Shown in pieces: positions 1-28,755 of a stretch of 28,755 nt of DNA. The DNA is from a virus. The notes under the pieces were generated by a model. It was not told the DNA's origin and did not search any database. It was given only the letters and a program-made list of their open reading frames with translations. The position numbers were made by a program, and so were the translations under genes. Within the stretch, counting starts at the first letter, position 1; the number at the start of each line of letters is the position of its first letter. The stretch covers positions 1-28,755 of IMG/VR virus record IMGVR_UViG_3300026382_000005; one strand, 5' to 3'.

Positions 1-127
1 CTTGGCAACCTTCGTGAGAATATCGGGCAAGTAGTATACAAAGCTATAACTCCCTTGTTGGAGAAGTTATCTGACCTTGCCGTGAGGTTTAACAACATGA
101 GCCCGACTATCTCTAAAGTTGTGGCAC
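1..127. repeat. Terminal overlap, left copy
   Basis: These 127 bases are identical to 28629-28755. The repeat lies inside the tape measure reading frame, and the frame continues correctly across the join, so the contig closes into a circle of 28,628 bp. The length 127 equals a k-mer size used by short-read assemblers, so this is best read as an assembly overlap and not as a biological terminal repeat. Confidence 0.97.
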
Positions 128-1467
128 AGGTAGGACTATTTGCCAGTGCACTCGGTATGGTTGCTGGACCGTTGATGACTGTTATTGGCAATATGAAGCA
201 GCTGGCAACAGTTGTAACGAACTTTGCAAAGGCAAATCCATGGGTGCTGATAATAACCTCACTCGTGGCATTGGGAATAACACTTTACAAGACAAACGAG
301 GACTTTCGCAACTTTGTAAACTCACTGATAGCACGGGCGAAAAAGGGGATAGACTATATCCACAATAACTGGGGAAAGATAGCAGATACCGTAAAAAGGA
401 CCTTTGAGAGAGTTAAACAGACTGTGCTTACGATACTTCAGCCTGTGTTAGACCTTGTAAAGGTGTTATTCGGAGAAGTAGTCAGCTGGACGCAGGAGAA
501 CTGGCCGTTGATACAGAAGACGATACAAACCGTGATGAATGCTATTCAGACTGTGATACAGACAGTCTTAGGTATTATTAGGGCATTCTGGGAGAAACAC
601 GGGGAAACGATAAAGAAGAATACCCAGCTCGTGTGGGATAGCATCAAGCTTATCGTTGAAACAGCGCTTAAGACTATTTTAGGTATCATCAAAGCGATAA
701 TGCAGGCTATCAACGGGGACTGGAAAGGTGCATGGGAGACGGTCAAGGCTACACTCAAGAATGTTGCCACGGCACTCGTGCAGATAGCAAAGAACCTCTG
801 GACGGCAATAGTGAATGGCATAAAGGCGGTAGGGCCCGAACTACTTAATGCCGTGAAAAGCATCGCCCAGGCTATCAAAGACCTCTTCGTGAACCTTGCA
901 AAGGAGGCTCTACAGTGGGGCAAGAATCTCATCAAGAACTTTATCAAGGGTATCAAGAGCATGATAGGGGCTTTGGAGGACGAAGCAGAAGGAGCAGCGG
1001 ATACGGTAGGTAGTTATCTCGGTATTCATTCACCAGCCGAAAAGGGCCCAATGAGCGACGCCGACAAGTGGATGCCGAACCTAATAAAGATGATGTCGGT
1101 GCAGTTGCGGGTAGAAGCGGACAAGAAGCTCAAGCCCGCCGTTGAAAGGGTGGCAAAGATTATCAAGCTACCTGTAGAACCTATCGCCCCTAAACTCCCA
1201 ATGGCTCCCACCACGCCAATGACGAGGATAACTCCCACCATAACCCCACAACCTGTTGCTACAAGGCGAACCACAGAGACCAATACAGGCGAGCTGGCAA
1301 ATGCTGTATATCAGGCGGTAGTGAGAGGCATGGAGACGACAAGGACTACAGGAGCCACAAAGGGTGAGATAGTCTTGCAGATAGACGGCCAGACCTTTGC
1401 AAGGTTGATATACGATTATCTGCTTGCCGAGAGCAAGCGTAGGGGCGTGGAGGTGGTGCCAGTATGA
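1..1467 (+). CDS. Tape measure protein, C-terminal part (gene continues from 27963)
   Basis: This is the 3' part of the tape measure gene, which sets siphophage tail length and is threaded through the tail tube. It is open from base 1, in the same frame as 27963-28755. The joined protein is 710 residues (222 from the right end, 488 here). The segment starts in a hydrophobic stretch, then has long amphipathic helices rich in Trp and Ile, including several repeats with a WxxI/IxxT pattern. A Pro/Thr-rich linker (around 1180-1290) leads to a short basic C-terminus. The phrase GIHSPAEK near 1022 is typical of tape measure C-terminal regions. At about 1.5 Angstrom per residue, a rule from the family, the tail would be roughly 105 nm. 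It ends in an ATGA overlap with the next tail gene. The TTG at 55 is internal, not a start. Confidence 0.93.
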   Translation, partial: LGNLRENIGQVVYKAITPLLEKLSDLAVRFNNMSPTISKVVAQVGLFASALGMVAGPLMTVIGNMKQLATVVTNFAKANPWVLIITSLVALGITLYKTNEDFRNFVNSLIARAKKGIDYIHNNWGKIADTVKRTFERVKQTVLTILQPVLDLVKVLFGEVVSWTQENWPLIQKTIQTVMNAIQTVIQTVLGIIRAFWEKHGETIKKNTQLVWDSIKLIVETALKTILGIIKAIMQAINGDWKGAWETVKATLKNVATALVQIAKNLWTAIVNGIKAVGPELLNAVKSIAQAIKDLFVNLAKEALQWGKNLIKNFIKGIKSMIGALEDEAEGAADTVGSYLGIHSPAEKGPMSDADKWMPNLIKMMSVQLRVEADKKLKPAVERVAKIIKLPVEPIAPKLPMAPTTPMTRITPTITPQPVATRRTTETNTGELANAVYQAVVRGMETTRTTGATKGEIVLQIDGQTFARLIYDYLLAESKRRGVEVVPV

Positions 1468-1808
1468 TAGCCATCAACGGTATCACTTTACCTGAGCCTG
1501 TGAGTATACAGACAAACGACGAGGATATCATCAAGAAAAGGACAACAGCAAGCGGTAGAATAGTCATAGACTATATTGCCACCAAGAAGGTTGTCAATGT
1601 TGTCTGGGGAACACTTACCGATGCAGAGGCACAACAGATTATCAACACCATAAATGCTAACAAACCTTTCTTCACCCTTGAGTTTACCGATGCAGGAGGC
1701 ACGGCAACCATCACGGCCTATGCCGAGAAGATACAGCGGAGCATTAAAAGCGTATACGGTGGCGAGATAATCTGGGCTGGTATGCAAATCACCTTTAGGG
1801 AGCGATGA
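1464..1808 (+). CDS. Small tail protein downstream of tape measure (DUF6711-like)
   Basis: A 114-residue protein whose ATG overlaps the tape measure stop (ATGA), so translation is probably coupled. It is predicted all-beta. It begins with a short INGITLPEP segment, followed by a basic, mixed-polarity stretch and a repeated beta pattern ending WAGMQITFRER. Position between the tape measure and the hub, size, and the ITLPxP opening resemble the small DUF6711 or distal-tail-like proteins of Gram-positive siphophages. No catalytic motif is visible. Likely a structural component at the tail tip. The family name is a judgement from memory of similar proteins, while the tail role rests on synteny. 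Confidence 0.62.
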   Translation: MIAINGITLPEPVSIQTNDEDIIKKRTTASGRIVIDYIATKKVVNVVWGTLTDAEAQQIINTINANKPFFTLEFTDAGGTATITAYAEKIQRSIKSVYGGEIIWAGMQITFRER

Positions 1809-1811
1809 GCT

Positions 1812-3632
1812 ATGCTACCGGTTAGTGCTGAATTTACCAACGCCATTACAAGCGACTATAGAGTTATCAAGGGGCGTATCATTGTGGACTACGAAGGACC
1901 ATATACCACGAGCACCTTCACGGTCTCCAGCGATGATGCCGACCCGCTCTTTGATGTCAACCAGACGGCGGACGCCATCACGGAGACGACATTCAAGATA
2001 GCCGTATTGGACGGCACATGGCAGTTAGGCACAGACCACCTGTATTCACCGTGGATACAATCGGGCTGGTGGACTGCCTCCGTTTGTGATGCTACAGGTG
2101 TCTTTGCCACTACTCCGACCTTGACCGTGCAGATGGAAGACCGCACCATTACGCTCTTGCAGGTTGTCGGCGACACCGCTAAGGGAGAGTATCCCGTAGA
2201 CTTTACTATCCGCCTTTACGACTTCTACGGCACTCTTCTACACGAGGAAGTCGTGACAGACAACGCTCAGGTGGTGTGGCAGAAGGCGGTGACTGTCAAC
2301 GGGGTCTACAAGGCGGAGCTGATACTGCAAAAGTGGAGCCAACCCAACACAAGAGGTAAGATTACCGAATTCATCAGCCCCATCCACGAGGTCTACGAGG
2401 GAGAGGACATCATCGTGATGGAACTCACAGAGGAGCGTGAACTGTCGCAGGCGACGCTTCCAGTTGGCAACATATCCATGAATGAGTTGCGGGTGACCTT
2501 GTATAACGATGGGCACTTCAACTTGGATAACACCAGCTCGGTGCTCTACGGTCGCCTGAAGCCTAACTGCCGAGTTATGGCGTGGGTCGGCGTGGTCAAA
2601 GCCGACAACAGCACCGAATGGGTGCCCCTTGGGGTCTTTTGGACTACCGACTGGAAGGTGGACGAACAGAACCTCACGGCAAGTTTCACGGCAAGGGACA
2701 AACTACAGCGTCTGGCGGATAGCCGTATCACACTGGGTATCTTGCAGGATACTACACTCTACGATATTGCAGAGGCTATCCTCACCGATGCGGGGCTGAC
2801 ACAGAGGGACTATGCCATAGATGACGCATTCAAGGATATCACGATACCATGGGCTTACTTTCCATCTACCACACACCTCAACGCCCTCAAGACGGTAGCA
2901 GGTGCAGGCTTGGGCGTTGCCTATGCCGACCGCTACGGCATTATCCAAGTCAAGAAGATAGGCGTGGGCGATACCACCAGCCCCGTGGCGACACTCACAG
3001 CGGACAACTACTTCCAGAAAGAAACCCCTCTTTTGCTGGGTAGTGTTTACACAAGAATACAGGTGCGAACACAGCCGATGGCACCCGATGTAGCACAAGA
3101 GGTATACAGAAGCCTTGAACCTATCACCGTTGGAGCTGGGGAGACTACAAGCACCACAATATTCTTCAACCAAGATGCCGTGATAAATCCTACTGCCACG
3201 CTGGAAGGGGCTACCAATACCACAATCACTGCCACCACATGGTATAGTTGGGGCGGTAGAATCACGCTCACCAACTCGGGAAGCACCGATGAGAGCGTTA
3301 TCATCGTGGTGAACGGACAGCCTCTTACCGTGCAAGGGGCAGAGCTTGTTAGCCGTGAAGATGCTAAAGCGATAACTGACTATGGGCTTATTGTCTATCG
3401 CCTACCCAACAATCCACTCGTGCAGAGCCGAGCCATAGCAAAGGAGATAGCAGAGACCTTGTTAGCAAGCTACAAAGACCCGAAAAGAGCTGTAATAATC
3501 ACCTGGGCGGGCAATCCTGCACTGGAGTTAGGCGATAAAATTAACATAGACGGTGTAGATAGCTACATCGTGAGGCAGGTTATCACCTATGACGGTGGAC
3601 TTGCCATGCGAACCGAGACACGGAAGGCATAG
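1812..3632 (+). CDS. Tail hub / minor structural protein
   Basis: A 606-residue, beta-rich protein starting 3 nt after the previous stop. Residues about 190-310 look like the first hub domain of baseplate-hub proteins: a line about the order of interactions, then NxLYGRLKPN, then V.LGVFW..DW.VD....TASFTARDKLQRLADS. Residues about 320-400 hold a helix-rich insertion with TLYDIAEAILTDAGL and an LKTVAGAGLGVAYADRYG strand-turn. The C-terminus (about 505-606) has DYGLIVYRLPNN and ALELGDKINIDG.DSYIVRQ, as found in hub proteins of many Firmicutes phages. It probably forms the central tail tip that the tape measure docks on. N-terminal residues 1-180 are less conserved in look and may carry a carbohydrate-binding-like beta sandwich. 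No peptidase motif is seen. Confidence 0.75.
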   Translation: MLPVSAEFTNAITSDYRVIKGRIIVDYEGPYTTSTFTVSSDDADPLFDVNQTADAITETTFKIAVLDGTWQLGTDHLYSPWIQSGWWTASVCDATGVFATTPTLTVQMEDRTITLLQVVGDTAKGEYPVDFTIRLYDFYGTLLHEEVVTDNAQVVWQKAVTVNGVYKAELILQKWSQPNTRGKITEFISPIHEVYEGEDIIVMELTEERELSQATLPVGNISMNELRVTLYNDGHFNLDNTSSVLYGRLKPNCRVMAWVGVVKADNSTEWVPLGVFWTTDWKVDEQNLTASFTARDKLQRLADSRITLGILQDTTLYDIAEAILTDAGLTQRDYAIDDAFKDITIPWAYFPSTTHLNALKTVAGAGLGVAYADRYGIIQVKKIGVGDTTSPVATLTADNYFQKETPLLLGSVYTRIQVRTQPMAPDVAQEVYRSLEPITVGAGETTSTTIFFNQDAVINPTATLEGATNTTITATTWYSWGGRITLTNSGSTDESVIIVVNGQPLTVQGAELVSREDAKAITDYGLIVYRLPNNPLVQSRAIAKEIAETLLASYKDPKRAVIITWAGNPALELGDKINIDGVDSYIVRQVITYDGGLAMRTETRKA

Positions 3633-3643
3633 GAGGTGAGAAG

Positions 3644-4135
3644 ATGAGTATTACGGTGAAAACTGACTGGGCGTATGGGGATATACCCCTACCCGACGAT
3701 TTTAATCGCATTGAGCAGAATATCTGGGACGTCTACCAAGCTAACCTTACTACGGCTACGGCGAATTACGCCTTAGAAAGTGCTACGGCTAATTATGCTT
3801 TGCTATCGGCAGACAGTTTAAAACTCGGCGGTTTAAATGCAACTGCATATGCCACACTTGGTGAAACGAATAGTGATTACAACCTGTGGAATGCTATGGC
3901 TATAGAGGTAGATACACGAAGCACAGCGATAACCTACGACGCAAGCGGTAATATATCCCTTGTAGAGGAGAAAGACCCCACCACAGGCGATGTTTATCGC
4001 TCTTATTCCCTATCCTACGACGCTAACGGCAATCTCATACAGGTAGTAGAGACTGCAGGTGGTAAGACTATCACCTACACACTAACCTACGATACTAACG
4101 GCAACTTGATATCCGTATCAAAGGAGGTGGTATAG
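3644..4135 (+). CDS. Tail fibre-like protein with YD-type repeats
   Basis: A 163-residue protein with a clear SD (GGAGGTGAG) 5 nt upstream of its ATG. The N-terminus, TDWAYGDIPLPDDFNRIEQN, is a pattern common in phage tail proteins that attach to the tip. Residues about 45-75 (LLSADSLKLGG) resemble a short fibre shaft segment. The C-terminal 65 residues hold three imperfect tandem repeats built on TYDASGNI, SYDANGNL and TYDTNGNL, i.e. the YDxxGNL signature known from RHS/YD repeats and some fibre proteins. Follows the hub and precedes two small tail genes, so a receptor-binding or fibre role is likely. The short length argues against a full RHS toxin. Confidence 0.65.
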   Translation: MSITVKTDWAYGDIPLPDDFNRIEQNIWDVYQANLTTATANYALESATANYALLSADSLKLGGLNATAYATLGETNSDYNLWNAMAIEVDTRSTAITYDASGNISLVEEKDPTTGDVYRSYSLSYDANGNLIQVVETAGGKTITYTLTYDTNGNLISVSKEVV

Positions 4136-4136
4136 C

Positions 4137-4592
4137 ATGGGACTGGACGCTGCAATATTAGGTATGCTCAATAAACTACTAAATAAACCGACAGGCGGTG
4201 TGGACTGGGGGAGCCTTACACCCGTTGCCTTGCAGTATCCTACACAATACACAACACTTACGGAAAATGTCGAAACAGAGCTTATCAGTATTACCGGCAC
4301 AGGCTACCTCATCGGCGTGCGATACTTTGCAAGAGAGATAAATACAGACCGCATAACAAAATTGCTATTCCGTCTGTATCTGGACGGCACACTGGTGGAG
4401 GAGTTTGATTGTCTTGCGGAATATGCCTATTGGTATACGGGCTCGTCTACGAACTCAAAAGGGGAAAACCCTGCTCGCAAAGATATGAATATGATATTTA
4501 GGTTTGAAAGTGAAGCTAAAATAGTTGTTTATGCAGAGGGGGATAGTCTTGAATCTGTGTTGGGGGCAGATATGTATGTATCGCTTGAGTAA
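4137..4592 (+). CDS. Putative tail-tip / receptor-binding accessory protein
   Basis: A 151-residue protein, not recognised with certainty. It starts 1 nt after the previous stop, with an AAAGGAGGTG SD lying in the end of the upstream gene. After a short helical N-terminus (GMLNKLLNKP) the sequence is beta-strand-like, with a central RYFAREINTDRITKLLFRLYLDGTLVEEF and a C-terminal MIFRFESEAKIVVYAEGD. This alternation resembles trimeric head domains or Ig-like beta sandwiches of tail fibres, but no family can be named. Position between a fibre-like gene and the lysis cassette supports a virion surface role. Confidence 0.55.
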   Translation: MGLDAAILGMLNKLLNKPTGGVDWGSLTPVALQYPTQYTTLTENVETELISITGTGYLIGVRYFAREINTDRITKLLFRLYLDGTLVEEFDCLAEYAYWYTGSSTNSKGENPARKDMNMIFRFESEAKIVVYAEGDSLESVLGADMYVSLE

Positions 4593-4606
4593 GGAGGTGA
4601 GAAACG

Positions 4607-4957
4607 ATGGCTTACGAAATACAGCCTCCGTATGTCTATGAAGTATATCAGAAAGGGAAAATAAAACTCAGACGGCTAGTGGACTGGGAGAAACAAATCA
4701 AAGCGGATATAGATTATGTGAAGGTAGGGGAAGAGGTATTGATTACGCCTTTCACGGTAAACTGGCAAGGTAAAAAGCTGGATATCCAGACGACTTATAT
4801 CATCACGGCGAAGAATAAGGCACAGGGTATTATTACGCTAAAGAGCGAGGGTGAAAAAGTATCTTTCACACCTACAGAAGGGGGGGAGTGGGAGATTACT
4901 ATCCGGGCAGATGATAAAACCTTAAAACCGTATGCCACGAGGTGGGAGATATGGTGA
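4607..4957 (+). CDS. Small beta-rich protein of unknown function
   Basis: A 116-residue protein with an ideal SD (AAGGAGGTGAG) ahead of the ATG. Composition is strand-rich and charged, with an Ig-like feel: LITPFTVNWQGKK, TYIITAKNKAQGIITLKS, and a C-terminal GGEWEITIRADD. The pattern is compatible with a single Ig-type decoration domain. It lies at the end of the tail module and overlaps the next gene by 7 nt. I do not recognise the family; a tail or head surface decoration protein is possible by position only. Confidence 0.55.
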   Translation: MAYEIQPPYVYEVYQKGKIKLRRLVDWEKQIKADIDYVKVGEEVLITPFTVNWQGKKLDIQTTYIITAKNKAQGIITLKSEGEKVSFTPTEGGEWEITIRADDKTLKPYATRWEIW

Positions 4958-5268
4958 TACTGCATATACAGAGTTATCAGAAAGATGCACGTGAACTGGC
5001 GAGACACATGGCTGAAGAGCTTAGGCAAAAGGGCTATATGGTGCAAGAACAACCGAGAGGCAACGCATGGGAATGTGTGTTGCATGTAGACGGCATAAAC
5101 AATAAAGAAGCGAAACTCTTTGCTATGCGATATGAGTATGAACGAGGCAACCGAGTTGCGGACATAGATGTGTATATCCCGGTTGTTTCTTACCGAAAAA
5201 TGAGCTGGCGAGACTTGCCGTATAATGCAAATAGAAGACAAGATATTATACGAAAGGGGGAAAGATAA
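4951..5268 (+). CDS. Hypothetical protein upstream of holin
   Basis: A 105-residue protein of unknown function. The frame opens at GTG 4942, but ATG 4951 is preferred because GAGGTG at 4939-4944 sits 6 nt upstream of it. The start overlaps the previous stop by 7 nt. The N-terminal 60 residues look like a small alpha/beta fold (ILHIQSYQ..., HMAEELRQKGYMV..., WECVLHVDG), and the C-terminus is basic (NRRQDIIRKGER). No membrane segment or catalytic motif is evident. It sits directly against the lysis cassette and may be structural or regulatory; position is the only hint. Confidence 0.5.
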   Translation: MVILHIQSYQKDARELARHMAEELRQKGYMVQEQPRGNAWECVLHVDGINNKEAKLFAMRYEYERGNRVADIDVYIPVVSYRKMSWRDLPYNANRRQDIIRKGER

Positions 5269-5541
5269 ATGTCTCCGAGCGATACGATAATACTCAAATT
5301 CTTTGACTACGGCGCCTTTGCAGTGCTGTTTTTTTACCTGTTTATGTATATGTTGCGGACCAATAAAGAGCGTGAAGAGAAGTATATCAACCTTATCCAC
5401 GAGATGGCAGACAAGATGGAACTACTGAACGATATCGCCGAAACGCTCAAGGCACTTAAACAGGACTTAGACGACCTGCACGCTAAAATTGACCGCATAG
5501 AGCGGGAGATGTGGATGAAAGGAGGGAATGACGATGAGTAA
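5269..5541 (+). CDS. BhlA/UviB-like holin
   Basis: A 90-residue protein with one N-terminal membrane helix (about residues 9-29, FDYGAFAVLFFYLFMYML) followed by NKEREEKY and a long charged coiled coil (about 38-82, KMELLNDIAETLKALKQ through DRIEREM). This short helix plus REEKY plus coiled coil is the signature of the BhlA/UviB family linked to bacteriocin release and phage lysis. It starts immediately after the previous stop, with AAAGGGGGAAAG as SD, and overlaps the amidase start, so it is co-translated with it. It would form membrane lesions that let the endolysin out. A second holin candidate lies downstream of the amidase. Confidence 0.78.
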   Translation: MSPSDTIILKFFDYGAFAVLFFYLFMYMLRTNKEREEKYINLIHEMADKMELLNDIAETLKALKQDLDDLHAKIDRIEREMWMKGGNDDE

Positions 5542-6094
5542 GGTCATCGTGTTAGACCCAGGACACGGGGGACCCGACCCCGGGGCTGTAAACAATGAGC
5601 TGGGACTAAGAGAGAAGGATATTGCCCTTAAAATCGCAAAACAGACGGCAGAATATCTCAAGGGGCTGGGCTACGATGTTATCCTCACCCGAGACAGCGA
5701 TAGGCATGTCTCTTTGCGGGAAAGGTGCGACATTGCAAACTACCACAACGCCGATGCCTTCGTGTCTATCCATTTGAACGGTGCGGATAATCCAAACGCA
5801 CATGGCTTTGAAGTGTATCACTATCCCGGCAGCACAGAGGGGAAAAGACTTGCAGAGGCTATAGCCAAGCAGATGCAACAGCTCTCTAACCTTTACGGTG
5901 GATATGACTGGCGAGGCATAAAAACTGCTGAATTTTATGTTTTGAAACATACCAAGATGCCAGCCGTCTTGGTAGAAGCAGGCTTTATCACAAGCGATAT
6001 GGACGCACGCTGGCTTATAGAGGACCATAATTATACCTATCCTGCCCTGTTTATCGCACAGGGCATAGACGACTATCTGAAAGGAGGGAAATAG
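5534..6094 (+). CDS. N-acetylmuramoyl-L-alanine amidase (endolysin)
   Basis: A 186-residue Amidase_3 family zinc enzyme that cuts the amide bond between N-acetylmuramic acid and L-Ala in peptidoglycan. Zinc ligands are visible as H11 in LDPGHGG, E27 in LREKDI and H80 in VSIHLNGA; the catalytic glutamate is E148 in AVLVEAGFI. The whole protein is just the catalytic domain, with no cell-wall-binding domain or signal peptide, so it depends on a holin for export. ATG 5534 is chosen over ATG 5528 because GGAGG at 5521-5525 is 8 nt upstream of the former and only 2 nt from the latter. It overlaps the upstream holin by 8 nt. Confidence 0.95.
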   Translation: MSKVIVLDPGHGGPDPGAVNNELGLREKDIALKIAKQTAEYLKGLGYDVILTRDSDRHVSLRERCDIANYHNADAFVSIHLNGADNPNAHGFEVYHYPGSTEGKRLAEAIAKQMQQLSNLYGGYDWRGIKTAEFYVLKHTKMPAVLVEAGFITSDMDARWLIEDHNYTYPALFIAQGIDDYLKGGK

Positions 6095-6095
6095 T

Positions 6096-6422
6096 ATGGA
6101 TATTCTGTATACAGTTTTGCTTGGCCTATTCAAGGTGTTTATCGGCGTGCTGGCCGTATATATTTCTATGCTCTTTGCCGAGTATCTCAAACATTTGAAA
6201 GACAAAATCGGCAAAGACAAGTGGGAAGACCTTATGGAGATAGCCCGTGCCGTTGTAAAAGCAATGGAGCAGGTATACGGAAGCGGTGAAGGGAAAAAGA
6301 AAAAGGAACAGGCCATGAAGTTTCTTACCGAGCACCTACACCTTACACCTGAAGAGGCCGACAAACTAATAGAGGCGGCTGTGTTTGAACTCAATCACCT
6401 ATGGGAGACCTTGCCTAAATAG
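6096..6422 (+). CDS. LLH-family holin-like protein
   Basis: A 108-residue protein starting 1 nt after the amidase stop, with GAAAGGAGGGAAAT as SD. Residues about 3-28 form one hydrophobic helix (YTVLLGLFKVFIGVLAVYI), followed by a conserved-looking helical region with the spacing A..VVKAMEQVYGSGEGKKKKEQA, LTEHLHLTPEEADKLIEAAV. This matches the phage holin LLH family, where the AVxAxEQ..G..G..K pattern follows a single N-terminal TM. It ends the late block and is followed by a GC hairpin. Two holin-type proteins bracketing the amidase suggest a holin/antiholin or dual-holin arrangement. Confidence 0.8.
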   Translation: MDILYTVLLGLFKVFIGVLAVYISMLFAEYLKHLKDKIGKDKWEDLMEIARAVVKAMEQVYGSGEGKKKKEQAMKFLTEHLHLTPEEADKLIEAAVFELNHLWETLPK

Positions 6423-6450
6423 ACCACCATCAAATACCGAAACACCGTAT

Positions 6451-6470
6451 GGGGCGGGGAAACTCGCCCC
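6451..6470 (+). terminator. GC-rich hairpin at the end of the late block
   Basis: The arms GGGGCG (6451-6456) and CGCCCC (6465-6470) pair around an 8-nt loop, 28 nt after the last late gene. The 3' flank is TGTTATAATT and not a T-run, so it is a weak intrinsic terminator at best. It could be a mRNA 3'-end stabiliser. It belongs to a set of similar hairpins in the accessory block, and an extended -10-like TGTTATAAT (6471-6479) follows at once. Confidence 0.5.
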
Positions 6471-6520
6471 TGTTATAATTAAGTGTAAACAAAAGTTGAC
6501 ACTTATACCCCTTGACATGC

Positions 6521-6548
6521 TTGACAAGGTAGGTGTATGTGTTATAAT
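6521..6548 (+). promoter_or_regulatory. Strong sigmaA-type promoter for the accessory block
   Basis: A consensus -35 TTGACA (6521-6526) and consensus -10 TATAAT (6543-6548) are separated by 16 nt. The -10 is extended by TGTG at 6538-6541. Two more TTGACA boxes lie just upstream (6496-6501 and 6512-6517). Transcription would start near 6555 and read the first accessory gene at 6613. This is one of the strongest promoter matches in the window, and no terminator separates it from the gene. Confidence 0.85.
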
Positions 6549-6612
6549 TAAATTGTGAGAGATGAAAGAGAGAAGGACGACCTCAAAATACAAACACAGG
6601 GAGGCGATGAAG

Positions 6613-6954
6613 ATGGCAAAATGGACTCGCAAAAACCCACTCGGGATACTCGCTATAGAGTGGGGCACATGGGAAGAGAAGGACGGGCAGGTTATTCTGC
6701 ACCTGCCTGCAAAGATAAAGGTTAAATGGGTAGCCCGTATCAAGGGCCTTCACCCCAAATACGGGCTGGACCGTGAGTTTGTGGACTACGAGCAGGACCG
6801 CTTCACCTATCGTGTGCCAGAAGGCACACGCTTCGTAGAGATAGCCGAGTATGGTAGGAGCAGATATCTGCTTGCTCTTACCGATGATGGCAAAGTCTGG
6901 TGGACCGAGAAGAAGTATCTGCAGGAATACTTCAGACAGATACAGGCCCTATGA
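6613..6954 (+). CDS. Accessory protein of unknown function
   Basis: A 113-residue basic protein, first gene after the promoter at 6521-6548. The frame is open from ATG 6562, but the SD-bearing leader GGGAGGCGAT at 6599-6608 places the start at ATG 6613, as in the sister genes downstream. Strong beta character, with Trp- and Tyr-rich strands (KVKWVARIKGLHPKYG, TRFVEIAEYGRSRYLLALTDDGKVWW) and a C-terminal helix (KKYLQEYFRQIQAL). No domain recognised. It sits between two strong promoters and just upstream of the large RNA, so it may be an early host-takeover or RNA-related protein; this is speculation from position. Confidence 0.6.
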   Translation: MAKWTRKNPLGILAIEWGTWEEKDGQVILHLPAKIKVKWVARIKGLHPKYGLDREFVDYEQDRFTYRVPEGTRFVEIAEYGRSRYLLALTDDGKVWWTEKKYLQEYFRQIQAL

Positions 6955-6959
6955 AGGGC

Positions 6960-6989
6960 TTGACATGAAACACATCTATGTGTTATAAT
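6960..6989 (+). promoter_or_regulatory. Strong promoter driving the large noncoding RNA
   Basis: TTGACA (6960-6965) and TATAAT (6984-6989) are 18 nt apart, with an extended -10 (TGTG at 6979-6982). Starting 6 nt after the stop of the upstream gene, it shares TTGACATG and TATGTGTTATAATTAAATTG with the promoter region at 6512-6554, which looks like a duplicated promoter cassette. Transcription should start close to 6996-6998. The region downstream has no supported gene for about 590 nt. Confidence 0.87.
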
Positions 6990-6995
6990 TAAATT

Positions 6996-7430
6996 GCAAG
7001 GGAGGGAAAGGGCAAGACACCCCGACCCTCCCAAAGGGCCTGCCTGGGACCCTGCCTGCAAGGGCAAAACCCCACGGCGAGACAGGAACGCTCACAAGCG
7101 GGAACCTTGGGAACGGCTCCCCCACCGAGCCACGGAAGGGGAGGGCAAGGAGCCAACCCATAGGGGAGAACGAGGGGCTAAGCCCTCGTGGAATCAGCCC
7201 CGAGAAGGAACCGCTTGTGAGCTGCACGAGACCGGCTGGTTGTCTACCCTGCCGGACCACGAGGGGAGGGTAGGGAAAGGCAGGCTGGCAAGAGCACGCA
7301 AGGGACATAGCACTACGACACAGACCAAGAACGAGAAAAATCGGCTGGGACGGGGACGAACGGACGCCCCTCGGTGGAGTGAATGCCACCGACCCGCTCG
7401 TGTAGGGAAAAGACCTACACGGGTAAGACC
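6996..7430 (+). ncRNA. Large structured GC-rich noncoding RNA
   Basis: About 435 nt follow a consensus promoter without any gene that has an SD or phage-like composition. G+C is 272 of 430 at 7001-7430 (63%), well above nearby genes. Many helices are exact. GGGAGGG 7000-7006 pairs with 7026-7032. A 12-bp long-range helix joins 7090-7101 (GCTCACAAGCGG) to 7211-7222. A hairpin forms ACGAGGG 7170-7176 with 7183-7189, CTACCCT 7244-7250 with 7267-7273, TCGGTGG 7371-7377 with 7386-7392, and CGTGTAGG 7399-7406 with 7414-7421. The loop 7251-7255 (GCCGG) can pair with 7232-7236, giving a possible pseudoknot; GCCTGCCT 7038-7045 matches 7278-7285. GCAAGGG occurs three times (6996, 7058, 7298). Size, phage setting and structure recall the ornate large RNAs GOLLD and ROOL, but I cannot assign a known class. 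The 3' end is uncertain. Confidence 0.8.
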
Positions 7431-7540
7431 TATCCGCACAGATATCACCTATCTATCCGCCCTCATATCCCCCTATATCCCCGTGCCACCCTCATACGGC
7501 ACTTATCCCCTGCAGATACCCCATACAGCCCGCTACCCCT
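7431..7540 (+). promoter_or_regulatory. C-rich, G-poor tail, possible Rho-utilisation site
   Basis: These 110 nt contain 50 C but only 11 G and are rich in repeated TATCCCC/TACCCC units, with one short hairpin (GTGCC 7483-7487 with GGCAC 7498-7502). Such an unstructured C-over-G bubble right after a structured RNA is what Rho-dependent terminators look like. It could instead be an unstructured RNA tail that binds a protein. No T-run terminator is visible between the RNA and the next gene at 7586. The remaining 45 nt before that gene hold only its leader. Confidence 0.45.
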
Positions 7541-7585
7541 ACAACGGCGGAACGACCTACAACTGATAAAGGGAGGCGACATGAG

Positions 7586-7897
7586 ATGAAGCGTGTAGAG
7601 GTTTATCTCCACGAGAACGATGTGCCCTTCGTGGAGATAGAGGACGGCAAAGTGTATCTTCAGGAAGGGAATACTACTTACGAGTATCGTGCGGAGGACC
7701 TTGTCTCCGCACTGGAAACCCTTATGGCAAACATTGTCGGTGGCAGTGCCAAGAGACATCTTGCCACCGAGATAGCCGAGATACTGAAGGACTGGGACTG
7801 TGTTGCAGTTGCCAGAGACAACGAGGGCGATGTGCTTGTAGCCTTCGCCGACTCCATGCCCGACGCATGGAGAGACTGGGAAGAACTGAACGGATAA
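7586..7897 (+). CDS. Small acidic accessory protein
   Basis: A 103-residue acidic protein of unknown function. It is the first gene after the large RNA, with the leader GGGAGGCGAC ahead of ATG 7586. The N-terminal part looks like a small beta sheet (RVEVYLHENDVPFVEIEDGKVYLQEG), the middle a helix (DLVSALETLMANIV) and the C-terminus a helix-strand unit (LATEIAEILKDWDCVAVARD, LVAFADSMPDAWRDW). High negative charge and small size recall DNA-mimic or inhibitor-type early phage proteins, which is only a guess. A GC hairpin follows 8 nt after the stop. Confidence 0.6.
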   Translation: MKRVEVYLHENDVPFVEIEDGKVYLQEGNTTYEYRAEDLVSALETLMANIVGGSAKRHLATEIAEILKDWDCVAVARDNEGDVLVAFADSMPDAWRDWEELNG

Positions 7898-7904
7898 GAA
7901 AAAC

Positions 7905-7925
7905 GGGGCTGGGCTATCCAGCCCC
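7905..7925 (+). repeat. Intergenic GC hairpin
   Basis: The arms GGGGCTGG (7905-7912) and CCAGCCCC (7918-7925) pair perfectly over 8 bp with a 5-nt loop. It begins 8 nt after a stop codon and ends 6 nt before the next SD leader (GGGAGGCGAT). No T-run follows. Member of the recurrent intergenic hairpin set. Confidence 0.7.
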
Positions 7926-7943
7926 TCTTCGGGAGGCGATAGA

Positions 7944-8333
7944 ATGAAAATAACCTTTATTGTGTATGCCACGCCCCGTAAGACAATCTTCCATGGGCAG
8001 TGGCGGTTTAGAAAATGGGCCAAGCATAAGGACGAGATACTTACCGCTATCGCAAACGCCACAGCACAGAAACACCATGCCGTAAAGATATATGTGGACG
8101 GCAAGGCTACAGATGCCGACCGCAAAGAGATATGGCAGGACATCTGGGATACGATAGACTACAGAAACTATTACAAGTCTACGACGGTGCGGGGCCACTA
8201 CGAGCAGGGGCACCGCAACAATGTAGTGGTGGAACGCACCGTGAAGTATATCCGCAAAAACACCGAGTATCGCAAGCCTGCAAGATATAGAAGATATTAT
8301 ACGAGTGAGTATGTAAGTAAATATACGGAGTAG
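7944..8333 (+). CDS. Basic accessory protein
   Basis: A 129-residue protein, strongly basic and rich in Tyr, Lys and Arg, particularly over the last 40 residues (RTVKYIRKNTEYRKPARYRRYYTSEY). The leader GGGAGGCGAT at 7931-7940 precedes ATG 7944. The N-terminal 60 residues suggest a compact alpha/beta fold (ITFIVYATPRKTIFHG, DEILTAIANATAQKHH, VKIYVDGK). Positive charge suggests nucleic-acid binding, and its neighbour is the large RNA two genes upstream, so RNA binding is an attractive but untested idea. The stop lies inside a 9-bp GC hairpin. Confidence 0.6.
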   Translation: MKITFIVYATPRKTIFHGQWRFRKWAKHKDEILTAIANATAQKHHAVKIYVDGKATDADRKEIWQDIWDTIDYRNYYKSTTVRGHYEQGHRNNVVVERTVKYIRKNTEYRKPARYRRYYTSEYVSKYTE

Positions 8334-8348
8334 GTAGCCCCTACTCCG
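8326..8348 (+). repeat. Intergenic GC hairpin overlapping a stop codon
   Basis: The arms CGGAGTAGG (8326-8334) and CCTACTCCG (8340-8348) pair perfectly over 9 bp with loop TAGCC. The upstream TAG stop (8331-8333) is in the left arm. The next leader, GGGAGGCGAT, starts 12 nt downstream. No T-run. Confidence 0.7.
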
Positions 8349-8374
8349 CTTAATATCACAGGGAGGCGATGAAG

Positions 8375-8848
8375 ATGATTATCTACCGTGGTGAGACTAA
8401 AAGAGGCGGTTGGTGGTGGACGATAGACCTTGCCACCGCCAAGGCATACAACCATAAATTTGTGTGGGAAGCTGAGCTTCCCGACGATGCCAAGATTGTA
8501 GAACTGAATGGCTATGGCGTCTATCATAGCATAGTATGGCTTCGCAAACAGCACGGTTGGTTGGGACTTAAAGACCTTCTTACCAAAGAAGGCGTCAAGG
8601 TAGCCATCGTTGCAACAGAGGAGCGATGGAATAACATAGACTACGACACAGCAAAGAAATATGGCATAGACCTCTACCTCTACCCCACAGAAGGTGCTTT
8701 CTTTGTGCCTAACAACAAGTCATGGATGGTAGCAGATAGGCTGGTAGCCGAACATTACAGGAAGCTCGGCTACGATGCTATCAAATGGGACGACGATATT
8801 CAGATACTTAATAAGAATATCGTCAGGAACAAGAAGAGAATTATATGA
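8375..8848 (+). CDS. Putative ADP-ribosyltransferase-fold protein
   Basis: A 157-residue protein. ATG 8375 is chosen over ATG 8369 because the leader GGGAGGCGAT (8361-8370) is the same one used by sister genes, whose start is the downstream ATG. The N-terminus IIYRGETKRGGWWWTIDLATAKAY has the order of small ADP-ribosyltransferase-like domains: an Arg after a first strand (R5), an aromatic-Thr strand followed by a helix containing Ala and Tyr (WWWT 13-16, ATAKAY). The C-terminus has GYDAIKWDDDIQILNKNI (132-149), like the closing DGI...EYVVFNPEQI of that group, but with Asp in place of the usual Glu. If real it would transfer ADP-ribose to a host or phage target, as in T4 Alt/Mod enzymes. The assignment is from sequence pattern only. 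Confidence 0.4.
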   Translation: MIIYRGETKRGGWWWTIDLATAKAYNHKFVWEAELPDDAKIVELNGYGVYHSIVWLRKQHGWLGLKDLLTKEGVKVAIVATEERWNNIDYDTAKKYGIDLYLYPTEGAFFVPNNKSWMVADRLVAEHYRKLGYDAIKWDDDIQILNKNIVRNKKRII

Positions 8849-8865
8849 AAAGGAGGCGATGTAAG

Positions 8866-9714
8866 ATGAAACGCTACAACATTCGCCCCGTTGAAAGAGA
8901 GTTTAAATGGGGCAAGATGAAGGTGGTAGAACTCGGGGAAAAGGGAAGAGGAAGAACACTTACCCTTATCCCTTACCATGCACCAGAAGATGCCGAGTAT
9001 CTCGCTCTTGCAACCACCCGCACAGGCAAGCCCAAAATTATCAAGGGATACGATGCAGAGGATAAATGGCTGGCCGTCTTGAGTGGTGCAGGCACTTACA
9101 CAAGAGGAACACACGGCGATGTCTATGTGCCAATTGTCTATGCCGATAAGGTAAAGGTTATCGCAGATGGACATGGTGCATACGGCGATGCAGGCAGGAT
9201 AGGTGGCTGGGAAGAGTATCTGGCAGTGGTAGAAGATAACACTTGGATACGTGTAGCACCCGCTGGTGGAGCAGGAAAAATACCCCGCTACTGGCTCTAC
9301 TTCTCTGAGAATGAAGTTATCAGGATAGAGAATGAAGAAATGGATATATTCTTGGAACAGCACCCCGATGTGGAAGACCCTCGCCATTGGAAGAGAGTAA
9401 GACTTTCTTCTATCGGTGAAGGGATAGAGACCACAGAGTGGACGCAGTATAGATACATATATCAAGGTGGAGCGATAGACAGCGTGGAGACAGAGGGGAC
9501 AGTTGGCTATAGTGTGCTGGAAATAGTCAAAACGCTGAAGAAATCAGAAAAGGCCGAAGCACAGGTTATACGCTGGGCCAAAGACGACACTATAGCCTAC
9601 ACGATAAAAGGTGATACATGGATACTGCCTGATGGTAGTGTCTGGGTAAAGATACACGACTCATGGAATAATGAAGATGTAGCTATAAAGATTAGAAATG
9701 GGGTAGGGGCTTAA
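8866..9714 (+). CDS. Accessory protein of unknown function, 282 aa
   Basis: The largest accessory gene, 282 residues, basic at the ends and acidic in the middle. The frame is open from 8845, but AAAAGGAGGCGATG is followed by an in-frame TAA in the GCGATG reading, so ATG 8866 is the start. It appears mixed alpha/beta, with YLALATTRTGKPKIIKGYDAEDKW, a Gly-rich loop (GAGTYTRGTHGD), and a later repeat of Ile/Trp-rich strands (AYTIKGDTWILPDGSVWVKIHDSWNN). No catalytic motif recognised. It ends inside a GC hairpin. Internal similarity of the two Trp-rich halves suggests a duplicated small domain. Confidence 0.55.
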   Translation: MKRYNIRPVEREFKWGKMKVVELGEKGRGRTLTLIPYHAPEDAEYLALATTRTGKPKIIKGYDAEDKWLAVLSGAGTYTRGTHGDVYVPIVYADKVKVIADGHGAYGDAGRIGGWEEYLAVVEDNTWIRVAPAGGAGKIPRYWLYFSENEVIRIENEEMDIFLEQHPDVEDPRHWKRVRLSSIGEGIETTEWTQYRYIYQGGAIDSVETEGTVGYSVLEIVKTLKKSEKAEAQVIRWAKDDTIAYTIKGDTWILPDGSVWVKIHDSWNNEDVAIKIRNGVGA

Positions 9715-9725
9715 TGCCCCACCCC
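9700..9725 (+). repeat. Intergenic GC hairpin at a gene end
   Basis: GGGGT-A-GGGGC (9700-9710) pairs with GCCCC-ACCCC (9716-9725), 10 bp with one bulged A and loop TTAAT. The TAA stop of the upstream gene (9712-9714) is in the loop. A short A-rich stretch and the leader GGGAGGCGAT follow. No T-run. Confidence 0.7.
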
Positions 9726-9746
9726 ATAATAAAGGGAGGCGATAGT

Positions 9747-10160
9747 ATGCATACAGATGAAGAGAAGGCTATCAAGGTTGTAAATCTTACATCTCACCCG
9801 CTTACATTCAGCTTCAGCGAGGGTGAGAATGCACCTGCTGACTTCGTGGTAGGGGTAGATGAGACCGTAAACATAGAATGGGACATCTACACAAAAGACT
9901 ACTTTGGGGCCCAGATACAATACAAACGACCTATTATCACCGATGCCGTGCTGGATATTATCGCAAAGTATATCGGCATGGCCTATAACGACCGCAAGTA
10001 TCTTTATCTCATCTATGTATCGCTACCGACATTGCAAGCGTTGAAGATGTCAGGTGCACCTTTGCACGAGGATAACTGGGTAATAGGTGTGGTAGAGAGT
10101 GCCACACCGAGGGGTAGTAAGAGGAAGATAGCAAAAGCCTATGTGATATCCACGATGTAG
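9747..10160 (+). CDS. Small phage protein with NLTxHP motif
   Basis: A 137-residue protein. The frame is open from 9714, but GGGAGGCGAT and spacing favour ATG 9747. It begins with KVVNLTSHPLTF, which resembles the opening IVNLTPHPITI of a widespread phage/bacterial family of unknown role, and its C-terminus (VIGVVESATPRGSKRKIAKA) also fits that group loosely. In between are acidic and Tyr-rich segments. No enzymatic residues are known for the family. The gene is followed by a perfect 8-bp GC hairpin. Confidence in the family link is moderate; the gene call itself is firm. Confidence 0.58.
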   Translation: MHTDEEKAIKVVNLTSHPLTFSFSEGENAPADFVVGVDETVNIEWDIYTKDYFGAQIQYKRPIITDAVLDIIAKYIGMAYNDRKYLYLIYVSLPTLQALKMSGAPLHEDNWVIGVVESATPRGSKRKIAKAYVISTM

Positions 10161-10166
10161 GAAACA

Positions 10167-10188
10167 GGGCGGGCTATATGGCCCGCCC
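10167..10188 (+). repeat. Intergenic GC hairpin
   Basis: GGGCGGGC (10167-10174) pairs perfectly with GCCCGCCC (10181-10188) around loop TATATG, starting 6 nt after a stop codon. No T-run follows. The next leader (AAAGGAGGCGATG) starts 14 nt downstream. Confidence 0.7.
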
Positions 10189-10219
10189 ATACACCTATAT
10201 GTAAAGGAGGCGATGAAAT

Positions 10220-10492
10220 ATGATTATTTACGAAGATAATTATATCACATTGGAGCAGTTAGAAGAGGGCTATCGTATTACCTACAACGGCGACACCGAG
10301 ACATGTGCCGATGCTATGGAATGTCTTATCCTACTTGTCAAAACTCTTTCAAAGATATCCAAGGAATACGATGAGATAGAGGAAGAACTGAAACTTGCCA
10401 AAGCAGAAATAGAAGAGAAAGAGGATGAAATAGACCGCTTGAGCGAGGCCGTTGAGATATTACAGGCTGATATCCGAGACCTTGAAGAATAG
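10220..10492 (+). CDS. Coiled-coil accessory protein
   Basis: A 90-residue acidic protein with a globular N-terminus (residues 1-35, IIYEDNYITLEQLEEGYRITYNG) and a long continuous coiled coil (about 45-90) of Glu/Lys/Leu heptads (EYDEIEEELKLAKAEIEEKEDEIDRLSEAVEIL). AAAGGAGGCGATG provides the SD, and ATG 10220 fits the sister-gene pattern. It would probably oligomerise. Function unknown. It ends 23 nt before the SD of the next gene; no hairpin is present here, and the downstream region lacks the accessory leader, using AGGAGGTGAG instead. Confidence 0.6.
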   Translation: MIIYEDNYITLEQLEEGYRITYNGDTETCADAMECLILLVKTLSKISKEYDEIEEELKLAKAEIEEKEDEIDRLSEAVEILQADIRDLEE

Positions 10493-10527
10493 TTATTCAA
10501 CTGCAGATATTACAGGAGGTGAGCCGT

Positions 10528-11100
10528 ATGATACCACAGACACACAAATGGGAAAGTGTTATTACCGACCCTGTGCATATGGCCGAATTGACGGGGAAGA
10601 GGTTAGATGTCTATCTCAAGCAAGAATATTACACATCGGCCAAGAGCCTGTTTCAGTTAGGCTCAAAGTGGTTTGTTAAACCGCATGCACGCTATCAATA
10701 TCTTCCCGATGAAGATTATGCCGACTGGAACATAGTGATAGCCGAGGACGGACTATTACGCATGGTAAAGGGCTATCGCATGCTGAACTGGGGCGAGTGG
10801 GAGTTTTACAACCATGACATCACATGGACGAGGCATATGATAGACGATATCCGCTACACGACGGTAAAAGTGCGAGGAAGGGCCTATATCCTACGCAAGG
10901 AGACGATACTTATCAACCGTGAGAACGATGTCTTGCTGGAGTTTGTTGCGTGGGCCTACCATAGGCCAGAGGGCACAAACAAGATGAAGAGAAAAAAGGT
11001 GCACTACTACAGGGAGAAAATACCACATAATACGCATGTTGATAAGGTGTTTGCTTTTGCAGACACCTACAAATACTATCTCAAAAAGGAGGAGATGTAA
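10528..11100 (+). CDS. Unknown protein, 190 aa
   Basis: A 190-residue basic protein rich in Tyr and Trp. ATG 10528 follows AGGAGGTGAG by 4 nt (an upstream GTG at 10519 is within the SD). Predicted alpha/beta, with LDVYLKQEYYTSAKSLFQLGSKWFVKP, DWNIVIAEDGLLRMVKGYRML, WEFYNHDITWTRHMIDDIRY, and a basic C-terminal region. The next gene starts 1 nt later, so both are in one operon with the recombination-type gene. No signature residues recognised; early-region nucleic-acid role is only suggested by basicity and neighbours. Confidence 0.55.
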   Translation: MIPQTHKWESVITDPVHMAELTGKRLDVYLKQEYYTSAKSLFQLGSKWFVKPHARYQYLPDEDYADWNIVIAEDGLLRMVKGYRMLNWGEWEFYNHDITWTRHMIDDIRYTTVKVRGRAYILRKETILINRENDVLLEFVAWAYHRPEGTNKMKRKKVHYYREKIPHNTHVDKVFAFADTYKYYLKKEEM

Positions 11101-11101
11101 A

Positions 11102-11404
11102 ATGCGTGAAATCAAGGAGATTATTGAGGAGTATGAGGCAACGCTTGAAGAGTATGAGAAAACATGTAAACCTATTCAAGAGAGGTTAAATAACCTCAAG
11201 AAAGAGCTGATGGAGGCTATGGAACCCGACAAGAAATATCTTCATGGCGACTGGGTATATGTCTATCGTGTGGTAGAACAACAGCGACTGGATACCCGCA
11301 AGGTGAAAGATTTTCTTGTAGACCACCCAGAACTTGATTGGTTGAAAAAGACTACACAGAAGAAAATTATCCGCAAACCAGCGGAAGACTACGAATTACT
11401 GTGA
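11102..11404 (+). CDS. Coiled-coil protein, Gp157/Gam-like by context
   Basis: A 100-residue protein. The frame is open upstream, but AAAAAGGAGGAGATGTAAA provides the SD and ATG 11102 is 9 nt downstream. The first 45 residues are a helical, Glu/Lys-rich coiled coil (EIIEEYEATLEEYEKTCKPIQERLNNLKKELME). It is followed by a strand-rich part (GDWVYVYRVVEQQRLDTRKVKDFLVDHPELDW). This layout resembles siphophage Gp157- or Gam-type proteins, which often sit beside ssDNA-annealing genes. Its position directly ahead of the putative recombination protein agrees. Family assignment is tentative. Confidence 0.5.
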   Translation: MREIKEIIEEYEATLEEYEKTCKPIQERLNNLKKELMEAMEPDKKYLHGDWVYVYRVVEQQRLDTRKVKDFLVDHPELDWLKKTTQKKIIRKPAEDYELL

Positions 11405-11420
11405 AAGGAGGAGATGCAAG

Positions 11421-12119
11421 ATGAAGGACATTCAGGCTGCAGGAACACCGGTAGACATTATCAGTCAGCAGGACATCAACGAGGTTAAGGCCAAGTTTGT
11501 GGCGGTAGAGAAATTCAGGGCTACCGTCAGAGGACTTTTGCGACCGAATGCCGACTACGGCAACATCGCAGGGAACACGGTGCTATTCAAAAGCGGTGCA
11601 GAGAAAATTATCTGGATACTCGGCCTTCGGACCGAGTTTGAGATTATCAATGCCGTTGAGGACTTTGAGAATGGCTTCTTTGCCTACACCGTGAAGTGTA
11701 GGCTCAAGAGGGGCGACGAGGTTATCACCGAAGGCTTGGGCCATGCCAACACGAAAGAAAGAAACCGTATCAAGAAAGACCCTTACACAGAGGCGAATGC
11801 GGTGCTGAAGATGGCAGAGAAGAGAGCGTTAGTAGATGCAGCCATTCACGCTGGCGTATTAAGCGATATATTCACACAGGACATAGAAGATATTACGCCA
11901 ACACAACACAGGCCGTCTACGGGAAAAGTTATAGCCGACAAACGCACTATTAGCGAGAAGCAGATGAAGAGACTTTATGCTATCGCTGGAGGCAACACAG
12001 AGATTATCAAGCAAGTGCTGGAGGCTCACGGCTACGAACACACAAAGGATATTACCCGAGATGACTACGAGGCTATTGTGGAAGAGGTTGCCGAGATGGC
12101 AGGTAAACAAGAAGGGTAA
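11421..12119 (+). CDS. Conserved phage recombination-type protein
   Basis: A 232-residue protein with GAAAGGAGGAGATG as leader ahead of ATG 11421. It has the recognisable Firmicutes phage pattern YGNIAGNT.LFKSGAEKI, GFFAYTVKCRLKRGDEVITEGLGHANTKE, DPYTEANAVLKMAEKRALVDAAIHAGVLSDIFTQDIED (core about residues 40-155). That pattern recurs next to ssDNA-annealing and recombination genes. The C-terminal ISEKQMKRLYAIAGG...VLEAHGYEHTKDITRDDYEAIVEEV resembles the small helical tail often attached to recombination proteins. A role in recombination or replication repair is inferred. A GC hairpin closes the transcription unit after it. Confidence 0.62.
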   Translation: MKDIQAAGTPVDIISQQDINEVKAKFVAVEKFRATVRGLLRPNADYGNIAGNTVLFKSGAEKIIWILGLRTEFEIINAVEDFENGFFAYTVKCRLKRGDEVITEGLGHANTKERNRIKKDPYTEANAVLKMAEKRALVDAAIHAGVLSDIFTQDIEDITPTQHRPSTGKVIADKRTISEKQMKRLYAIAGGNTEIIKQVLEAHGYEHTKDITRDDYEAIVEEVAEMAGKQEG

Positions 12120-12125
12120 ATATGT

Positions 12126-12148
12126 GGGGCGGGTAGATAGCCCGCCCC
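12126..12148 (+). repeat. Intergenic GC hairpin
   Basis: GGGGCGGG (12126-12133) pairs perfectly with CCCGCCCC (12141-12148) around a 7-nt loop (TAGATAG), 7 nt after a stop codon. Only TT follows the right arm, so it is not a classical intrinsic terminator. The next gene leader, GAAAGGAGGAG, begins 24 nt later. Confidence 0.7.
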
Positions 12149-12187
12149 TTTGGAGACTATCACCGCACAAGAAAGGAGGAGAACACT

Positions 12188-12298
12188 ATGTCTATTATAG
12201 CACTGATGATATACGAGGTTATAGGCTTTGTAGTCCTGTTATCCCTCGCAGGTGCATATGTGTTTATTACCGATACCGTGAGGAGGTGGAGACAATGA
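12188..12298 (+). CDS. Small single-pass membrane peptide (36 aa)
   Basis: A 36-residue ORF supported by a strong SD, GAAAGGAGGAG, 5 nt upstream of ATG 12188. The sequence is almost wholly hydrophobic (MSIIALMIYEVIGFVVLLSLAGAYVFI) with a basic C-terminal end (TDTVRRWRQ), i.e. a single TM helix. It overlaps the next gene by 4 nt, and that gene is also a small membrane protein, suggesting translational coupling and a two-component membrane unit. Possible roles include superinfection exclusion, a small toxin, or a membrane regulator; none can be shown. Confidence 0.6.
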   Translation: MSIIALMIYEVIGFVVLLSLAGAYVFITDTVRRWRQ

Positions 12299-12504
12299 GT
12301 ATTCTGTATCTCTTTGGTGGTGCTTTGCTTATTGCGGTGGGTATTGTGGCATGGATAGATTATCAGATACGCAACTACCGGTGGAAAGCAGGCAGGAGAT
12401 ACCGCAGGACATATGTCCCTGTGGCAGGTATAGATTATGTGCTATGGCTACCCGACGGAGTAAAGCGTAAATATCGCAAAGGCGATAAGGGCCTATGGAA
12501 GTGA
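12295..12504 (+). CDS. Small membrane protein (69 aa)
   Basis: A 69-residue protein. The frame is open much further upstream (11977) but overlaps two other genes, and the SD GAGGAGGTGGAGA places the start at ATG 12295, in an ATGA overlap with the preceding peptide. One N-terminal TM (residues 3-23, ILYLFGGALLIAVGIVAWIDY) is followed by a strongly basic cytoplasmic tail (RNYRWKAGRRYRRT and a KRKYRKGDKG end). N-out or N-in orientation is not determined. Function unknown; forms a pair with the upstream peptide. Confidence 0.62.
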   Translation: MSILYLFGGALLIAVGIVAWIDYQIRNYRWKAGRRYRRTYVPVAGIDYVLWLPDGVKRKYRKGDKGLWK

Positions 12505-12510
12505 TGCGGC

Positions 12511-12894
12511 ATGTGGTATCAACTGCTGGAAGAGACAACAGAGGGCTATACAAGAAATAGGAAGATACAGCATATCAAACAAGGCCTATTCAAGCCGCTG
12601 GACTGGGAGTTTCTGATTATCGCCTTTATCTATCAGGACGACAAAGAGGCGATATTGATAGGTAGTGGCAGATGGGAGGGAGATGGTTATCGGCTATACC
12701 TGTGGGACCGACGAGGCAGTATGCTAAACCGTATTGAACTTGACACCCATGACACACCCAAGAGACAGCGTTTCTACATGGTGCTATCGGAGATAGAGCG
12801 TATCACAGACGGGGCCGATGCCGAGATATATGCCTACCAGAGTATATACAACCCTGTGCGAGATAGTGCGAGATGGAAGGAGGTGCGATTATGA
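12511..12894 (+). CDS. Hypothetical protein
   Basis: A 127-residue protein of unknown function starting 6 nt after the previous stop. The SD is weak (GGAAGTGATG), so coupling is likely. The sequence alternates strands and charged turns (FLIIAFIYQDDKEAILIGSGRWEGDGYRLYLWDRRG) before a C-terminal helix, suggesting a small beta-rich fold. Its final 4 nt overlap the start of the XRE regulator, whose SD lies within the last codons here. Confidence 0.5.
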   Translation: MWYQLLEETTEGYTRNRKIQHIKQGLFKPLDWEFLIIAFIYQDDKEAILIGSGRWEGDGYRLYLWDRRGSMLNRIELDTHDTPKRQRFYMVLSEIERITDGADAEIYAYQSIYNPVRDSARWKEVRL

Positions 12895-13130
12895 AGATAA
12901 AGACTGCAAAGAGAAAATATACCCCGTATACCTTACTGCCCGTGGACGGCACAAAGATAACACAGTGGGTATACGACAGCGGGAAATCTATACGGCAACT
13001 AGAAACCGAGATAGGTATATTCCGAAACACGATATACCGTGCTATGCGAGGGGCAAATCTTCGCATAGAGACAATACAGAAGATAGCCCGTGCCATGGGC
13101 GTGGACTGGAAGGAGTTGGTAAGGTGGTGA
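12891..13130 (+). CDS. XRE/Cro-like DNA-binding regulator
   Basis: A 79-residue protein. ATG 12891 is chosen over 12873 because GGAAGGAGGTG lies between the two. Residues about 26-76 form a Cro/C1-type helix-turn-helix: ITQWVYDSGKSIRQLETEIGIFRNTIYRAMRGANLRIETIQKIARAMGV, with the scaffold and recognition helices around SIRQLETEIG and RNTIYRAMRG. It lacks a C-terminal cleavage domain, so it is more like a Cro or an anti-repressor than a CI repressor. A likely target is the promoter/palindrome region near 13137-13146 or 14825-14836. No partner repressor or integrase is present. Confidence 0.75.
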   Translation: MKIKTAKRKYTPYTLLPVDGTKITQWVYDSGKSIRQLETEIGIFRNTIYRAMRGANLRIETIQKIARAMGVDWKELVRW

Positions 13131-13136
13131 GAAAGG

Positions 13137-13146
13137 GTGATATAAT
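13137..13146 (+). promoter_or_regulatory. Extended -10 promoter before replication genes
   Basis: GTGATATAAT contains a consensus TATAAT at 13141-13146 with an extended TG upstream. The best -35 candidate is TTGGTA (13116-13121), 19 nt upstream, which is weak, so recognition may rest on the extended -10. It lies in the 55-nt gap between the XRE gene and the winged-helix gene, which makes repression by the XRE protein plausible. Confidence 0.55.
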
Positions 13147-13185
13147 TATTGTGTGCCAATAAAATTTTTATGGAGGTGAAAGGAA

Positions 13186-13452
13186 ATGGAACAGCCCTCT
13201 GTCTTGTTTGTGCCTGCAGAGCTGTTTTTTAATGGTTTTCAGAAGGCAGCCAGTTTGTATGGTGTATTACTTGCCATGGCGGGGGAGAGCAACACCTTGG
13301 AGACCACGCATGGCGAACTGGCGAGTATGTTAGGGAAAACCAACTGGTGGATAAAACAAAGGCTAAAGGAACTCCAAGCCCACGGTTATATTGATTTAAC
13401 ATACACACCCAATGGTATTCAGATAACGCTCTTGATATATCCTCAGAGGTGA
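13186..13452 (+). CDS. Winged-helix protein, replication-associated
   Basis: An 88-residue winged-helix protein with SD TGGAGGTGAAAGG. Core residues about 20-75: ASLYGVLLAMAG...TTHGELASMLGKTNWWIKQRLKELQAHGYIDLTYTPNGIQITLLIYP, a typical wHTH with a recognition helix and beta wing. It resembles the N-terminal domain of the next gene (ASLYGLLEYLS...ELAQLLYKSRNWVRKYLRLLQELGLIEIE), so the two look like a duplicated DNA-binding module. It may help bind the origin or regulate the initiator. Confidence 0.7.
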   Translation: MEQPSVLFVPAELFFNGFQKAASLYGVLLAMAGESNTLETTHGELASMLGKTNWWIKQRLKELQAHGYIDLTYTPNGIQITLLIYPQR

Positions 13453-13457
13453 GGGGG

Positions 13458-14759
13458 ATGACTAATCATGACAAAGTGGAAAGAGGGGAGTATTGGAAAG
13501 GCTACTTTGTATTACTCCCCTACGGTAGCATTGAGCTTGCCTCGCTGTATGGTTTGCTTGAATATCTGAGCTACCAGCTGGATGAGGATGTTGAAACATC
13601 CTTGACCGAGCTCGCACAACTATTATACAAGAGCAGGAACTGGGTGCGGAAATACCTTAGGCTCTTACAGGAGCTGGGACTGATAGAGATAGAGCATATC
13701 GTTGGCAAGGGTATGAGGATAAAAGTGCACGACCTTAGCCAGCTCAAGGATAACCCATACCAAAAAAGTATGGCATACCAAAAAAGTATGGCATACCCAT
13801 TAGGTAATACCCAACAGGTATTACCTAAAAAGTATGGCATACCTGATAAGCACGACACCCATACCCAAAAAGCACGACACCCATACCCAATAGGTATGAC
13901 CCACCACGAACAAACACAGTCTCAGAGTGGAGTTGCGGACCCTAAAGAATATAAAGAAAATAAAGAACCTTTCTCTATAGAGGAAGAAGAAGGGAAAACC
14001 ACCTTGGCTCCTCACCCAGCTGAGAAAGAGGGAGAAGTTAAAATTTTAGAAAAAGCTTCACCTTCGGTGAAGGAGAAGAAAGACCCCCACCCCTCAACTT
14101 CCGCCGCACCCCCCTCCCCCACGGACGAGAACGCTGTGCCATTCTTTGACAAGCCGATTAGCGACCCTGTTAGGGAGGTGATAAAGCTCTATAACGAGAT
14201 ATTTGCCCGCCCGTTGGGTAGGCAAGAGGCTTCGTTGCGGGTAAGCCAAACGAGGAAACGACAGCTTAAACACCTACTCAAGAGTTTTACACTTGACGAC
14301 TTCAGACGGGCGTTTGAAATAGCGAGAGATAACCCTTACCTAAACGGCTCTATTCCTGATAGGAACGGCAATTATGTTAGGTTTACTCTCTCATGGTTGC
14401 TGAAATATGAGGATAGGCTTGACAAGATACTGGATGGCTACTACGACCAGTTTAAGCGTGGCTCAGCACAGCCACGGCAAGAGAGACTACGGACACCAGA
14501 GAAACCCCAGCCCAAGACCTACAAGAACTACCGAGAGCTCTACACCGACAAGTCAGAAGAAGCCAAGAAACTGCAGCGAAAACTGGAAGATGTGCTGTAT
14601 ACCCTTATCCAAGCAGGTGCTCCAGATGGTAAGGCGTTGAAATTAGCCGAGGCTATTGTGCTGAATAACGGTAAATATGACCGTCAAAAGGCGTTGTATG
14701 TCTATGACCGTGTCAAAAGTGGTATGACTTATCAAGATGCTATCAAAGATGCCGTATAA
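13458..14759 (+). CDS. Replication initiator / replisome organiser
   Basis: A 433-residue protein. ATG 13458 is chosen over GTG 13449 because GAGGTGAGGGGG precedes it. Residues about 20-95 form a winged helix (TSLTELAQLLYKSRNWVRKYLRLLQELGLIEIE). A low-complexity segment, residues about 98-145 with repeated YQKSMAY, is encoded by iteron-like DNA (13756-13900). An acidic linker follows to about residue 230, then a helical domain (about 235-335: VREVIKLYNEIFARPLG, SQTRKRQLKHLLKSFTLDDFRRAFEIARDNPYLNG, VRFTLSWLLKYEDRLDKILDG), as in phage replisome organisers that bind the origin and recruit a helicase loader. The helicase loader lies two genes downstream. This matches lambda O logic. Confidence 0.8.
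   Translation: MTNHDKVERGEYWKGYFVLLPYGSIELASLYGLLEYLSYQLDEDVETSLTELAQLLYKSRNWVRKYLRLLQELGLIEIEHIVGKGMRIKVHDLSQLKDNPYQKSMAYQKSMAYPLGNTQQVLPKKYGIPDKHDTHTQKARHPYPIGMTHHEQTQSQSGVADPKEYKENKEPFSIEEEEGKTTLAPHPAEKEGEVKILEKASPSVKEKKDPHPSTSAAPPSPTDENAVPFFDKPISDPVREVIKLYNEIFARPLGRQEASLRVSQTRKRQLKHLLKSFTLDDFRRAFEIARDNPYLNGSIPDRNGNYVRFTLSWLLKYEDRLDKILDGYYDQFKRGSAQPRQERLRTPEKPQPKTYKNYRELYTDKSEEAKKLQRKLEDVLYTLIQAGAPDGKALKLAEAIVLNNGKYDRQKALYVYDRVKSGMTYQDAIKDAV
13756..13900 (+). repeat. Iteron-type replication origin within the initiator gene
   Basis: CATACCAAAAAAGTATGG repeats exactly in tandem at 13756-13773 and 13774-13791, with a related AAAAAGTATGG copy near 13828-13838; each unit is itself an interrupted palindrome (CATAC...GTATG). 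A perfect 11-bp inverted repeat, TAGGTAATACC (13801-13811) and GGTATTACCTA (13817-13827), lies between. A 21-bp direct repeat starts at 13848 and 13870 with a 22-nt period, beginning AAGCACGACACCC. Iterons plus inverted repeats inside an initiator gene are the layout of lambda-type origins. The translated product is low complexity here, suggesting DNA-level constraint. Confidence 0.75.
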
Positions 14760-14779
14760 CGGCTTATTTATATCTTCAT

Positions 14780-14836
14780 GGGTATTTATACCCTCACACA
14801 TTCAAAACGGCGTCTACGGCAAAAGTGACATGTCAC
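14780..14836. promoter_or_regulatory. Palindromes between initiator and next gene
   Basis: In the 128-nt gap (14760-14887) lie GGGTATTTATACCC (14780-14793), an almost perfect palindrome with a 2-nt centre, and a perfect 12-bp palindrome GTGACATGTCAC (14825-14836). No convincing promoter boxes were found. They could be operators for the XRE or winged-helix proteins; the first could alternatively be a weak hairpin after the initiator gene. Confidence 0.4.
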
Positions 14837-14887
14837 AAATCCAATATTTATCAAGTATCAAAAATCTCTAAAAGGAGGTTGATGGAT

Positions 14888-15190
14888 ATGAATAAACAGG
14901 CGGTTGGTTTTTTAGCGGTTGTATTCATGTGGAGAAGATACATCAGACAGGACACCTACGATGCCCTGTTAGACGGGGCATATTTACTTGCAGAGGCACT
15001 TGGCACAGGCCACGAGGAACTTGCCGAGGCTATCCGTATCGCAAACAAGTATTATCACGCCCTCTACAATCGGGCGTATTGGAAGAATCTTAGACGCCGT
15101 GAGGTATGGGAGGAGGCTGTGCAAATTGTGGAAGAGGAACTTGGTATTACCCTACAGATGCCGGGAGGTGAAGGTAGATGGAACGCATAA
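14888..15190 (+). CDS. Small helical protein upstream of helicase loader
   Basis: A 100-residue protein. ATG 14888 is favoured because GGAGG at 14875-14879 is 8 nt upstream, while ATG 14882 is only 2 nt away. Mostly helical (AYLLAEALGTGHEELAEAIRIANKYYHALYNRAYWKNLRRREVWEEAVQIVEEELGI), with a hydrophobic N-terminus that is short for a TM. It overlaps the helicase loader by 13 nt and carries its SD, so the two are likely coupled. Function unknown; replication accessory role inferred by context. Confidence 0.55.
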   Translation: MNKQAVGFLAVVFMWRRYIRQDTYDALLDGAYLLAEALGTGHEELAEAIRIANKYYHALYNRAYWKNLRRREVWEEAVQIVEEELGITLQMPGGEGRWNA

Positions 15191-16053
15191 GTGATGTCTT
15201 GCGGGGTATCTACCGCACTACACGAGTATCAGACGAGCCAGTGGCACATTGTCAGTTTTGCGGAAGGCCCCTCTACATGGTGCAACTGGAGTTGAAAGGG
15301 GCTAAAGGCTGGATAGCGGTAGGAGAGCCGTATGTTGAAGAGTGCGACTGTGAGGAGGCACAGAGGATAAGGAAGGAAGATGATAAAAAGAGGCTACTCA
15401 AGGCTATCGCTGAACAGAAGAGGACAAAGATACAGTATCTACTCAAAAAAAGCGGGCTTGGTAAACGCTTTCAAGAACGGACTTTTGCTAAATGGGATAA
15501 GAGTTTGGGACCATTGGCTAAAGTAGCTTATGATAAGGCATGGCACTATGCTAAAAATTGGTGGGATAACTATAAGGCAGGTAGAGGCCTGTATATTCAC
15601 GGACCTTATGGCACAGGTAAAACCCACCTCGCTGCTGCCATCGTGAATTATGTCATACAAACCTACGAGGTGCCTGTGCTGTTTGGCACGCTTACTGTGT
15701 TATTTCAGCACATGAAAGATGCCATTGTGATGGGCGACAGTTATAGACTGGAAAAAGAGAGAGAGACACTCTACACTGTAGACTTGTTGGTGATAGATGA
15801 CCTCGGCAAGGAGAGACCGACGGACTGGGTAGTAGAGGAGTTATTCAACTTGATAAATTACCGCTACGAACATATGAAGCCGATAATCATAACCAGCAAC
15901 TATAATCCCGATGAGCTGAAACAACGCTACAACAAAGCCTCACGAGACTATGGCGAGAAGGATATAGGCTCGGCGATAATCAGCAGACTTAAAGAGATGT
16001 GCGATACCTTACCCCTCTTTGGGGAGGACTACAGGAAAGGAGGCGGTGAGTGA
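15178..16053 (+). CDS. DnaC/IstB-like replicative helicase loader
   Basis: A 291-residue AAA+ ATPase. An N-terminal zinc-binding motif is seen at C25-C28 and C56-C58 (HCQFCG, ECDCEE). A helical linker leads to Walker A GPYGTGKT (142-149) and Walker B LLVIDDLGKE (about residues 200-209), followed by sensor-like ITSNY and SRL patterns typical of DnaC/DnaI/IstB proteins. It would load the host replicative helicase at the phage origin, with the initiator as partner. The SD is GGGAGGTGAAG in the upstream gene. Its stop overlaps the next gene start (1 nt shared). No primase or polymerase is encoded nearby, consistent with use of host replication machinery. Confidence 0.9.
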   Translation: MERISDVLRGIYRTTRVSDEPVAHCQFCGRPLYMVQLELKGAKGWIAVGEPYVEECDCEEAQRIRKEDDKKRLLKAIAEQKRTKIQYLLKKSGLGKRFQERTFAKWDKSLGPLAKVAYDKAWHYAKNWWDNYKAGRGLYIHGPYGTGKTHLAAAIVNYVIQTYEVPVLFGTLTVLFQHMKDAIVMGDSYRLEKERETLYTVDLLVIDDLGKERPTDWVVEELFNLINYRYEHMKPIIITSNYNPDELKQRYNKASRDYGEKDIGSAIISRLKEMCDTLPLFGEDYRKGGGE

Positions 16054-16478
16054 TGATAGACTTTGCTGAATTTGAAGAAAATGGTATTATGCTATTTGAC
16101 CCCGAGCTGGAAGAAGACACCATAAAGGCATTACGGCATCTTCTTGACAGAAAAGAAGCTGGCGATAAAAGGTATTGGCTGTGTATTCTTGCCGAGGGAT
16201 ACGGACAGCCGATATGGGATAACCACGAATATATTATCTTTCATATCTACACCCCCACTATGCATATCAGACTGGAAGAACAGGGCTACGATAATCAAAA
16301 TTTTTACATTACCTATACCGAATATAGACCTACAGGCAAAGAGGTTAAAGGTGAACTATACCTCAAGAAGGAAGAGGTGATAAAGACACTTAGAACCTTG
16401 TTGGGTGATGTCTCCCTTGACTGGGAAGAAATAGCCAATGAGATGGGTGTAAAGGAGGTAGAGAGCGATGCAGATTAA
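16053..16478 (+). CDS. Hypothetical early protein, 141 aa
   Basis: A 141-residue acidic protein, start at ATG 16053 (GTG 16050 is an alternative), with AAAGGAGGCGGTGAG as SD. It appears alpha/beta: a helical N-terminus (DTIKALRHLLDRKEAGDKRYW), a central beta part (NHEYIIFHIYTPTMHIRLEEQGYDNQNFYITYTE) and a C-terminal helix (EVIKTLRTLLGDVSLDWEEIANEMGV). No recognised motif. It lies in the tight operon from the helicase loader to the nuclease and overlaps the next gene by 11 nt. Confidence 0.5.
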   Translation: MIDFAEFEENGIMLFDPELEEDTIKALRHLLDRKEAGDKRYWLCILAEGYGQPIWDNHEYIIFHIYTPTMHIRLEEQGYDNQNFYITYTEYRPTGKEVKGELYLKKEEVIKTLRTLLGDVSLDWEEIANEMGVKEVESDAD

Positions 16479-17166
16479 GGTTGACATCCCCCGCTGGTTG
16501 GGGAAACTAAGAGGCATGGAGGCTTACAACAGTAAAAGGTTAAGTGCTTATCTTATCTTCACACGGGACGAGGAGGTTATCCTCACGGACGGTTGGAGTT
16601 TATTTTATCTCACACAGAAAGATATCCCCGAGATACTGCAGAAAGGGGAAGAGTGCAGGAATACGGAAAAAAGAGAAGAGTATGCAAGGGCTTATGTGTT
16701 GCAAAAAGTGCCCAAAGAGGCGTGGAAAACAAAATTCTGGTTTATAGACTGGGAAAAAGATGAACTGCTCTACGACTTTGCAAATGTAAAAGCACGAATG
16801 ACAAAAACGAGAGATATCCCGAATATTTGGAGAGTGTTTTGGGACATTACAGAGGGTAAGCAGGCATTGTTGGGAATTAATGCATGGACGGAGGAGCATA
16901 GAGAGATGGGAGTGATAAAAAAATCACCCCTTGCAGGCATTCTTGCGATAGACAACACAGGAAATATAGAAGAGGCCACACAAGGACTGGTAGGCTTACC
17001 GATGCTTGTGAAATTATTGCCTGCGATGTGGAAAGAGGGCTATTATTTGGGATTTGCGTGGTATAAGGTTAACCATAACCCCGTGATAGTTGAATTGTTG
17101 CGAGATGAGGGCAAGCGTGCTGGCTGGATACTTGTTATGCCGAGAAAAGGGGGCGATAGAAGATGA
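16468..17166 (+). CDS. Possible clamp-like protein, 232 aa (tentative)
   Basis: A 232-residue protein with AAAGGAGGTAGAG as SD. Two features recall small phage sliding-clamp-like proteins: an early RDEEVILTDGWSLFYL (about 33-48, with the TDG motif seen in clamps) and a C-terminal NPVIVELL...AGWILVMPRKG (about 205-228), like the closing strand pair DP..I......YVIMPMR of clamps. The length also fits the short phage forms. The central part (FWFIDWEKDELLYDFANVKARMTKT, and VGLPMLVKLLPAMWKEGYYLGFAWYK) would form the second domain. It lies in the replication operon. These are pattern resemblances only, so other folds are possible. Confidence 0.35.
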   Translation: MQIKVDIPRWLGKLRGMEAYNSKRLSAYLIFTRDEEVILTDGWSLFYLTQKDIPEILQKGEECRNTEKREEYARAYVLQKVPKEAWKTKFWFIDWEKDELLYDFANVKARMTKTRDIPNIWRVFWDITEGKQALLGINAWTEEHREMGVIKKSPLAGILAIDNTGNIEEATQGLVGLPMLVKLLPAMWKEGYYLGFAWYKVNHNPVIVELLRDEGKRAGWILVMPRKGGDRR

Positions 17167-17492
17167 CTGAAGCCGAAAAGAAGATGCTGATAACCGATAT
17201 GTTGCACCTTATCGTTATGCACGATAAGGTGGAATGGGAGTATTTTATGCAGATGTATAAATATCCCACGCAATTAGGACTTGAGAGGTATATAAGGCAA
17301 GACCCAGCTACATACCGCTTATATGCGATGTGGACGGTTATCCAGTTGCTACAAGACTATTTACCGGGAATAGGGATATATGACCTGTGGAAAAAGGCAA
17401 ACGATATACACGCAAAGCACCGAAAGGAACTACTACTTACACCGAAGGAAGAGCTAAAAAGTTTCATAGCAAAACTGGTGGAGGAGGGATAA
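17163..17492 (+). CDS. Small helical hypothetical protein
   Basis: A 109-residue helical protein of unknown function in an ATGA overlap with the upstream gene. Long helices are apparent (KKMLITDMLHLIVMHDKVEWEYFMQMYKYP, YRLYAMWTVIQLLQDYLPG, KEELKSFIAKLVEEG). A few aromatic positions suggest a compact helical bundle. No membrane segment. The SD for the next gene lies in its last codons. Confidence 0.52.
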   Translation: MTEAEKKMLITDMLHLIVMHDKVEWEYFMQMYKYPTQLGLERYIRQDPATYRLYAMWTVIQLLQDYLPGIGIYDLWKKANDIHAKHRKELLLTPKEELKSFIAKLVEEG

Positions 17493-17494
17493 AG

Positions 17495-17713
17495 ATGATA
17501 CGGGTAAAGATAGGCAAGGCATATGTAGAATTTAAAGACGAGCAAGCGGTTGAAGAGTATATCAACCGCTTGCTGACAACAATAGAGGACTTGCAGATAC
17601 AGGTGTGGAGTTTAGAAGACGAGACGAGAATAAGAGATGAGTTTGTAGAAGGATACAAAAGTGAAGCGGAGTGGTGGAAAGAGCAATACTATGAAGAACG
17701 AAGGAGTTGGTAG
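17495..17713 (+). CDS. Small protein with C-terminal coiled coil
   Basis: A 72-residue protein. The frame is open from 17387, but GAGGAGGGATAAAG gives ATG 17495 as start, 2 nt after the previous stop. An N-terminal beta pair (IRVKIGKAYVEFKDEQAVEEY) is followed by a charged helix (INRLLTTIEDLQIQVWSLEDETRIRDEFVEGYKSEAEWWKEQYYEERRSW). Function unknown. Its stop at 17711-17713 is 2 nt before the next start. Confidence 0.5.
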   Translation: MIRVKIGKAYVEFKDEQAVEEYINRLLTTIEDLQIQVWSLEDETRIRDEFVEGYKSEAEWWKEQYYEERRSW

Positions 17714-17715
17714 AA

Positions 17716-18201
17716 ATGGCAAACAGGGGTAAGAGTCAAAGGCGAAGAGGAAGAAGAGCAGAATACAAGGTGCGAGACCTGTTTCGCTCTCTTGGCTGGA
17801 AAGCCGACCGTGTGCCGATATCAGGGGCAGGGAGTATCAAGGGCGATGTAATAGCTCGCAAGGGCAGTTTGAAGGTTGTTGTAGAGGTGAAGAGAGTAAA
17901 ATATTTACCCCGTCTTATCTGGTATGATGCGAACAAGTGGAAACAGGGCGGAAGCGACCTTGTGAAGACACAGGACGGGTATTATCTTGTTGCCGATGCC
18001 TACCTGTGGATAAAGGACTTACAGAAGGTGCGGGAAACAGCACAATACTTGGCACAGGCTGATGCTCCCACGGTGATAACGGAGAAACTACCTGCAAGTA
18101 TGCGGAAGATGCTTCAACAGGCGGAAAGAGAAAATGCCGTGCTATTTATAGTGCCAGAAAGAGCGAGACACTATATCGCTATTGAACGAGTTGTGATATA
18201 A
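17716..18201 (+). CDS. PD-(D/E)XK nuclease / Holliday junction resolvase-like
   Basis: A 161-residue basic protein. ATG 17716 is preferred to TTG 17707, which is at the SD (AAGGAG 17701-17706). A GRRAEYKVRDLFRSLGW helix carries E16. It is followed by SGAGSIKGDVIA with D44 and a VVVEVKR strand with E57 and K59. This E-x-D-x-ExK order is the active site of Hjc-like resolvases and other PD-(D/E)XK nucleases. The N-terminus is rich in Arg and Lys (GKSQRRRGRR), for DNA binding. It lies just before the terminase genes; in many phages a nuclease here resolves replication branches before packaging. Confidence 0.78.
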   Translation: MANRGKSQRRRGRRAEYKVRDLFRSLGWKADRVPISGAGSIKGDVIARKGSLKVVVEVKRVKYLPRLIWYDANKWKQGGSDLVKTQDGYYLVADAYLWIKDLQKVRETAQYLAQADAPTVITEKLPASMRKMLQQAERENAVLFIVPERARHYIAIERVVI

Positions 18202-18202
18202 T
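18194..18202 (+). promoter_or_regulatory. Extended -10 late promoter candidate
   Basis: TGATATAAT, with TGTG spacing (18192-18202 region: TTGTGATATAAT), overlaps the stop of the nuclease gene. No good -35 is seen at the right distance, so it would rely on the extended -10. Transcription would start near 18209, at the beginning of a structured leader upstream of terminase. Confidence 0.5.
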
Positions 18203-18355
18203 ATATTTGCGAGGGGAACTCAGACTCCCTGTGGTGCTACAAGGGGCACCCATCAGGCCGAGCCGTTGGCGGTGCCCCTTACAGCCTACCTATGAGGAGT
18301 GGAAACAAGGCGTTGATAATTTCATAGCTTTTGCACTATCTTATCACCCTTCCCC

Positions 18356-18385
18356 AACGGGCCACCAGCGATAAGGTGGCCCGTT
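18356..18385 (+). repeat. Perfect GC hairpin in late leader
   Basis: AACGGGCCACC (18356-18366) pairs perfectly with GGTGGCCCGTT (18375-18385) over 11 bp with an 8-nt loop (AGCGATAA). It has only TTTG after it, so termination should be weak. It shares its right-arm sequence with the terminator at 18450-18480. Confidence 0.75.
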
Positions 18386-18387
18386 TG

Positions 18388-18396
18388 TGGTATAAT
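18388..18396 (+). promoter_or_regulatory. Second extended -10 in late leader
   Basis: TGGTATAAT (TATAAT at 18391-18396) with TGTG upstream lies directly after the 11-bp hairpin. No -35 is visible. A transcript from here would be only about 75 nt before the terminator at 18450, unless it reads through into terminase. Confidence 0.45.
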
Positions 18397-18449
18397 ATGT
18401 ATGACGACATAGTAGATGGTGATTAAATGTCTCATTGCTTTTTACTTGC

Positions 18450-18480
18450 ACGGGCTACCTATACGGTGGCCCGTTTTTTA
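18450..18480 (+). terminator. Strong intrinsic terminator before terminase genes
   Basis: ACGGGCTACC (18450-18459) pairs with GGTGGCCCGT (18465-18474) over 10 bp (one G-U pair) with loop TATAC, followed by TTTTTA. This is the clearest rho-independent terminator in the window. It sits between a promoter-containing leader and the late genes. The 98 nt after it (18481-18578) are AT-rich with a repeated ACTATTAG and a RBS-bearing leader for terminase. Confidence 0.88.
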
Positions 18481-18611
18481 GTTTTTGAGCTGTGAGAGAG
18501 GTGTTAAACTATTAGGAGAAGGTAAAAAACGATAAAAACTATTAGTATAAGGGATACTATGATATAGGGTATAAATATATGCCTCTAAGAGAAAGAAAGG
18601 GGGTGTGTGAA

Positions 18612-19028
18612 ATGGCAAAACTGAAACTCACGGAAGAGCTTATAGAAAAGGCATATAAGCTTATAGCTGCGGGAAACTATCAGAAACAGGTGGCACAATA
18701 CCTCGGCATTGGTGAGAGAACATGGTATCGGTGGTTGCAGAAGGGGGAAACGGCAAAGAGCAAGCGGAGCATCTACAGGCAATTCTGGCAGGCCGTGAAG
18801 AAAGCAGAGGCGGAGGCTGCTATCCGCAATGTTGCCATCGTGCAGAAGGCAGCTCAAGAAACATGGCAGGCTGCGGCGTGGTGGCTGGAGAGACGCTACC
18901 CCGAGGAATGGGGCAGGAAGGACCAGCTGAGATTAGGTAATGCCGACGATGACGGGCTTAAGATACAGATAGTCAAGGTGGACGCAGGAGGCGGGCAGGA
19001 TGCCGACCAAGGTGATAGAGGTCAATAA
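18612..19028 (+). CDS. Terminase small subunit
   Basis: A 138-residue protein. The frame is open from ATG 18579, but AAAGGGGGTG at 18596-18605 places the start at ATG 18612. The N-terminal helix-turn-helix, LTEELIEKAYKLIAAGNYQKQVAQYLGIGERTWYRWLQKGE, is the DNA-recognition domain of small terminases. It is followed by a helical oligomerisation region (FWQAVKKAEAEAAIRNVAIVQKAAQETWQAAAWWLERRYPEEWGRK) typical of this family. A Gly/Asp-rich tail completes it. It overlaps the large subunit by 29 nt. It recognises the packaging site, which should lie nearby, perhaps in the leader at 18202-18611. Confidence 0.9.
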   Translation: MAKLKLTEELIEKAYKLIAAGNYQKQVAQYLGIGERTWYRWLQKGETAKSKRSIYRQFWQAVKKAEAEAAIRNVAIVQKAAQETWQAAAWWLERRYPEEWGRKDQLRLGNADDDGLKIQIVKVDAGGGQDADQGDRGQ

Positions 19029-20196
19029 AAAAATCTGGGACTTCCTTGAGAGCCACAAGCACAAGATACTCATTGTCTACGGTGGAGCGGGTAGTGGCAA
19101 GAGCTACACCGTGGCTCAGTGGGTCATTGTGCGGGCTCTGGAGCAGAGAGGGGCTCACTTTCTTATCACGAGAAAGCACAACCCATCGCTCAAAGTCACG
19201 ACCTTTGCTCTTATCCGCAACTTGCTCAACGAGTGGGAGATACCGCACGACATACGCATAGCCGACCAAGAAATCACGATAGGCAGGTCTAAGTTGTTTT
19301 TCAAGGGGCTTGACGACCCAGAGAAAATCAAGAGTGCCGAGTTTAACTACATCTGGCTGGAAGAGGCGACAGAGTTTACCCGAGAGGACTTCCAACAGCT
19401 CAGGCTTAGGCTCAGGAAACCAAACAACGGACGCTACAGGAACCAAATGATACTCACCTTTAACCCCATCTCCATGCACCACTGGCTCTACGACGAGTTT
19501 TTTGTGAATCTACCCGACGATGTGGCAATACTTCACACGACCTACAGGGATAATTTGAGATGGCTTCCACCTGACTATGTGCGAGAGCTGGAGAGTCTGA
19601 AGGAGAGGGACGAATACTTCTACAAGGTCTACGCATTGGGCGAGTTTGCCTCACGACAAGGGCTCATCTACGACAACTGGGAGGTCATCCCCGACGAGGA
19701 AGCGGACAAGGTGCTGGAGACTGCCGAGGAGGTCTTCTATGGGCTGGACTTCGGCTTCAATAACCCTACGGCGTTGCTCAAGCTCGTGGAGCGGGACGGT
19801 GTTATCTACATCGTGGACGAGCTGTATCGCTCAGGGCTCACAAATGCCGACCTGATAGAGCACATGCGGGAGTTTGTCAAGCCCGAGGGGACGATATACG
19901 CCGACTCTGCCGAGCCTGCCCGCATAGAGGAGATAGAGAGGCACGGCTACAATGTTATCCCTGCTGATAAGAGTGTAAAAGATGGGATAGACTATGTGAA
20001 GAGGCATAGAATACGGATAGCGGAGAGATGTGTAAATACTATCAAAGAGATACGCAACTATAAATGGAAAGAAGACCGCAACGGAAACATACTGGACGAA
20101 CCTGTGAAGTATATGGACCATGCTATGGACGCTATGAGATACGCAGTATATACCCGTGCAAAGCAAGGTGGGGCCGTAAATGTTTGGTGGATATGA
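19000..20196 (+). CDS. Terminase large subunit
   Basis: A 398-residue packaging motor and nuclease. The ATPase domain shows Walker A GGAGSGKS (residues 28-35) and Walker B with catalytic glutamates YIWLEEATE (117-125). The C-terminal nuclease domain begins around GLDFGFNNPTAL (catalytic Asp near residue 250) and includes YADSAEP (about 305) and MDHAMDAMRYAVY near the end, all typical of phage terminases of the PBSX/Terminase_3 type. SD is GCAGGAGGCGGGCAGG in the small-subunit gene. It pumps DNA through the portal encoded next. Confidence 0.96.
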   Translation: MPTKVIEVNKKIWDFLESHKHKILIVYGGAGSGKSYTVAQWVIVRALEQRGAHFLITRKHNPSLKVTTFALIRNLLNEWEIPHDIRIADQEITIGRSKLFFKGLDDPEKIKSAEFNYIWLEEATEFTREDFQQLRLRLRKPNNGRYRNQMILTFNPISMHHWLYDEFFVNLPDDVAILHTTYRDNLRWLPPDYVRELESLKERDEYFYKVYALGEFASRQGLIYDNWEVIPDEEADKVLETAEEVFYGLDFGFNNPTALLKLVERDGVIYIVDELYRSGLTNADLIEHMREFVKPEGTIYADSAEPARIEEIERHGYNVIPADKSVKDGIDYVKRHRIRIAERCVNTIKEIRNYKWKEDRNGNILDEPVKYMDHAMDAMRYAVYTRAKQGGAVNVWWI

Positions 20197-20211
20197 GAGG
20201 AGGGAGAAAAA

Positions 20212-22284
20212 ATGGCGATATGGGATATCTTCAGACGAAAAAAAGAGGCAGAACCGCAAGAAAAAGGCATACCTATCGGTGGTTTGTCATGGCTACAAGA
20301 AGTGCCTGGTTGGAGCAGGGCGGAGCTTGTGAGACAATACGCACAGCACAACTGGGTATATGCTGTGGTATCCAAGATAGCACAAGCTGTATCGGCTGTA
20401 GACTGGAGGCTATACGCTGAGGACAGCGAGGGTAATCAGATAGATATTACAGAAGGACCTATCTATTCGCTACTGCAAAGACCGAACCCATTCACGAGCT
20501 GGCAGGAGTTAATAGAACTTACCCAAATTTACTTGGAGCTTACCGGTGAAGCGTTTTGGGTATTGACCCTCAATGCCCGAGGAGAGCCGACGGAAATCTG
20601 GACTGTGATGCCAGACCGTATATCTATCGTTACTGACCCAGAAGAGTTTATTAAAGGGTATGTTTATCGTGTAGGGACTGAAGAGATACCTTTGGACCCG
20701 CAAGAGGTTATTCATTTTAAGTATCCTAATCCTGCTGACCCTTATAGAGGACTTGGACCTGTTAAAGCTGCCACATTACTTATTCAGAATGATAAATATG
20801 CACAGGAGTATACTAATGCATTTTTTTATAACTCTGCTATGCCGTCAGGCATAATTAAGGTGGATAAACAGCTATCGGTAAAGCAGTTTTTGGAGTTAAA
20901 GGAAAGATGGAATGCACAGCATAGAGGTGTGAATAAAGCCCATAAAATAGCGGTCTTAGATAATGGGGCTGAGTTTGTGCCACTATCTTATAGCATTAAG
21001 GACTTGCAATTGGTAGATGTGCGGAAACAGAATAGGGATGATATCCTTGCCACATTCGGCGTGCATGCCAGTATTTTAGGTATCTCCGAAAATGTGAATA
21101 GGGCTAATGCAGAAGCGGCAGAATACACCTTTGCGAAAAGGATAGTAGAACCGAGACTACAGAAGATAGCAGGGAAAATCAACTCAGAACTGCTATCTAA
21201 ATGGAAGGGCATAAAGGTGCGGTTTGAGTTTCTACACGAGATACCAGAGGACACAGATACATTACTTCGCAAGGTGCAGGTGGGCGTGCAACTGGGCTTG
21301 ATGACAGTGAACGAGGCGAGGAACTTGCTGGGGCTGGACGATATAGAAGGAGGCGATATGGTGATGCAACCGATGAACTTGTTGCCTACACCGGTGAGCT
21401 ATGCCTCAGAGACCACAGATGACAACCTACAAGAGATGGCAGGAGAAGAGCAGGGGATAACGGAAGAAGAGAATGCCACAGGGGAAAAAGGTGCTACTAC
21501 CAAATCAGTGAGGGCTACAGACTACAAGGCTATCATCTGGAAGCGCTTTGTGAGAGAACAACAGAAGCACGAGAGAAAGTTTAAGGAGACGCTGAAACCT
21601 GCTTGGAGACTTTTCAAGCAGGAGGTAGAGAAGGCTATAAAGAATGGTGGTGGACTTGAGGCGGTAGATTATGATGTGATTATCCAAAAGATGGGGGAGC
21701 AAGCTAAGAAAGGGATATCGGAGACATTTGAATACTTTGCCAGACAGGGGAAAGCAGATGCTAAAGCACTACAGGGGGCTATTACTAAGATGGATGTTGA
21801 CTTTAGTGAGTGGGACGATGCGGTGGATATGACGTTGCCACATATCATTGAGTGGTTGGAGAAGTATCCATTTATCTTTGCTCAGCAAGTTACAGAGACG
21901 ACTATAGAGATGCTGAGAAAAGAGCTACAAGAAGCATTGAGGAATCATGAGGGAATAAATGAGATTATGAAGCGTGTGGCACGAGTGTTTGACCTGTCAG
22001 AAAAAGGTTGGAGAGCCGAGAGGATAGCGAGGACGGAGACTATCCGTGCAGCGAATAAAGGGACGCTTGAAGGTTATAGACAGGCTGGAGTGAGAAAAAA
22101 GGAATGGGTAACGGCTTTAGACGAACGCACCAGAGAATGGCATGCTGAGGCGGACGGACAAATTGTGGGGATAGATGAGCCGTTTATTGTAGGAGGAGAA
22201 CAGCTTATGTATCCGGGCGACCCCAACGGCTCACCTGAGAATACAATAAATTGTAGATGCACTGTGGCACCTGTGATAGAATAG
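20212..22284 (+). CDS. Portal protein fused to MuF-like minor head domain
   Basis: A 690-residue protein with SD GAGGAGGGAG. Residues about 1-375 are a HK97-type portal: early RQYAQHNWVYAVVSKIAQA, LLQRPNP, a central VIHFKYPNPADPYRGLGPVKAA, ILATFGVHASILGI, and the closing VNEARNLLGLDDIEGGD. The portal forms the dodecameric DNA gateway. Residues about 440-690 resemble MuF/minor head proteins: a long helical region, ARTETIRAANKGTLEGYRQAG, TALDERTREWHAEADGQ, and a C-terminal NTINCRCTVAP. An in-frame SD (AAGGAGGCGAT 21347-21357) precedes ATG codons 21358 and 21364 at the boundary, so a separate MuF-type protein might also be made. The fusion is unusual but seen in some phage lineages. Confidence 0.88.
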   Translation: MAIWDIFRRKKEAEPQEKGIPIGGLSWLQEVPGWSRAELVRQYAQHNWVYAVVSKIAQAVSAVDWRLYAEDSEGNQIDITEGPIYSLLQRPNPFTSWQELIELTQIYLELTGEAFWVLTLNARGEPTEIWTVMPDRISIVTDPEEFIKGYVYRVGTEEIPLDPQEVIHFKYPNPADPYRGLGPVKAATLLIQNDKYAQEYTNAFFYNSAMPSGIIKVDKQLSVKQFLELKERWNAQHRGVNKAHKIAVLDNGAEFVPLSYSIKDLQLVDVRKQNRDDILATFGVHASILGISENVNRANAEAAEYTFAKRIVEPRLQKIAGKINSELLSKWKGIKVRFEFLHEIPEDTDTLLRKVQVGVQLGLMTVNEARNLLGLDDIEGGDMVMQPMNLLPTPVSYASETTDDNLQEMAGEEQGITEEENATGEKGATTKSVRATDYKAIIWKRFVREQQKHERKFKETLKPAWRLFKQEVEKAIKNGGGLEAVDYDVIIQKMGEQAKKGISETFEYFARQGKADAKALQGAITKMDVDFSEWDDAVDMTLPHIIEWLEKYPFIFAQQVTETTIEMLRKELQEALRNHEGINEIMKRVARVFDLSEKGWRAERIARTETIRAANKGTLEGYRQAGVRKKEWVTALDERTREWHAEADGQIVGIDEPFIVGGEQLMYPGDPNGSPENTINCRCTVAPVIE
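21347..21366 (+). promoter_or_regulatory. Internal ribosome-binding site at portal/MuF junction
   Basis: AAGGAGGCGAT, the same leader used by accessory genes, lies in the portal frame just before ATG 21358, GTG 21361 and ATG 21364. The latter has the usual spacing (10 nt from GGAGG). Initiation at 21364 would give a 306-residue protein containing the acidic linker and MuF-like domain. A caution is that GAAGGAGGCGAT also encodes EGGD, the conserved portal end, so the SD may be an accident of codon choice. Confidence 0.4.
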
Positions 22285-22310
22285 CCGTGAGAAAAGGGGG
22301 TGGAAATGTT

Positions 22311-23621
22311 ATGCCTACGACAAAAGAACTGCAAAAGAAAGATATGCTCTTCCTTGCCACTCGCTCGTGGCAGGAGCAGGGCAGGAAATATGTTGAGGGA
22401 GTAGCCTCCGATGAGACAGTAGACCGTGCAGGTGATGTTATCCTTGCCACGGCATGGCAGTTGGATAACTTTCTCAAAAATCCTGTGCTACTTTGGGCGC
22501 ACGACTATAAGACACCACCAGTGGGTAAGGTGGTAGATATCTGGGTAGAAAATGGCAAGTTGAAGTTTAGAGCAGAGTTTGCTAACACTGACTTTGCGAG
22601 GGAGATAGCGAATCTCTATTCCGATGGCTATCTGAATACCTTCAGCGTGGGCTTTCTGCCTGTTGAATATGAGCCCAATAAGGAAACTGGGGGATATGTG
22701 TATAAGAAAGTTGAACTACTGGAGATAAGTGCCGTGCCTGTGCCTGCAAACCCAAATGCCGTTGCCGTGCTACGGGCTAAAGGGCTTGAGCCTATAGCCA
22801 TAGAAGACCAGCAGAAGGGAGGTGAGGAGATGGACGAGGTGCAGAAAGGCGTAATACCATACAAGAAATATCCGTTAGCACCAGAGGACACACCGTGGAA
22901 TGCTGCAGCTGAAGTGAGAAAAGCCGAACCAAAGGACTTGCACGAGATGTGTGCTTGGTATGATGAGGAGAATGCAGATACCAAACAGGCTTACAAGCTA
23001 CCACACCACAAGAAGGACAGATACGCTACAGTCTGGCGTGGAGTTGCAGCAGCTATGGCTGCACTCTTTGGTGCGAGAGGTGGAGTAAATATCCCAGAGA
23101 AGGACAAGAAAGGCGTCTACAACCACCTTGCAAAGCACTATAAGGACTTTGATAAGACCCCACCAGAATGGGGCAAGTCTTGGGAGGAAGTCAAGGGCAT
23201 GTTTGACTTCCTGACCGATGAAGAGATTGACAGCACCATTAAAGCCTTTGAGGAGGTATCAAATGCCGAGGAGGTGGAAGAGCAGATGGAAGATAAAGAA
23301 ACACCCGAGACTGTTGCAGAACAGCCTCAGGAGATGGAGAACAAGGGCGTGGAATATACAGAGGAAAAGGCAGGAGCGGTATTGTCTCGCAAAAATGCCG
23401 AGAAACTCAAGGCGCTTGCTGGCAAAGTAAATGATGCCATTCAAGTGCTATCGGAAGCGGTTAAAGAACTTACCGACTTTGTGGACAGCACCACCAAGAG
23501 ACCACAGGAAGAAGAAACAGAAGAGGAAGAAAAACTATTCACCGCTGAAGAAGTGCGTGAGATACTTGAGGCATACAGGATAGCCCTGTTAAAGGAGATA
23601 GGAGGTGAAACAGATGAATAG
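22311..23621 (+). CDS. Prohead protease fused to scaffold-like region
   Basis: A 436-residue protein; ATG 22311 follows AAAAGGGGGTGG (the frame is open from 22257 inside the portal gene). Residues about 1-160 are a HK97-type S78 prohead protease: H64 in LLWAHDYKTPPVGKV, S112 in NTFSVGFLP, and LEISAVPVPANPNA. Residues about 195-300 hold a conserved phage domain (KYPLAPEDTPWNAAAEVRKA, YKLPHHKKDRYATVWRGVAAAMAALFGARGGV, VYNHLAKHY). The C-terminus is an acidic coiled coil (about 330-436), as in scaffold or delta domains. An internal in-frame start at 22830 could make a 263-residue scaffold alone. The capsid gene is next. Confidence 0.88.
   Translation: MPTTKELQKKDMLFLATRSWQEQGRKYVEGVASDETVDRAGDVILATAWQLDNFLKNPVLLWAHDYKTPPVGKVVDIWVENGKLKFRAEFANTDFAREIANLYSDGYLNTFSVGFLPVEYEPNKETGGYVYKKVELLEISAVPVPANPNAVAVLRAKGLEPIAIEDQQKGGEEMDEVQKGVIPYKKYPLAPEDTPWNAAAEVRKAEPKDLHEMCAWYDEENADTKQAYKLPHHKKDRYATVWRGVAAAMAALFGARGGVNIPEKDKKGVYNHLAKHYKDFDKTPPEWGKSWEEVKGMFDFLTDEEIDSTIKAFEEVSNAEEVEEQMEDKETPETVAEQPQEMENKGVEYTEEKAGAVLSRKNAEKLKALAGKVNDAIQVLSEAVKELTDFVDSTTKRPQEEETEEEEKLFTAEEVREILEAYRIALLKEIGGETDE
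22817..22832 (+). promoter_or_regulatory. Internal SD and start for scaffold-only product
   Basis: GGGAGGTGAGGAG (22817-22829) is an almost ideal SD directly before ATG 22830, in frame with the protease gene (codon 174). The resulting 263-residue product would lack the catalytic H64 and S112 and contain only the conserved middle domain and the coiled-coil tail. This is the layout of lambda C/Nu3, where the scaffold starts inside the protease gene. Confidence 0.6.
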
Positions 23622-24666
23622 AGAGGATATCATCAAGATGGCCCAGAAAGATGCAGAGCGTATCCTTCGCACCACTGCGAAGAGAAAAATCAAATTTATC
23701 GGAGGTGAAGAAAAGATGAATACATTCAGTGTATCTAAACTTATTAAGGGCATTATCACGGGCAACATTGACCCCGAAATGAAAGACTTGCTGGAGAGCA
23801 ACACAGGCGGTTATCTTGTGCCACCAGAACACGCAACTTACCTTTACGATGTGCTTTACGATAATGTTGTTGTAAGAAAAGCTGGAGCTACCGTCTTGCC
23901 GATGAAATCTTCCACGCTGACAATACCAAAGGCTATCACAGGGGCCGTTGCATACTGGGTAAATGAGGCTACAGCACCTACACAAAGCGATATGACCTTC
24001 GCACAGATTACACTTACTGCAAAGAAAGTTGCAGCCTATACGGTTATCTCTAAGGAGCTGTTAGAAGACAGCAACCCCGCAGTAGACCGTATCGTAATGG
24101 ATAACCTCGCTAAGGCTTTGGCCGTTGAAATGGATAAGGAGTTTCTTATCGGAGACGGCACAAATCTTACAGGTATCGCAAACACAAGCGGTGTGAACAC
24201 TGTGAATGCTGGTGCGGGAGACCTGACACTTGACATGATTATAGAGGCAAAGAAGGCTATAGAGGTATCTACAAAGGGCAATATCAAGCCTAATGCTATT
24301 GTGATGCACCCTGCCGTTTACTACAAGCTTATGAAGGCAGCAAAAGACACAACAGGTGTTTACCTGTGGAATACACAGGGGCTTACTGCCAACCTGCCCG
24401 ATACATTACTCGGCATGAAAGTATTGCTGACTACAACTATACCTATTGACCTGACAGACGGCACAAATAATAATCTCAGTCTTGTGATACTTGGCGACTT
24501 TAAGCAGGCTTTGATAGGTGAGAGAAGAGGAGTAGGAATTAGTGCAACTGCAGAGGGCCAGTATATGCTGAATGATACTCTTGCCGTAATGGCAACAGCC
24601 CGTGTAGGCTTTGGAGTAGCCTATCCAGAGGCCTTTACCGTGATACAGAATGTATCGGCAGTTTAA
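23614..24666 (+). CDS. Major capsid protein (HK97 fold)
   Basis: A 350-residue protein, with GGAGGTG (23601-23607) ahead of ATG 23614; GTG 23605 is inside the SD. HK97-type hallmarks are GGYLVPPEHATYLYDVLYDNVVVRKAGATVLP near the N-terminus, then KSSTLTIPKAITGAVAYWVNEATAPTQSDMTFAQITLTAKKVAAYTVISKELLEDS, with AVEMDKEFLIGDGTN, and IVMHPAVYYKLMKAAKDTTG. Residues 1-34 are a short basic/helical lead that could be cleaved. A second SD (GGAGGTG 23701-23707) precedes an in-frame ATG 23716 (residue 35), so a shorter form might be the main capsid protein. A hairpin terminator candidate follows. Confidence 0.95.
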   Translation: MNREDIIKMAQKDAERILRTTAKRKIKFIGGEEKMNTFSVSKLIKGIITGNIDPEMKDLLESNTGGYLVPPEHATYLYDVLYDNVVVRKAGATVLPMKSSTLTIPKAITGAVAYWVNEATAPTQSDMTFAQITLTAKKVAAYTVISKELLEDSNPAVDRIVMDNLAKALAVEMDKEFLIGDGTNLTGIANTSGVNTVNAGAGDLTLDMIIEAKKAIEVSTKGNIKPNAIVMHPAVYYKLMKAAKDTTGVYLWNTQGLTANLPDTLLGMKVLLTTTIPIDLTDGTNNNLSLVILGDFKQALIGERRGVGISATAEGQYMLNDTLAVMATARVGFGVAYPEAFTVIQNVSAV

Positions 24667-24697
24667 GGGAGGTGAGGGGCTTATCCCCTCCCTTCCT
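24665..24697 (+). terminator. Hairpin after capsid gene
   Basis: AAGGGAGG (24665-24672) can pair with CCTCCCTT (24687-24694), or GAGGGG (24674-24679) with CCCCTC (24685-24690); the two compete. The right flank is CCTTTC, so it could be a partial terminator or an mRNA stabiliser that helps make capsid the most abundant message. Confidence 0.45.
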
Positions 24698-24717
24698 TTC
24701 TACAGGAGGTGAGACAC

Positions 24718-24921
24718 ATGGCAAAGGTTAGAGTGATTAAGGCATATGCCCTTGTCTACAAAGATGGCATAGCCCGTGTGGGAGCGATAATAGACCTACC
24801 CGATAGTGTGGCTGAAAATCTTGCGAGTGCAGGTATCGTAGAGATACTGGATAAAGCAGTTAACCCAGAAGCGAAGATGGAGAAAAAAGCCAAGAAAAAG
24901 ACACATAAAAAGAGGAAGTGA
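24718..24921 (+). CDS. Small head protein with basic tail
   Basis: A 67-residue protein; ATG 24718 is 4 nt after AGGAGGTGAG (GTG 24709 is in the SD). The first 45 residues look like the small beta-rich proteins often found between the major capsid protein and head-tail connectors (KVRVIKAYALVYKDGIARVGAIIDLPDSVAENLASAGIVEIL), and the last 22 are very basic (MEKKAKKKTHKKRK). A DNA- or capsid-surface contact is possible. The gene is 6 nt upstream of the connector start. Confidence 0.62.
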   Translation: MAKVRVIKAYALVYKDGIARVGAIIDLPDSVAENLASAGIVEILDKAVNPEAKMEKKAKKKTHKKRK

Positions 24922-24927
24922 TGAGCC

Positions 24928-25467
24928 GTGGCATACTTCACACAGGCAGAGTTAGAGGCTTATATCGGGGAGACGGTATCGGTAGAGGACTACACCAAAG
25001 CTGAGAAGTTTGCGAGGCAGTTTATAGAGCGCTACACCGGGCAAATCTTTGAGCTGGGAACTTACTCCGAGATAAGAAAGGTAGATGACACCATACCCCT
25101 TAGCAAATACCCTGTTGTGTCGGTGACAAGTGTTAAGGTGCTACCTGATGAAACCGTCTTGGATGACTACCTATATTTTGTCTACGACTGGGGCATTGAA
25201 CTTATCCAACCTATGCGTGGGCTACAGGTTAAGGTGGAATACACGGCAGGCTGGAGTGAGATGCCAGAGCCGATAAAAGAGGTAGCACTGTGGCTGGCTA
25301 AGAGATTACTTGTGCCACTTGATAAGCCAACACCTACAGCACAAAGTATCTCTACAGGGGGAACAAGCATATCTTTCTTGAACGCCGACCCAGACAACGG
25401 TAGACCTACCGACGATGACTGGGTAAACAGTATTCTAAACCAGTATCGCAGAGAAAAGGCGTGGTAG
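24928..25467 (+). CDS. Head-tail connector protein (gp6-like)
   Basis: A 179-residue protein starting at GTG 24928, with AGAGGAAGTGATG as weak SD. The N-terminal helices (FTQAELEAYIGETVSVEDYTKAEKFARQFIERYTGQIF) and central beta motif (LSKYPVVSVTSVKVLPDETVLDD, QVKVEYTAGWSEMPEPIKEVALWLAKRLL) match connector/gp6-like adaptors. A C-terminal extension (QSISTGGTSISFLNADPDNGRPTDDDW) is also common there. It would ring the portal and bind the head completion proteins. It ends 2 nt before the next ATG. Confidence 0.85.
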   Translation: MAYFTQAELEAYIGETVSVEDYTKAEKFARQFIERYTGQIFELGTYSEIRKVDDTIPLSKYPVVSVTSVKVLPDETVLDDYLYFVYDWGIELIQPMRGLQVKVEYTAGWSEMPEPIKEVALWLAKRLLVPLDKPTPTAQSISTGGTSISFLNADPDNGRPTDDDWVNSILNQYRREKAW

Positions 25468-25469
25468 CC

Positions 25470-25934
25470 ATGTTTGGAATAGAAATCACCAAGATGCCAG
25501 ATATCAAGGGGTATATTCAGCAGGTTAGCCGAGAAAGGTATCAGAACATGAATAAGCTGGGCTTTGCTATTGTGCGAGAGGCAAAGAAGAAAGCCCCTGT
25601 CTATCGTGGCATGTTGCGAAACCGTATAGTGCACGAGGTAAAGACAAGCATTATGCCGTTGGACCACACCTTGCGTGTTTACGTGCCTGTAAAGGAGAAC
25701 GGCTTCTATTACGCTTCGGCAGTAGAACACGGCACCCGACCCCACTATCCCCCGTTTGACCCTATCAGACGGTGGGTATGGCTTAAACGAGGCGGTTTAG
25801 GTGTTAGCGATAAAGAGGTAGACAGCACAGCATGGGCTATAGTGCGGAAGATAGGGCGTGTAGGCACTAAACCACACCCATTCTTGCACCCATCAGCTAA
25901 GAATGTGCTACGCACTTGGAGGTGGTGGAAGTGA
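25470..25934 (+). CDS. HK97 gp10-like neck protein
   Basis: A 154-residue protein; ATG 25470 is preferred (GTG 25461 overlaps the previous stop). Typical gp10-family features are MNKLGFAIVREAKKKAPVYRGMLRNRIVHEV, a beta region (TLRVYVPVKENGFYYASAVEHGTRPHYP), and a C-terminal PHPFLHPSAKN segment. Members join the head-tail neck or help tail completion. The next gene starts in a GTGA overlap with this stop. Confidence 0.85.
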   Translation: MFGIEITKMPDIKGYIQQVSRERYQNMNKLGFAIVREAKKKAPVYRGMLRNRIVHEVKTSIMPLDHTLRVYVPVKENGFYYASAVEHGTRPHYPPFDPIRRWVWLKRGGLGVSDKEVDSTAWAIVRKIGRVGTKPHPFLHPSAKNVLRTWRWWK

Positions 25935-26365
25935 GTATCAAGGCAGTTAGGCAGACAATACTCCAGACCTTGCAGGATAATCTCACGGGTATAAAGACAT
26001 GGTGGACGGGCTACCCATTTTATATAGAGACGAGACACACACCCTTTGTAGCAGTCTTTAGCGAAAGCGAAACTGACGACTGGAGGGGACAGAGAAGCTA
26101 TCAGGCTAACTACCAACTAACTATCATGGTGGGGATAGATGCGAGAGGGGAAGCCGAAAGCAGAAACAGGGGCATACAAGATGAAGACTGGCTAAACGAT
26201 ATAGCAGAACAGATAGTCTCCCTGTTATATACAAAGCTACACCATATCGGTAGTGCTAACCTGCAGGGGGAAATAAACATAGACTACAGGAACGGGGGCG
26301 GTAATATCCGCACTGTGAATATTACCGTGAACTACACGGAAATGATAATTTTTACACCAGAATAA
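25931..26365 (+). CDS. Tail terminator protein
   Basis: A 144-residue protein. GTG 25931 is chosen because GGAGGTG (25918-25924) precedes it by 6 nt and the start overlaps the previous stop; TTG 25916 lies at the SD. N-terminal helix (KAVRQTILQTLQDNLTGI), then strands (PFVAVFSESETDDWRGQRSYQANYQLTIMVGID), a helix (WLNDIAEQIVSLLYTKLHH) and a final strand pair (VNITVNYTEMIIF), the alpha/beta pattern of tail terminators that cap the tube at the head end. Synteny between neck and tail tube proteins agrees. Confidence 0.8.
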   Translation: MSIKAVRQTILQTLQDNLTGIKTWWTGYPFYIETRHTPFVAVFSESETDDWRGQRSYQANYQLTIMVGIDARGEAESRNRGIQDEDWLNDIAEQIVSLLYTKLHHIGSANLQGEINIDYRNGGGNIRTVNITVNYTEMIIFTPE

Positions 26366-26378
26366 GGAGGGGATAATT

Positions 26379-27293
26379 ATGGCTATAGGAGTTATCGGTT
26401 GGATAGGCCTTGCTACAGAGGCAACACCGGGAACTGCAAATGCGACCGTAAACACATTCTTTGCCACGGAGAGCTATCAGGCCGTGCAGAGCCACGAGCC
26501 CGTGGCAGTAGAGGCGAACCTTGCCTCTCTGTCTAAGGTCGGGTATCTCAAAGGAAAACTGACGCCCAAGGGCTCACTCTCTGCCCCACTATCCATTGAC
26601 AACGCCAGCGTGTTTTATTGGGCTCTCGGCACCGATAGCGTGGTAGACAACGGCGACGGCACTTATACCCACACCATCACACCCGCCCTAATACTCCCCA
26701 CATTCACCGTGCACGCTGACGAGGTAATAGACCAGATAGAGCAGGCAGGCGGTAAGGTTAGCAAGCTGACCGTCTCGGCTGCAGCTGGAGAAGTGGCAAA
26801 AATCAGCATGGAATGGTTTGCTTTGTCTCACAACGAGGGTGTCACTCTTACCGAAACTGTTGCCATGCCGACCAAGTTTGTGAACTTCACCGAAGCGGTT
26901 ATTACGATAGACAGCACAACGGCCATTAATGTGGATAACATTGAATTTAGCATTGAGAATAATTTGGAAACACTTTTCACACTCGGCACAAGTAGGTATC
27001 CACAGAAGGTTATGAGAAATGATAGACCAACATACTCTGGTAAGCTGGTGCTGATAGACTGGGACGCAAATCTGTATCAGAAGATGATAAATGCCGACAA
27101 TGTAGCGATAACATTTAAGTTTACCGACCCAGACGGGAATTATGTGCAGGTGGACCTACCCAAGGTGCAGTTTACAGGCGGTGGCTTTGAACCTGAAATT
27201 AGCACAGGTAGGATAACAGCCGAGCCAGAGTTTGAGGCTGTAGGGGACAATCCTATCACCGTGACTGTATATACCACAAGGAGCGAGTTATAG
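26379..27293 (+). CDS. Major tail tube protein
   Basis: A 304-residue, beta-rich protein with AAGGAGGGGATAATT as leader. GVIGWIGLATEATPGTANA at the start and LASLSKVGYLKGKLTPKGSLSAPLSIDNASVFYWALG in the first third are characteristic of siphophage tail tube proteins. The remainder (GGKVSKLTVSAAAGEVAKISMEWF, SIENNLETLFTLGTSRYPQKVMRNDRPTYSGKLVLID, VAITFKFTDPDGNYVQVDLPKVQFTGG) also fits. It polymerises around the tape measure. Ordering after the terminator and before the chaperones is standard. Confidence 0.9.
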   Translation: MAIGVIGWIGLATEATPGTANATVNTFFATESYQAVQSHEPVAVEANLASLSKVGYLKGKLTPKGSLSAPLSIDNASVFYWALGTDSVVDNGDGTYTHTITPALILPTFTVHADEVIDQIEQAGGKVSKLTVSAAAGEVAKISMEWFALSHNEGVTLTETVAMPTKFVNFTEAVITIDSTTAINVDNIEFSIENNLETLFTLGTSRYPQKVMRNDRPTYSGKLVLIDWDANLYQKMINADNVAITFKFTDPDGNYVQVDLPKVQFTGGGFEPEISTGRITAEPEFEAVGDNPITVTVYTTRSEL

Positions 27294-27294
27294 C

Positions 27295-27390
27295 GTGCGA
27301 GAGTTTATTGAGAGATATCTAATTTTAATTGCTACAGCGGTAGTGGTGTTATTTTATATCGGTTTAACCTATCTCATGTGGAGGTGGTAG
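27295..27390 (+). CDS. 31-aa membrane peptide between tube and chaperone
   Basis: A GTG-started ORF of 31 residues (MREFIERYLILIATAVVVLFYIGLTYLMWRW), with AAGGAG (27278-27283) 11 nt upstream. It has a single TM helix (about residues 8-28). It fills an 83-nt gap that would otherwise be unused in an operon with little spacing, and its end overlaps the SD of the chaperone gene. Expression is not certain because the SD spacing is long and the start is GTG. A leader peptide controlling chaperone translation, or a small membrane protein, are both possible. Confidence 0.42.
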   Translation: MREFIERYLILIATAVVVLFYIGLTYLMWRW

Positions 27391-27392
27391 AC

Positions 27393-27752
27393 ATGCGTAT
27401 TATCAGCGATGACGACCTGAGAGAGTTTACCGATGTTGATGGAGATAAGTTGATAACACTTAGAAAGGCAAGGAAAAAGGACTGGGACGAGTATATGGCA
27501 CTTGTGCTCCGATATGTGGAAGCAGGCGACCCAACAGACTTGAAAAGTGTCAAGTTTAAAGAAGGTTTCAATCCTGCAGAGCTTACCCGCTTCATGTTTA
27601 AGCGGGTCGCCAAGAAGCTTATCATCGGGGGCACTGAATACACAGGAGAAGAGATGCTCAAGGTCTACGAGCAGTTAGACCCCGAAAGTGCTGAATGGAT
27701 AGACAAGTGCATAGCCGAGGTATGGGAGCGACCAGATGAAAAAAACTTATGA
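27393..27752 (+). CDS. Tail assembly chaperone, upstream frame (gpG-like)
   Basis: A 119-residue protein; ATG 27393 follows GGAGGTGG by 5 nt (GTG 27378 is upstream of that SD). The sequence (RIISDDDLREFTDVDGDKLITLRKARKKDWDEYMALVLRYVEAGDPTDLKSVKFKEGFNPAELTRFMFKRVAKKLIIGG) is helical and lies immediately upstream of the tape measure gene, in the lambda G position. The last codons contain a slippery A AAA AAC (27740-27746), which could send part of the ribosomes into the -1 frame and fuse it to the next ORF. The product binds tape measure during assembly and is not in the mature tail. Confidence 0.82.
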   Translation: MRIISDDDLREFTDVDGDKLITLRKARKKDWDEYMALVLRYVEAGDPTDLKSVKFKEGFNPAELTRFMFKRVAKKLIIGGTEYTGEEMLKVYEQLDPESAEWIDKCIAEVWERPDEKNL

Positions 27753-27970
27753 TAGCCCGTAGGCTTTACATCTACGAGCTTACGGGTAGACCAACCGAGA
27801 GGCTGAGACTACAACACCCGCTGGTGACAAGGGTATTAGATGAATATCTTATGTGCCGTGCGATAGGGACTTTACCCAGAGCGGGAGGCTTGGACGACCA
27901 ATACCAAGCGACCCTTGACTACTGGCGGGTATTTTTACAGGCAGAAAGCGAGGTGAGACGGAATGCCTGA
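27393..27970 (+). CDS. Predicted -1 frameshift product of the tail chaperone (gpGT-like)
   Basis: A -1 shift at A AAA AAC (27740-27746) would join 118 residues of the upstream frame to 74 of the downstream frame (27746-27970), giving a 192-residue fusion. The downstream frame also has its own ATG (27749) overlapping the upstream stop, encoding 73 residues (ARRLYIYELTGRPTERLRLQHPLVTRVLDEYL...QAESEVRRNA). Such an overlapping ORF directly ahead of the tape measure is a classic GT architecture. A downstream stem CCCGTA (27756-27761) with TACGGG (27781-27786), 9 nt after the slip site, could stimulate the shift. Expression as a fusion is inference. Confidence 0.72.
27740..27746 (+). promoter_or_regulatory. 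-1 frameshift slippery heptamer
   Basis: AAAAAAC fits X XXY YYZ with 0-frame codons AAA (27741-27743) and AAC (27744-27746). After slipping, reading enters the frame of the ORF at 27749. The 0-frame stop TGA follows at 27750-27752, and a 6-bp stem starts 9 nt further on. Confidence 0.78.
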
Positions 27971-28755
27971 TGATAAGATACTGCAGATTATTATCCGAGC
28001 AAAGGACGAGGCAACAAAGACGCTTAAAAAAGTTGACGCTGAAATCAAACATCAAGAAAGCAAATGGGCTAAGATGTCAAAGGCCATGGCACATGCAGGA
28101 AAGACCGTGACTATTGCTTCTACGGCTATAGCAGGTGCACTTGCCTCTACATTGCCAGCGTGGGAAGAGACGAGAAAGGCACAGATAGCCTTTGAGAACA
28201 CTGTCAAACATATGCCACAGCTTGCCAAGATGAATACACAGGCATGGTATCAATGGGTAAGTGCTATGGAGATGAAGCTTGCTATAGATGATGCAGAAAT
28301 TAATCAGATGGCTTCTATGTTGGGGACATATGGTATGACAGAAGACCAGATGAAGAAGATGATACCCGTTATTGTTGACTTGTCTCGGAAATACGGCATA
28401 GACTTGGCAAGTGCAACCAAGATGGTAGGATATGCCTTACAAGGGAATACAGGAATACTTAAGCGATATGGTATTACCCTTGACCTATCAGCTGCAAAGA
28501 CGAAAGAAGGTATAGATACTAACAAGGCATATGAGCTTACACTTCAACAGCTTACACAGGCAGTAGGAGGCTATTCGCAGGCACTTGATAAGGAAGGAAT
28601 GCTTGCTACCGAACGCTTCAAGCTGGCGCTTGGCAACCTTCGTGAGAATATCGGGCAAGTAGTATACAAAGCTATAACTCCCTTGTTGGAGAAGTTATCT
28701 GACCTTGCCGTGAGGTTTAACAACATGAGCCCGACTATCTCTAAAGTTGTGGCAC
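27963..28755 (+). CDS. Tape measure protein, N-terminal part (gene continues at 1)
   Basis: ATG 27963 overlaps the upstream stop, with GAGGTGAGACGG as SD. The first 222 residues (27963-28628) are encoded before the circular join. The segment has a short charged start (MPDDKILQIIIRAKDEATKTLKKVDAEI), followed by a helical and hydrophobic stretch (TIASTAIAGALASTLPAWEETRKAQIAFENTVK), WVSAMEMKLAIDDAEINQMASMLGTYGMTEDQMKKMIPVIVDLSRKYGIDLASATKMVGYALQGNTG, and DKEGMLATERFKLALGNLRENIG. That is typical of the N-terminal PhageMin_Tail-type region of siphophage tape measure proteins. Bases 28629-28755 duplicate 1-127. Confidence 0.93.
   Translation, partial: MPDDKILQIIIRAKDEATKTLKKVDAEIKHQESKWAKMSKAMAHAGKTVTIASTAIAGALASTLPAWEETRKAQIAFENTVKHMPQLAKMNTQAWYQWVSAMEMKLAIDDAEINQMASMLGTYGMTEDQMKKMIPVIVDLSRKYGIDLASATKMVGYALQGNTGILKRYGITLDLSAAKTKEGIDTNKAYELTLQQLTQAVGGYSQALDKEGMLATERFKLALGNLRENIGQVVYKAITPLLEKLSDLAVRFNNMSPTISKVVA
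28629..28755. repeat. Terminal overlap, right copy
   Basis: Exact copy of 1-127, in the same reading frame of the tape measure gene. See the left copy; the unique genome length is 28,628 bp. Confidence 0.97.

Follow-up and report, generated by a model that had tools for sequence, protein, structure and literature searches.

A conserved structured RNA of about 430 nt behind a strong promoter in a small tailed phage

Between the lysis genes and the early genes of a small phage, a consensus promoter is followed by some 435 nt in which a first-pass annotation had seen no credible gene and had proposed a large structured noncoding RNA. What this element is, and what it may do for the phage, is addressed here. 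The DNA analysed (the window, 28,755 nucleotides) carries a 127-bp direct terminal repeat at 1-127 and 28629-28755 and thus is a complete, circularly closing phage genome with 28,628 bp of unique sequence, which confirms the size of about 28.6 kb assumed earlier.

Genomic setting and promoter

Genes for tape-measure, tail, holin, endolysin, replication, RusA, terminase, portal and capsid proteins identify the virus as a tailed phage. The RNA site is flanked by the lysis block (holin 5269-5541, endolysin 5528-6094) on one side and by the early/replication block on the other. The nearest relatives of the terminase and portal proteins belong to phages of Thermoanaerobacterium (44%) and Geobacillus (30%), and one early protein is nearest to Geobacillus-type phages (46-49%). 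Together with the high G+C content of the RNA, these relationships point to a host that is probably a thermophilic member of the Bacillota; a host search by terminase alignment in genomes returned no match. The proteins scanned included no recognisable integrase or repressor, and the window holds no tRNA or tmRNA genes. Further downstream, a 28-nt iteron-like repeat (ACCCATACC...GTATGG) occurs in five imperfect copies at 13753-13906, inside an O-like replication gene (13449-14759). GC skew drops locally at these repeats, and the region is a probable replication origin. A 129-aa early protein (7944-8333) shows weak similarity to the DrmC model of DISARM defence systems (E 0.0007), probably by chance.

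The locus is composed of the following features:

6960-6989, plus strand: sigma70-type promoter TTGACA-N18-TATAAT with extended -10 (TG), 12/12 match
6996-7425, plus strand: structured RNA ending with hairpin P14 (z -5.0 folded alone; homologues; aligned-fold z -9.9; 23 of 90 pairs compensatory)
7425-7566, plus strand: C-rich, G-poor untranslated tract, rut-like (43% C and 12% G in the window)
7586-7897, plus strand: first downstream ORF, 103 aa, no family

The consensus promoter had been annotated correctly and is kept in the relatives. The two homologues introduced below (L003, and L007, of which L039 is another cut of the same contig) carry a promoter of the same kind at the same distance from the RNA, located at 4426-4454 in L003 (TTTACA/TATAAT, 11/12) and at 9329-9357 in L039 (TTCACA/TATAAT, 11/12). 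At both of these sites the early gene upstream ends within the promoter, its stop codon being part of the -10 box (GTG TTA TAA T). The only other 12/12 promoter match in the genome is found at 6521-6548; it has the same TGTTATAAT core, precedes an ORF at 6562-6954 and has counterparts in L003 (3360-3387) and L039 (8474-8502). The 5' end of the RNA is predicted at about 6996.

The composition of the segment behind the promoter is unusual, with 62.8% G+C and 9.4% T at 6995-7440 compared to 47.4% and 21.5% in the genome, and among 400-base steps of the window 7001-7400 has the highest G+C content (0.642). Folding of 6996-7440 gave -192.9 kcal/mol (z -5.0), and none of 100 dinucleotide shuffles was as stable. 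The earlier description of about 435 nt of highly structured sequence with 63% G+C therefore holds.

Homologues and the conserved fold

The first-pass annotation had called for homologues from related phages. Two were found in IMG/VR, both of which maintain the fold: IMGVR_UViG_3300026488_000124 (L003; RNA 71% identical, E 1e-37) and IMGVR_UViG_3300037333_000166 (L007; RNA found by nhmmer, E 5.8e-54). The related contigs L005 and L006 do not span the position of the RNA, and the comparative set consists of three sequences, namely the window, L003 and L007. The RNA is present in all three contigs spanning its place, between lysis and early genes, while the small genes flanking it turn over among them. 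Several wider searches were made. No close DNA relatives were found among phage and plasmid records, and a two-part RNA pattern had no match in 84,980 genomes. A search of IMG/VR with four conserved RNA patterns gave extra matches (L008-L011, L013-L037, L040-L044), which were chance or coding as judged by profile, by reading and by covariance model. The conserved flanking proteins retrieved only the same contigs from IMG/VR, and a covariance model of the 3' domain did not match the four thermophile-phage genomes GBK2, THSA-485A, D6E and E2.

Identities among the three phages disagree between the RNA and its surroundings. Window and L003 share 89-90% DNA identity in the flanking genes and 71% in the RNA; window and L007 share 90% in the 3' domain, 83% over 7042-8264 as a whole and about 70-73% in the late genes. 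By these identities the RNA is a module exchanged between phages.

RNAalifold was applied to a plain MAFFT alignment of the three sequences, and the aligned-fold energy was 9.9 SD below that of column-shuffled alignments. The copies folded singly share helices which the sequence alignment partly misplaces. For this reason 15 helices comprising 90 pairs were drawn by hand, and each strand was checked in the three sequences. Double-sided compensatory changes were seen in 23 of the 90 pairs and one-sided changes in 4, while 58 pairs were invariant and 7 had a mismatch in one copy; since the helices were picked by eye for agreement these counts lean towards structure, which does not apply to the column-shuffle test. 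Compensatory change occurs in 11 of the 15 helices. The helices and domains referred to below are:

7000-7032, plus strand: P0, 5' nested G-rich/C-rich hairpin, in the MFE folds of window and L003, weak in L007
7041-7079, plus strand: P1, 7041-7048 (UGCCUGGG) with 7071-7074 and 7076-7079 (CCCA, bulged C, GGCG)
7053-7057/7062-7066, plus strand: P1c, GNRA-capped hairpin within P1, loop GCAA
7075-7091, plus strand: invariant stretch CGGCGAGACAGGAACGC leading from P1 into P2, identical in all three copies
7090-7222, plus strand: P2 domain, long helix 7090-7101/7211-7222 enclosing P3, P4, P6 and P7
7108-7111/7157-7160 and 7115-7120/7149-7154, plus strand: P3 and P4, inside P2
7163-7166/7198-7201 and 7170-7176/7183-7189, plus strand: P6 and P7, inside P2
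7226-7290, plus strand: variable subdomain, 40-43% identity to the homologues, not alignable
7243-7248/7269-7274, plus strand: P10, kept, 3 compensatory pairs
7302-7395, plus strand: 3' domain, GGG 7302-7304 and CCC 7393-7395 closing inner helices
7308-7311/7344-7347, 7352-7358/7365-7370 (P12) and 7371-7377/7386-7392 (P13, loop AGUGAAUG), plus strand: inner helices of the 3' domain
7396-7424, plus strand: P14, 11-bp terminal hairpin, loop GAAAAGA, 3 compensatory pairs

Counterparts of P1 are UGCCUGGA/UCCA-C-GGCG in L003 and CGCCUGAG/CUCA-C-GGCG in L007, with 2 compensatory pairs; P1b reads UGGG/CCCA, UGGA/UCCA and UGAG/CUCA across the copies. P1c of L007 has a GAAA loop and 2 compensatory pairs. 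P2, P3, P4, P6 and P7 are present in all three sequences, each with at least one compensatory change, as illustrated by P7 (ACGAGGG/CCCUCGU vs ACGGAGC/GCUCCGU). The 12-bp long-range helix of the first-pass annotation, our P2, is exact in the window and is kept in L003 and L007 with tandem G.A replacing two pairs. Similar exchanges are seen in P13 (UCGGUGG/CCACCGA vs UAUCGGG/CCCGAUA) and, within the variable subdomain, in P10 (UCUACC/GGUAGG vs GAUAGC/ACUAUC), and a three-way junction (P8/P9) of this subdomain is found only in L003 and L007. For the 3' domain together with P14 a test that needs no hand alignment gave 98.9% of cells paired and 7 double-change pairs; 2 of 500 shuffles were as good, and slid partners as a control yielded 0-1 double changes vs 7. 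P1, P14 and the 3' domain contain G-U pairs that are compatible only with the plus strand. Furthermore, partly unpaired stretches (CGGCGAGACAGGAACG, ACGAACGGACG, the loop GUGAAUG and AAGACCUA) are invariant beyond what the helices require.

Two other pairings had been put forward earlier. The segments 7038-7045 and 7278-7285 are exact complements in the window, yet their pairing competes with the homologue-supported P1, which it would break, and it was rejected. Pairing of 7232-7236 with 7251-7255 is likewise exact in the window but lies in the variable subdomain, which cannot be aligned with the homologues, and it found no comparative support.

Coding potential was compared in all six frames. 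Mismatches are distributed about evenly over the three codon positions, codon changes are mostly non-synonymous, and indels among the copies measure 1, 2, 4, 11 and 13 nt, often not multiples of three. A 190-codon TTG frame (6994-7566, plus strand) is open in the window, while stops break every plus-strand frame in L007 and L003. On the minus strand one frame has no stop in any of the three copies and gives similar peptides; given the lack of third-position bias, we judge this openness to result from the scarcity of T in the plus strand. The earlier statement that no credible gene is present is supported, with no codon position favoured in any frame.

The conserved position, the compensatory pairs, the aligned fold and the lack of coding constraint together argue that, at the level of sequence, the element is a structured RNA of about 430 nt, conserved on the sense strand. 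A large structured noncoding RNA with a strong promoter, as first proposed, is thus seen with its structure conserved in related phages.

Known RNA families and the downstream region

The covariance search suggested by the first-pass annotation was run with all 4227 families of Rfam 15, on the window at gathering score and on all three copies with a cut-off of E 5. No meaningful match and no known family was recognised; a single chance match to a miRNA model occurred on the minus strand of the window (E ≤5). GOLLD, ROOL, OLE, HEARO, RNase P, tmRNA and intron RNAs were thus not detectable in the three copies, GOLLD being covered by the all-family scans (E ≤5). The ROOL model RF03087 gave no match to the three phages at E ≤10, in a search in which no positive control matched either, and the group II intron D1D4 element RF01998 gave none at E ≤10, while control genomes matched. 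What can be established from sequence comprises the conserved fold, strand, promoter and position of the RNA, its noncoding nature and its place outside known families.

GOLLD and ROOL form RNA cages, are often found near tRNA islands and have no known function (PMC12286853). A resemblance to them had been noted earlier, and it stands in so far as all are large, ornate RNAs of phages or prophages. ROOL is a multi-helix RNA with no known protein partner, but its model has 574 positions compared to about 430 nt here; many GOLLD members exceed 800 nt (PMC12286853). In contrast to both, the present RNA matches no covariance model and has neither tRNA genes nor a tRNA island next to it. By every test made it is not a member of GOLLD or ROOL, and any kinship would lie in the working mode. 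OLE, HEARO and other large bacterial RNAs of Rfam are alike in size class, but their covariance models match no copy.

No intrinsic terminator was found directly 3' of P14. Instead, the RNA is followed by the C-rich tract 7425-7566, which holds the most C-over-G 80- and 120-base segments of the genome and is weakly structured (z -1.6). L007 has the same C-rich composition after its RNA (12-15% G in the two tracts), and a hairpin GUGCC/GGCAC within the tract is perfectly kept between window and L007. L003 lacks the tract, and about 35 nt separate P14 from the start of the following ORF. Rho is known to load on unstructured RNA that is rich in C and poor in G. The tract resembles such a loading signal, and Rho may end the RNA there in window and L007; it is a candidate rut-like element, or a candidate binding site for a protein or RNA. 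Since an intrinsic terminator is lacking, the RNA may also form the 5' portion of an early mRNA. Hairpins are found at gene ends in the early block of all three phages (7905-7925, 8325-8349 and 10167-10188 in the window; 5910-5936, 7651-7670 and 9274-9301 in L003; 8328-8351, 9011-9033 and 10252-10272 in L039). Their T-runs serve the minus strand only, and in this they resemble terminators that would stop antisense transcription of an operon read from the plus strand.

Possible roles of the RNA

With a probability of roughly 45% we tentatively favour a conserved structured RNA that acts in trans as an early folded scaffold, somewhat like ROOL or GOLLD. The strong host-type promoter would drive the RNA early in infection, a timing that we infer from promoter type and position. 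The RNA would accumulate to a high level, adopt a compact fold of several domains (P2 domain, 3' domain, P14) and bind a host or phage partner, or its own copies, as ROOL and GOLLD do, and Rho would end the stand-alone transcript in the C-rich tract of window and L007. Consistent with this are the compensation in 11 of 15 helices and the aligned-fold z of -9.9, the invariance of partly unpaired stretches, the promoter kept in all three phages, the strand-specific G-U pairs, the persistence of the RNA among small genes that turn over, and the genome-extreme C-rich tract straight after the last hairpin in window and L007. In size and complexity the RNA is also closer to ornate RNAs than to short cis leaders such as put (about 70 nt; PMC9378689). 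Against a trans-acting scaffold stand the missing intrinsic terminator, without which the RNA is perhaps no more than the beginning of an early mRNA, the lack of the C-rich tract in L003, a genome without tRNA genes and a comparison of only three sequences. The RNA may further represent a new class, an early large ornate phage RNA with a multi-domain body that assembles, alone or with protein, and works in trans to disarm or take over the host, with the swappable subdomain 7226-7290 setting the target; this we consider conceivable, if rather doubtful.

The strongest competing reading makes the RNA a leader that acts in cis on the early operon and alters RNA polymerase for terminator read-through, like put of phage HK022. 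The put RNA measures about 70 nt and has two stem-loops; it suppresses both Rho-dependent and intrinsic termination, including at terminators at least 10 kb away (PMC9378689). Like put, the present RNA lies directly behind a strong early promoter at the head of the early genes, which here form a one-way block; a strong terminator at 18450-18474 closes this block, and no further plus-strand promoter of at least 11/12 lies within it. The missing terminator and the rut-like tract after the RNA in the window would also fit, as would a bidirectional 14-bp intrinsic terminator at 5216-5246 in L003, located one ORF after the RNA with no good promoter behind, so that the early genes downstream would need read-through. 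Nevertheless, weaker or other promoters are possible in the early block, and the window has few plus-strand terminators before 18450, which leaves hardly any need for antitermination. A put-type element binds RNA polymerase with two stem-loops; the RNA studied here differs in size and fold, being six times as long and, with 15 helices, far more complex. We regard such a leader as unlikely.

A special form of the trans-acting scaffold would be an early decoy or inhibitor of host defence or of the host RNA machinery, whose allele-like swapping reflects an arms race. Its position behind a strong promoter heading the early block and its mosaic history speak for this, in particular the divergence of the RNA between otherwise similar flanks of window and L003, the replaced subdomain 7226-7290 and the 3' domain shared with L007 beyond the similarity of the late genes. 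Mosaicism is general in phages, though, no known RNA was matched in Rfam, and the neighbouring early proteins have no convincing match to a defence or counter-defence family, which makes a decoy improbable.

A regulatory 5' UTR (riboswitch-like or attenuator) of the adjacent ORF appears very unlikely: the RNA does precede a short ORF in all three phages, but the ORF differs (7586-7897 in the window and, with 91% aa identity, in L007; another one in L003, where the former has no match), about 160 nt separate it from the RNA in the window, and no switching hairpin was seen at the ribosome site. Protein-coding sequence misread as RNA is essentially refuted on these data for either strand, as the evenly spread mismatches, the indels and the stops outweigh a minus-strand frame and a 190-codon plus frame of the kind that T-poor sequence is likely to leave open by chance.

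The three sequences thus support a real, conserved and unclassified large phage RNA, for which a trans-acting scaffold is the function proposed. To our knowledge very few large structured phage RNAs have been described, and GOLLD and ROOL are still without a function. Should the RNA be a leader that alters RNA polymerase instead, its size would far exceed that of the known put element. As a smaller RNA, cleanly placed behind a single promoter in a 28.6-kb genome, it would make it easier to study what such RNAs contribute to a phage.
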